Assembly: GCA_029706075.1 (NCBI GenBank)
Contig: JAINUG010000198.1
Coordinates: forward strand, 1,102,501 to 1,166,500
Reading direction: 5' to 3'
Source of the DNA: Aldrovandia affinis
Lineage: Eukaryota; Chordata; Actinopteri; Notacanthiformes; Halosauridae
Length of the DNA: 64,000 bases
In this document: piece after piece, positions 1 through 64,000 of the stretch
Position numbering within the stretch: the stretch's first letter is position 1
How the letters are laid out: each line of letters starts with the position of its first letter
Made by a program: the position numbers and the translations under genes
Notes under the pieces: model-generated
The model's database searches: none
Told to the model about the DNA's origin: nothing
What the model saw: only the letters and a program-made list of their open reading frames with translations

Positions 1-844
1 GCCGTGGCCGGCAGCCGAACTGGGCGGTGCATAATTTTCTATAGTGTGGCCCAGGGAGGGACATCCATGTCTTATCGTACACACCGGTGACCTCCTCTGG
101 TCATTCGAGTTCCCGTACAAGCTTGCCTGCACAAGCTACACATGAGGTGACCTACTCTGACTCAGCATCCAGGCGAGCTTCACTGGTTCACTGTGCAAAG
201 TGAATAGAAGCAGCGACTGACATCGGGGGGGGGCGGGTCTAACACCGGGGCGGGTCTAACACCGGTGGTACCCAGAACACCCAGAATTCCTTGAATTCCC
301 TGAAAATGAACATTGGTGGGCTAGAGACTGCTGTTTTAGACTAGAGACTATCACCACAGTTCCGTTGCAATTTGCATTTTGCACTACCTGCTCTTAACTC
401 TAACTTATTATCTTATTTTGTATATAAATGTATATTGGTGCCGTTGTGTTTAATATATGTTCCCTTATTGATCTTACATCACACGCTTTCAGAAAGGAGA
501 GCGTGTGTGCTTCCACGAGCTCTCTCCCGAATTGATCAGAGGAGGCTGCAGCAATTTGGGCAGGAACACACAATATGGGCATTCCAATTTGGCAATTACA
601 AAAATAGTTTAAGTGATGTCAGTGCACTGAACCGCTTCAACCGACTACTTTCTTAAAAACAGTAATGTGATGGAAATCTGATTTCTCCGAGACTGACTGG
701 TACAAGGATTCAGTATATTGGAGCCCATTCCTCTTAGGGTGTATGAGCTATTGAGCTGGGCAGGGCCCAAGGCCCCTTCTGCTGTGGAAAAGCTGCAGCT
801 GGATTAGACCAGGCTACCTAGGCGATATAACAAATACAAGTACC
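1..844. other. Unassigned noncoding DNA
   Basis: No gene or recognisable repeat seen. A G-rich stretch near 222-262 holds two direct copies of a short unit reading cgggtctaacaccgg. The short open frames here have no recognisable protein features and look like chance. Confidence 0.5.
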
Positions 845-1120
845 ATTACATCATTTAGCAGACACTTTTATCCAGAGTGGCTTTCTGTAAGTGCATTCCT
901 CTAAGGGGGTGAGACAGCATATCACATTAAAAGTTGGTACAACTTTTCTACAAAAATAGCTGCTAGCAGCACAAACAGAGCTACTAGGGAAAAGGGAAAA
1001 AGTTAAGTGCTTTTTTTTTTGGAGGGTTGGGATTAAAAGTGTCCTATACGCTCCGTGTTGGGGATGTGCTAGGGGGAAGGATGGAAGTGGGGGAGTCAAG
1101 GTGAAGTCTGTATAGGTGCT
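845..1120 (-). repeat. Dispersed retroelement tail, minus strand
   Basis: It begins with catttagcagacacttttatcc, the reverse complement of the common fish SINE/LINE tail. It continues into aagtgcattc-type sequence also seen at 50095-50300 in the same order. Family not named; probably a LINE- or SINE-derived 3' end. An A-run on the minus strand (T-run at about 1011-1020) lies inside. Confidence 0.5.
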
Positions 1121-2186
1121 ATGGCTTGCTCTCTTTCTGATTTGTTAACTGGGCTGTTTTTTCGGGCAGAGGAACGATTTCAGCCTTGCGATGAGAGAGC
1201 TCAGGAGACACCGAGCAACAGAGTGCCTCTGCAGTCGACACCGCGACTGTGTTAATAGACAAATCTATCCGGCGTGCCTCGGTGGAAGGGAACAGTCCTC
1301 ACCCTCAGGCATAGAAGGCTCTGGTGAAACCATAATCTCCCACAGAAAAAGTGGTTTTCCTTTTAGACGTTGGGGGGTGGACACATTCACGCGGACGTCA
1401 GATCGCTTAAAAGAAAATAAATCTTATTAGACACTCATTTTTCGGAGTCGCTTGACGAGCAAAACAAACTGTCAAGGAGGAGGAGGTTAAATACTATTAA
1501 TCCGTAAGCATCAGGTTTATGTATTTAGGCTGTCAATTACGCTTAATGACGTGGATTTTAGTGACATTAATTCCATTACGTGTTAAGAAATGAAACCCGC
1601 TCTATTTAGTCTGTGATGGTTGGAAATTAGTTATGCCATTTTTATGTCAGATCCTAATAGTCTTGATCATGGACTAAAGGTAAAGAACTGACTTTGGGAA
1701 ATATTTTAGCATATTCCTTGCCACTGTATTCACAACTGATGTATCATGTACTACAGTATTGCTCCAGTGGCTGACAATCATAGGCTGTGGAACACATTTG
1801 TGATAAGTTTAAACTAAATCCCCCCCCCCCCACCCCCAAAAGGCCTACTTGTGCTGACTGAATGAGTGAAACACACTATACACATGACTCTGCAAATATA
1901 GAGAACATTTTAATAATAAAACATAACAATATACAGGTGAACCTCAGGGATCTGAATTTTGGAGTTCCGGACTGACCGGTTAATCAAATGCGGTATCAAC
2001 CTGCAAGTAGAATTTGCAATTATGTCTTATCAACATCAAGCTTTTTTCCACTGGTGCAAAAATATGAGCATTAAATCGTAACACTATTGCTAAAGAGTGT
2101 GGGAAAATCAACTGTGGTTTATATAAAGGTGGGCCAGAACAAAATCAAGCAGTTCACACCGGTGTGTATTTCCATTCCATTCATAC
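1121..2186. other. Unassigned noncoding DNA
   Basis: Nothing recognisable. A C-homopolymer sits near 1820-1831. Short open frames look like chance. Confidence 0.45.
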
Positions 2187-2217
2187 CATTGCTCTACCAA
2201 CTGAGCCACACAGAACC
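2187..2217 (-). repeat. Fragment of SINE family B (tRNA-like head only)
   Basis: The run gctctaccaactgagccaca followed by cagaacca matches the 5' head of the SINEs at 57050, 59317 and 61482. Only the A-box part remains. Confidence 0.5.
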
Positions 2218-3341
2218 ATGTATGAATGCGTTTGGTCAAGGTTGGGCCAGTGCGTCAAGTTTATGGTGAAACACTATTTCATAATCAAAGATAAGGTTCA
2301 GAGAGGACAGCCGTATTTGGTTGAACCAACTAGTTAGTTAGCAGGACTAGTTAGGAAACTCTTTGCAAAAAACAAAGTTAACCATAGTTCATCCCTGTAT
2401 GACTAATGCTATTATATACTCTGTAAATAATTTATGAAAACTAAATGATGTAGCTTTCCTAGCTAGCCAGCACATCCAAAGTTAGCTATCTAGCTAACAC
2501 ACAATAAGTCAACCAGTTCAGAAAGAAGCTAGCTTGCTACTGTTACAGTGAAAAAGGTCCCTTATTACCATCAATTTTGCTAGCTTCACAACCAAGGTTC
2601 ACAACCAAGGTCACAGCAAGGTCGGATTTACAATTGGTCAAGTATATTAACTATAATCTAGCTAGCTAGTTCAATTCACCATTGCAGTTTTATTTCTCCT
2701 ACCAGCCTGGCCAGAATTTGTAAACAATGTAGGCCTATGGTCAAAAAGACACAGGAAAGTTTTGCATTAAATTCTTTCAATGTTTCTCACACTTTGTTTG
2801 AAACCAGTGTCTCAGCAGATGAGCCAGTTTCTGCAGTGTCAACCTTTCAATTATGTCATCCAAAACCACTCACAGCACACGCCCCCTCCCCACTGTTTTG
2901 TCAGGACTGAATAAATTCAACACCTACAGAATGTGTGTTCCTTAATCAGCTAACCAACAAGCTCAGCATGATTGAGGACAGCTAAGCTAACTACGAGCAA
3001 ATATTACACAAATGGGTATGCATGGTCTCAACAAAATAACATTGGGTAACTAGCTAGCTAGTACTACATTAGTTTGCCAATTCGATTGGTGAGAACATTC
3101 AAAATTAACTAGCATTGGTTTAGCAAGAAACGTCAAAAGAATGTTACACAAATGCACAGCTATACCATGATAGAAAGCTAGCTGGGCTATATATGTTAGG
3201 AGTAGTTAGCACTAGCCAAACAAATCATTTTCAGAAACACAACATTTCTGTGGTTCTCAATAACTGGTAGGTTGACAGTTTAAATGTACCTAGCTATTTA
3301 TATTAGCGTGTTCTTCTAGCTACATTTAAAAAAGTTTTTTA
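2218..3341. other. AT-rich DNA dense in AGCTAG motifs
   Basis: Nothing gene-like. The palindromic words AGCTAG, GCTAGC and TTAGCT recur many times between about 2320 and 3310 (for example near 2459, 2490, 2659, 3053 and 3176). This is low-complexity word bias, not a tandem repeat with a fixed period. Confidence 0.45.
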
Positions 3342-3516
3342 GGCATTTAGCAGACGCTCTTATCCAGTGCGACTTACACAGTTTACATACAATCCATTTA
3401 TACAGCTGGAGATTTTACTGAAGCAATGCAGGTTAAGTACCTTGCTCAAGGGTACAACAGCAGTGCCCCACCTGGGTATTGAACCTGCAAGCCCAGCTCA
3501 CTAACCATTACACTAC
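3342..3516 (-). repeat. tRNA-derived SINE, family A, minus strand
   Basis: Read on the minus strand, a tRNA-like head (tagtgtaatggttag type A box; B box GGTTCAATACC at 3475-3485) is followed by cccttgagcaaggtacttaacc. It ends in the tail gcgtctgctaaatgcc. The same order is seen in the + strand copies at 5081 and 33175. Confidence 0.8.
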
Positions 3517-5073
3517 ACATATTTTGCTAAAATGCAGATGTTCGACATACAATGTTTCACGTGAACAAGCTAGCAAACATAAGCTAACATAAGACCCACA
3601 AACCTTTTTTTGACCCTCAAGATGGCCGTGGCAATTTTATTATTACATAATTGCTTTTATAATTGAGTTTACATAATTGAGATTATAGAGTCTCAAGACT
3701 CTAGGCTAAAGTAGATTTATTATTATATATATTTTTGCTTTTCACTTGCTGTCTAACTAGCTGAGGTCCAAAAGTAGTTCAGGTCATGGCCTGGGTGGCT
3801 ACCCATTACACAGCCCATGCTGACAATGTGTTCTCATGATTTAATTATGGCTAAGGTTCTGTGTCAAATGTAATCCCTTTCTTTACAATAGAAAATTATG
3901 GACTTGCCTCTATAATTGGTGTGATTAGACCTGTGACATAACGGGGTAAGTTGATGAACTCAAGGAATAAGCCTATACATTGATTGCTTATTCACACAAC
4001 TTAAGTAAAATGTGATATTGCGTTTTTTACCCCAATAATCATCAAAGACACGAAATAACTAATGACCAAAGAAAAGAATGCTCAATATCTTAATGAACTG
4101 CTGTCGATGACATATGTGGTTTTCCATTTTTCTTTCTTTTTAGTACAAATAACTCAGAGTCAAATAGCAGTCCAGAGTCTCCAGATAAACAGAACACTGA
4201 TCATCCCCTTTAGCTTTGATGCCGTATCCCTTTATTTCTCATCATTATGAATGACATTGCATTATTCACCAGCTCTGTAACACAGCCAGGATTATGTGGG
4301 GTTTATTTCCACAACTCTTGGTTGTATTTCCTGGGCATAATGAGGATAACCCAAAGCGATAACTGCAAATGCTATGCACATGAGAAAACTGGAAAGCCAC
4401 AAAATTCCTACACATAATTCCTTGGTGACGATTCAGGTTTGACAATTTTACATTTTCATGCCGGTGGAACCATGGAGAGACGCTTTAACCCTAATATATT
4501 TCTTCTGGGCTACGGGATTCAAGATTTTATTTTCTGCTCACGTCCATGATTAGGTGACTGATAGAAGAGATGGGGGGGGGGGGAGTCTGGCAGTAAGGCA
4601 CAAATGCACCCTGTTTATTCAACGTGTGCTCTATTGCCCCTGAACAGAATAGCAAACATATCGGTGGATGAGCAGAAATGCCTCGTTTACCTTGGCTGTT
4701 CAAATCCAGTCCACTGACTGAAATTATAGGAGCTTTTGAACTGACACTTTCAGTAGCATTTTGACTGCATGTATACGTTTAATACCAAATGCTATTAACC
4801 TAGATATTTTAGATGCATATCGAAACCTTCAATATGCACATTTTCAAATGCTAATAATGTTTTCTGGACGTTTCGTGGTACTTTAGTATTAATTTACTGT
4901 TCCATATTTTCTACGCCATCTCTCTTAAGTTTGTTAGTGGTCATCCTTCAACACACAATCATCCACACGCATGCTCCAATTTTAAAATTCAGCAGCAGAG
5001 AGAGTATAAATCTGGACTTGCATAAGAAGACCTTCCTAATAGTGTTCACTGTGCTCATCATTCATCTCTCTAG
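3517..5073. other. Unassigned AT-rich noncoding DNA
   Basis: No gene or classified repeat seen. A G-homopolymer of about 13 bases lies at about 4571-4583. Several stretches, such as 4440-4860, are complex sequence without repeats, but nothing supports a function. Confidence 0.45.
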
Positions 5074-5080
5074 TGCATGG

Positions 5081-5317
5081 CTGGCAGTATAGTGTAACGG
5101 TTAGGGAGCTGGGCTTGTAACTCAGAGGTTGCAGGTTCAATTCCCAGGTGGGGCACTGCTGTTGCACTGCTGTTGTGCCCTTGAGCAAGGTACTTAACCT
5201 GAATTGCTTCAGTAAAAATATCCAGCTGTATAAATGGATTATATGTAAAGAAATGTGAACTGTGTAAGTTGCTCTGGATAAGAGCGTCTGCTAAAATGTA
5301 AAATGTAAAATGTAAAA
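5081..5317 (+). repeat. tRNA-derived SINE, family A, with target-site duplication
   Basis: Full-length copy. The Pol III A-box region tagtgtaacggttagggagc is followed by B box GGTTCAATTCC, then the body with ttgagcaaggtacttaacc and the tail ctctggataagagcgtctgc plus repeated aaaatgt units. It is flanked by the 7-bp direct repeat tgcatgg (5074-5080 and 5318-5324), the mark of target-primed insertion. A short duplication of gcactgctgttg lies inside. Confidence 0.85.
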
Positions 5318-5324
5318 TGCATGG

Positions 5325-6924
5325 TTTGGAAACACAACAGTACATCCAAGGTCTCATGTTGTTTTATTGAATATACATCAAAATGTTGATAAATCCCCCC
5401 CCCCACCCAGTGTCTCCCACATAAATAAACATTAAAATATGTTATAGCAATGTAAAATATTACAATTCAACAGGTTTGGTTTTCCTCAATATTCAGTCAT
5501 GGTGTTATAAGAAAATCAATATGCTGACATGCCTTTACTGAAAGAATTGTGATGCTCCACCACATGGGAATATCCATCCCAACTCAAAAGGAACTTGTGA
5601 TGCTGTGACACCACGTAATATTGATGTTCTTCTTGACATGGTGAAAAAAAGCATAGAACACAGTCACGGCGGTTAATGGAATATGCACTAGCCGAACTGA
5701 TCTTTGATCACACATCCATCTCACACGCCTACAGGAATGGAATATACTGCAATGTATTGTAAATATGTATACTGTTTGGAAAATATAATGATAAATATAT
5801 TTCAAAGCCATGTATTGAAAAATATAATAATTAAATATCTGAAAGCCACAGTTGTTTCTATTTTTGCCCATAGATTGTGAAGTGTTGCAATATCTGATAT
5901 TGACAATATATTTTATTTCAAAATATTTCAATACATTTCATTTCCATAAGAGGTTATAGACTTACCAGCCCACTTGCGCAACGTTAGCTAGTACCAAATT
6001 AACTTGTTAAATGTGTTCACATTTGTCACAGTTTAAGCATGAGAACCCCCTGTGATAACATACATCCCATAATATTGCCAGTAATGATGATTTCAATGAA
6101 AGAGTTATTTTTATTGTGGAAAGGTGAAGTATGAAACCAGGCAGCAGCAATATGATATTAACGCATATTTGGGGACAAGCTACAGTTCATGTGCATCCCG
6201 GCAGGCTCTTTAATAGTAAGGTTCCTGATAATATGCCTCTTGAATATTAACATGGCGCTATAGGCTTTGCTATTTTATTTCTTGCTTGTACCATGCTACC
6301 AAAGATAGCGATGAACTTCTACAAGAGCTAATTATTTGCTTTCCTGCACTTAGCACTGGTCATGGAATCCACCCTTTAACGTGTTTACTTCCAGCTTGCA
6401 TTTAAGACATTTACCTGCAAGAATGATTTATTTAGCACATACACATCACTATCAAGTGATAAAAGATATAATTGTGGTACAGTGTCATTATGTGTTAGAA
6501 ATCAAACATTGTTTAGATGCATCTTGAGAGTCTTATTTCGGTCATGTGTTGCTAAGGTAACCACAAAATATTATTGATGATACGATTGGAGAAAAGCACT
6601 TCTGAGGTGCTCTGTCATTTAACCTGTATTTTTAGTGACCGCAGATTTTTTTTGTTGATGAGTTTAATTGTTTTTCTGATTTACGGTGCCTGTGTCCAAT
6701 ATACGATCAGCTAATTGGGTACAACCTTTTCTGCAACAAAAGACAGTTGCAATGTCCCTGGGGTCCTAAAATAAGAATCAAATCACGTAGACTTTTGTTG
6801 CAGTTTTTCATTGGTTTTGCTTTAAAGAGGTGCCATGCTCATGCCAGGGAAAAATAATGTTTTAGAAACTCCAATTTGAATAATATGAGTTACAGTACTA
6901 TTACTGACCCTTATGAAATTGCCA
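5325..6924. other. Unassigned AT-rich noncoding DNA
   Basis: Nothing recognisable. A C-run lies at about 5395-5404. 5740-5940 is strongly AT-rich with scattered atattt words. The 115-residue minus-strand frame at 5584-5931 is low-complexity and judged to be chance. Confidence 0.4.
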
Positions 6925-7690
6925 ATTAATTCAACGTTTTTTCCTTTGTAAATGCCGGTCCATCACTGACAGCTCAGATACCAGATATCCCAATGAATTA
7001 TCCTGACATTCAAGTAATGTCTAACAATTCATTTATATTTAATCCCATTAATGAAGTTTGAGCTTGAAGACATTATCTCTAAGCTCAAACCAACTGGTGC
7101 TGGCCATGATGACATTAAAACCAGTGTGTTAAAAAATGCTTCCCAGCAATTATGAGTCCATTGCTACATATATTAAACACATTTTTACAAACTGGTGCAG
7201 TCCCTGATACATTAAACGGGCCAAAGTAATTCCTCTGTTTAAAGCAAATGATTCATCTGTCTTCTTCAATTACAGACCAATTTTCATTCTCCCCTGCTTA
7301 TCCAAAGTGTTATAAAAAGCTGTCTAAAATAGACTAATGAGCTTCTTTACTAGTAATAGCTCAATTTACTCTTCTCAGTAAGAGTTTAGAGAAAATAACT
7401 CAACCTCCATGGCACTCATATACCTAACTGATAGTATATCTAAAGTGTTTGACAACAATGAATTTCCCATTGGAGTTTTTATGGACTTAAGGCCTTTGAG
7501 ACTGTCGACCATGAAATATTACTGAACAAATTACAATGCTATGGGATTGTTGGCAATACACTTAAATGGTTTAGAAGCTATCTGTAAAACAGAAAACAGC
7601 ATGTTTTTTGGACTGGAACAGACTATTTGTATGAATATTACGTGCTGAGTTCCCCAAGGATCCATATTTGGACCATTGCTCTTAATGTAT
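6925..7690 (+). pseudogene. LINE reverse transcriptase, N-terminal half (CR1/L2-like), degenerate
   Basis: Conceptual translation, with frame changes, shows the run-up to a non-LTR reverse transcriptase. About 6950-7000 gives an FNVFFVNAGP-type segment, 7245-7310 a FNYRP...LPCLSKV segment, 7489-7512 KAFETVDH (motif A region), then the segment that precedes the catalytic aspartates. The order and words fit Jockey-superfamily LINEs (CR1, L2, Rex1 types). Several stops and frameshifts make it dead. The coding sense breaks at 7690 and resumes at 11777 beyond two nested insertions, so both parts are one element. The 5' end is not located. Confidence 0.75.
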
Positions 7691-7804
7691 TGTGGTGTCC
7701 CCGGGGGTTGGGTGACACGCACAGACCTTGCACAGAGGAGGCAGTATTCAAAAACAAAACAATGATTTATTCATCTAACTCTTGACAACACAAAACAAAG
7801 GGTG

Positions 7805-8848
7805 TGTTACGTTCTGAGTGTCTGTTCGGTTTGTTTTGTACTTTGTTTATTTATCATTCTTCGAGTACTGTTATGTTCTGAGTGTCTGTTCGGTTTGTTT
7901 TTGTACTTCGTTTATTTATCTTTCTTTGAGTCATGTTTCTGTCACGTTCTGTTCCCCGTCTGTTATTGTTCCTGTTCCAGATCCACTCCTTGTCTTTGTC
8001 TTTTGCACTTCGGGAAATGTTTGGGTTTTTTCCTTCTTCGCTTATTATCTCGTTTTCTTCCTTCTTACTTTCTAGATTGCACTTTGTATATATTAGTTAG
8101 ATGTATATAGTACTAACCAACTAATCTACTAACATTAGGGATTTAGATTAAGTTACTAACACTACTAATCACTAATTATCTCACGCTTCTGACTATCGCT
8201 GTCTTTCTCGCTTATTATCGTATCCCTGTTAGCTTTTCACTTTCCCTTTCATTCGCATGCAGATTCTCTCTATGCATTCCTCCCCTTCTAACTATGCACG
8301 TGTCTGCCTGTTCTTCCAGGTCGTTTATTGTCTATGTGTCTGTCATTCCCAGTCCGTGTCTTTCGTTTCCCCTCGTTATTCTATTAGCGAATTCCCTCGT
8401 TATTAGATTAACGATTCCCATTGTTTTCACCTGTGTTCCTCCCCTCTCTCCTCCCAGTCACACCTGAGTCCTATTGTGTTTTCCTTCCCTGCCTGTATAT
8501 TAGTTCAGTGTTCATGTTCGTTCCTTGTATATCTGTTCTGTGTTCATGTTCTTTCCCGGGTCAGTATTGATTAAATTTTCCCTGAGCCTACCTTTCCGAA
8601 GCCAGAGTAATTTGTATTTCCCGAGACTATCCTTCTTGTTACGACTCCGAGCCTGCCTAGTGATTTTGATTGTTTGCCCTTCTGCCTTCTTGATATCGAC
8701 CTTTTGACTGCCTGATTATCGACTTCTCTCTGCCTCGTGTTTTTGTACCTCCGATTCTCTGATTCCTGGTTTTGACCCCTGCCTGCTAATAAACTACTCT
8801 TTTGCCATATCCCTGATCTGCGTCTGGGTCCTTATCACGGTCGTCACA
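7805..8848 (+). repeat. 5' LTR of the gag-only element
   Basis: It starts TGTTACGTTC and ends CGGTCGTCACA. Its first 128 bp are two tandem units of 64 bp (7805 and 7869), each starting tgtta(c/t)gttctgag; the second is preceded by gagtac, much like the gaggtac that precedes the 3' LTR. AATAAA near 8789 lies about 55 bp from the LTR end and fits a polyadenylation signal. No classic tRNA-type TGG primer site follows; the interior starts GAACGTACTGACC. Confidence 0.9.
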
Positions 8849-8864
8849 GAACGTACTGACCAGG

Positions 8865-10126
8865 ATGGACCCAGCAGATCCAGACCAGCTCCGCTTCGCC
8901 CTCGAGCAGCAAGGTGCCGTGCTCGGACGGCACCAGGACCATCTGGAGAGGGTGACTGAACATCTGCAGTTTCTCACCTCCGGTTTGGCGGAGCTTACCC
9001 TTACGCTGCGAGCTCCGGTTCGTAACCCCGCACCTCAGCATGCCGCTGCGCCACCTCTACCCGAGTCTTCCTCTGCGCCGGTGCGCGAACCACGTCTGCC
9101 TCCTCCTGAGAGGTACGCAGGTGAACCGGGGGGTTGTCGTGCGTTCCTGACGCAGTGCCAGCTTATCTTCCAACTACAGCCATCCACGTTTCCCAGCGAG
9201 ATATCCCGGGTCGCCTACGTCATCACTCAACTGACCGGTCGTGCCAAGTCCTGGGCTACCACCGCGTGGGAGGGCTCTCTCCCCTGCTGTCAGGGTTTTG
9301 ACCAGTTTTCCGAGGAGATGAGGAGGGTCTTCGATCGGTCCAAACAGGGTCACGAAGCTGCTCGGGAGATGCTCTACCTACGCCAGGAGGGAAGGTCGGT
9401 GTCGGACTACGCCATCCAGTTCCAGACACTGGCTAACTCTTGTGGCTGGGATAAGAAGGCTCTGTACGACGCATTCATTTTTGGGCTGTCCGAACGTCTC
9501 AAGGACGAGATTCTTACCCGTGATCTCCTGAGTCTTTCGATGACCTCGTCAGCCTGGCCATCCGTGTTGACTCCAGGGTCCAGGAGCGTCGCCGATTCCG
9601 TAGCTCCGGGGTCGTTCCAGGACCGGAGGCGGTCGGATTCAGGTCACCTGACAGATCCAACTGTTATCCCAGAGCTGTTCCCGCATCCTTTCCCGATCCA
9701 GAACCTATGCAGCTGGACCGTGCTCGTCTTCCCCGTCAGGAGCGTGACCGCAGGATGGCGACTAAGTCCTGTCTCTACTGCGGTCAATCAGGGCACTTAA
9801 TTTCCAACTGCCCAGTAAAGGGCCAACGCCCGCTAGTTAAGCGAGGAGCACTAGTGGGTGTTATTCCGATTGAACGCTCCGAAACAACGGACCTGCCTCT
9901 GGCGAGTGTGCCACTCCCCCCGGTTCCCCTGTCCCCTATGTCCCGTGCCAGCCTCCTGCTTGTTCCCCCTTCTCCCCTGTTGCATCCCTTCTTCTGTTCC
10001 GAGTTCTGTTTCCGAGTTCCCTTCCCCTGTTTTCCGAGATATTCTTGCCTGTCTGAGATCCTGTCCCGTGTTTTGCTCCTTGCCTGTCTGAGATCCTGTC
10101 CCGTGTTTTGCTCCTTGCCTGTCTGA
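8865..10126 (+). pseudogene. Gag polyprotein of the LTR element, frameshifted
   Basis: Structural Gag of a Ty3/gypsy-type element, which would assemble particles and package element RNA. The start ATG at 8865 lies 16 bp after the LTR; the protein opens MDPADPDQL. Residues about 5-45 could form a coiled coil. Residues about 75-240 resemble the capsid-like retrotransposon Gag domain (PPERYAGEP, then TQCQLIFQLQ and AKSWATTAW). Near 9520-9530 one base appears to be missing, so the first frame runs on to 9800 with unrelated sequence. The homologous frame continues separately and holds a CX2CX4HX4C zinc knuckle at about 9770-9811. This frame stays open to 10126, but its last part is the translated 35-bp repeat and is probably not protein. 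No protease motif follows. Confidence 0.85.
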
Positions 10127-10219
10127 GATCCTGTCCCGTGTTTTGCTCCTTGCCTGTCTGAGATCCCGTCCCGTGTTTCGACCCTTGCCTGCCTGAGTTC
10201 CCTCCGCCGAGCCTATTCC
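10045..10219 (+). repeat. 35-bp tandem repeat inside the LTR element
   Basis: The unit starts ttgcctgtctgagatcctgt and recurs at 10045, 10080, 10115, 10150 and 10185, the last one diverged. It follows the gag stop region and takes the place where pol would begin. The first three units are almost identical. Confidence 0.9.
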
Positions 10220-10322
10220 TGACCTGTAAGATCCCACCCTGTGTTTTGCCCCTTGTCTGCCTGGCTTTCCCCCATCTGTATCCTGGTCTGTCTGCTTTTC
10301 TGTCTGTGTGCCTTTTCTGGTT

Positions 10323-10357
10323 GAAACGCCAAGAGGCGTTTCTTAGGGAGGAGGTAC
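10323..10357 (+). promoter_or_regulatory. Hairpin and polypurine tract before the 3' LTR
   Basis: A perfect 8-bp stem gaaacgcc/ggcgtttc with loop aaga (10323-10342) is followed by the purine run agggaggaggtac (10345-10357) abutting the LTR. The purine run would prime plus-strand DNA synthesis. Confidence 0.8.
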
Positions 10358-11400
10358 TGTTACGTTCTGAGTGTCTGTTCGGTTTGTTTTGTACTTTGTT
10401 TATTTATCATTCTTCGAGTACTGTTATGTTCTGAGTGTCTGTTCGGTTTGTTTTTGTACTTCGTTTATTTATCTTTCTTTGAGTCATGTTTCTGTCACGT
10501 TCTGTTCCCCGTCTGTTATTGTTCCTGTTCCAGATCCACTCCTTGTCTTTGTCTTTTGCACTTCGGGAAATGTTTGGGTTTTTCCTTCTTCGCTTATTAT
10601 CTCGTTTTCTTCCTTCTTACTTTCTAGATTGCACTTTGTATATATTAGTTAGATGTATATAGTACTAACCAACTAATCTACTAACATTAGGGATTTAGAT
10701 TAAGTTACTAACACTACTAATCACTAATTATCTCACGCTTCTGACTATCGCTGTCTTTCTCGCTTATTATCGTATCCCTGTTAGCTTTTCACTTTCCCTT
10801 TCATTCGCACGCAGATTCTCTCTATGCATTCCTCCCCTTCTAACTATGCACGTGTCTGCCTGTTCTTCCAGGTCGTTTATTGTCTATGTGTCTGTCATTC
10901 CCAGTCCGTGTCTTTCGTTTCCCCTCGTTATTCTATTAGCGAATTCCCTCGTTATTAGATTAACGATTCCCATTGTTTTCACCTGTGTTCCTCCCCTCTC
11001 TCCTCCCAGTCACACCTGAGTCCTATTGTGTTTTCCTTCCCTGCCTGTGTATTAGTTCAGTGTTCATGTTTGTTCCTTGTATATCTGTTCTGTGTTCATG
11101 TTCTTTCCCGGGTCAGTATTGATTCAATTTTCCCTGAGCCTACCTTTCCGAAGCCAGAGTAATTTGTATTTCCCGAGACTATCCTTCTTGTTACGACTCC
11201 GAGCCTGCCTAGTGATTTTGATTGTTTGCCCTTCTGCCTTCTTGATATCGACCTTTTGACTGCCTGATTATCGACTTCTCTCTGCCTCGTGTTTTTGTAC
11301 CTCCGATTCTCTGATTCCTGGTTTTGACCCCTACCTGCTAATAAACTACTCTTTTGCCATATCCCTGATCTGCGTCTGGGTCCTTATCACGGTCGTCACA
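10358..11400 (+). repeat. 3' LTR of the gag-only element
   Basis: 1043 bp, nearly identical to the 5' LTR: a few substitutions (for example at 10810, 11049, 11071, 11125) and one T fewer in a T-run. It has the same 64-bp tandem units at the start and ends GTCACA directly before the gggtg duplication. Confidence 0.92.
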
Positions 11401-11776
11401 GGGTGGGGTCTTCAGGGGAATACAAACACACAAAGTCTGCAATCCTTATCTCGTTGTCAATGTCCGTAATCCTATTCAAAATCCAAGCCAGTTCCGCAAT
11501 CCAATCCAGTCCAAATGGGGTCCCAAATGGGGTCCTCAAAACACAAAAACACTCCAAAACACTCTCTCTAAATCCTGGCTGGTCAAAGACTTCACAGGTT
11601 CTCTCTCTCTCTCTCTCTGTGAAGCCTTGAAATGGCCTTCAGCTGGTCGTTAGTCCCATTGCCTTGACTCGGCTCAGGTGTGGCTGTGGCCGCTGGGAAA
11701 TGTAGTGTTTTGGGCTCCTATGTGTTGGAGGCCAGGCAGCCATTTCCTTGTGCAGCCCCTTGGGCTGCCACAGTAT

Positions 11777-13033
11777 ATTAATTATCTTTAACTTTATCAA
11801 AATGTGTTTACTGTTTATTGATGATGCTCATAATTTAATATACTTAATGAACTCTGAACTGAGTTCAGTGGATAATTGGTTTAAAGCCAATAAGCTTTTG
11901 CTCAACAGCAAAAAAAAGTGCTTACATGTTATTTATGCAAAAATACTAAAGAAATGTTAACATCTCAGGAAACATTTATGTGTACAATGACACTCTAAAA
12001 CGTGTCCCAGGTACAACATTTCTTGGGATTCTCATAGATGAAAAGTTACCTTGTGAAAAACATTGGTGTCTTCAAGAGAATAAGATATAGAGGCGGCAGT
12101 GGCTCTCAGTTAGTGGCACTGAACTCTTAAACTGCTAACAGGGCGCCGTACTATGGCTGACCATTTGATGGAATACATATGTATAGTGTCTATATCTATG
12201 TGTGTGTGTGTATCTAGGAGAGATATGCAATAGAACAAATTCCAATTACCTTGTGTAACATAGCTAATAAAGTATTAGGGTTAGGGTTAGGGTATATTTT
12301 CTATCTGACAAACCCATGCTAATCAGAGTGGCATACATACATCCGTATTGGACTCTGATTTACCCATACTGCAACTTAGTTTGGGCAAGCACTTTTAAGT
12401 GGAATTTAAACAACCTACTTCTGAAAAAACACTTTGCAGGATTAGCCATATACTCTGACATACTTGCAAGTTCTTCCTCAATATTTTACAGTTTAGGAAT
12501 CCTAAATATTCACATTATTAATAAATTCCGAATCCGTTTATTTGTTTTCCATTTCAAGGACAACCTTCTCCCAGTCTGCCTCCAAAACTTTTTTTCAATT
12601 AAACCCACAGTTCCATACCCACCGGACCGGATCTGTAAATTATCTTCATTTCTGCTTTGTACGGGACAACTCATGGCCAACTAAACACAGAGGACCAGTC
12701 TTTTGGAATAACAGTCAGTTTAATAATCACACTTATTTTAATAGCTTTAAAAAAAAACATTGAAAAAGTTATACACGTGCCAATCTCACCAAGATGTGTT
12801 TATTTTATCCCTTCAACTATACCATGTCTCTGTAGTCATCTTGTTTTCTATTTCTTTTTTATGTATTATATTGTTTTTGTTTTTTTCTCCTCTTCCTTCT
12901 TTCTCTCTTTTTTTTAATTCCTTAATTACTGTTTGAGCCCCTTCATCCTGCACACACACACATGTGAGTCCTTAATACTGGTGGTTCTGTTTTCCCTCTG
13001 TTTTTGTTTTGTGCAGACTAAATAAAGAAATAA
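11777..13033 (+). pseudogene. LINE reverse transcriptase, C-terminal half and 3' end
   Basis: Continues the LINE from 7690. The catalytic box reads FIDD at 11814-11825 where FADD or YADD is expected. Then come SSVDNWFKANKL (about 11860-11895), an FLGILIDEK segment (about 12020-12050) and, beyond a SINE insertion (12089-12292), the C-terminal domain with YPYCNLVWAS (about 12360-12395). Many stops and frameshifts. The 3' part is T-rich and ends near actaaataaagaaataaat at 13017-13035. Fits CR1/L2-like LINEs. Confidence 0.72.
12089..12292 (+). repeat. SINE family D copy ending in three TTAGGG units
   Basis: From ggcggcagtggctctcag through tctaggagagatatg to ataaagta it matches, in reverse, the longer copy at 52065-52392. 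Part of the tRNA-like head is missing. The end is followed by (TTAGGG)3 at 12275-12292, after which LINE sequence resumes. The repeats may be the SINE's simple-sequence tail. Confidence 0.7.
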
Positions 13034-13940
13034 ATCTGCGCGGAAAGATAAATGATGTTGAATTAAAAAGGTTTGACACGCATGCTTTTTCTAAATGACA
13101 TATTCTAGTACAGCACCCATATAAAAAGTGGTCACCGGCTTCATGTTGATGAAAAAAATGTTGCTTCACGGGGAGACAACACCATGAAATCAAAGAGGGG
13201 CTCTTTTAACCTCTAAGACAGTGCGTCCCGACCCAAGATTTGGGTTACAGGGGGGTGCAGATAGGGCTATAATTATGATTTATGACAGAAATCATGATGC
13301 AGACCTCACTGCTCCTGTATTTGGCCAAGATCTCTTTCTTGTATCTCTTGTATTATCAAGCAATTCCCAGAAGGCAATATCAAGTTAAGGAAGGGAGGTA
13401 AAAATCTATATTTTTTGCTAATGTTGACTGTCTGTCAAAAGATACTTATGTAGGTAATAGGTTACACTTCCAAATGCAGATGCTGAAATGCAGGCATACT
13501 TGAGGACTGAAATTGTCCAGGCCTGTGTTCACTGTACATGGTTAAAAACAATGGAAAAAGTTACAATGCGCTCTACCAAATGATTGAGCAGACCATTAAG
13601 GGTTAAGGTGCTATTCAGCTGTTGATACCATTCACATGTTTATATCCGCACACATTTTCCAGAAGGTAAATGTCAATTCAATGTGTCTGCAAAATATCTG
13701 TCTTTTAAACCTATTTTCACCTCGGAAATACAGAATCTGACTGGATGGGCACAGTAATGATGTTGTTGAATAGCCTGATTGACAGACGGTCCCAAAATGC
13801 TACTGGCTACCGTGGGAGCGCACACACATATTCACTCCCTTTGAAAAGTGAAAATATAATTCAGGCCCCTGGTGAAAGGCTACCACCAAGGTACTGATTT
13901 ATAGTATGATATTTATAGTATGATATTTAATTAATTTGAC
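13034..13940. other. Unassigned noncoding DNA
   Basis: Nothing recognisable. A 17-bp direct repeat (tatagtatgatatttat type) lies at about 13900-13926. Confidence 0.4.
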
Positions 13941-14080
13941 ATAATATAATAATGATATATGCCATTTAGCAGACACTATTATCCAATGCAACTTACAGTA
14001 ATGAATCCATACCTTTTTAAGTATATGTGGTCCCAATGGGAATTGAACCCACACTCTACCCACAGAGCCACACAGACATG
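13941..14080 (-). repeat. SINE family B, minus strand, with internal deletion
   Basis: The order atatatgccatttagcagac, aacttacagtaatgaatcc, tggtcccaatgggaattgaa, ctctacc, cagagccacacag matches the copies at 57050, 59317 and 61482. About 25 bases between the A and B boxes are missing. Confidence 0.75.
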
Positions 14081-15554
14081 CACTTTTACTAAAAATGACT
14101 GGCACTCTATCAATACGTTTTAGTCACTGCAGATCATGTTCATCCAGATGGAAACCCTTATACTCTTTAGCCAGTGAAGGCAATCTGCTCTGGGATTGGA
14201 ACCAAGCGCAGAGCACCTGCGGGAGGGCCTTACATGGCCCACTTTTGCCCTAAATATGGAGTAGAACATGCTGACAGCTGCCAGAGTCCACTTCAAAGGG
14301 AATACACCTGGGCTTGCAACTTTGCTCGACTTACAAAAAAAGGGTACCTGCATACTCCAAATGCGGGTAATCCGAAAGCGCCGGCAGCGGGACACCTGAG
14401 ACTCCGGTTGCCCAGGCTACCGGTTGACTGCTGCTTGTGGCCCGTTTCCGCGCCGTGGGTGGGCGTTGCCGCGGCAACGATTCTCCCTTAACACTCATAA
14501 ACAAATATAGGTGTTTCCGTTAAATTACATAATGACGGCCAAACTGTACAGTATCAGCAAAAAAAGAACACCCAAAAAACTCCCCTTGCTTTTAAATGAA
14601 AGATAAGCAAAGGGCAAAGCAGCACAACTGTCACATGAACAGTACAGGCCCAGATTTTACTGCGCAAAGAGTAATGAGACACATCTCGCAAGCAGACGAT
14701 GTGATGCAGTAAATTGGTTTCAGCACTTTTTCTCCTCATATCTGCTGTTTTGTCACTCACGGTGTGCATAAGGACCCACCTGAGGATGTGTACGCTTTGA
14801 GGCTGCTTGGCAAGATGCTTGTGTATCTGCTTTTAATCTAAAATATATATTTTTAAAACTCCTTATCCACAGGAATGAAAGATTGTGACAGTGGGGCTCA
14901 ATTCATTTTAATATATTTTTAAAAATGTAATTCACTTCATTATAAAGTAGTAGAACTTCTTTTTATTTTTTTTCTTAAAAATAAAATGCAAGATGAAAGC
15001 TAACTAAATATTTCCATGCACGGTGTGTCTTATGCTAAAAACACATTTCGGTTTTTAAAAACCTGTCACATTGCCTTCTCCACATTTTTCTTCATGGCCC
15101 CACTATTCTCTTTGAGGTTTTCCCCCTCAAATGATAGCTATAATCAATCATTATTTTTACTTTTTTTTTTTTTTTAATCATCCCTAGGTTCTACAGTAGC
15201 CATCTTAAAAATGTTAATATTTAAAAAAAATTATGTTTCAGTTTTATTTATTTATTATACAATTTTTAAGGACACATTTCTTTTTTAAATTTAATAATTT
15301 AACCATTTTTATGATATTTTTTGGTCCACCTTTGTCTAATTGAAAATTCCAAAATGCCCTTGTTCAGTAATGTCACATGAGGGAATCACGAAGGTTATTG
15401 TGCATTAAGGGCAGGAAGGATCTCGTATTCAGCATATAACTGACTGTGATTAGTGTATTGTGACTGAACATTCTCACAAGCTTACAAAGGACTGGTAACC
15501 TTAACTGTCATGCCTTTGCACATTCTCACTGAGCTATCTGCACATTTCGCAGAG

Positions 15555-15560
<6 letters not shown>
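14081..15560. other. Unassigned DNA; GC-rich block 14190-14490 then AT-rich
   Basis: 14190-14490 is richer in G+C and CpG than its surroundings and ends in a perfect RFX-type palindrome (separate entry). 14820-15330 is very AT-rich with long A and T runs. No gene seen. Confidence 0.4.
14465..14478. promoter_or_regulatory. RFX X-box-like palindrome
   Basis: gttgccgcggcaac is a perfect 14-bp palindrome matching the known RFX family site form GTTGCC-N2-GGCAAC. It lies at the edge of a CpG-bearing block. Binding in vivo is inference. Confidence 0.45.

Positions 15561-15644
<84 letters not shown>
15561..15644 (+). repeat. (GA)42 microsatellite
   Basis: Uninterrupted GA dinucleotides for 84 bp, directly after a short gtgtgt run. 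Confidence 0.97.
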
Positions 15645-15652
<8 letters not shown>

Positions 15653-15699
15653 CGACCAACAACGATGTCTATTGCTGTATTACTGCACTGGTCTCTTGC

Positions 15700-15782
15700 G
15701 CTTACCTTGTATTAATGCACATCCTGTAAGTCGCTCTGGATAAGAGCGTCTGCTAAATGCTTAATATGTAAATGTAAAATGT
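15700..15782 (+). repeat. SINE 3' tail fragment
   Basis: tattaatgcacatcctgtaa then the tail ctctggataagagcgtctgc and aaatgtaaaatgta. The same junction is seen at 51360-51445 and, more diverged, at 60828. Confidence 0.75.
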
Positions 15783-16704
15783 AGAGAGATAGAGAGAAAC
15801 AGTGAAACTGACAGTGACATCTAAACATGGGACACGTTGAATGCAATTGTGTATACCATGGTCACTTTATCGTGAATATTCAGAGCCAAAGTAATAATTG
15901 TTCCCTTAATATTAAGGGAAAGTTTTAAGTTCTAATCATTTTACGCGCGCACATATATTTGACTTTTGTTGCTGCGGAAAACACACAAGCCACAGCCAGA
16001 TAGCTCTATTTGTCTAAATCAGGAGCTGCAGCTGATTCATGAGTGCAGAGAAAGTGCAGAAGTGATCCTCAAGGACTTCTGTCAGTTTTAAGATTGCTTT
16101 CCTCGGGAAATCCAGCCTTTCCATCCCCTCAGCCGAATACATTTGCATCACAGTGCATTTCAGAGTGAATCGTTTCTGTCTTTTAACACTCCGCCTCACT
16201 TCCAGACAGCGCCTACAAAAACAATATCATGCGCAAGGCAATTTTGTGTTGTCTGACAGTTTAGCAGTTTCCATGGAAGCGGGAGGTTCAGTGTTCGCCA
16301 AAGGGGGAAACAGTCAGACTTTTCGGGATTAAGCACGGGCGGGAGTAATCTTATGAAATATTGTCTGTTGGACTAGGAGGCAAAAATATGTCCCGGTCGA
16401 ATGATTTAAACGCAGTTTTATCTGACCGCTCCTTGGAGTAGTGTGGTGGAACGGAAATGGTTGCACGCAAGCCTTGACCTGGACATGCTTGACTGCAGTG
16501 TATATTCATCTGGCCGAGGCTGACCTCACTGTTGAACCGTATGAGCTAACTTGCACCTGATCTGCTGCTTCGTTTTAGACCACCAGCATTTGTTGCAGCC
16601 GACACAGGCATGGCACAGTGTCAGGAGCGGATGCATTTTAAATCACGTGGCAGTCCTTTTGAATGACCAAATATCAAAATCTGGGTAGCTCAGATAAATA
16701 AACA
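15783..16704. other. Unassigned noncoding DNA
   Basis: No gene recognised. 16230-16560 has moderate CpG content and little repeat character, but no splice or coding evidence. Confidence 0.4.
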
Positions 16705-16712
16705 CACTTAAA

Positions 16713-17193
16713 CAGGCCTGGTTCCAGGACGAAATCACTAAAGGTGCATCTGAAATGAGTGGGGGTGCACTAGTAGCTAGCTGCAGCGCACACTGTGCTG
16801 GCTGCCACAGTCTGCCTCTGTGTCTTTGGCTGTGGTGGTGTTGCTGGTGCTCGGCTCCTGCTGCAACCATTTGAGAATATCCATTATGATGTTGTAGTTA
16901 ACCTCGTTAGCTACGCCTAGCTGACCGTTTGCAAACTGGGCTTGCACACTTAGGCCGTTAGGTCAAAATTGTCTGTAACACCAAATAAATGCCACGTGAC
17001 AACGCGTGAGGAAAGATCAAAGAATGCCGCCTGCTGCGTGTGTTATGAGCGTGAAAGCACGTGCATGCATATGAGTAATGCACAGAACATTTTTTGTGCT
17101 TTTCAAAAGTTTTATTACAATATACAACTGAGGGTGCAAAATATCAATCTGAGGGTGAAATGCACCCTTTCGCACCCTGTAGAACCAGGCCTG
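16713..17193. mobile_element. Non-autonomous hAT-type element, 481 bp
   Basis: Ends are inverted repeats CAGGCCTGGTTC...GAACCAGGCCTG. It is flanked by a near-perfect 8-bp duplication (cacttaaa at 16705-16712, cacttaat at 17194-17201), the size made by hAT transposases. No transposase frame. Sub-terminal words ggtgca and ggtgaaatgcaccc recur at both ends. Confidence 0.85.
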
Positions 17194-17201
17194 CACTTAA
17201 T

Positions 17202-18580
17202 GTGCAATGTATGTGATGACAGTGATGATAAAATGCGTGTGTGTGTGTGTGTGTGTGTGTGCATGCGCATGCATGTATTTCATGGTGCTATCTAAACCCA
17301 GACAGAAACACCTCACACACATCATTGTCCTGTAAGAAGGAAGAAAGCTTAAGACATTTCTTGATAAAAATGGAAGGTTTGAGCCCATAGTCAGACAGAT
17401 CAGTAAGGTCCAACTTTGGTTTCTTAAGTAATGACCTGCCTACAGCCATTTTAAGTGATCTAGGAACTTGCCCTGATAATAGAGATGAATTTATGATATA
17501 TAATATAAGTTTGCCAAGTAAAGGTAAAAGCTTCAGTAGCTTCGTAGGAATGGGGCCTAGAAGGCAGTGGGTGATTTAGAGGGCCACTACCTGGCTCAGA
17601 GAGGAGGAGTAAAGACTTTGAGGCATTCCTATTGTCCAGGAGACAAATCTGCGTGCATTATGTTGTCAGAATCTGGAGTAGTAGCGTGTCTTTTTTCCAC
17701 TGAAGAAATTCAGGAAGTCATTACTACTGCGTGACAGAGGAATTGTTCAAAGTATTTGAGCTTTGCGTTTGTAAGGAGTGATTCAATGCACTTGAACGAG
17801 AGAGAGACCGTTTCTACCCCCAAGTAATTGTGAAAGATGCATGCTTTTGCACAGTAATTATTTGTGTGTGTATACGCACTGGTTTATGTTATGTTAAATA
17901 TGAAATGTTCACCGCAATAAAATGTAGGCTACATACTTGGCTGGTGTACTCATGAGGCAACGCCCTGAGCGATTGCAGAGGTTGGATATGATTGCGCAGG
18001 AGAGGAGGGGCCTTACAACAAGTAATAATAAACAAAAAACAATGAAGCTTTAATGAAGATTGCTGACAAAATTGTCAGTTTGTGGGATGGGGGATCATAC
18101 CCTTATTTTATATCCGTAAAACCTGGTACTTAAAAATGTTAAATGTGGTAATAGTCAAAATAAAGAGCATTCTGAATCGACTTCAATTGATGTGGGGGCA
18201 ATAATATTGTTGAGCAGATGTAATGGATATTACAGATATTACAATAATAACATAACAGATATATTTTACCTTACCTCTGATATTATGTTTTATCAGTTGT
18301 CTTTCTCTGTATGCACTTTGGGCTGCAAATCGATGTGTGAAAGGTGCTGTATAAATAAAGTTTATTATTATTTTTATTATTTATTTTTTTATGTGGGACA
18401 ACATCCGTCATTGAGGGAATGTGGGACGCTTAGTCACTCTATGCGGCGCATCACAAGTTCATCAATAAAACGTAGTTAATATTGTCAATGAACACGTTTC
18501 AATATACGTGGCTTTGATGAAAATACACAAAATAAACTAAACTTACATATACCACAGGTCTTTTCCTGACACATATTTCA
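17202..18580. other. Unassigned DNA with a TG microsatellite
   Basis: A (GT)n run lies at 17236-17261, followed by the alternating purine-pyrimidine run gcatgcgcatgcatgt. The rest is AT-rich and unclassified. Confidence 0.45.
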
Positions 18581-18618
18581 GTTTCCTACTGAGAAAAGCG
18601 CTTTTCTCAGTAGGAAAC
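18581..18618. repeat. 38-bp perfect palindrome
   Basis: Arm gtttcctactgagaaaagc (18581-18599) is followed at once by its exact reverse complement (18600-18618), with no spacer. The match stops at the next base on each side. Confidence 0.95.
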
Positions 18619-19089
18619 GGATACACGTGCGTGATAGTTTTGCTTAGTCTAGTATTTCCGTATGATACACCATCCAATTATGTACTCACTATTATTGTAT
18701 TGAAAGCAAGTCTCATAATGTGCTATTCGCAAGCCATGGCATTTGCTCTTCCTTAGAGATGAAGAAATTTCACTATGGCACTAAAGGGGAACTACAGCCC
18801 CAAGTCTTAAAACAGGGGTTTTAAAATGTCCTTAAGAATTTTCCAAAAACTGCCCGGCTTCATATAATCTCGTATCTTTGATCTGATCTGGGCTGTAACC
18901 AGCTAGCTAGGCTTGGTGCTATGACTGCATAATAGATGATTTTGCATGAAGAAAGGTAAGGAGGAGATTTTTGAGCAGAATATAACCTCCAATAGAAATA
19001 AGTTATTTCCCCTTTTTTTTCTTTATCAATTTGATACTTATTATTTGAATTTGACATTATAATTTAGTTGTTGTAAATATTATTTATTT
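18619..19089. other. Unassigned AT-rich DNA
   Basis: Nothing recognisable. Confidence 0.4.
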
Positions 19090-19275
19090 ATGTGATCCAG
19101 ATGTTTTCTGGGAAAAAAATATTATTAATAAAATAAAATATGTTTTTCTGAATAATTGTATTAGTATTGTAGGTTTGTAATTTTCTGATTTTTTTGGCAT
19201 AAAATATACCTCATTACAGTATATAGTTTTATTTTATACAATCTCTTTTGTTCATCTTTATCAAGGATAGGAATA
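19090..19275 (+). repeat. Tc1/mariner 3' region remnant
   Basis: ctgaataattgtattagtat and following T-rich words through atcaaggataggaata parallel the 3' end of the dead Tc1-like copy at 58560-58700. No coding part remains. Confidence 0.4.
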
Positions 19276-20869
19276 AAAAGGTCTAAAGAGTCTACTGTAT
19301 ATCTGTGTGCATCCCTAGAATTAGTGTGGGTGCTGAGAGGGGGTGGATTATAGTGGGGGGTGAGGGTCCTGCTCAGGGCCTCCAAAAAGCCTGGACCGGC
19401 CCTGATTAGTAGTGTACCACTTTTGCAGGAAGTAACATTTTTTAAATTGATGTCAGACTTCCAGAGCAGGATTGACTACATTCCCACTATCTATAGCTGA
19501 AAGTCCTTAAGTACCTAATTATCACAGATATTGTATTTAGAAGCAACTGTTTCCAACCAGCACAAATAGGCCCTTAAAATGTGACCAGAATGTACAACTG
19601 GAAGACAGACGCTTCCAAAGTAATAATTACCAATACGAGATATTAAATTGAAGCTCAGCCAAAAAGATGTAAGATAATGCACGAAGATTCAGTCGCTGAA
19701 GATTATTTCGTGAATACCAATTCCGGCACACAGTCATCTGGGGAGGAGAATGATGATACTGATTGCCTCGGGTCAGTTATAAGAAATGAGGGAGAATAAG
19801 TTAATGCAGCTATTGGAGATGAGAGGGAACGCGCGTTTACAGGAAGTGGGGAAAGAAAAGCAGCATCAATGAAGAATAATTAGGATATTAGAAGATATCT
19901 GGCTTCATGTAAGACAATATAGGACCGTGCTCTATACCAGTGGCTCTCAAAGTGTGTGTGTGTGTGAGGGGGGTCACGCATGGGTCCACACATGGGTCCA
20001 GGAGATGTAACAGGGTGACCACATCCATCAAAAAAACGGATAAAGCTAATGCATTTTCTGTGGAGCTCACATGCTGATGGACGACAGAGAGGATGGAGAG
20101 CCATCTGTAATTTTTTTCCCAGGTTTGTCCATATTTTTACAGCCAATCGGGCAGCCACTCACCACCAGGGCCAGGGTTGGCACAGCCTGGGATCGAACCT
20201 TGCTTAGGACAAGCGTTTTGTGGGTTATTTTCATCACCTTGTTAACCTGTTAACTTCAACTGACTTCAACTAACAGTACATGAATCCCTTACGTATACAC
20301 ACATGGTCAATTAACTACGTTTATGTACACTCTAGGAGTTAAACAATAACAACACCACTATTGGGTAGTTAATAAGTCAATTAAATTGCATTAACACAAA
20401 AAAAAAGTCACATGGTGCATTAGGAATCTTAGTTATAGGTATAGAAAAACATTCTATATACACACTCTTAAATGTATTAATGCCTGTCAAGTTGGTGACA
20501 CATACCTTATAATAAACTACATTCAGAAATGACTTATTTTACAGAAGCAGGTCACATACACAAGTGTGTATAACCCATACGCTTTTGACAATTGTGTACA
20601 AACAAATTCATATTGAGTGTCAATTGTAGTTAATATATATTGAATGGACTGTAATATCAATTTGATTCAGTTGTGGAGATAAGGATTTAGAGTGAAGTGG
20701 TATTGCTCACAAGCCTGTCTGGGATAAATAGTTGCACAGCTGGCAGTGTCTGTGCATTCCAAACTTGTTGTTAAACCTGTTTTAAACCTGCATCCCCATA
20801 GCATCTAACAAAGTTGTTGGCCAGTTCAGTTGGCTAGTGTAACCACTGTGGTCTGAACAGGATTCAAAC
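19276..20869. other. Unassigned DNA
   Basis: At 19381-19403 a run ending gcctggaccggccctg looks like a terminal repeat of a non-autonomous DNA element, but no partner end was found. A short TG run lies at 19950-19965. No gene. Confidence 0.35.
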
Positions 20870-20985
20870 CCATCAATCACAACACCTACCAGTAAAACCC
20901 ACCAATCACAGCACATGTCAATCAAAATGCACCAATCACAGCACATGCCAATCAAATTCCACCAATCATGGCACATGCCATTTTC
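20870..20985 (+). repeat. 30-bp tandem repeat carrying CCAATCA
   Basis: Units starting accaatcaca lie at 20901, 20931 and 20961 with a 30-bp period. A diverged unit at about 20870 makes nearly four copies. Each has ccaatca and gcacatg(c/t)ca. Confidence 0.9.
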
Positions 20986-21026
20986 TCAGTGGACTACAGA
21001 CACAGAGTGGTCTCACAGTCGACTTT

Positions 21027-21150
21027 GAATTGCTTCAGTAAAAAATATCCAGCTGTATAAATGGATTGTATGTAAAGAAATGTAAATTGTGTAAGTCGCT
21101 CTGGATAAGAGTGTCTGCTAAATGCCTACAATGTAAATGTAAATGTATTT
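21027..21150 (+). repeat. 5'-truncated SINE family A
   Basis: It starts in the body at ttgaattgcttcagtaaa and runs through the gtcgctctggataagagtgt tail and aatgtaaatgta repeats. The tRNA-like head is absent. Confidence 0.85.
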
Positions 21151-21849
21151 CCTGTTCACAACTGTGCAGATAATACACATTGATCCCTGCACTTTCAAGC
21201 AGTAAATACTTGAATACTGAATCCATTCTTTAGGAAAGATCCATTGCCTTACGGTTCGGTCACAATTATTGTGTTGTAAGTAATGATGTAGTAGTGTTAA
21301 AATGATTACTTACTTTACTATAGTCATTCATATCCATTTGTCTTTCAGATGTCGGTCGCCTGCTCTAGACAATCTCAATTACACCAGTCCAAAGATGATT
21401 AACGCTGAATGGCTGCCATTATACTACCACAGGTGTTTTTTTTAAGGTGTTAGAGGTTAATCACAACAACATCTACATAATGACTGATGTGGGGAGGGCT
21501 GAATAAAGAGCGAGAGATTAATTTGAATAAGGATATTGGGACATCCAATTATAACCTCAATAATGCATCGCAACATTAGTGGCCATGTTTATTCAACACG
21601 GTTTTTGTTTTTTTGTTCGTTTTTTTTTTGCAAAAAGGAGAAAGGTTACCATGAAAGGGGAAACAGGAGCGTAGCCAAATATTTTAACAACAACCATCTT
21701 GATTACAGTTAGGACCTAAAAGGAGATTGTGGTCCAAGCTCGCCCACATTTAACTTTAAAGCACTAATTTAAATTCACGGATTGGATTGGTATCGTTTCT
21801 TTAAAGCTTTCTTTACATCTGATATGATATGATATGATATGATCTGATA
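21151..21849. other. Unassigned DNA with short GATAT repeat
   Basis: A (GATAT)-type array (atatgatatg words) lies at about 21818-21850 beside the hAT element. T-runs near 21600-21630. No gene. Confidence 0.45.
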
Positions 21850-21857
21850 TGTTTTGG

Positions 21858-22775
21858 CAGTGGTGGACCGTCAGGGCCTGCAAGGCCTTCTCTGCTGGCC
21901 TAAAAAATATCTGAATCACAGACTGATGTTAATTATATTTTGTCCATGAATACTTATTAAATAATTCCAAATGGTCTGTCCGCTTCCTTTCATAGCTTTT
22001 CCCCTGGTTGCGCTGCTTCCAGACGTATATTTTCATATTAAAGCATTTAACCAATCACATTTCAGCCATCATTTGTTGCCAGGGTCAAAGAAATCTGCCT
22101 GAGGCCTTCACAATCAGTTCTGCGGGCCCTGTAGCATCAAATAAGTGTCGATCAAACTGTTGCTTCAACCAATCAGATTTTGAGTTGGCGACACCAAGGC
22201 CTTCTAGCAGGCGTACGGTAATGTCAGCGTATTCACACCCTTTGATTGGATAGTCAGAGAGTGTACTAGCCAGAGCTAGCGAGCGGACATTTTCAGCCCT
22301 AAAGCGAATTAAAACTTATGCCAGAAATACGACAGGGCAGGCTCGACTTTAGCATTAGCTTCGATGGCGATAGAAAAGGACTTCTTGATGGACCTGAAAC
22401 GCACGGATAATCTGTACGACAGAGTAATTGAACTATTTTTGAGGAAAGAAAGGAGGATGGATTTTGTGCACAAATAATAAGGATTTTTGGTGAGTAAAAT
22501 GTTGCTATTTTCCTAAATAATATTGCAATTTTATGAGGTTATTATTGATGCTTTTTTATGTGTGTCAAGGAGACTTGTGCACCCCGGGTTTGTTTCTTCA
22601 GTAAAGGCATTTATTCTGGCTACACGAGTTATCTATCTGCGATGCAACGGCTCTTTATACAGCATTTCTGCATAATAAGATGGTTTTTATAGCCATAAAA
22701 TAGTTATTGAGGGGTGGATTGATTCAGACGGAGCACTGCTGAAGGCCTAGGTGTGAAATGCACGGCCCGCCACTG
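21858..22775. mobile_element. Non-autonomous hAT element, 918 bp
   Basis: The left end CAGTGGTGGACCGTC and the reverse complement of the right end, CAGTGGCGGGCCGTG, form the inverted repeats. The exact 8-bp duplication tgttttgg lies at 21850-21857 and 22776-22783. Near both ends an aggcctt-type word recurs. No transposase domain is recognisable; the interior (for example 22360-22470) may be a leftover of an autonomous element. Confidence 0.88.
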
Positions 22776-22783
22776 TGTTTTGG

Positions 22784-22967
22784 GATATACAATCTGATGG
22801 ACTGTTTTTGAATTACAATGTATTATTTGACTGATAACTCAACTGAACCGGAAGGTATAAAATTGGAAGTAGCAAATTCCATTACACCTTATGAATGTGC
22901 TTTTTATCACTGATGCAAGTATTAAAGTTTTCCATTGATAGGAAACTGGAAATGCTATGAAAATTAG
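22784..22967. other. Short unassigned AT-rich stretch
   Basis: Nothing recognisable between the hAT element and the SINE. Confidence 0.4.
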
Positions 22968-23255
22968 TTAAGGCGGCTACGCCAGTCTGGCTCTGGTCAG
23001 GAGTACCGTTAGCGGGCGGCAACTGGCTGTCCGCCCCAGGGGGGGAGGGAAGCCAGCATGAGTTCGCTGCAGAAAGCTTCTATCTGGTTGTATCGGAATC
23101 ACGGTCAGCAATTGGCAAGTTCCATCTTGGAGGAGGCGGTTCGTTGTTCCTGCCACTACCAGTATCAGAATAGCCCCGCAGTGGGCTTGTGGGGGGTGGA
23201 ACAATAAAGGGTACAATTGGCCACCAAATTGAGAGAAAGAAAAAAATCTGGAAAA
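22968..23255 (+). repeat. SINE family C, 5'-truncated
   Basis: GC-rich SINE body: cagtctggctctggtcagga, ctgtccgccccaggg, ttggaggaggcgg, cactaccagtatcag, and the end aattggccaccaaattgaga before A-rich tail. The same order occurs at 30536, 31818, 55087 and 55440. Confidence 0.8.
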
Positions 23256-25289
23256 AATCTATATATATATTTAAAAAAATAAGAAATTAAAAGGAACACG
23301 CCTTAGCACTTTCGGCAAACAATACTATACCCATTTTAATGCACTCCTGTTCGTCACTTAAATAAAACAATTAAAAAAGTTAGATTAAAATCTAAAAAAG
23401 ATTAAAACATCTGCCAAATGACTACAGTTTAAATTGTAAGTGTAATATGGGAAAGTAATATATGTGCAGTGTTTCATATACATATACACATATATTTAGG
23501 CCACGTTTTCTAGGCCTCTCCCCATTTACTGGGGAGCAGTGTGGGCCTGAGTGGGGTCGCTCAGTCGCGCAGCCGCCACTCAAACCCGGCTGCTACCGAC
23601 CACAATGGCAACGCGACACTGACGTGCAGGGGCCAGGCCACACTTTTTAAATAACCACACAGTGTGTGACATTTTTCCTCCCTAGTCTTTCTTCTGACTC
23701 TGTAATCAGAACCGTAATGTAATGGAATGAAATACCGCGAAAAAGCACTGGACACCACAGTCCCGCATCGTGTATGCCTTGTCTCTGTCCGTGGGCTAAG
23801 CCCTGAATGTCTTCAGCGCCCTAACACCACCCCTGGTCTGGACACCATACCTCTGGGGCCCATCGCTACTCCGAGGTGTCCCCACTAGTTTAGCCTGGGT
23901 TCGTAAGACCACCAGCTACCGCGTGTGGCCACTAGGAGGCATAATAGGAGTCTTTGTGCAGGAGAGGCTCTGTCGTGGCAGGGAAGACTTAAGCACAGCA
24001 GTAGCTGGAAGTGAGAAGTAGCAAGCAAGCAAGCATGCACTAGATGTATCACTGCACCCTCTGGGACAACACCACCCCTGACCTCCCACACACGCACAAT
24101 TTTACACATAATTACCTTGGATGAAGTTGGTCCTCAAATCAATACCGTTAGCCTTGATTGAGCCATTCGAATCACGCATGTATTGGATTCTGTACACTTG
24201 TCATTCTCAATGGAGCTTTCTCAGAGAACATGAATTTGTAATTCAATGGCAAAGTGCTTAAATGTCCTTCGGTTTGTTAGTTTGATTCTAATACAAGTGA
24301 CTAAGGTATTCCGTTTTTAGTTTTTTTCCATCATAAATATGGTTGTTATTTTGTTGTAGGTGTTATTTTGTTATTATGTTCAAATGTTTTTGTGTTGTTT
24401 CTTTCTGATTTGCATGTACATTGGCATTTCAGCCCCGGGACCTTGAGAAGAACTTCATATTAAACTTCATTATGTTATTTATTTGCCTTGATCCGGAACA
24501 CGGTACATAGTGCCCATTTTTTCCACATTGTCCATTCACACTGCTGGATGTTTTTTTGAAGCAATAATGTCTGAGTGCCTCGCTCGAGCCTGCAGCATCC
24601 GTGTCCTTCCGAGGATTGGCATTACACACAGCTGGACTCATCGGCCACACAGCCTAATCCTTTTCCACAGAGTGCAGGCCCAAGAATTGATCAGACTAAA
24701 ATGTGACACTCTGTGACCCGAACGCTTGCACGAAATTTAGAACTCCGTCGATGAATAAATTGAAGTTCCCCAAATGACTGAGGAAACAAAAAAAGGGTGA
24801 AACTGTTTGAGGAATATTCTAAATTATAGTCCTTATAGTTTATTTGTTAAATGTAACAGGGTAAAAAAAAAGTGCTTTTTGGATAATGTTTCAATTGCCT
24901 AGCTGTGAAGTGCTGCTGCTGGCACATCACATGGAAATGCAAGAAAATAGGTTGCTGCTGGAAGTGAGCCGAGCAAAAAAATAATTTCTCAGCGAGGTGA
25001 TGGGGAGACTGTACTGTAGGAGGTGTTGTCTTCCAGATGAGGCTGAAGTCGAGACCCACTGTGGCAATGAAAGATTCCATGTGACTTGGCACTACATGCA
25101 AACGGATGTAGGTTCCCAAGTGTTCTGACCTAATTCCTGATCTGGCCATCTAATCAACCCCTGGCATAGCTGCCTTAATGATCCCTCCCTCTCCATGTCG
25201 GCGGATGTGTGGTGAGTGTTCTGGCCTCACTCATTACGTGGGAAAAGAACAGTTGCCGTGTACTTCTCCGTCAGGAAAAGTCCACCATC
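23256..25289. other. Unassigned noncoding DNA
   Basis: No gene recognised. 23500-23650 is GC-rich. A CTCF-like word ccactaggaggca lies at 23929-23941. 24420-24700 is complex, non-repetitive sequence that could be conserved noncoding DNA; no proof. Confidence 0.4.
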
Positions 25290-25935
25290 ATTCAAGGACA
25301 AAAGATCAATGCTGTCACAGAGTTTGAATACCTTGGCCTTGTTCTTGATCGAGCCTTGAGTTTCAAGACAGGTATAAAAAAAAGATGACCAACACAGACA
25401 AATACAGTCTTACTGACTTTCTGACGTATCAGAAACTCTCTCTCCATCGCGGCACCCAGGACGCCTCTACAGGATGTATACAGTCATGCCTACTGCATCA
25501 GCAGCTTGCCCCAAGCAAGTGAAACATCTCTAATTCCCCTACAATCATTTTACAAGCAGGCTCTGAAGATCCTTGTCAGAAATCACAGCACTATCACCAT
25601 CGCAACATGCATTCCAAATTCAACCTGTTCAAGTTCAATTTTATTTGTTTTCAGATTTCTGCCCAGTTTTCAAGATCGCACACAATGCAGCGCTTCCACC
25701 TCTGAAGGTTTTCGGTAAGGTCGGCTCAGATCAAAATAGCAGGGCCACACAAACCGCCACCAGGGGGCGACTGTGGCATCCCTACACGGTCCACTGCCTT
25801 CGCACGATCTGCCTTCTCTTACAGAGCAATGGAGAAATGGAGTACTCCTCCCCTCCTCTCTGAAAAACCGCAGCAGCTCCCAGGCCTATCTCAGAGGCCA
25901 ATAAATGGATCAAGTCCAACCAAATCTGTTCACAT
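25290..25935 (+). pseudogene. LINE ORF2 C-terminal fragment, degenerate
   Basis: Conceptual translation in shifting frames gives FEYLGLVLDRALSF (25324-25365), a TSLIPLQSFYKQALKIL segment (about 25525-25575), then FKIAHNAALPPLKVF (about 25669-25713) and a run of SRAT near 25740. These words in this order are typical of the C-terminal part of fish L2/CR1-type non-LTR elements. Frameshifts show it is dead. Confidence 0.6.
25757..25769 (+). promoter_or_regulatory. CTCF-like motif in the LINE fragment
   Basis: ccaccagggggcg matches the core of the known vertebrate CTCF site. It lies in LINE-derived sequence. Occupancy is untested. Confidence 0.35.
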
Positions 25936-28900
25936 TTATCCTTAACTAGAGGTCATGCAATAACCTTTTTAATGCAATATGTGTCCTATTTTGTACCTTT
26001 GTAATGTTTGATGAATGTTGTCATTGTTCACCTGCACAGGGAATGCAGATAGAAATGAGCTATGTAGCAATATTCCGGTACAACGCATCAGAACCCCAAG
26101 ATTTTATGCTTAGTTTTATGCTTCGAATAAACAAATAAATAAAAATAATACTAAAAAAAGAACAATGTTCTGACCAAGAGTGGTCCAATTTCCTTTTGTA
26201 ATTATTAAATCCACTGTATATTAGCAAAGAATGTTGCGGCTGAATGAGGGTGAAAAGTGGGCTGTTTTTTTTGGCAGAATGCATTTGCCACAGAATTTGT
26301 GAGTCTCCAGTCCCAGAAACAGCTTGCAGTTGAATGACTCCAGTTAGCTGGGGCCTCACATTAACTGTAGCATCCACATTCTGAAAGCAAGCAGATGCAC
26401 ATTGTAATGTTGTGAGTACACGGTGTGTGAAAGGCCTCTAAACTGCCACTTCTCTCTCCTCTGCTCACTAATTCACAAACATATTAATGTGTTTCCCCAA
26501 ATTGCTGTTAAACAAAGCTGTTAAATTGAATGCCCTTTTTAGTAATAATATTTTTAAAAGTCCAACATTCTATATCAACATTTAACACCAACGTACTGTA
26601 TGTGTAAAACATTCACGCACTACCACTTATAGCACTTCAATGTTTTAATTATACTTTTATCATGAAAACGTTATAAAACATTATAAAATGTACAGTTAAA
26701 ATAGTCACTGAAAAAAAAAAAAAATGAAATGTAAAAATGTAAATCCACCAGTGCATTTTTCAAAGGCGATGTGTCAAAATGTCAAAATTGTCTTGTATAT
26801 GGCGTGACACCTACAGTATATGAAATAATAATATCATACCTAATGGTGGTGGGTGGCTGTGTGGGCTTTCAGAAACATACAGTCAGGGCCATTTATCTTG
26901 ACTGCATGTCATCCATTTCCCCTATCCTGCCCAGAGACAGACACAAACATCCAGCACAACATCTAAAGCAATAATAACACAATATCGCTGTTATGTACTG
27001 CCTTTCGTCTCATTAACACAATGTGCTTTGCGGTGAAGGGAGGAAGGTCGAGCACCAAAGTGAGCTCCCATCTGGATACTCACTGCAAATCAGCTGACAA
27101 AGAGAGGGACGGATTGCTACACTGATTAAACTGAGATGATTATTTAAGGCCAGGATATGAATATGAATATGGATATGGTTATGGATTGAGAAAGCCAGAA
27201 CACGTCCTGGTAGGAAACATATTGGTTGTGGAAATGGATTGGTTGGAAACTATTGTCCATGACCTTCTTGGAAAATAGCTAAAATAGTTGCATTCCAGTC
27301 ATTGATTCAAACATGTATAGCTTACAATGGCTGCACCTGGCCAAACAACATGAATTGCAGTTAGTCTGGGTGATTTTTACTGTGTAGCCTTGTTTGTCTT
27401 TTATTTGACAATTCACTCCCATTATATTTGCTTCAAGGGTGCCCTGGGGTGGATCAAAGAGACATATAGTTACGTAGCACATCATGAAATTATGGATTTG
27501 TGATCAGAGAGCTACTCTAAGTAGCTTGCTCAAGGTAACAATGTTAGCGGCCCGCCTGAGATTGAACCGGCGACCGCGCTTTCATTCACTTTGTGTTCTA
27601 TTGAGTGGAAATGAGCATAAAAAAACCTCTGAGTGCAACAGAGGAAAAAAATGCTTTCACAACATTGCTGACTACCATTTTGTCCACACCAGCTCTCTCA
27701 AACCCTTCTATTCTAGTTTAGTCACGTTGCCAATTGCTAGCCTAGAAAAAAAAATCATGTGATTTCTACACAGGTCAATCACACATTCCACACATGTTTC
27801 TTTGGACATTTTACATGTGACTCACCTGCATAGCACACATTTCCACGTCCACACCACACACTGTAACATGTTGTCACATTTGCTTCGCGCGTGTTTACGC
27901 GTGATCACAAACACGCATGCTTTTGGTCACTTCACATGTGAAGCACATGATGAATTGCCATTGCCATCTCTTCATTTCCCCGAATTTAGCAGTGGCTTTG
28001 AGGCTGCGACGTACTAATTTAATCACAGCGCAATCGCACGGGGAAACGTTTCACAATTGAAGTGTGGACCGGCCCATCGTCTCGTTAGCTGGCGGGCTCC
28101 ATAACTCAGTCCACAAGAAACCTTGGGGGCGGGCAAATGAAATTCCTCCCTACCTCTGAACATAATTGTAGACAGGCAAGGGCCCCTAAGTGCACGGTAT
28201 GGTTTCGGGCCCGCTGGTCCCAGGTGCCAGTGTGTCTTAATCAGGCTCAGCGGGGGCTGGAGTGGATAAAAAATGCAAGACGAGAGGAAGAGAGAGTTCA
28301 ATCACAGGGATACCTCAGTTAATATCTTTCAAGATCTGAAACGGGGCTGGGAAATTATGCACAGCTTTAATTAATATGGGCCAGTGTAAATGGACTCTTC
28401 AGTCACGTAGGGGTCTGGTTTTCCTTATCACCGCCGGTGCTGAGAGTCCACCCGGAGGTGGGCTTTCATTTTATCTCACGACGTTGAGCTGTACTTAGAC
28501 AGTCAAAGTGTTTCCTGGAGAGATCAGAGAGAATATCTACCGTACTAAAAGCCTGCGCTGATCTCAGGAAGCGCTTTTATGCTTTTTTTTTTTTTTACAT
28601 CGATCAAGTTTTGCAAGATCGTACAATCTATTTGTAGAGAATATGGGGCTGTGTCAGAGTGCCTAAGGACCTGAGCACTTAATCCAGTACATAGAAGCAT
28701 ACTGTATGTACAGCAGGTCTAATTGAACATATACTGTAGATCGCTGTGGTCGGGGGGTGTCCAAAGTCTTCGAGAGTTGAGTGAGAATGAAGCGGTTTTG
28801 TCACAGGTGTGGGAAAACTATTTATTAAATCAATAGTATTTTTGCATAACAATGTGGGCTTTGTTTTCAATGTATAACCGAATGTATAATTTTGTGTATC

Positions 28901-30535
28901 CTGTGAATATTTATCACACAGATTTTTTTGCAATAGTGTGATCAGGTGATGTTACATTTTATGTCTGCAGTAAAAGTTGCCTAAATTCTGAAATATTGAG
29001 TTGGCTAAATTGTATAATATATTTTTTAAAATAGGAAGAATTGACTTCAATTTACTTAAACTTACTTGGTTGGCATAACCATTTGAGGGCTTTTTAAAAT
29101 GGGGAGAACACAAAGCATTTTCCTTTATGAAAACGCTTTCTGCAAAAAGCATGCTTTTGTTTTACCACAAATATCTCAACAGTTCCGTTAAAGGCAAGTG
29201 ATCGTTGCAAGACCACAGACCTTGTTTTTCAGTGCACCTCCTGAAATCCATGCCACACAATTGCTTGTATGATTGCGTTCGTGGGAATATTTCCTTCCAG
29301 CCATTATTATGAATAAATACACTGCTTTGGATTGATTAGAAGTCCCTTCCTCCAGCCACATTTAGTCATACCATTCATTCAGGTAAATACTTTGATATTT
29401 GGTTGGTTTTGTTGCTCAGGGATAAGTAACTACGTGTAGCAGTGAATGTCCCAATCAATCCACGTCTTGCTAATGATGAATGGACCCTCAGTACACTAAC
29501 CATTAAAAACAATAAACCAAAATAGTAGAATTTAAGAACAGTTTTGTGTTTTCAGGTTTGACAGCTTGCTTTCTGACAGTTTGTGGTCTTTGTCTGGATT
29601 TATCCATTGGGGATTGAATAAAAATGGCCTTTGTTCCGTCCCCCTGGTGGTACAACTGGCGCAATCTCACTCTCGTGATACTATGAATAAAATAATATCC
29701 CCAAAGAACAATAATGCTAATTCTGTAGAAGTGAATGTCTATAGCATATATTAATTATAATGACTAGAATACATACTGAACAGCAGAAAGTCCACTATCT
29801 GGTAAACTGTACTCAATATCTACACTGTAATTCAAGAAAGGAGGGATTCTATTTTTACCACAGTAAGACAGCAGAGTGGTATCATAGTCATTTGAATATT
29901 TCTTGATTCAAGGTACCTGTCAGCAGCAATGCTTTTTACATTTTTTTCTTCATATTTTCCTCAAAATAAAATGCGTAGATAATCCACACAGGCATACTAT
30001 TACCTATAAGAAAAATAGGGGTTGAATGCCCTTGACAAAATCGCAGAGTGACAAATTGTCTTTTCCCTTAGGCAAACTTTTATGAAGTAGAATGCATATA
30101 ATAGCATTCAGTTAACAGGATTCAATAAATCATAATGTAAATCCTCTTTAGCAGGACAGAAGCTCCTTCCTCCGAGCCACACAGTGTGCGAGTGCTCTAT
30201 TAGAGACATTACCTTCTTATTTCAGCACAGATTATCTCTTGGTACCTGAGGCACCTTTCCCCAAACAGTGACACGGAACGAACCGCGTGTCTGGAATGCT
30301 AATCAGGGCGAAAATCCAGAAATACAAACGCACAAGAGAAACTATAAAGCCTGTTTGTTAAGATACCAGGGTCTATATGCTATCAGTTCTGTGTGTTGCA
30401 TGTGTTTGGAAATTGGAAGCACGCTATTGCTTACTGTCTGTGGTGTTCACAGCTACTTTGTTAAGACGTTAAGCCAAACATGGGCTGTTAACGATAGGCT
30501 GCGACCCGGGTGACCATGCCTTAAAGATCCTCTAG
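25936..30535. other. Long unassigned noncoding stretch
   Basis: No gene or full repeat found. 27505-27580 holds a small SINE-like piece (cttgctcaaggtaacaatg, gattgaaccggcgacc). 28320-28520 has complex sequence with taattaat and cagccc words and could be a conserved noncoding element. A-runs occur near 26710 and T-runs near 28585. The short frames show no known domain. Confidence 0.4.
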
Positions 30536-30870
30536 CTTGGGGCCTCGGGTGGCGTAACGGTCTAAGCATTCGCCCAGAATGCAAGGGCCCGCTGCAGCTG
30601 TGGTTCGGCTCTGGTGCAAGTCCGGGCTCTGGCCGGGAGCGCCGGTTGGGGGCAGCGATTGGCTGTCTGCCCCAGGGGGAGGGGGGGGGGAGGAGCCGGC
30701 ACGAGCTCACCGAGAAGCGTGAATGTAGGTGGGCGAGTTCTGTCTCAGAGGAGGCGGATCATTGCCGGCCTCGGAGTATTAGCTTGACGGGCGGCAGTCT
30801 CGTGGAGGAGGGCAAATCGGAAGGAATAGAGGGTATAATTGGTCAGAAAACCAGGGGAAAAATCTGAAAC
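30536..30870 (+). repeat. SINE family C, near full length
   Basis: The tRNA-like head ggcctcgggtggcgtaacgg has a degraded B box. The body carries gcgattggctgtctgcccca, a G-run, ctcagaggaggcgga, and the end gtataattggtcagaaaa followed by an A-rich tail. Confidence 0.8.
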
Positions 30871-31469
30871 AAATAATAAAAATAAAATCCCCTATCTGAA
30901 TTCTATTTCTATTCTATCCCAGTTCCATTGGGCCAGGCTTCAACAATTGAGAGGGGAACTCTGCAAAACCAATATTTGCAGGTCAGAGGACCAGACAGAG
31001 GTCTGGTGCTCGCCACTATTCCATGACGCAAGAGAAAGAAATGGTGTTGAAAACATCTCAGGTGGTCTAGCTAGCAATGGAGCCCCCTTGGTTTCATCTC
31101 ATCTCACCCCTGATTGATGTCACAGAGCCAATTGTAGGCATGCAGAATGATAAGGGTATTGCAATCTATGGTACACTAAGTAATATTGAAGCACAAGTCT
31201 GACAGAGTAAGAGTGTATTAATTGTCTATTAACTACAAAACTCAACTTTGTGATTAATAGCAACCTGACTGCACCCCACTCCAGGACTGTACATTGATGG
31301 AATGTACACGGACTTCATTTTGCTTTACGATGCACATTGTCACATTCATGCAATAATGGCTTTCTTGAGTGAAGGGAATACATTTAACGTCATGGATGCC
31401 CTCTTTCCCAGATCTGTGTCCCATTTCAACATTTGTACAAAAAGGTTTTCTTAGTATTTTTTTTTTGTT
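30871..31469. other. Unassigned DNA between SINE copies
   Basis: Nothing recognisable. Confidence 0.4.
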
Positions 31470-31755
31470 TCAGATTTTTTCCCATTTTTCTCCCAATTTG
31501 GTAGCCAATTACACCTTCTATTTATTTTGATTTGCCCTCCCCACACTGGTCCATCGCTTGTCTCTGTGAGGCAAGCTAATTCTCAGAGGGCAGCGAACTC
31601 GACTTCCTTTGAGACAGAATTCACCCACCCATGTTCTGGAGACTCCCTTACGCGCTTCTCGGCAAACTCGAGCTGGCTCACCCTCCCCCTCCCCTTTGGG
31701 CGGACAGCCAAATGCTGCCCCCGATTGGGGCTGACGACCAGGGCTGGTCTGGTAA
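31470..31755 (-). repeat. SINE family C, minus strand
   Basis: Reverse order of the family C body: tctcccaatttggtagccaa, a CCTCCCCCT-type tract, gggcggacagcc, ccagggctggtct. The tRNA head is missing. Confidence 0.78.
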
Positions 31756-31817
31756 GGATGGGTTTCTGTATGAGTTTGGCTTGATGTAAGGCATCTGTGC
31801 TTCAGAAACAAATACAC

Positions 31818-32183
31818 GGGCCTCCCGCGCGGTCTAGTGGTTTCAACGTCCGATGCTGGCCATGGCGACCAGGGTTCGATTCCCCGTCACACCAGAGTCA
31901 GCTCTGGCTGGGAGTGCCATCGGGGCAGCAATTGTCTGTCCGCCCCAGGGAGGGGGGAGGGAAGCCGACACACACAGTTCACTGTGCACAGGAGTGGTTC
32001 TGGGGTACCGGAATTACAGTCAACGGCATTACGAGTGTTGTCTCGGAGGAGGCAGCGCTTCGCCCTTGTCACTGCCGGTCACAGGACTACGGCAGCGAAC
32101 TACGAGGGAAGGGGATTGAACTAAGCACAGTGGGTAATTGGCTACCAAATTGGGAGAAAAAAACAGGAAAAAAAGAAAAAAAG
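31818..32183 (+). repeat. SINE family C, full length with 8-bp target duplication
   Basis: Reference copy for the family. The tRNA-derived head starts gggcctcccgcgcggtctag (A-box region) with B box GGTTCGATTCC at 31873-31883. The body holds tctgtccgccccaggg, ctcggaggaggcagc and cacaggactacggcagcgaa. It ends aattggctaccaaattggga with an A-rich tail. Flanked by aaatacac at 31810-31817 and 32184-32191. These marks show LINE-driven retroposition of a Pol III transcript. Confidence 0.88.
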
Positions 32184-32191
32184 AAATACAC

Positions 32192-33174
32192 AGGTAGATA
32201 CATGCTTGTATCAGGCTCTACATGAGAAGAACGGGATAGAACAAAACAAGACAGAATTTGCAACGTGCTGCAAAGTAGGTGTTGTTGTTTTTTTTCACCT
32301 CCAATGGTGGGCACACAGGCGAATAGCCAATGTATTAAACACTAAACGCAACCTTGTTGATGGCAGGTGTTAAACAGCCTGCTGAATTTACTTGTTTATT
32401 TGACATTAAATGAAAATTTTCGAGCACCTGCTACAAAAGCGGCGCTGTAAGGTCTCCTGACATTTGTGCAATTTATCGGAGGTGAAAATTACACTTAAAA
32501 TTCTGGCTGTCAACACCCCTGAGAGCGACCGTTCTCTGATCAGGTCAGACTTCAGCATACCACTGGCACAAAAATATTATTCCCTTGATCAGTGGGGGAA
32601 TATTGGTCTCACTGTGTTTTTGTTTATTTGATTTTTGCCTGGCTTGTTTTGATGCCGTACTGTTCTCATTATTCTCAGCATATGTTCATATTGACATTGG
32701 GCAAAAAAAATATGTGATATTTTGTTGTTTGTTTAAGAACTAAGATGGAACAAAAAACACAATCAAACAACCACCACTAACTAAAACAGAAGAAAGCACC
32801 CCAAAAAATAAACACAAAGGTTTCTCTCTTCAGTGATCTCTGTTATGAAAGACAATCCACCGGCTGTTTGTCCTGATTGCTCTTGGGGAGAGATATATTT
32901 TTCCTTGAATCCCATACATAATAAGAAACTCAATCACAGACAGCCGTGTGAGTGTATTAACAATGCTCTACATCGGTTATCCATTTTATGCGAGAGAAAG
33001 AGCGGTAACTTCTGTGCTGTTATTCTAATGAAAACAAAGAAGTTTTCAGAAAAGAATATCGATTTATTTAGAACAAAACTAAAATATGGCTGTAAAAACA
33101 TGGCTATAATATGGACATTGGGCACGTTGAACATGACGAGGCTTTGACTGCTCTTGCCTTTGTTCTTACTCTAA
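32192..33174. other. Unassigned noncoding DNA
   Basis: No repeat recognised. 32830-33140 is complex sequence with a 104-codon open frame without known motifs; it may be conserved noncoding sequence rather than protein. Confidence 0.35.
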
Positions 33175-33460
33175 GGCGGCAGTGTAGTGTAATGGTTAGG
33201 GAGCTGGGCTTGTAACTCAGGTTGCAGGTTCAATTCCCAGGTGGGGCACTGCCGTTGTACCCTTGAGCAAGGTACTTAACCTGAATTGCTTCAGCAAAAT
33301 ATCTAGCTTTATAAATTGATTGTATGTAAAGAAATGTAAAAGTCGCTCTGGATAAGAGCGTCTGATAAATGCCTAAAATGTAAATGTAAAACTGTGTAAG
33401 TCGCTCTGGATAAGAGTTTGTGTTTTCTTCTGTGAAATGGATAAAATGTAAATGTAAAAT
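33175..33460 (+). repeat. SINE family A with duplicated tail
   Basis: The head ggcggcagtgtagtgtaatg with B box GGTTCAATTCC, the body and the gtcgctctggataagagcgt tail are complete by about 33390. A second, diverged copy of the tail (ctctggataagagtttgtg) follows to about 33455. A 5-bp match tctaa flanks the whole (33170-33174 and 33461-33465). Confidence 0.82.
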
Positions 33461-33465
33461 TCTAA

Positions 33466-36457
33466 CTTTTGTTGTTAGGGGACGAATTTTCTCCCTAGTC
33501 ACTACGGCTAGTTTGTTTAAAAAGCTTGGAATGCTACAGAAGTTTGTGAATTTTTTGAAAATAACTATTAGGAGTGAGAGCTCAATTTTTTTACACTTTT
33601 CATTCCATTACAGGCTCATCTTTTCTGCAATGGGGATACAAACTCAAAATCTCATGTTTCAAAAACAACATTACAGGTGCAAGCGCTGCTCTACAGTGGC
33701 TGAAATCACCTGTGTGGTGGCTAGTGAGATAATCTTGAATGTTTTAGTGCCTGGACACAGGCCAATGCCTGACAGGGCTGGAAGGTGGTGGTGGGGGTGG
33801 GGGGTCAGCAGCGTGTTTAGGGGGTGGCCTAGGGTGGCACGTGCTACCCCTGGAATCTGATTGGCCACCCCAGGTGCCACCCCAGATGCTAAACTATGAT
33901 TGGCTATCTGCCACTCTGTTTTGTTGTGATTGGTATAGGTTTATTTATCTTTTAAATTAAACACAGAAATGTAAGACACTGTAATGTTAGTAATTAAAGT
34001 AGATATGGGTAGTAGAGACAAAAATGGTTAATTAATGCTATTCCGTGGCCCCCGCCCCGATGTGCACATTTGTACTTCATGCCACCCCTACATAAGTCAG
34101 TGCCCCACTTGGGCCACCCCAGTCAAAACAGTCTGGACATGCCACTGGAGGGGGTCCATCACAGGTGGAACTCTCCAAATAACCAATGACTGGAAAACAT
34201 GCTTTGATCAAGACAGCATTAGCACCTGGAGCGTAATACTTTAATTATAATGGCAACTTCAATCATCCTCATTCACACAATTTTTCCGAATGCCAGACAG
34301 CTGTAGAGTTTTTGGATGTCAGGGCATGTGGGATGGTGGAATCCAGTCCAGCTGGGCCTTGGTGAGGTGTCTCCAGCCAGGCACCCTGGAACTCCTGGAT
34401 AACGACACTCCCACGGGTGTGAAACTCTCTTGGATCGCAGCTTCACATCTGTTGCTGTAGACGTTACTTTTCCAGACCCCGGAGGAGCATAGTAATACCC
34501 TGTACTGGGCACAGTCTTTCTGCTTGCACACATTTTCTTTGCCAGAAAGATAGGTATAACATGTTTTTTTGTCTCAGATACAATCAGGCCTGGATTTAAA
34601 CACCATTTGTCCAGTAACTTTGACTCACAAACAAATGCAAAAAAAGCGTCCGTTGTTTTCTTAACAAAACACAGTTTGGCAAGTTCATTTGGTTCATCTG
34701 TTGGCTGAACTGTAATGGAAAAAATAATGAAACACTTTGATGTAATTGTGAGTTGAGGCCAAATGTTGATTAAATGCAGGCCTCAGTGGCACACGGATGT
34801 TGGGGTTTTATTGTGTGACTGAAGGAAGAGGTTGTGAAGGAAATGTGAATCCTCTTTTTGGTGGGGAGGGGGGCATGGATTCTAGAAAGGGGTGGCTCAT
34901 GACCCCCTTCACATTCTGAATGGCTAAAGAAATACAATATGAGCCTGTGGCATGGGGGCGGGCGGCCCTCCAGGACCCAGGACAGCTCCCCAAAAGAAGC
35001 GATTTCACGGGAAGAAAAGGCTGCACAGGGAATCGGGGCAGCTGTCCGGCGCTGGATCCCAGAGACGGCCGCATCCAATTTCCCAATCACACAGCCCTCC
35101 CCCGTTCCGTAATCAGGAGTGGCTGCACAAAGGGGGAGAGCGACAGAGCCACAGGAGAGAGGACCAGGAAGAGATTAAGGGAATTGACCATGGCTTCTCC
35201 CACTTTCTTTCTCTCTCCCTGCAGAATCAGGCAAGAATCAGGCCCTGGCAGGATGTACAAACAAAGAGGTTTTTATAAAGTTACCAAATGGGTTACACTG
35301 ACCTGTTTTGCCAGATTCTTTTAAATTGTGTGCAGCAATAACGTCATAAGAATCTCAATTTGAACAGATTTACAAAGTTTAAATGTACAATTTACAGTAA
35401 AACAAAAATATTACAGATAATTACCAATTATACCATACACTGTAAAAATACAGTGTTATTGTGGTCATTTATAGCACAGCACAAGATCTGTTATGGTAGT
35501 GAGTCTGGAGGACAGAAAAAATCATTGATACATATTCAAATTTTGTTTTTAATGACATGACTATATAACGGAAGAGGTTTTAAAACCATTTATCTGGGAT
35601 AGGCGTTTGAGGTCAAAATGTTTGGTGTGACAATTGAAGTATTTACTTTTAAGTGAAATGTGTGAGACATGTGTAATTATTATTCTGTTGTCCATGTATT
35701 TTGATTAAACATAAAACTGAAAATTAAAAAAAACTAAAAAACTCAGAAGCAGACCACAAACACAGGATGTTCCAAGGCATCAACAACGCACTAGGCTCGA
35801 GGGAGATTTTCACAATGTCAGCTGTAGGTTTTTTTTGTTTGTAAATTAAAATTATATTTTGTGTTGCTTTTCATGAGTTATGCTCATGAATTATGTTTTC
35901 AATGATGAAACAATTAATACCTTCTTTGCATTCCTCAGGTACAGTGTTTATTTCAACAAGTTAAGCTTCACTGTGTGATGGCGTGTTTGTTAGTCTAACG
36001 GCTTCCGGGGTCACTCCCCAAGCAGTACCGCCAGGATGTTCGGTTGTGGACATTTCTGTCTGTTTGGGGAAAATGACTTTGAGTGACACCTGCTGTTTGG
36101 CCGCTCCTCACGCCCTTTCTTCATGTGCCTCCATGTTTTGTTTGTTTTGTGTTCGTTATTTATTTTTCCCCATTTATAAAGCTAAAAACTAAACTTAAAA
36201 GAAGAAAACCACTGTGCTGGCCACGGGGCCTCCGATTGAGCTGGCCGAGATCGGGCCTCAGGTCTTCCTCCTCCCGCAACATCCTGGAGAAGGTGAGTCA
36301 TCCGCCCCCCTGGAAGGCTGGTAAGGGGGTGGGGGGACTTGTTGTATGCAGATGTGCCTATCTGTTTTATTTACTGTTTTTGGTTTTCCTTTGCCTAACT
36401 TTACAACATTATCATTGCATAACATGCACCAGGTCAGGGCCTTATTCTATGTCATCT
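33466..36457. other. Unassigned DNA; possible DNA-transposon remnant at 33780-34148
   Basis: 33780-34148 is rich in ggccacccc/ggggtggcc words on both strands and ends tctggacatgccactg, resembling one end of a hAT-type element; the other end was not found. 34260-34560 and 34840-35240 are complex sequences without identifiable coding motifs. 36200-36300 contains a donor-like gagaaggtgagt but no matching exon evidence. Confidence 0.35.
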
Positions 36458-37115
36458 GGGGCCTGCCTCACGAAGCAGTGGGTTAGCAAGCTAACTTTGG
36501 GCTTAGCCCTGGGTTTTCGGTCTCATGACTGTGGCTCACTTTTAACCGGGTTGCATCGCCATGGTAACTTATGCCATGAACCTAACCTGCTCCGGAGTAG
36601 GTTAAATTCTGACTAACGGATCCAATCCTATAATCAGCTCTCTGAAAAAGGGCCTCAACATTCCTAGAGAATTGCACAATCAGATTGTTTTTATATCAGA
36701 GATACAGATTCTCCGCAGAGGGAATATTGTATCTTTGCAAGCTTCTAGAGCCGCATGTCACAAATGCCACTCGTCGAAGCCATGTGATCACTGTGCAGCA
36801 AACAGAATATATTGCCCTATGTTTTCGAGCCACCAGTACATATACGTATTATGTTGGTGATGCAGAGAACCTGAGCAAACATACAGTTTATATAATTATA
36901 TATATACAGTATATAGTTATCAATAATGAATACAATGTACTGTTGCATATTAAGTGTAAAGTTAGCTCGCTAACCCACCAATCCTGGTTCATAAAACAGT
37001 GCTCTGGATCTCTCCATGTTGCATGCGATTGACTGTGTTACAAACGCCACCCCATATCTTGATCGGAAAAACCAGGGTTGACAAGAGTTGATAACCACTG
37101 TTGTGAGACAGGTTA
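36458..37115. mobile_element. ISL2EU-like non-autonomous DNA element
   Basis: The left end cctgcctcacgaagcagtgg and the reverse complement of the right end, cctgtctcacaacagtgg, form imperfect inverted repeats. Inside, gggttttcggtctcatga and cgccatggtaact are words I associate with fish ISL2EU-type elements. No transposase frame. Target duplication not resolved. Confidence 0.5.
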
Positions 37116-40100
37116 GCTGTAATTGCCTTTGTTAGGCTTTGTGTAGCCAGCTAACACAAAGATACCCTAACTATGTGGAACTTCCTTGGTGAGACAGAGC
37201 CCAGTTATCCTAGCTGTAAGCAGACATCGTTCTGTCTTGGGGTAGAAAGTTCGCTAGGAGAGTGTGGAGGTACACAGCCGCCAGAGATTTGGGTTTGTGA
37301 CAGACCTGTCACAGCACAACATCACCCACTGAAATATATAATTGAGAGGACAGGGGTAGCCTGGGTGCCGTCATTTGCATTCAATTTACCATACTGTAGC
37401 GTCAGTAATGAGTCTGGCCAGAAGGGTGGGACATCGAGCATGATGGGGGCGAAGTCATTGAAAATCACACCCGCATAAGGCTTTGGCTCATAATCTCTAA
37501 TAAGTAGAACTTGCTGCTTGGTAATGAAGTGATCACAAATCAATGAAGCATAAACTGAATAATTTTTAATGAAAAAACATTTAAAATCATATCACACTTG
37601 CCCAAATAAAATATTCTCTCCAATTCTTAAGACACTGTATATTTTTCACTATATCATTGTGTTCTAGCAACTTCAAGGCACTTCCATCATTTCAGAATGC
37701 AGTATGGAGATAATATTGCCAACACTCTTATATAACATGACATTGGGTTACAGATATGGAAATGTGTACAATTGCTTACAAAACCAAAAGTCCCCGAAAT
37801 TTGGTGTAACAAGTATATAACAAGTACAGGTGCTGATGTTCTTACTTAAACAGGTACCATCCATTAATGAGCAGCAAAATCGACTACATTGGTCATTTTC
37901 ATTATTCTTAAGAACACATAGACACAAATGCATAAGGACATGAAATGTTCCTAAGAAATTCCTGGATTTTTGAGGGACCATGGATTAGAAACGCGATGTG
38001 AACATCAGCATTTTATAGCACACAGATTCTGATTTTCATATGATTAAAATTAAATGTACGTTTCAGTTGTGCTTTTAATTAAAGTATGATATTAATACTT
38101 CAATCTTTCACTTAATATTTCACTGAGTATCTGGTTAACTATATGTTATCTTAATATTAACAATTTAGAGGATTACAATTAAAAATGCATTCATAATTAT
38201 TCTGCTTGTGAAACATGCCAAGACTTGGCATCTGTCAGAATTATGTATTTATTTGCAAATTCCAAAATAAAATGTTACTCCAAATATGCATACAGTATCA
38301 TAATGTTTTCCCAAGACATAGTACAATGTCCTGCTTAGTGCAGTTAGCCTGGGTGTGTTGAAAATGTTGTACTTTTGATTTGTCTACTCTTTTATACGCT
38401 CTTGCCACTGACTTGCATAGCAAACATATTGTGTCACTGACCACTGTCGTGTTTGGCCCTAAATAAAGTCTGACGGAATAAAGGGGAATACAGAAAATCT
38501 ATTTCCATGGATTAATCCCATAAGGCCCTGCAACTCTGTCCCCAGGCAGGTGTGTGCAAGACTCACAGATATGGTTAAATTATTAAAAAAAAACTGATTG
38601 TGTATATTTTTAGTATGCAAAAATGTCTTTCAGTGACAAAATGTTCATTTCCACGACATACGAAAGAGATTAAACTCACGTGCTATTCTGAGGGTCATCT
38701 TGCATTTTGGAAGCCATGCCGTTTTTGAGGCCAGGTCCAGTGTGGCCCCTGTGTACCCCAAAAAACAAACGTTTTTCTTTGGCTGGGCCCTCTATAATAC
38801 AGGTGATACCGTACGTGTGAAAGACCTCTATGTGGGTTGTTGGCCATGTCTCAGCTGCTGAAGAAAGCGGAAAGGCTTATGTCTGCTCAGAACTGCCGTG
38901 ATCCGTTTGATCTCATACTTCTTTGATAATGAGATTCGCCTCCTGTCCATGGGCCTGGAAGTATTGACAGCAGGTGTCAAACAGTCAAACAGTTGGCAGC
39001 TGAGTCAATGGTACACAGGATATTATAAATGTCATGAGCGGTGTGCCTTTCTTCTGCTTCTGAGCACGTTTCGAAACATCCTTCCCATGCTGTGCCGGCT
39101 CTAGCCTTTTGGGGCCTCCGAGCACAACTGGCTTAGGGGGTTGCGTCTGGGTTTCAAATGAGGGCTAGAGCGCAGCGGGGCCGGGTGTAAATCAACACGA
39201 CACTAGCACGTACGTAGAAATTACTATTCATTTAAAAATACATGATTTTCTATGTTACATTAAAATGGCACACAATAAATAACTGTGCAACAATAAATGA
39301 TAACACAAATGTAACACGATTGAAAATAAAAGTGCTACATATTGTGTGCCATTTACAAAATAATACTTAACAAAAAAACTATTTATTTTAATGCTGTTGA
39401 CTGTAATTTGCAATAAGAGCCAAGAGCAAATTGCAAACCATCAAACTATTTGCAATGTAAAACAATGTGTTAAAAAGATTTGTAAAAATAGCAAGCCATG
39501 AGGAGGAAATTAAGCTCCCTGGCTAACATATTTTAGCATTGCATCTTTGAAAAAAACCAATGTTTAAGTAGTGCATTTCTACATTCATCCAATACAAATG
39601 AAGACAAAACAATAAAATAGCCATTCAATTTAAATGACTAAAACAATATACGTATACATTTAAGTCACAAATCCATACGTATAGGCCTACATTTAAGTCA
39701 CAAATCCATAATTTTTTCCAACATGTCAGAGAATAGTTACGCTATGTAAGAATAGTGACGTAATAAGTTAAAAAAAGACAAAAATGCTGCTGTAATTTAT
39801 AGAATTATTTTATATTAAAAAAAATGTTTTTTAAAGATAATTATTTAAATTAATATTTTTCCAACATCTCAGTGTAGAAAAGTTAAACAATACAATAGAG
39901 CAAATGTATTTTATCCCAGTTGAAACATTCAGTGTTTTGCTTGATAGCTTGCTAGAGTTCACTGAAAAGATGCTACATAAGCTCTTTAACTAGCTTGTTG
40001 TTTCAGGCAAATATGCCGGCCCAAGAGCTATGGAATATGACTGAAAATCCCAGTTGTGGGTTATTAATAACCATAAATTAAGCAATATTGAACTAGATAG

Positions 40101-41859
40101 AGTGAGCCACTAAAAATACATTTGGTTTCAGCCCTTTGGGTTAAAAACAGGTCAGAGATCAAGATAATTCAGTAACTACATTCAGATCTGCACTCAAGAT
40201 TTTCAATTAAAATGAGGCTAAAGATTAAAATGTTTTGGTACACTGCCTTCATCACTGGAATGGTATTATATGCTGATGGGAATCTTTTATACCCTTTTTA
40301 TAACTTTTATGTGGCCACAGGTGTACAGGTTAATTAGAAAGGAATTGTCAATCAACCTCATCATAATTTAAAAACACTGAATTCTGATCATTTATGAATG
40401 CGGTCGCTTTTGTTATTTCGAAATAACTGGCTTTGGGTTGGGTGCTTGCATCTGTCCTGACACTGTTTTTTACAATGGCAATTTCTGCCAAATTTTAAGG
40501 GATCAGTGAAATGTCCAAAGCCATCAGCTTTGCTGAGCAGCAAGGATCAGTTTTCTATTTCGGTTATACTGACCGCAAAATACATATTGCAATCCCTTTT
40601 TTGTAATGGATGGTCAGCTTTGCTCTGATGGATTCCTCCCCCCGCGGACGCATTTTTGGTTGAGTTCCTGCAAATAACTAGGTCACTCACCTCGACATCT
40701 GTAGTTTACAGATGAAAAAATTGAACTTTTTTCATCTCTCTGCCAGGAGGACTACAGCATCGCAACCTTTGCCACAGCTTTAATGCGGCATGTCGCTGCA
40801 CAACATGATTGTGTGAATTATGGGGGAGAACAATTCCGTAAATGCACTGACAGAATATAAGAAGATCCAGTAGTCCCTTTGGAAGCTCACTAACAGACTC
40901 CAAGTTACAGCAGTGACAGACTTTCGCTTCTTTTTTTAAAGATTGGGTAAAATTCAGTCCTTTATAATACAGTAATGAATAATTGAAATTATATCGTTAT
41001 TTCAGCATAATACTGCTAGATAATTACAATACTTCACAAGGAATGTCAATTTGCAGACAGTCTTTCGTGTCTGAAGAATCAAACATATTTTTTTCTTTTA
41101 AAAGCAAGCAGAAGGAGGTGGGTGGCTTTGTGGTTTTCCGACTTTTACATCTCAGCCTCAGAGAAACTGATGAAATGCATTATGGGATTGGGTATTTGCA
41201 AGTTTGCGCCATGCATGGAAAATTTGTAGTGCAGCCTCATTTCAAGGGAGATTATCTGAAATCTCAGGAAATGGGGAAGGAAACTGGAATAATCCCAGCA
41301 GATCCTCTTGAATACATGCAGTGTCAGACCAAAAAATGAGGATAAAGAAGGGGGGTATTTATTTAAAGGTATTTTATACATTCACATTTTCTGTAGCGTT
41401 TTCCCAAGCCAATTCAGTATACTAATGCAACTAAATCAGGCCAAAGATTTTCATTATCACTACGCAAATTTTGGGAACTGCTTATTCAGTATTTCAATAT
41501 GTTTCATTGAATATTATAATATCTTGTAAACAACCCCCTCTTGAATTGTCCTTTTGTCTTCTTTGCGTATTCCCAAACATTGTCCTTGAAGGGATTTGTT
41601 AAACATGGTGCAGAGATATTACATATATTATGTATCAGATGTATTTCTGATATCTACTGGTCCAACTGAGCCAGGCAGCTTGCACAACCAGAAAGACAGG
41701 GAATATGGTGGACTCACGTTGCCGTAGGGAAGGGTCATGCCCACGTCAGCCTGGTCTTCAGGCCACCACAGAGGGCCTGGCATTGTAGGAGCAGTTTGTT
41801 TCATTAGGACAGAATAAAAAACCAGAAAACAAAAATGTGCACGCGAAGGCGTAGCAGTG
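37116..41859. other. Long unassigned AT-rich stretch
   Basis: No gene or classified repeat. A direct duplication of about 30 bp (acatttaagtcacaaatcca) lies at 39655-39712. 40980-41330 is complex non-repetitive sequence with a 118-codon frame lacking known motifs. 39090-39220 may be an end of an old DNA element (gccggctctagccttttggg). Confidence 0.4.
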
Positions 41860-42085
41860 GCAATAGCGTAGCGGTCTAGCGCGCCACACTTTGGCTGGTC
41901 CGAAGTGGTGTGCGCTCCCCGTCAGGGACGTGGTTTGAAACCCGTGTCTCTACCAGACCGGGTCTGGTCATCAGCCTCGATTGAGGGTGGCATTTGGGTG
42001 TCCGCCTCCGGGGAGGGTGAGCCGGGATGAGTCCGTTGAGGAGCAGGAAAAGGGAGAAAAACTGGAAAGATTCAAGATAAATGTA
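41860..42085 (+). repeat. SINE family C, diverged
   Basis: A tRNA-like head (gtagcggtctagcgcg) with an insertion and a changed B box (tggtttgaaaccc) is followed by the family C words gtccgcctccggggag and agggagaaaaactgg. Confidence 0.6.
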
Positions 42086-42249
42086 TATTAAAAAAAGAAT
42101 GTGCAGACAGGATCATTGAGGTGAAATGCTAGAAATGACCTAAGCCATCAACGGGTCGTACTTTAAATGATTCTCCAATGGTGAGTATCGTGGGGACACA
42201 CAAACAATGCTATGCTGGAGTTTGGGGGAAGACAGGGTTTGGTTTAGAC

Positions 42250-42424
42250 CAGGGGTGGGCAATCTTACCCCGTGTGGGCCGGTGTGGGTGCAGGCTTTTG
42301 TTCCAGCCGAGCAGTAGCTCACCTGATTTGACTAATCAGCTAATCAAAGTCTTCAATCAGAGCTTTGATTAGTGGAATCAGGTGTGTCACACCGGCCCAC
42401 ACAGGGTAAGATTGCCCACCCCTG
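42250..42424. mobile_element. hAT-type MITE, 175 bp
   Basis: Long inverted repeats starting CAGGGGTGGGCAATCTTACC, with an exact 8-bp duplication gtttagac at 42242-42249 and 42425-42432. The middle has a second inverted pair around tgattagtggaatcagg. Too short to code. Confidence 0.93.
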
Positions 42425-42432
42425 GTTTAGAC

Positions 42433-42994
42433 AGAGATGTTGGTTGAGATGTGAGGAGGCTGGCTCGGGTGATGCTGTTACCATGTGACCTGGCCGATGG
42501 TGACATGCAGACCTCCGCTTCTCACTGGTACGCCTGACCCGTCATTTCCAGCACATCGCTCATACGTAGAATCCCCAAATTGTAGTGCGTGATATAGTAG
42601 AGCACACTGTGTGCTGACCCTAGGTGCTCTGGCCCTACTCAAAAGAGTAATAAAACCTGTCATTGATGAACATCAGAACAGACCACGTTTATTTATGGGC
42701 ATTAAGGCAATCAGCATGTCCTTTAGGTGCCCAAGGTGTTCCCGTTGATGTCTGGGGAGGGGAGAGAGACTTAGGCTAGATGGAGATTTAGGTTAGAGAA
42801 TATAGGCCACATGCTGTTTGAGCTGGACAGGACCTTCAAATGCGTAGAGGTATCCTGATAGCCCAGTCCATTTGAAGCCCTGTGCTAAAGAATGCATGTA
42901 AAGCCTTCATTCGTTTGCTGGCATCATCTGGCATGGTCAAGTCTATTCCGACAATTAGTAGCGCCCCCTACGGCCCGTGTGTTACACCATAAGA
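42433..42994. other. Unassigned DNA with a CTCF-like site
   Basis: Nothing gene-like. tagcgccccctac at 42959-42971 reads GTAGGGGGCGCTA on the minus strand, a good match to the CTCF core. Confidence 0.4.
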
Positions 42995-43197
42995 CAGGGG
43001 TGTCAAACTCATTCCATCGAGGGCCGAGTGTGTGCAGGTTTCTGTTGTAACCAATGCATTACACCAGGTGATTTCAATTAGGTTCCCTCCTTAGTTGAAG
43101 AAGTGAGTTAATTAGTGAAATCACCTGGTGTAGTGCATTGGTTGCAACAAAAACCTGCATACACTCAGCCCTCGATGGAATGATTTTGACACCTGTG
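42995..43197. mobile_element. hAT-Charlie-like MITE, 203 bp
   Basis: Inverted ends begin CAGGGGTGTCAAACTCATTCC-like and extend over most of the element (acaccaggtgatttcaatta / gaaatcacctggtgtagtgc). The 8-bp duplication ccataaga / ccttaaga matches at 7 of 8. Confidence 0.9.
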
Positions 43198-43205
43198 CCT
43201 TAAGA

Positions 43206-44296
43206 CTAGCATTGTACCAAAATACAATGGAAGCTTGCAGTTTATTTTTTTGAAAGAGTGCTCTGGCTTGCGTACAATGGTCTAACCTTTTGAGAGACCT
43301 GACTGCAGTAAATTAGTTTGATTAGATCATGCTCTTTGACTGCAGAGCGTTTCAGCTGGTGACAATCCAAACCGCTGATCCTCACCTCGTTGGAAACATT
43401 AAACACGCCACTCATTTTGATGTTCTACAAGAGTCTTATTCATGTAATATTTGTCAGCTTGCAACAGAAAGTCGTATAATCATTGTGGAATGATTACACG
43501 ACCGCACTGTGGATTTGTGAGACAAAAACACAAAATCCTGCGACATATTATTCTGGGGAGAATTGAAAATGTGAATGAATCTTTTATAATACCAGGATGA
43601 CTGCCATTCCATTTCCACCGTTGTAAAAGTCTCATTACATTACACTGCATTTAGCAGACACTCTTATCAGAGCGACTGTCAGTGCCAGAGAACATAAGGC
43701 CATCCACAACAGTAATATGAGCACAGTGACATAGACACAGAGGGAAGAGATTTGGACTTTTAAAAACATTTTTCTCTGAGAGGCATTTGAGGTGAAAATG
43801 TTTGGGACGACAATCAAAGTATTTCCCCTTTAGCTACATTTATAAGGGAAGGGTCGTTATTCTTCTGTTTTCCGTGTATCGTGATTGAAGAAAATAAAAT
43901 AAAAATGTCACTTTTTCATGAGCCACCCCCTTCCCCTTTAAAAGCATACATAGAGACATAAAAAGAAAAATAGAAAGTTAATAAATCACCCGAATTATAT
44001 AAAATTGATTTAAAAAATCAAGTTCCAGAGGGTGGGGAATGGGAGCCAAGATGCGGTCCTGCTGCCCTGCCCACTGTCCTGCTGCCCTGCCCACTGTGAG
44101 GAATGCTTCCACCATTGACAGGCATGCAGTGTGAGGCCTGGTCTCTTGTGAGAACATGTCATTCTCACAGTGAGAAGAGCAACACCCCCTTTGTATTTAC
44201 AGCACGATGAGAAAACCAATTCTTCCCACAGAAGCAACATCCTCCATGTGCTCTCTGTCAAGCTGCTGAATAGTCACTATCACCGCGTGTCGTTGC
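43206..44296. other. Unassigned DNA with a SINE tail fragment
   Basis: 43632-43690 (gcatttagcagacactctta, then gagcgactg) is a minus-strand tail fragment. 44056-44096 is a tandem pair of a 20-bp unit (tcctgctgccctgcccactg). No gene. Confidence 0.5.
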
Positions 44297-44442
44297 GGTT
44301 CTGTGTGGCTCAGCAGGTAGAGCACGGCGCTGGCAATGCTAGGGTTGTGGGTTCGATTCCCACTGGAACCACATACTGTATACTGAAAAATGTACGCATT
44401 CACTACTGTGAGTCGCTTTGGATAAATGACATATATTATTAT
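44297..44442 (+). repeat. SINE family B, plus strand
   Basis: The tRNA-like head has A box tggctcagcaggtagagc and B box gggttcgattcccac, then aaccacatactgtatactga, cattcactactgtgagtcgc and tttggataaa. It reads in the opposite sense to the copies at 57050, 59317 and 61482. Confidence 0.85.
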
Positions 44443-44744
44443 GTATTCCATACATTTTGTCCAGGTTATAACCATCATGCTGGCGTGAACGGCGCAACAC
44501 AAATGTCCTTTTGTACTTTTGTACTACTTTGTAGGAGCCATGTCTTTCTTTCTCTCTTTCTCTCTCCCTCTCTCAAACTCCCTGTATTACCATGATTAAT
44601 TGTTGTAAATCCCAAAAGAGATTAGTAAAACTGAGCTGAGGATGAATAATGCAGTCTCACTGGTAGCATGCCATGGGTTCTGCTGTCACAGGATTAATTC
44701 ACTGCTGGGGGGGGGGGGGATGAACGGAGGTTTGTTTGACCAGT
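44443..44744. other. Unassigned DNA
   Basis: A TC-rich run at 44545-44575 and a G-run at about 44707-44719; otherwise nothing recognised. Confidence 0.4.
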
Positions 44745-44950
44745 GCCGTTTTACCAGAGGGGTAGGTCTGCTGCGGGCTTCAAACCATGGCCCTTTGCCA
44801 GCCACTCCACATGACAATAGATATGATTAGCCCGCCGAGCTAAAGACCAAGGTCACCAGCCAAGGGAACCAATCACACTCTTATTGCTTCTCCAGGGGCA
44901 GACGCCGCGTTCCGAAGCGGACTGTTCACGTCTCTGAACTCTGCTACATC
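44745..44950 (-). mobile_element. Diverged solo LTR of the tRNA-box TRIM family
   Basis: The layout matches the LTRs at 59519-59908: on the minus strand an A box (TAGCTCGGCGGG, 44831-44842) and a B-like box (GGTTTGAAGCCC, 44775-44786), with aaccaatcacactcttattg in the place where the others have aactaatcacactcttatcg, and a ggactgttcacg word in the place of ggacgctcacg. Ends not certain. Confidence 0.55.
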
Positions 44951-46520
44951 ACCTCAGCTTGTTTAGAAGTTGGACGTTGTGCTGCAAAATAATGCATTCA
45001 GTACTAATGAAGTGCTCATTATATTTATGAGTTCTGTGGAGATACAAGAGCAACCAAGATCAAGACTCAAGACCACAGCAGCTGCGAAAGCATAATTGGC
45101 TCCCGTTTGCCATTTTTTGACAGGTGCAGCAAGTTGGTTTTGAAATGGCTGCCCAGGGCATGTGGTGCCATCAAAGGGGCCAGAGGCTTAGCACAGAGGT
45201 GTTGGTAGCATATAAAAGAGAGCCGCACTGGCCACTGGTGCAATGACTGGGCTAAGCTAAAACTCTGGAGTAAGGAATACATTTTTTCACACTCTCTTAA
45301 CTCTGACTCTTCTCAGATCTTTGCCAGTGTCAACAGAGTAAAATATGAAAGTGATAAAAAAAGAATTAGAATTGAAAGAAATGAGAATACGTTTTTCTGT
45401 CAAAAGTATCTTAGAAATTAACTTTTTGTGAGTCAGAAATCCCACTCAGCTTTTAATGACAAGACCTTTAATGGGACTTAACAAGCCCATATTATATATT
45501 AAATTATTTATCAACAGTTACCCATTATGCAGAAAGTGGAAGGTGGAAAGAAATACTGTATATTGAAATGTAAGTTAATGTAGACAGCTTCGTACTCTCC
45601 AATAACATTAATTCTCCGGCGTATTGTTTCCTGGGTTGAAGTATTGAGCATTTCAAGATGTCATTCTAAATGAGCTGAGTAATGGCCACACTGTGTAATA
45701 TCTCAACCTGGACTCCACCCACACGTCAGCATTCAAGATACACAGAACCTTCATCCAATGCATCAGATTTTACACAAAACTGTCTTGGTTTCTACACAGA
45801 AAAAAATCGTTCAATGACCTTGAGCAGTATTAACATAATTATATTCACACAGAGGATGATTCGTTACACAGCGCATGAATTATTGAAAGCTGGAAAGAAC
45901 TGGGCATGCCTTAAATGTCTTTATGCACGAGTGGAATTGAAGAGGGTAGTGATTAGACTGGACGCATTCATTCTGACTTCAGTCACCGTTCAGTGACACA
46001 TTCTGGCATTCTGTTCCTGACATTTACCTTCACCCTCAGAGGCAAGGAAAGACTTGGACATCAGCATCCATGAATAAAAAAAGAAAATAAAGAAAATTAA
46101 GTTAATACCTCAGTATCAAGGATATCTTTTCAGGATTTAATCTCAGGCCCCTTAAATGTACATTCAACCATTTTCGGGACTGTGCCATACCTATCAACAA
46201 CTCGTGTTTACAATTTCAGCCACAGGCAATCTAACTTTCAAAACTTTTAACTTTCAACAATAAAGTGATTTGTTTGCATGTGTGGGGAGCGTGCACGTTA
46301 AATGAAATGGAATGTCCACTCTCTGGAACAGCAGGTGCCAATGAAGAGAAAATGTATTGTCATCTTCAGCAACAGCACAACCCCTGCCATTAAAACAAAA
46401 GAGATGAATGGGAGAGTTCATTCAGAGAATTCATTCAGTTTCAAGTACAGGAAAAACTAATAGTGAAGGTAGGAAGGTATCAAAATGTGCTAATTCAAAA
46501 ATTGCTTTTAATATCATACC
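44951..46520. other. Unassigned noncoding DNA
   Basis: No repeat recognised. 45000-45250 and 45660-45990 are complex sequences that might be conserved noncoding DNA. Open frames there carry no known motifs. Confidence 0.35.
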
Positions 46521-46544
46521 TGTAACGGAGACAGGCGGAGCAAA

Positions 46545-46733
46545 TGTAGCGGTGAAGCTCCGGTACGTGGGGTTAACACGTGAGCGTCCGCTACAGAATG
46601 TGACGTCGATAAGAGTGTGATTAGTTCCCAGAGTTAGGGGCTTGAGTCTTTAGCTCAGCGGGCTAAATCCCTAGCTTGTCATGTCGAGATCCTCGGTTTG
46701 AAACTCGCTGCAGGCAGAACCAACTCCGATACA
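46545..46733 (+). mobile_element. Solo LTR of the tRNA-box TRIM family, plus strand
   Basis: It aligns end to end with the LTRs of the 59519 element: tgtagcggtgaagctccggt start, cacgtgagcgtccgctacag, ataagagtgtgattagttcc, and an end at gataca. The A box tagctcagcggg is at 46651-46662 and the B box ggtttgaaactc at 46695-46706, 44 bp apart start to start as in a tRNA gene. No primer site follows, so it is a solo LTR. Flanks caaa and caga match at 3 of 4. Confidence 0.75.
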
Positions 46734-46757
46734 CAGACACAGCCACACCTGCATGGG

Positions 46758-46945
46758 TGTAATGGAGGCTAGGTCTACTGCAAGCTTTTGATCCACAGCC
46801 CTCCCCGGCCACAACGTGTAACGAGAGATAACCCTAGCCCGTTGTGCTAAAGATCAAAGGGCCCCTGTCAGGGGAACTAATCACAGTCTTATTGAGGCCC
46901 AGGGGGGTGACGTCCCCTTCAGGAGCGGACGTTCACGTGCCACAC
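46758..46945 (-). mobile_element. Diverged solo LTR of the same family, minus strand
   Basis: It starts tgtaatgga, then has tctactgcaagcttttgatc, agcccgttgtgctaaagatc, aactaatcacagtcttattg and ggagcggacgttcacgt in the same order as the LTR at 59519-59687. It lies head-to-head with the + copy just upstream. Confidence 0.6.
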
Positions 46946-47714
46946 ATCTCTGAGCTCAAGGACAAGGAGGAGGGGATAGCGGTTGAGGGCATGGAGCGTG
47001 TGATTTGAAAGCAGGAGAGCCTCTTGTTAGCTCCTGATTTCTCATTGCGTTTGAAGAAAATTCCGAACTGTAAACATAAATGTTCTTGACCTTTGACCTT
47101 TCTCGGATTCCTTTGCGCATCTTTTTCAAAGAAGATGTCTTTACGGGTAAATATAAATGGCAAGGGTTAGAATTTGTTGCAATGTGAGTTATTCTACAAG
47201 AAGAAGATGTGAATGCTTTAGAGAAAAATCATGGTTAGAGAACAGGTCTTCCCATGGACATGATGGAAACACTTCTCCTCGCTCATAAAATTAATTAGGG
47301 GGCTAATTAGGGGAATGACATGAGGAATTAGCCAGCTGTAACTGCTGACATTTTCAATTATTTTGTGCTCCCCCTTTTCTGGCTGCGAATATCACACACA
47401 TCTCGAGGCAGCTGTCGAACCAGAAGTGGGCATGTGGACAGCCCAAACTCTTACGGGTATCTTATTGTTTTACATCTTCCTTTTATTGCCTTTTGATTCA
47501 TAGAGCCGTGAAATTCCATCCTGTTGGTTGCAGCGTTTCGCTTGACCGGCTTTCAATCGATCAACGTCTGTCCTGGATTTAGTCAAAAGTTGATTGAATC
47601 CTGGTCATGGTCCTATTGTCTAAGCGGGTGTGTTTTCATATTGCAAGTGCTCATATTATCTTTAGCACTTACCCCTCAGAGGTGACTGACCGTTTAGGAT
47701 AGCCCATTCCTCTT
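46946..47714. other. Noncoding block with candidate enhancer motifs
   Basis: Little repeat character. A FOX-type and DR1 motif pair (separate entry) is followed at 47285-47375 by several homeodomain-type cores (taattaggg twice, gaattagcc, caattatt) and cagctg. This composition is usual for vertebrate conserved enhancers; whether it is conserved cannot be seen from one sequence. Confidence 0.35.
47070..47099. promoter_or_regulatory. FOX site plus perfect DR1 nuclear-receptor site
   Basis: gtaaaca (47070-47076) is the known FOX core. tgacctttgacct (47087-47099) is, on the minus strand, AGGTCAAAGGTCA, a perfect DR1 of the HNF4/RXR/COUP-TF type. They lie ten bases apart. Confidence 0.4.
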
Positions 47715-47908
47715 TTTAAAAGATTTTTCCCCCTTTTTCTCCCAATTCAGAATGTCCAATCATATTTGTGTTGCAACCTCCACTGTCAATTCTGGAGAGC
47801 GTAGACAAGCTTCCTCTCCCCTCTCTTACATGTCAGCTGCCACCACTTTCCTTTACTGCAGTTCACAAGTTAACCCTACAAAGACATCGGAGTGGGAGGA
47901 AAACACTA
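47715..47908 (-). repeat. Probable SINE family C relative, minus strand
   Basis: The start ttttccccctttttctccca then attcagaatgtccaat resembles the reversed 3' end of family C. The head has no clear tRNA boxes. Confidence 0.4.
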
Positions 47909-48262
47909 GGGGCCAGATTTACTACGGAGATAGTCGCAGCGCAACAGTCACTATAATGCGACTCTTTTGCTGTCGCAGATACCGACACATTAACAATAAA
48001 TTTACTAAGAGAGGTCCTAATTACACAGTCAAAGAAATCAAACGCCCTCATTCGCAATTTCCTGGTAGGAGACACCCATAAAAAATGGTCTGAAACAATA
48101 TGGCACACTCACACATCCAGATCACAATGCGCCAAGAAATGGATACCAGGAACAAGTAGCGAGGGAACCACGAGAAAAAGAAAAATGTAATTTACAGATC
48201 AGGAAATAGAAGTAATGGTAAACGAGGTACAGTCACAAAAAAATGCCATGACAAAAATAAAT
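47909..48262 (+). mobile_element. Harbinger-type element 5' fragment
   Basis: It begins aggggccagatttactacgg, resembling a fish Harbinger terminal repeat. Near 48195-48235 a short frame reads FTDQEIEVMVNEVQ, similar to the start of the Myb/SANT-like protein that Harbinger elements encode beside the transposase. The frame then fails and LTR-like sequence begins, so the element is truncated. Confidence 0.5.
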
Positions 48263-48281
48263 AAATAAATTCATTAGCCAG

Positions 48282-48720
48282 AGTGTCACGCTGTGTTGTA
48301 GGTGTGGAACCAGATGCAAGTGCGAGAGAAACCCAGAACACGGAAATGCGTTTAAGATATTTATCTGCGAAGACATGGAAAGACAAACAAAACAAACCAA
48401 AATAACCAGCAATCAGGAACAAAAAAAACAAGTAAAACGGTAAATCCAAAACCTATCCAAAAACTCTGAATAAACTAAACACTGGGAATCTAAACAACAA
48501 TAAGCACACGCACAAACAAGTTCTCAAGAGGCAAGCAACATTAACCACAATAGGTAGGCTACTATCAAGCTAAGCCAGATAATGTCCAAGCACTGAAACA
48601 GAGAATGCCAGCTGGTTAAATATCCTCCCGTTAATTATTCACAGCAGTTCGCCATGATTCTGATTGTTTCCGTGATTTCTTTAATTGGTTTTGTGAATTC
48701 CTGGCGTGTCTTTCACTTCT
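48282..48720 (-). mobile_element. Partial LTR, minus strand
   Basis: tgtcacgctgtgttgtagg at the left reads on the minus strand as an LTR end ...acacagcgtgaca, a form common in fish gypsy-type LTRs. The opposite end is not found. A-rich interior, no coding. Confidence 0.4.
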
Positions 48721-49399
48721 TCTGAATGGCGCTTGGGGGAAATGCGTGTTAGCTGAACGGGAAAACAAACAGTAGATGGTGTAAAGAAAATATGGCATGA
48801 TGTTAGGCGGCGTCCAAAAGAAAAACTTTCCTGCGACAGAATGTGGGAAAAATCCATGGGCGGTCGTCCAATTGAGGAAAGAATATTATAATAAGAATAA
48901 AGAATAGACAATAGACCAGTTGACCAGTAGGGATGACTGGTGTGCCATGAGACAGACAACCCAGCATACTGAATCCCTCCCTCCCTGGGCAACTATGCAT
49001 CGCCCCATGGGGCTGTGGCCACAATCGACACTGGCATGGCCTGGATTCATATCAGACCATGGGGCTCATCCACACATTAGAACAGTACCTTAATAGGAAG
49101 AGCCAGTCAGCAGGCTGATTGCCTATTCTGCTTAACTAGATGAGAGTTAAGCAGGCAATAGGCCATCAAAAGAGACTATCATGTAAGTGAGTATCATGGG
49201 ACTTGGAAGACTTCTTCAGAAGATGGTGGCCAGCAGGCATGCCACAGTGCAAGCTCTTGCCAGGCTCCTTGTTTTTGTTGTGTCAGAACAACTCTTTGTA
49301 GGCTCAGATATGACAGAAAGACACTGCTCGAGATCCGACAAGCAACCCATGGACCTTACGGCCTCGATCACCTCTCCCTACAAGAGGAAATACTAACAG
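48721..49399. other. Unassigned DNA with an imperfect hairpin
   Basis: 49119-49163 holds an inverted pair: gcctattctgcttaact, a 7-base loop, agttaagcaggcaataggc. Otherwise unclassified. Confidence 0.4.
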
Positions 49400-49790
49400 A
49401 CAGCTTGCCTGACTGGGAGTCATGGAAGTTCACAGGTGGCTGACGCGGAAGACGTCCGTCCGAGACCCTTTTCACCCGGCCCACCACCTTTTCCGACTCC
49501 TGCTCTCTGGCAGGTGTTATAGATCTCTTGGCGGAAGGGCAGAACACCTCAACCGTAGCCTCTTTCCCCAGGCTATACACAAACCGAACCATATGTAAAC
49601 TGAAATCTGTTAGTCTGGTGCGCTGTACTCATTCTGTCATTGTCTACTGCACTTTGTCTCTGTTTATTGTCTGTTGGCACTGTCTATTGCGCTTATTGTT
49701 TGTTTGCTGGGTGCATGTGGAAACTGTCTCGGCTCTCTATACCTGGAGTGGAAACAAACTCCACCGGCTTGGCTGTGTGGCAATAAATTA
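49400..49790 (+). pseudogene. LINE 3' fragment, degenerate
   Basis: Around 49465-49600 a frame reads roughly FHPAHHLFRLLPSG then GRAEHLNRSLFPR. This parallels the C-terminal segment of fish non-LTR elements (the HHLF..LPSG box followed by RT..L..SFFP). It is followed by T-rich tgtttattgtctgttggcac and caataaatt. Truncated at both ends. Confidence 0.45.
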
Positions 49791-50094
49791 GATGAATTGC
49801 ATGAATGATTGAATTGTACTGGTGTAAAGACCGAATACTTTCACTAAGCCATGCTTCAGTAACACGAACATAATTTACGCCATCGACCCAGGAGTTGAAC
49901 ACCAACTTATCTATCCAGTAAACAATCGTAAACATTTCTGTAAGTTTTTATGGATAAAACTGAAAAGATACATTCAAAACGAGTATTTTAGAAGCAAGTC
50001 AATTCAGGAATGAATGAATTGTTCCTGGAAATCAGTACATATTGTATATTGTGCCTCTTATTTTTGCACTGAAAATTAATTATGCTGTAGGATT
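49791..50094. other. Unassigned AT-rich DNA
   Basis: Nothing recognised. Confidence 0.4.
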
Positions 50095-50300
50095 GTTAAG
50101 CAATACAATACATTACAATACAATACAATCATTTAGCAGACCCCTTTATCCAAAGCGCCTTACAGAAAGTGCATTCAGCTCAAGTGGAAAAACCACTTGA
50201 TGCTACAATGTCTAAGCACATAATTTGTCAAGTAAGCCACATAAACAACACAAGTGCTAATTACAAAGGAAATGAACAATAGGTGCAGCAAGCAATACTG
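50095..50300 (-). repeat. Dispersed retroelement tail, as at 845
   Basis: It starts with aataca repeats, then catttagcagacccctttat and aagcgccttacagaaagtgc. Shares order with 845-1120. Confidence 0.55.
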
Positions 50301-50634
50301 TTCTTCTACAAAATGGGTTTTCTTTTGAGATGTATTAAAAACCTTCTTCAATTCTCTATCTAAGATTTTGACAGAGAAGATTCATCCATTTTGTTGACCT
50401 GCTCTATTTCTATCAAACTATCAAACTTTCTGGCTGGTCCTACATCCACAACAGGAGAGAGAGGAGTGATACCAGATATATTTTACACGTGATATCGTTG
50501 ATAAATGTATCCACAGATGATGGGCTCATTTTTTGCCTTCAGGGATCATCGTATCGTATTTGTACTTTATCTGAACTGATATAGGCCTCCTCGTTCTACT
50601 CAAGCACCCGCTGATATAAAACATTTCCATTTCC

Positions 50635-50649
50635 AAACAAACAAACAAA

Positions 50650-50716
<67 letters not shown>

Positions 50717-50774
50717 ATAGATAAATAGATAAATAGATAAATAGATAAATAGATAAATAGATAAATAAATAAAT
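50635..50774 (+). repeat. Compound (AAAC)(AAAT)(AAATAGAT) microsatellite
   Basis: 140 bp of tetranucleotide repeats: a few AAAC, a long AAAT run, then alternating AAATAGAT, then AAAT. The tyrosine/leucine/isoleucine-rich frames predicted on the minus strand are translations of this repeat. Confidence 0.97.
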
Positions 50775-51359
50775 ACATCTGTCCTGTCACATTGCATTGC
50801 TTCCATCTGACATTGACTGGATTAGTCCTCCAATCAATCGCTTCTGCGGCCGGGAATCACTGTCATTTATCACCGCCAGCCCAAATCTCATTTCAGCCGT
50901 TTCATCCCCTCTCTCTTTTCCTTCATTCCAAATTTTCTTTGCGCCAAAGCATGTGTGCGTCTACGATCGCATCCACACCTTTCCAGGAACAACGTACGCG
51001 CGTCACAGTTGACGAAATGTGATTGCTTTTTTTAATCGCCTCTTGTTATGATGAGAAATAAGCGATGTTGAGGGAAAGAACAGAAGAGTGAGTTAAAGAC
51101 GGCAGGCTTTTGTTTTTGTCGTCGGAAGGGTCTGGCGGAGGTGGAGACGAACGCCTCGCTGGCACGTTCTCTCTGGCTGCCACCTGTCGTCGGCACGTGA
51201 CCCATTTAATTTCAAATGTACTCTCAATAACGGCCAAATTACTTCCTCCCATTCAATATAAATTTGCATATTGCTATTAATGACTGGTGCCAAATATGCT
51301 ACAACATTTTAAAGGACCAAAATGAGAAAGTTGGAACTCTAGATGTGCTAACTATGATT
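50775..51359. other. Noncoding block, possible conserved element
   Basis: 51180-51300 (cacgtgacc, ttaatttcaaatgtac, aaatttgcatattgctatta) has octamer-like atttgcat and homeodomain words and no repeats. Conservation is unproven. No gene. Confidence 0.35.
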
Positions 51360-51445
51360 GTTCCTACCATGTATTAATGCACATCTTGTAAGTCGCTCTG
51401 GATAAGAGCGTCTGCTAAATGCTTAAAATGTCAAATGTAATGTAA
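51360..51445 (+). repeat. SINE 3' tail fragment
   Basis: Same junction as at 15700: attaatgcacatcttgtaag then tcgctctggataagagcgtc and aaatgt words. Confidence 0.78.
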
Positions 51446-51935
51446 TGTTAATCAACTGTAAGTTAATATTTTCGGAAAAAACTGAATCATAGTCAAATAG
51501 TGTACACGACAGCAAGAAAACAGGAATTGGGATGGCAGGTATACCATCCGCCAAGTTACAAGTAGGCAGGGCATACCCCACACCTGTATATTTTAATAAA
51601 CACAGAGGCATGGATGCAGATGTACAGGAAAACAGTAAATATATCTGAGGAATCATAGGGCCCTATGTCACCAGGTCCCTCTTAAAAGAAGCATGTTTAA
51701 GGGTTGCCAGGCAACTCAGGTCCTGTAATGGTCACATGGCTCACAGGGATTTAAACTTCCCTGTAGGTACTTAATTGAAACAGTAATGTGACCAATTATA
51801 CAATTAGTGGCTAATTGTGCTGCAATGTGATCAATGAGTTTGCCCATTACGGTGAGGGGGAAAAAGGCATGGATGGAACACGAAACACGAAAAGCATGTC
51901 TTTGAGCAAACGAGTGAAACGGTATCCGCCTAGTG
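51446..51935. other. Unassigned DNA
   Basis: Nothing recognised. Confidence 0.4.
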
Positions 51936-52010
51936 CAGGGGGGGCAATTCTGGTCCTGGAGGGCCGGTGTGTATGCAGGCTTCTGTTTCTATCAATTAAC
52001 CTGGCTCAAT
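51936..52010. mobile_element. One end of a hAT-type MITE
   Basis: caggggggggcaattctggt then cctggagggccggtgtgtat matches the left-end style of the MITEs at 42250 and 57675. The other half is missing, replaced by AT-rich sequence. Confidence 0.55.
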
Positions 52011-52064
52011 TCACTAATAATATAATAATAATATACTAATAATATGCTTTATAATAATATAATA

Positions 52065-52392
52065 TACTTTATCTGCCATGTTACACAAAGTAATTGGAAT
52101 TTATCTTTTCACATATCTCTCCTAGATACACACACACATAGACCCCTATACATATGTATTCCATCAGAGGTCCGAGCGCAGGGTCAGCCATAGTACGGCA
52201 CCCCTGGAGCAGTTTAGGGGTTCAGTGCCTTGCTCAAGGGCACTTCGGCAGTGCCCCAGGAAGTGAACTAGCCTCCTCCGGTTTCCAGTTCATTGTTTTT
52301 CGTTAGCCTTCCTGGGATTTGAACCAGCAACCCTCCGCTTCCCACTCCGTGTTCCCAGCCCGTGTCGCTAACCACTGAGCTAATGCCGGTTC
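52065..52392 (-). repeat. SINE family D, near full length, minus strand
   Basis: On the minus strand it starts gtgaaccggcattagctcag (A-box region), B box GGTTTGAACC-like (reverse complement of ggatttgaacc at 52317-52327... region), then cttgagcaaggcactgaac and ggctgaccctgcgctcgg, and ends tctaggagagatatgtg...gataaagtat. The copy at 12089 shares the second half. Confidence 0.8.
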
Positions 52393-54338
52393 ACTCTCAG
52401 ATTAGATTACAGTAAACATTTCAAGAACAGTTTCAGATGTCATTCATGAGATGAACAGAAAACTTAGCTAAAATGTCAGATCATGTAAATGATTTGGGCT
52501 AATTACAAAATTAAGAACAGAAGTTGGCATGGAATCCAGAAACAGATGCCCACCCCAGGCCGAGTGCACTGCACACATACGGATTTTATTTATTTTTTCT
52601 ATAATATATTTCATGGGAAATATGCAAATTGTTAATAATGGAGAAAGTAATCAATGCTTTTGGGTAACGAAGCCACTTTTGTGAAATGCAAGTTGTATAT
52701 TAATAGATATCTTCATGATTAAAAATAAAAAAGAAATACAAAAAAATCAAAAAATCATAGTCGTTCCTAGTGCATGGAATATGAAGACACATGTACTCTG
52801 TATCTGTATCAACCTTGATTAACAAGTAATTTTCTCTCTACTTCAATAATGTGTGGAAGGAGAAAAAGGTAAGGCAATTTCCGATACTTGTCACGTTGGA
52901 GGGCCCCCCAGGGCCCAGGGCCCCTCTCATAGATCCGCCACTTACGCTCATTTGGAAAGAAAGCGCCTATGTGTTGCATCATCGCTTGTAACGCATGCCC
53001 AAAGAGAACACAGAAGTGTGCGTGTGAGACGTGTTCTACCTCTAACCCTTCACATCTCCACCCCCAATCGAAAAAACATTTCTCTAAATGTTTTTTTTCT
53101 TCTTCTATTTTTATGTGAGACAAATATCAACACACACACACATACAACACACACACACACAGTTATCTATCAAAACATTAACGAGCAATTATTCTCAGAC
53201 CTCTATTTCCCTGCCACTGTGGTGTGTGCTTAATTACACTACCCACATCGATTGCCCAATCGACCATCCGACTGCACTGCGCGGCACTCTACGATCCGAT
53301 TCGCACAATGAACAAACCAATCACACAACTCAGAGTAATTTTATCAGAGGTGTGAAAAATTAATCAATCAGAATAATTAGTAGGGACAGTGTAGTTCGGT
53401 TGCTCTCATCGGCGTATTCCCTGTGAAGCAGTGATCGTGCTCTTTTCAGCAGAAGCAGCGCAAGAACGTCTCTGCTACAGATGAAATCTATGAAAGGACA
53501 AATTCTATCTCATTACTTGCAGCACAAAGTTAATCCTCCCCGTTCTGTGCGCAAGAATTCCCCACGGCCAATGCTGTTATACTCGTCTGTCTCAAATTAT
53601 TCTGCATCCTTTAATGCTCCTACTGTCATTACTACTACTACTGCTACTGCTAATGCTACTACTGCTACTACTACTACTAATACTAATTTTCTAGTGCTAA
53701 TGAATAACAAATCATTAACAAATCCCTAGGGCAAGATTCAAACAAACCCAATCTTATTTTCATTTAACTTTGTGAGCAATTAATTTCATGTAATTTACCG
53801 GTCAGCTGCAACTTTAAAAGGCAGGTAAACATGTACGTATGTCATTCAGTTGATATTTTAAGAAGCTTCCCGTTTTTGAGAGATGACATTTACAGAGGAC
53901 CACTTCCCAGAAACGGATGATGAGAAAGGAGGCCCGTGTGGGCAGGGTTGGAGAACACTGACTCTTTCTGTGATTTCTGGGTTTTTCAGAGCAGGCCCCC
54001 ACACTGTGGACCACTCTGCCTGAGCACATTAGGCCTCTACAGGCTGCATTTAACCGTACATCCCATATAATGTATTTTGTTTGACCTTGTTTAATTGTCA
54101 TTCTCTGCTTTTACATATAAATTTGGACGCAACCATTATTTGGTTTATTGTTTATGCGCTGCCTGTACTTACCCAGTATGGCAGTCCTTTCCCTTCATTT
54201 ACTGTACTGTTTTATTGTGTTATTAGTTTGCATTATTATTATTATTATTTGGCCTAAAAAGTTATCTACCAATTAAGTGTATTATTATCGTTATTAATAT
54301 TATTACTTTGGCTTGGAGTACAGCAATTGACACAAATG
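52393..54338. other. Unassigned DNA with CA and trinucleotide repeats
   Basis: A (CA)n run with one interruption at 53128-53161; imperfect (TAC/TGC) trinucleotides at about 53628-53692. No gene. The open frames overlapping these repeats are by-products. Confidence 0.45.
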
Positions 54339-54347
54339 TAATGTGAG

Positions 54348-54732
54348 GTTATTATTATTATTTTTTTAATTCTCTTTTTTCACCATTTTTTCTCCCGAGT
54401 TTAGTAGCCAATTATACCCTCTTTTTCATGTCAGTTATCCCCTCCCTCATATTTGAGAGCTCACTGCCGTAGTCCTGAAACCAGCAGTGACATGCACGAA
54501 GCACCGCCTCCTCCAAGCCGGAACCCGCCAAGCCGTCACCGTAACTCTGGTATGCAGACATGACCACTCCTATACTCAGCGATCTCGTATCGGCTTCCCT
54601 CCCCCCACACTGGGGCGGACAGCCTAGTGGCACTCCTGACCAGAGCTGAAACTGGCACGACCTGGTGGAATCAAACCCGGTCGCAGTGGGTAGCGTCAGA
54701 TGTTCTACCGCTACACCACCCGGGAGGCCCCA
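54348..54732 (-). repeat. SINE family C, full length with 9-bp target duplication
   Basis: Complete minus-strand copy. The tRNA-like head (gggcctcccgggtggtgtag, B-box region gggtttgattcc) is at the right, the A/T-rich tail at the left. Flanked by taatgtgag at 54339-54347 and 54733-54741. Confidence 0.9.
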
Positions 54733-54741
54733 TAATGTGAG

Positions 54742-55086
54742 TTTTAAATTTCCATAAAATGTCAAGATTCCTCATTATATTCATTCTTTTGGTAAGCACC
54801 TGATCCGGAGTCTTCAGGAGCAGGCATAGTCTAGTCATCCTTTCTGTTCTGTTCTGTTTCTGTGTCTGTTGAAGTTTTTTTAGCAGACTGAAATTCAGAC
54901 AGTGAACACTTATGTATTCAACAAGGCAAACTTCTTCTTTTTTTTTGTTGCTAACACAGTCTGGGTGGCAGTGTTGCAGTGAACAGAAATGGCTGCCAAA
55001 GGAGACGATGCCAAGACAACAGGTAAATAAACAATAATTTGGCTATTATAATTCATTTTAATAATAATCCTTTCGCGTGAAATGCA
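54742..55086. other. Unassigned DNA
   Basis: Nothing recognised; short tcttctttttttttg run near 54935. Confidence 0.4.
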
Positions 55087-55395
55087 AGTTGCCCACTGCG
55101 GCAGGGGTTCGATCCCCGGCTGCGCCAGCCCAGCTCTGGCCGGGAGCTCCGTTCCTGGGGTGACGATTGGCTGTCTGCCCCAGGGGGGGGGAGGGGGAGG
55201 CAGGGCTGGCATGGAGGGCTTCCCTGTGGGCAAAATAAATAGGCGACTTCCGTCTCTGAGAAAGCGGTTCATTGCCATCCTCGGGGTAGTGGCTTGTCCC
55301 GTAGATGCGGGTGGCGGGCTCGTGGGGGAGGGAGAATTGACAAAATAGATGGTACAATTGGCCACCAAATTGGGAGAAAAAAATGGGGCAAAAAT
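55087..55395 (+). repeat. SINE family C, 5' end partly missing
   Basis: Starts inside the head with B box gggttcgatcccc, then cagctctggccgggag, gattggctgtctgcccca, a G-run, ctgagaaagcgg, and the end acaattggccaccaaattgg gagaaa. Confidence 0.82.
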
Positions 55396-55439
55396 CTGAA
55401 ATAAATGTATTTTTAAAAATGTTTAAAAATCAAATAGTG

Positions 55440-55740
55440 GTTGGGCGCGATTGTTCAATTCCCGTCTGCCCCGGGAATGCCACCAGGGGCAGCGATTGGC
55501 TGTCCGCCCCAGGGAGGGGGGAGGGAAGCCGACGTGACGTTCGCTGCGCATAAGAGTGGCCCTGTAGTACCAGGTTATGGTCGACAGCTTGGCGAGTGCC
55601 GTCTCGGAGGAGGCGTTACTTTGCCTTCGTCACTACCAGTCACAGGACTACGGCAGCGAACTCACATTACTAGGGGGGGATTGACATAAAACAGCGGGTC
55701 TAATTGGCTATTGAAAATGGGATAAAAAAATTATAATCAG
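55440..55740 (+). repeat. SINE family C, 5'-truncated, tandem to the previous copy
   Basis: gcagcgattggctgtccgcc, agggaagccgacg, ctcggaggaggcg, cacaggactacggcagcgaa. It follows the copy ending at 55395 in the same orientation with about 45 bp between. Confidence 0.82.
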
Positions 55741-56282
55741 ACCATCTCAATTGTGCTGCATCCAAATGTGAAATGTAATCGGCGAACAAAACATGGCGTT
55801 CAGTTTGAACTCGTTCAACAGTAACCGTTCCAAGGGAACATTTTGACGTAAACGGAAAATGTGCTTCTAAGAAGAAAACGTTCACTACAGTACACACAAT
55901 ATTCTCCTTCCCCCCTCCCAACAATCTCATCCAAGAAAGTATGTTAAGTATATTCAAATCTCACTCTTAGTCACCTCTCAAATTCGACAGCTCACTGGCT
56001 GCCTTTATGGATGATAAATCTGTAACGATCAAATAATGATGGGCGAAACTAAAAATCATATTGCATGCTCTCCTTCACATTCACGCCTGCTTGAAAATCA
56101 GTCACTCAGTGGTTGAAATATACACGGTTTTGAAAATGAGATACGCAAGCACTTTGGTCACATCTGCTGAGAAAGAACTTTGGCTGTGCACAGCCTGAAA
56201 TGTCAAATGTGAAAAAGAAAAGGAAAATGGCAAGTTGATTCTAAATGAAACTGTGCATGAAATGGCTAAAACATGGCAGGCA
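55741..56282. other. Unassigned DNA
   Basis: Nothing recognised. Confidence 0.4.
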
Positions 56283-56290
56283 TCAGATGA

Positions 56291-56548
56291 TTCATTCATT
56301 CATGCATTATCTAACCCCGCTTATTCCTCATCAGGGTTGCTTGAGCCTATCCCAGCATGCATTGGGCAAGAGGCACCCTGGAATACAATCCGGAATACAC
56401 CATACAGTCTCTGGACTGTGGGAGGAAACCGCAGTACCCAGGCGGACATGGGGAGAACATGCAAACTCCACACTGAAAGGCCCCGGCCAGGATTCAAACC
56501 CAGGGCCTTTTTGCGACTGTGCTATTCACTGCACCACCATGCTGCCCC
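56291..56548 (-). repeat. tRNA-derived SINE family E with 8-bp target duplication
   Basis: On the minus strand the head is gggcagcatggtggtgcagt with B box GGTTTGAATCC. The body includes the well-known fish repeat words gttctccccatgtccgc and ggtttcctcccacagtcc. It ends gggttagataatgcatgaat. Flanks tcagatga (56283-56290 and 56549-56556) match exactly. Confidence 0.88.
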
Positions 56549-56556
56549 TCAGATGA

Positions 56557-57049
56557 CATGATATAAATATTCAAGCAGAGGGGAGGGATCTAAGGATTCG
56601 AACCTTAGCATAAAGGAGAAATGTACATGTAGAGCAGTGGTTCCTTCTGTTGACATCAGCGGTTTTGTGTGGGGTGTTCAGTATGTAGTGCTAAGGCTAC
56701 GTCTGCTATTGAGTCCTGACACCAACGCCATTGATTTCATACCAATATTGCACACACTGCTATGGAGAGTCCACCCGCAGTGTCGACGACGCCCGCACCA
56801 GCAACGAGCACTCTGGCGTCATTCCCACTGTTCTGTTAACGAGACGGCCATGTTAAACAACCGGGAAAAGTCACGTCAGCTTCCACAATTAATAAGCCAC
56901 CTCTTAAAGAAGGACTTTAGATCTCAGGTTTACAGTCCCATTAGTCCCTCCTTGACATGTACCTGTAATAAGATTTATATTTAGAAACATTGTAGAGAGA
57001 AAAAAAACCTTGTTTAGCATATGGATATGGATTTTTAGTGATGAAGTTT
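56557..57049. other. Unassigned DNA
   Basis: A CpG-bearing stretch lies at 56770-56860; no splice or coding support. Confidence 0.4.
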
Positions 57050-57208
57050 AATAATAATAATATACGCCATTTAACAGACGCTTTTATCCAAAGTGACTTA
57101 CAGTAGTGAATGCATACATTTTTCAGTATATGCGGCCCCAGTGGGGATTGAACCCACAACCTAAGTGTTGCCAATGCTGTGCTCTACCAACTGAGCCACA
57201 GAGAACCA
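57050..57208 (-). repeat. SINE family B, minus strand, full length
   Basis: taataataatatacgccatt (tail), aacagacgcttttatccaaa, cagtagtgaatgcatac, ggggattgaacccacaacct (B box reversed), tgctctaccaactgagccac (A box reversed). Confidence 0.88.
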
Positions 57209-57674
57209 ACCAACCAAGTTTCTCCCGCCAATTTAAGTGTTAAGATTTCTCCTCTCATTTTAAATATAAATAATGGATATTATCAGTGATTTGTATTATT
57301 TACCATTCTTCTTCTTCTTGTTTTTTTGCTTGGGCAATGAGAGAGAGCCTCCCATCGCTTGTGTGGTAGCATGGCCTATTGTCAGGCAGTACAAGACAGT
57401 TCAAGTTTTTGCCCTTTGAATCTATTGGTTCAATCTGAGCAGACACTCCACTGTACCACTTTGTGGAATTTTATCATTGAAACCAATTACTTTTCAGTTC
57501 CGCACAACCCACGGCAGTGTGTTGCCACTGCGAGCTGGCTTTCTCGGGCGACGTTTGAGGGCTTTCAGATGTTCAGAGCGTGTGGCACTGGGCGAGGTAG
57601 GGTTTGGTTCAATTCCATTTCATTTCAGTCATTTCAGGAATTTAGTTAGAAAAAGGGCCCGTAATGCTCGAAAG
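57209..57674. other. Unassigned DNA
   Basis: Nothing recognised. Confidence 0.4.
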
Positions 57675-57813
57675 CAGGGATCTCTGATCTCCAGTCCTGC
57701 AGAGCCACAGTGTCTGATCATTTCTGGTCTGTTTTGGGCCTATTAATTGAAGGGAAATCGCAAAAAAACCTGCAGACACTGCGGCCCTCCAGGACTGGAG
57801 TTTGTGATCCCTG
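57675..57813. mobile_element. hAT-type MITE, 139 bp
   Basis: Left end CAGGGATCTCTGATCTCCAG; right end, reverse complemented, CAGGGATCACAAACTCCAG. Then gcctgcag/ctgcag words. A decayed 8-bp duplication is possible (ctcgaaag / ttccaagg). Confidence 0.75.
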
Positions 57814-57924
57814 TTCCAAGGGGGATTTTCAATTACATGAACGGAATGTCAATTAATTTCTTGAATTGAGTGAACTGAAATGGAACTAAAGTGAGGTCGC
57901 AGCTGTGTTTGTGGTTTATACACA
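57814..57924. other. Short unassigned stretch
   Basis: Nothing recognised. Confidence 0.4.
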
Positions 57925-58712
57925 TAAGTGCATATTCCCTGCCTGAGATGACAACTGAATTGGAGGGAGAGATACAGGACACTTCAGGACCATGGACAGA
58001 GGAATTCATCAGGCCTGTACTGGGCTGTGTTCAGAATACAAACAGCTGCATGAAGCATTGGTGGTTGAAAATGCCTCCAAATATGGTTAGATGAGACACA
58101 ATTTTGCACACCAGTGGTGGGCTGTTGCATCGGAAGAAGGACACTTATGTTGAAAAGGCTCTATTCCTACAGTGAAATATGTTGGTGGATCTTTGAGGTT
58201 ATGGGCTTGTTTTTTTGCATCTATTGGTCCTTGTTAATTTCAATGTAATCATAAAATGCCACAAAATGCCACAAAATGACCATGGTTTTGCGATGACCAT
58301 CTCAGTCTCCAGACTTGAACCCAATCGGAAATTTGCAGTTTGAATTGAAGCAGGCACTCCACAAGCACAGACCGAAGGATCTTGAAAGATTCTGTATGGA
58401 AAAATTGTAAAATATCCCCAAATATGTTCACCAATCTCATACTACAACACCAACATTACAGAAGATCCATATTTATTGTTGCTGGATTATATTTAAAATA
58501 GTGCCAATAATTGGGGGGGGGACCCTTTTGGGGAGAAAAAAATATTAGTCGTTAAAGGAAATTTTTCTCTGAACAATTGTATTAGTATAATATAATCACA
58601 TTTTTACATTTTTTGGAGCATACAATATAGCTTATAACTTGTATTGTGTAACTTGTATAAGCCATTTTCATCAAGGCGGGTGGGCAATCATTCTGGACCT
58701 CACTGTATATAA
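57925..58712 (+). pseudogene. Tc1/mariner transposase, 3' part, dead
   Basis: A degenerate frame contains PSQSPDLNPI at 58297-58326, the conserved box just before the last catalytic acid of Tc1/mariner transposases, followed by FELKQALH-like and RPKDLERFCME-like segments. Upstream, about 58130-58200, corresponds to the TYVEKALF...GGSL region. Stops at several points. The 3' end reaches tgtatat near 58710. The 5' part of the element is missing or unrecognisable. Confidence 0.68.
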
Positions 58713-59316
58713 AGGAATAAAATTGGTTGAAAAACATAGGCTATGTATAAAAAAATATCTAACGAACTCGTGAAAAACAGGATGTTGAAAGTCCTATAAT
58801 GGGGCTGAATATGTATGGTGGTCGGTACATACATAAAGCATTGCTGAAGTGTTCTAGAGCTCCATGCGAAAGGTTTTAATCATACAAAACTGGTGCTTCA
58901 TTTTCCTCCTGTCGGTGGCAGCCACCACAAAACTAGCTGACAAATTGGGCCATACACCTTCTCACAAAATGAAATAGTTATTCCTGTTGCAAAGAGTTGC
59001 AGCTTTGAGTGAACTTCCTCTTCAACAGCAAAGCACTCGCAGTGTTCCGAAATGTTCTGCTCTAGTGAACGCACAACTTGGGTGCACTGAATAGTAATAA
59101 TTCCAAAAATACTTAAACGATGCTGAATTGAACACGGAGCTGAAAAATGCCCCCAGCGTAGCAGAGTGTGTTTGTCTAAAGTAAGCAAAGCCAAATGATA
59201 CCACATAATATTGAAATATGAGCTACCTAGCCACTACTAATATAGTTTCTATCCTCCAACATATAACTAGAATTAAAAATATAGTACAAATATAGTAGGC
59301 TGTAGATACAAAACGA
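58713..59316. other. Unassigned DNA
   Basis: Nothing recognised. Confidence 0.4.
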
Positions 59317-59475
59317 ATAATAATATAATATACGCCATTTAGCAGACGCTTTTATACAAAGCAACTTACAGTAGTGAATGCATACATTTTCAGTATATGT
59401 GGACCCAGTGGGGATTGAACCCACAACCTAAGCGTTGCCAACGCTGTGCTCTACCAACTGAGCCACAGAGAACCA
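59317..59475 (-). repeat. SINE family B, minus strand, full length
   Basis: Same order as at 57050: atatacgccatttagcagac, acttacagtagtgaatgcat, tggggattgaacccacaacc, gctctaccaactgagccaca. Confidence 0.9.
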
Positions 59476-59518
59476 CACTATAATAGATGCTCTAATGGCA
59501 AACCTGATGTTGAACGTG

Positions 59519-59687
59519 TGTAACGGAGTTTGTTCTGCCTGCAGTGAGTTTCGAACCGAGGATCTCAATGCGACGCGATTTAGCCCACTGAGCTAAAGAC
59601 TCAAGTCTCTAACTCTGGGAACTAATCACACTCTTATCGACGTCACATTCTGTAGCGGACGCTCACGTACCAGAACACACCCGCTCA
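59519..59687 (-). repeat. 3' LTR of the TRIM
   Basis: Minus-strand ends TGAGCGGG...CCGTTACA. A box TAGCTCAGTGGG at 59584-59595, B box GGTTCGAAACTC at 59546-59557. Keeps the cgtccgctacagaatgtgac segment also present at 46545-46733 but lost from the 5' LTR. Confidence 0.85.
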
Positions 59688-59749
59688 ATTCTCCCCCCCG
59701 AATCTCCTGGGCAGCAACCACAGCCCGACCGATTACCATCAGTTGTAGG

Positions 59750-59767
59750 ATCCGAGTCACAGCACCA
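59750..59767 (-). promoter_or_regulatory. tRNA-His-type primer-binding site of the TRIM
   Basis: Minus-strand TGGTGCTGTGACTCGGAT, one mismatch from TGGTGCCGTGACTCGGAT, the site known for tRNA-His-primed elements. It lies one base from the LTR end. Confidence 0.85.
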
Positions 59768-59768
59768 A

Positions 59769-59908
59769 TGTAACGGTGGCTGGTTCTGCCCCCAGTGAGT
59801 TTCAAACCGAGGATCTCGATGCGACAAGAGAGCGATTTAGCCCACTGAGCTAAAGACTCAAGTCTCTAACTCTGGGAACTTATCACTAACCAGAGCACAC
59901 CTGCTACA
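59769..59908 (-). repeat. 5' LTR of the TRIM
   Basis: Minus-strand ends TGTAGCAGG...CCGTTACA. A box TAGCTCAGTGGG at 59841-59852, B box GGTTTGAAACTC at 59797-59808, 44 bp start to start as in a true tRNA gene. Confidence 0.85.
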
Positions 59909-59912
59909 CGTG

Positions 59913-60352
59913 CTACCAGATATTTCGCCAAGTCAGCAGGCCACATACCTCTGAAGGGCGTGGCCAAAGTTGGAGCGTTTAAATGACACAGCCCACGTCT
60001 CCTCCAGACCTCCGGAGAAGGTGACTGCTCTGCGCTGTGGCTGCTCTGCGCTGTGGCTGCTCTGTGCTCTCTTATCAAGCGCACCTGAATGGAGGAAAAG
60101 ACACTGCTCTGGAGACCGACGGACCTGGCAGGTGGTCCTGGCCCATGTGCGTTCACAGCTCTGAGGAGCATCTTCTGGGGAGGTTCTGTTGGCGCTGGCT
60201 CCACTCGAATGTGGGTCACAAACACTCAGGCCACCTGCGAGGACAGAGCAGGGGGCTCATTCGTCAGTGTCATAAATACCATACGAAAAATGTGTGATTT
60301 CACAGAGAGCATAGATTTGGCACGTGCTTGAAAAAGTTTCAGATTCATCCAT

Positions 60353-60356
<4 letters not shown>
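59913..60356. other. Unassigned DNA with a 16-bp tandem repeat
   Basis: 60025-60069 is nearly three copies of ctgctctgcgctgtgg. The region 59940-60240 is GC-richer, with open frames on both strands but no recognised motif. Confidence 0.45.

Positions 60357-60421
<65 letters not shown>
60357..60421 (+). repeat. (GT)32 microsatellite
   Basis: Uninterrupted GT dinucleotides over about 65 bp. The His/Thr-rich minus-strand frames here are translations of it. Confidence 0.97.
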
Positions 60422-60423
<2 letters not shown>

Positions 60424-60827
60424 AATGCATGGGTTTAGAATCAATGTTGATAGATCCCAAATTGTCCTAGTATTGCGCACACATGAAGATGCTTTCAAGT
60501 TTAGCATAAATCAATGCCCCTAACCAGCCATATTTGGTTGAAACAAAGGAAAGTTCATCCTCTTCTCCAGAAACATCAGTCCCGTGCCTCGTCTCTGCCC
60601 TTGGCGGAATAACCTTCTACATTCGGTCAGGACGGCAGAATCTCTACCCATCTTTCGCAATTGACTCAAAACTCACTTTTTCTGACTTCCCCTTAATTCA
60701 ATAAAAAAATAATATAACCTTTCTCTCTCCCCTTTGTATTACAGGTTTTACGGCACAAACTTTGGCAACGGTGATGATTAGACTGTAGCTCACTGTTCGA
60801 CAGCTCTTGCGAAGATCTCTAGCCATA
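60422..60827. other. Unassigned DNA
   Basis: Nothing recognised. Confidence 0.4.
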
Positions 60828-60951
60828 TTAATGCACTCTTGTAAGTCGTTTTGGATAAAAGCCTCTGCCAAATAACTAAACTGTAAATTGTAAAGCTACT
60901 TCTAAAAGCTGCAAGCCTATATAATATATGCCATTTAGCAGACGCTTTTGG
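60828..60951. repeat. Two SINE tail fragments in opposite orientation
   Basis: 60828-60893 (+): attaatgcactcttgtaagt, tttggataaaagcctctgcc. 60921-60951 (-): atatatgccatttagcagac gcttttg. Heads are missing from both. Confidence 0.65.
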
Positions 60952-61481
60952 GTAAATTGCCCAGAACACTTCTACAATATGAAGGCAAACCTCTTCAATT
61001 GCGTGGCTAAGTGTAATGCTTGGAACCTGCATGTGGTGAAGCTCAAATACAAACCTGTCAAAAACTGTGTAATTTTACACCATTTACATCAAATGATATC
61101 ATGCGCCACAGAGGGAACATCTCTGAAACTTGTGGAAGGCAAAAAGTTCTTAAACTGCATTTCTTTTTGTGTGTCTGGGCTCTCGGATACATACAGACGG
61201 TGTGACGTGATGCGATGGCCACGCCTCCTACACAAAGTAGCTTACCTTTGGCCACCGGCGACATGTTCTTGCTTGTTTGATTTAATAAACTTTGAAATAA
61301 GTTTTGGGTGATTGTATGAACACAATTGGATGTTAAAACCACCAACTAACTGCATGATACTTAAAATTCAATCGCAGCTGAGTGTCAACCTTCAAACAAG
61401 TCCCACCGACTGGCTTGTTAACTGGTTGGATCGTGACCAAAACCATAGCTGCCTAGCTAGCTGATTTTAGGTAATGTCGTA
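60952..61481. other. Unassigned DNA
   Basis: Nothing recognised; the 127-codon frame at 60928-61311 has no known motif. Confidence 0.4.
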
Positions 61482-61644
61482 TGATAATAATAATAATATA
61501 TGCCATTTAGCAGACGCTTTTATCCAAAGCGACTTACAGTAGTGAATGCATACATTTTTCAGTATACGTGGTCCCAGTGGGGATTGAACCCACAACCTAA
61601 GCCTTGCCAACGCTGTGCTCTACCAAATGAGCCACACAGAACCA
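61482..61644 (-). repeat. SINE family B, minus strand, full length
   Basis: ataataataataatatatgc tail, agacgcttttatccaaagcg, gtggtcccagtggggattga, tgctctaccaaatgagccac. Confidence 0.9.
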
Positions 61645-62714
61645 CGCATCATCAGTCTTTACCTGCTGTGGAGCGAGTGAGATATATTGACACGCTAAAC
61701 TTGTTGGTCTTGACAAAATGTCTGTTTTCTATTCACGATTCCTGCTGGATTAATGATTCAACAAAATGGCCTGAAAGTATGTATAAAGACATTGTACCTT
61801 GTACATCTACCTAGTAGAATCCCTAGGTTAGCGGCATTGTAACATGACAATACAATTCAGTAGGCCTACTGCATGGTACACACACACACCCATGTTGACT
61901 GAGAGCAGAAGATGGCAGCAATCGTTAAAAGTTGCAATGCGTAAGAAACTCAACTTGTCTTTACAGTATATTAATTCTCATTGGAATAACCTACAGTGGT
62001 TATGGGGCAGTCTATTCAACATGTAGATACCTTGGAGCAACCAGATGTGTCCTTGGAGGGGCTTGTACCTTGGACAAATCCTATGCTTTTAAACATGTTT
62101 AACTGATTGAGTGGTCTTAGTGGGTAGGTCTCAAGTTTGACTGATAGGCATTTATTTGTCTCAGACGTTTTTACTCCTATTTTGACAACAAGACGGATTT
62201 TTTTTTCACCACAAAAACACACATAGTATATTTTACGCACATTTCTCCACAAACACGCATATATTTTAAGCAGGGTTTCCCCCCCCCCTTCGGCCGTTTC
62301 TGAGCCTTTTGGCCATCCATAGTTTATGAGCTTTTTGGCCTTGGACAGAAACTGGCTGAGAACGCCGTCGGCACTACACGCCGCATGCTGATACAAAATG
62401 AAACGATTCCCCCTCGTCGCACGTCAAACAAATGTGCCTAACTATAGTTAATAGCGCGCGGAGCAGAATACACCAGCCAACGTTGCATCGCTTTTTTTGT
62501 GCTGATTCCATGACCTAAAGGTCGCAAAATATGTGTGTTTCTCAACCATATAAAGGTTTTTAATCAACCATTCGCTCCAGGAAAAAAAACTCGACTTCTT
62601 CTGGGGAAGATGTAATGTTAGAATTATTAACACAACTGTGTAAGGACGTGTCTCCACCAGAATCGAGTTGTCTTATCAGTGGTATAGAAACACTGCACTT
62701 AGATCATGCCGCTT
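61645..62714. other. Unassigned DNA upstream of the putative first exon
   Basis: No repeat except a C-run at 62279-62288. No coding evidence. Confidence 0.4.
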
Positions 62715-62727
62715 AAGGTGGCGCTGG
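62715..62727 (+). promoter_or_regulatory. CTCF-like motif
   Basis: aaggtggcgctgg fits the right half of the CTCF consensus (AGGTGGCGCTG). It lies about 150 bp before the putative first exon. Confidence 0.3.
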
Positions 62728-62849
62728 AGATTAAGCGAAAAGCCTCTGAAGGTAGAGATTAGGGGGTTCCAGATCCTCTCCCTACTTATATGTCGTTTCC
62801 AACAGGAGGTGTTGGTCACTTGTCAGGAATAGTAAACTCCCTCCGCAAG

Positions 62850-63244
62850 TAAATGCGTTGCCTCTCGCTCTCTCCTCTCTCAGAAGAGCCCGGCAGACGC
62901 GCTGCTACCACGAAACGCGGAAAGTGTTAGCCCGTTTCGGCTTTTCGTCTTGACGGTTTTGAAGATTTAAAACTTTGCAAGTGCTCCGTGGACAGCAGTC
63001 AACTGAAGCCGACGGACGTTCAGCCCGGGCATTAGACCGATTCGAGCGGCCCCACGACCACGCATTCGGTTCCAACCCGTAACTAGGTAAAGCCTAGCAG
63101 ACTGACTGACTAACATCTGAAGGACCCAGTTAAAGGATTACATATCAGTTCGCTCTTCAATTTTATTCAGTGCAAAACACGAAACAGTCTACTTGATGGT
63201 TTTCTGAGGAATCTGACACCTGCATTTTCACGCGCCACTGCAAG
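62850..63244 (+). other. Putative noncoding first exon and promoter region of a host gene
   Basis: From about 62880 to 63240 the sequence is free of repeats and carries many CpG (for example gacgcgctgc, cgaaacgcgg, gacggacg, cgattcgagcgg), unlike its surroundings. It ends ctgcaag followed by gtaagaac at 63245, a strong match to the vertebrate splice donor MAG/GTRAGT. No long open frame starts here; the ATG at 63196 gives only a three-codon frame ending TGA at 63205-63207, a minimal upstream ORF if transcribed. So it would be a 5' UTR exon, with the coding part outside the window. The exact start site is not visible. Gene identity unknown. Confidence 0.5.
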
Positions 63245-64000
63245 GTAAGAACTGTTTGATGAATCCGTTGCACGTGAGTTTATATTTAAGGCGCAAAACG
63301 TTTTGTCCCATTATGTAAAAATATTTATAATGGGGAAATTACATTTTCCTCGACATGCACGCGCGCAGGCATACACACTTTTATACACAACATACGCACA
63401 AATACATTTGATCCTCTCTTCGTAGCTGTATTTCAACCTGTGAACTTGGAGGTGCGCTTTTATACCGAGGGTATATATTAGGCAAGTTTGAGCACGTGTT
63501 TCCGTATTGTAGGCTATTGCAGACAGTAGCTACATCGTTTTTGTGCAACTTCAATTTTTGCCTTGCGTCTCAAACTATTGTCTGATATGAGAGATATCAG
63601 TGACGGAAACAATTCGCATTGATCAGCAATTTAGCAATGTCTGATGTTAAGGCTAGTTTAATTTAATATCGGTAGCCTACATTACGGGAGCTTGTCAATT
63701 TGTGTGTGCTGCTTGAAGGTGTTTAAGCTTGAACGTATTTAATGTACGGCTAAATGTACCATTATCAAAGCTACGGCCAGTGTCTGGTAGAATTTCCCTT
63801 TTTTGTGACCGACTTCTTATCTCGCGAGTTAACCGATTCTATAGGCTACTGGATCTGAATCGATAACCAGAGAGGAAACGCTGTTACCCCTGTAATTAAC
63901 CGTTACGCACATTTCTGATAAAGCTCCAGAGGAGATCATTCCTGTGATCTATGTTATATTCCATCGCAGTACATCTATATATTGATAGCATGACTGTGCT
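63245..64000 (+). other. Putative first intron, partial
   Basis: Follows the donor at 63245. AT-rich with a short ca-rich run near 63367-63400. No repeat or exon recognised before the window ends. Confidence 0.4.

Follow-up and report, generated by a model that had tools for sequence, protein, structure and literature searches.

A Helenus-type miniature LTR retrotransposon of Aldrovandia affinis and hybrid loci that point to a candidate Ty3/gypsy helper

Results

The window analyzed here, a 64-kb stretch of Aldrovandia affinis DNA (64,000 nucleotides of contig JAINUG010000198.1), harbors a miniature LTR element at positions 59519–59908, as a first-pass annotation had proposed, and its sense strand is the minus strand. 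In sense order, the element consists of a 5′ LTR (59908–59769), one T, a primer-binding site (PBS), an interior ending in the polypurine tract (PPT) GGGGGGGAGAA and a 3′ LTR (59688–59519), and an exact CGTG target-site duplication is read directly on its left (59515–59518) and right (59909–59912). The interior (59689–59768, minus strand) is an 80-bp noncoding stretch, 87.7% identical to that of copy L006. Its PBS (59750–59767, minus strand), TGGTGCTGTGACTCGGAT, is 18 nt long and of the tRNA-His type, and the PPT (59689–59699, minus strand) adjoins the 3′ LTR, a position that matches other printed copies. The 3′ LTR (170 bp, delimited by blastn) is 88.5% identical to the L006 LTR over 174 columns and is 6 bp short between its boxes relative to other copies; comparison with the copies reveals that the 5′ LTR (140 bp) is without ~37 bp (LTR positions ~21–57). 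Each LTR carries an A box and a B box in the sense orientation, as claimed at first sight: TAGCTCAGTGG (59842–59852) and GGTTTGAAACT (59798–59808) at a distance of 44 bp in the 5′ LTR, and TAGCTCAGTGG (59585–59595) and GGTTCGAAACT (59547–59557) at a distance of 38 bp in the 3′ LTR, all on the minus strand. Because the ~37 bp absent from this 5′ LTR are present in other copies, the 390 bp originally given for the element hold for the window copy and not as its full size, which is ~435 bp in undamaged copies (177-bp LTR, 81-bp interior, 177-bp LTR). The window copy is old and damaged.

The same window contains a second copy of this family (F1), a single LTR whose variant form has an insert of 13 columns close to the beginning (46545–46733, plus strand), as well as two single-LTR relatives with approximate ends, the diverged sister family F2 (44726–44948, minus strand) and a third, LTR-like stretch, F3 (46739–46993, minus strand). 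Positions 44726–44946 of F2 used as query give at least 42 genome matches including itself, the others being 75–89% identical (40 of 1374 candidates scored). F1, F2 and F3 have three blocks in common, ACGTGA-C-GTCCGCT, ATAAGA-TGTGATT-GTTCCC and TCTTTAGC...GGGCTA, the last of which is the A box; the B box is kept in F2 and absent from F3. A tRNA-headed SINE with a UnaL2-type tail lies ~50 bp to the left of the window element (59329–59382 and 59405–59468), with scores of 45.3 bits for the tRNA head and 63.7 bits for the tail.

To place the window element in the context of its genome, we searched the whole assembly with it and obtained at least 45 matches (40 scored of 3368 first-look candidates), 44 of which run from query position 1–3 to at least 366; alignment of the copies recovered members organized as LTR-PBS-interior-PPT-LTR with 4-bp duplications. 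A 38-base LTR core, allowing ≤3 mismatches, occurs at 1536 genome places (reversed control, 0). After 11 duplicates were dropped and L004 and L007, both inside L040, were excluded, 65 distinct interiors were retained, and both outer LTR ends are reached in 47 of these. The sample is not random, since copies were chosen for their likeness to the window copy or to its interior, and the proportions reported here need not hold family-wide. An exact 4-bp duplication flanks 32 of the 46 copies with enough flanking sequence, and because seven of the 46 are internal to tandem arrays, the duplication rate is 32/39 (slid control, 6/920). The LTR boundaries are real, and the 4-bp duplications are of the integrase type. 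The 32 empty sites reveal a palindromic target preference with the common palindrome TG/CATG/CA (T 21, G 21, C 18, A 14, T 16, G 16, C 21, and A 18 of 32). LTR pairs differ by up to 13.6% and are identical in 12 of 47 copies, eight of them outside arrays and seven of those eight with a duplication; one tandem array, at C2099 (L040), contains six LTRs. The family has been recently active in this genome.

The first-pass annotation knew of no named animal family of this kind, a view that does not stand, since Helenus already covers such elements. Helenus is defined as TRIMs with tRNA-derived sequence in the LTR, 311–1263 bp in size and hosted by fish, coelacanth, wasps, bivalves, and others (Kojima 2024, PMC10886601). 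Animal members are described there as making 4-bp duplications, vertebrate members as primed by tRNA-His, -Leu, or -Lys, and fish members as aligned to tRNA-Val; zebrafish LTR-11_DR, with 5575 LTRs and 2618 interiors, forms tandem arrays (PMC10886601). Helenus is also mentioned in a 2026 meeting report. The window family has two LTRs, a PBS and a PPT within this size range (~435 bp), sense A and B boxes in the LTR (48 of 108 LTR rows by a strict test, 102 of 108 by a relaxed test and none antisense), the 4-bp duplications just described and a PBS of the His type. It is a member of Helenus, assigned by these published features rather than by a sequence match to LTR-11_DR, and therefore belongs to a kind already in print. 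It resembles the fish branch that includes LTR-11_DR in its TRIM size, A and B boxes, tRNA-His primer, 4-bp duplications, high LTR copy number, and arrays. The plant TRIM Cassandra likewise has a Pol III-type promoter in the LTR and tandem arrays (PMC7215508), but its promoter is that of 5S rRNA, for which the LTRs examined here give no match at E ≤ 10. Ajax of nemerteans shares the TRIMp3 layout but is 5S-derived with 5-bp duplications (Kojima 2024, PMC10886601). A tRNA SINE would have a covariance-model tRNA head, a LINE-type tail, and no LTRs, which is not the make-up of the window element.

With respect to the primer, the 17 of 18 matches to tRNA-His first noted for the window PBS hold against the CCTCGG type, which we take to be the human type and used as reference, and fall to 16 of 18 against the tRNA-His genes of this genome. 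Across the 65 interiors, the PBS matches the CCTCGG type exactly in 41 and with one mismatch in 13 (54/65 with 0–1 mismatch), compared with four exact and 43 one-mismatch cases against the genes of this genome. We located tRNA-His at 13 places in the genome, 11 of them clean and of the CCCCGG type, two degenerate, and none of the CCTCGG type; ARAGORN called tRNA-His at all three of the places submitted. The host genes thus mismatch the usual PBS by one base, which counts against the explanation that we favor below. One Helenus copy, L073:1318–1722, has a PBS that extends into the T arm and anticodon stem of tRNA-His, with 39 nt of antisense tRNA-His instead of 18 (37/39 like the genes of this genome, with CCA added), and looks as if the primer had been copied beyond its usual stop. 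A 22-mer with a CCTCGG-type end has its single genome occurrence in L073.

The tRNA-like promoter was scored in 108 LTR rows, which count array-shared LTRs twice and come to 93 once identical rows of one locus are removed. The strict test allows ≤1 mismatch in the A box and ≤2 in the B box relative to the general boxes, and the relaxed test allows two and three. The remaining 60 of 108 rows, including the L006 LTR, fail the strict test, and in the window element, only the 3′ LTR pair passes. Dinucleotide shuffles contain a strict pair in 24/2000 cases for the window element and 6/2000 for the L006 LTR; pairs of this quality are nevertheless not uncommon in this DNA, the 64-kb window containing 14 strict pairs on both strands, among them those of a tRNA gene, two SINE-like stretches, the F2 LTR, and the window element. 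No Rfam tRNA match was obtained over any LTR examined, and the tRNA likeness of these LTRs is confined to the boxes. Selection on the boxes was considered and rejected, since their per-column conservation over the 108 rows is no higher than elsewhere in the LTR (0.949 versus 0.956 for other LTR columns outside CpG; permutation value 0.66). A TTTT run is found in 2/108 LTR rows and 4/65 interiors; therefore, a Pol III transcript would usually enter the flank, a read-through that LTR strand transfer may tolerate. On these sequence features, the LTRs carry a putative tRNA-like A/B-box promoter, and its use by Pol III is plausible. Experimental validation of Pol III use in Helenus is still awaited according to Kojima (PMC10886601).

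A credible but less probable alternative is that Pol II transcribes this TRIM, as it does conventional LTR elements, and that the boxes are remnants of an old SINE insertion and no longer important. The lack of extra conservation in the box columns fits this reading, as does an upstream block, ATAAGAGTGTGATTAGTTCCC, whose conservation equals or exceeds that of the boxes when five LTRs of three related families are aligned. A TATA-like TATAAG that precedes the A box by ~40 bp in L006 and in copies resembling it points the same way, although at its first position the most frequent letter accounts for only 52% of rows. However, AATAAA or ATTAAA occurs in 0/108 LTR rows, although AATAAA is present close to the end of two other LTRs introduced below: it lies 85 nt from the end of LTR_X and, in LTR_Y, 117 nt ahead of the PBS. 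Also against a Pol II origin of the transcripts, the box pairs are found in the sense direction only, 46 of the 48 strict pairs are spaced by 44–46 bp, and the A-box block is kept across F1, F2, and F3.

In the hunt for a helper, a PBS followed by G or T was found at 126 places, of which 20 loci were read (L074–L093). All except L092 contain the Helenus interior (19/20), and foreign 5′ sides were seen at L086, L087, L081, and L091; L091 was rejected as a hybrid, as its foreign 5′ side is single-copy flank. At L086 and L087 (C225), a 629-bp stretch with AATAAA replaces the Helenus LTR upstream of the PBS, and this stretch is the end of a longer LTR, LTR_X (1043 bp at C1101). With 40 of 76 candidates scored, LTR_X was found in direct pairs at a spacing of ~7.65 kb at C158, C902 (three copies in succession), C1113, and C1825. 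The LTR_X PBS, TGGTGCCGTGAC, follows the LTR and one T, an arrangement as in Helenus; in the coding copies L116, L120, L122, and L135, LTR_X is followed by T and TGGTGCCGTGACTTTCGG, that is, by 12 nt of the tRNA-His site. At C1825 and C1101, AGGAGGGGTGAA precedes LTR_X. Duplications of 4 bp flank the copies at C1825 (CTTA) and C1796 (CTGG), and the copy at C1113 has none. The interior harbors reverse transcriptase (RT), RNase H, and integrase, the last with H2C2 and rve domains; for gag and protease, the matches stay under the Pfam cut-offs. The RT is most like Ty3, with best solved-structure matches to 4ol8, presumably Ty3, and 7q5b, named Ty3-G. By these predicted domains, the LTR_X element is a Ty3/gypsy element. 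At C2286 (L127, L148), an LTR_X-type LTR terminates 37 bp ahead of a Helenus copy that belongs to the hybrid-forming subfamily and was read there across the first LTR, the interior, and the beginning of the second LTR.

An exact-pattern search for junctions returned 28 places: 11 from LTR_X to gypsy, 13 from Helenus to Helenus, three from LTR_X to Helenus (twice at C225 and once at C1101), and one from Helenus to gypsy (C1101). These counts are lower bounds because Helenus is represented in the pattern by a single subfamily, the one with an LTR ending in AGACCGG. At C1101, of which two ends and four inner pieces were read, the order is GTAG, Helenus LTR, PBS, gypsy interior (6633 bp), LTR_X, a second PBS, Helenus interior, Helenus LTR, and GTAG; the two outer Helenus LTRs (180 bp) are identical to each other, and the 4-bp duplication is exact. 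The second PBS, GACCCGGAT, is of the host's own tRNA-His type. Compared with the C225 interior, the C1101 pieces reach 99% identity in RT and 100% in integrase. The Helenus parts of the two loci differ at 6/257 aligned positions plus three gap columns, and the junctions read TTACA/TCGG versus TCACA/CCGG; thus, C225 and C1101 are probably separate events. The chimera-forming subfamily has the LTR end ACCAAGACCGGTTACA, which is not the window copy's own, a further point against the explanation favored below; its last bases, AGACCGGTTACA, share 11/12 with the LTR_X end, AGACCGGTCACA, whereas the window copy and most printed copies end CTCCGTTACA.

At C225, L096 (C225:1796350–1806300) has a gypsy interior flanked by the LTR_X-PBS-Helenus end as an inverted repeat, identical over 832 bp within L096 and over 888 bp between L086 and L087. 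The 5′ side of L081 is another repeated LTR, LTR_Y, with 49 matches. In all of the best eight of these (L081 and L157–L163), LTR_Y is followed by a PBS of the His type, the Helenus interior, and a Helenus LTR, the latter at least in part; therefore, a Helenus-carrying recombinant has itself amplified. Three of the eight LTR_Y reads (L081, L157, and L163) reach a common continuation. A further locus, L164 (C2056:3057500–3057900), has an LTR_Y-type end, the PBS GACCCGGAT, a Helenus LTR, a PBS, and a Helenus LTR, with unusually short interiors. C225 and LTR_Y show joining at the PBS similar to that at C1101.

Discussion

Taken as a whole, the window element is probably best explained as an old copy of a Helenus-type TRIM that is transcribed by Pol III and moved by the LTR_X gypsy element or a relative. 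Pol III would start a short RNA in the 5′ LTR, ~12–20 nt ahead of the A box, and continue across the interior as far as the 3′ LTR or a T run in the flank, so that the RNA would carry the repeated R needed for strand transfer. The LTR_X gypsy element, or a relative, would then package this RNA; reverse transcription would be primed by tRNA-His, and the integrase of the helper would insert the product. At C1101, the plus-strand strong-stop DNAs of two co-packaged templates would each have annealed to the PBS of the other, and the resulting two-genome cDNA would have been integrated once. We lean, with some reserve, toward this model in its specific form, in which a tRNA-His-primed Ty3/gypsy element co-packages and moves Helenus RNA, composites of the C1101 type are heterodimer cDNAs formed by reciprocal strong-stop transfer, the shared PBS serves as the ticket into the particle, and LTR_Y-type recombinants amplify. 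Co-packaging with such a helper is the likeliest reading of C1101, and it does not account for the inverted end at C225.

It is also conceivable, though we think it unlikely, that the composites were formed in the chromosome, where a one-LTR gypsy circle would have recombined with a resident Helenus copy via the shared PBS region. LTR elements commonly give rise to such one-LTR circles as a side product. Such recombination would yield the identical order of parts, the GTAG duplication would then be the resident copy's own, and the C1101 PBS GACCCGGAT is already found in some Helenus copies of that subfamily. However, the exact homology at the C1101 crossover, ACATTGGTGCCGTGAC, spans ~16 bp, which is short for homologous exchange and the right size for plus-strand transfer, and joins centered on the PBS are seen repeatedly (C225, C1101, and the LTR_Y family). 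That Helenus arose as a simple internal-deletion derivative of a larger element is very improbable: the LTR tips (TGTA-C-GGTG ... ACA) and PBS start are common to LTR_X and Helenus, but LTR_X is ~1.04 kb long, shows no A/B pair in either of the two parts checked for one and otherwise does not resemble the 177-bp Helenus LTR, and the sole composite seen with outer Helenus LTRs (C1101) keeps LTR_X inside. Finally, two tRNA-derived SINEs side by side, with PBS and PPT by chance, are refuted despite tRNA-like boxes in both units and a genuine SINE nearby, as the LTR-interior-LTR unit recurs at numerous sites, where 4-bp duplications lie beyond both of its LTRs, the interior is conserved, and the window LTRs give no tRNA match where that SINE scores 45 bits; the genome copies thereby uphold the TRIM anatomy originally described.

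Returning to co-packaging by a tRNA-His-primed helper, in the Helenus paper a Gypsy helper was inferred from PBS likeness (Kojima, PMC10886601), whereas the hybrids described here point to one element. LTR-sharing tandem insertions of BARE1 and Cassandra in plants, for which recombination or template switching has been proposed, are described there as consisting of units of one family (PMC7215508), whereas the hybrids of this genome couple a TRIM with a coding element of another family. We found no earlier report of Helenus-helper hybrids among the papers listed by our literature searches.

The idea of a vertebrate TRIM with a tRNA-type promoter has been in print since 2024 and is not new. The contribution of this genome is a concrete candidate helper, together with hybrid loci for testing. 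The joining of these hybrids at a shared tRNA-His PBS suggests that Helenus depends on its helper through the PBS and primer, and if co-packaging is true, LTR_Y would be evidence that recombinants can amplify in their own right.
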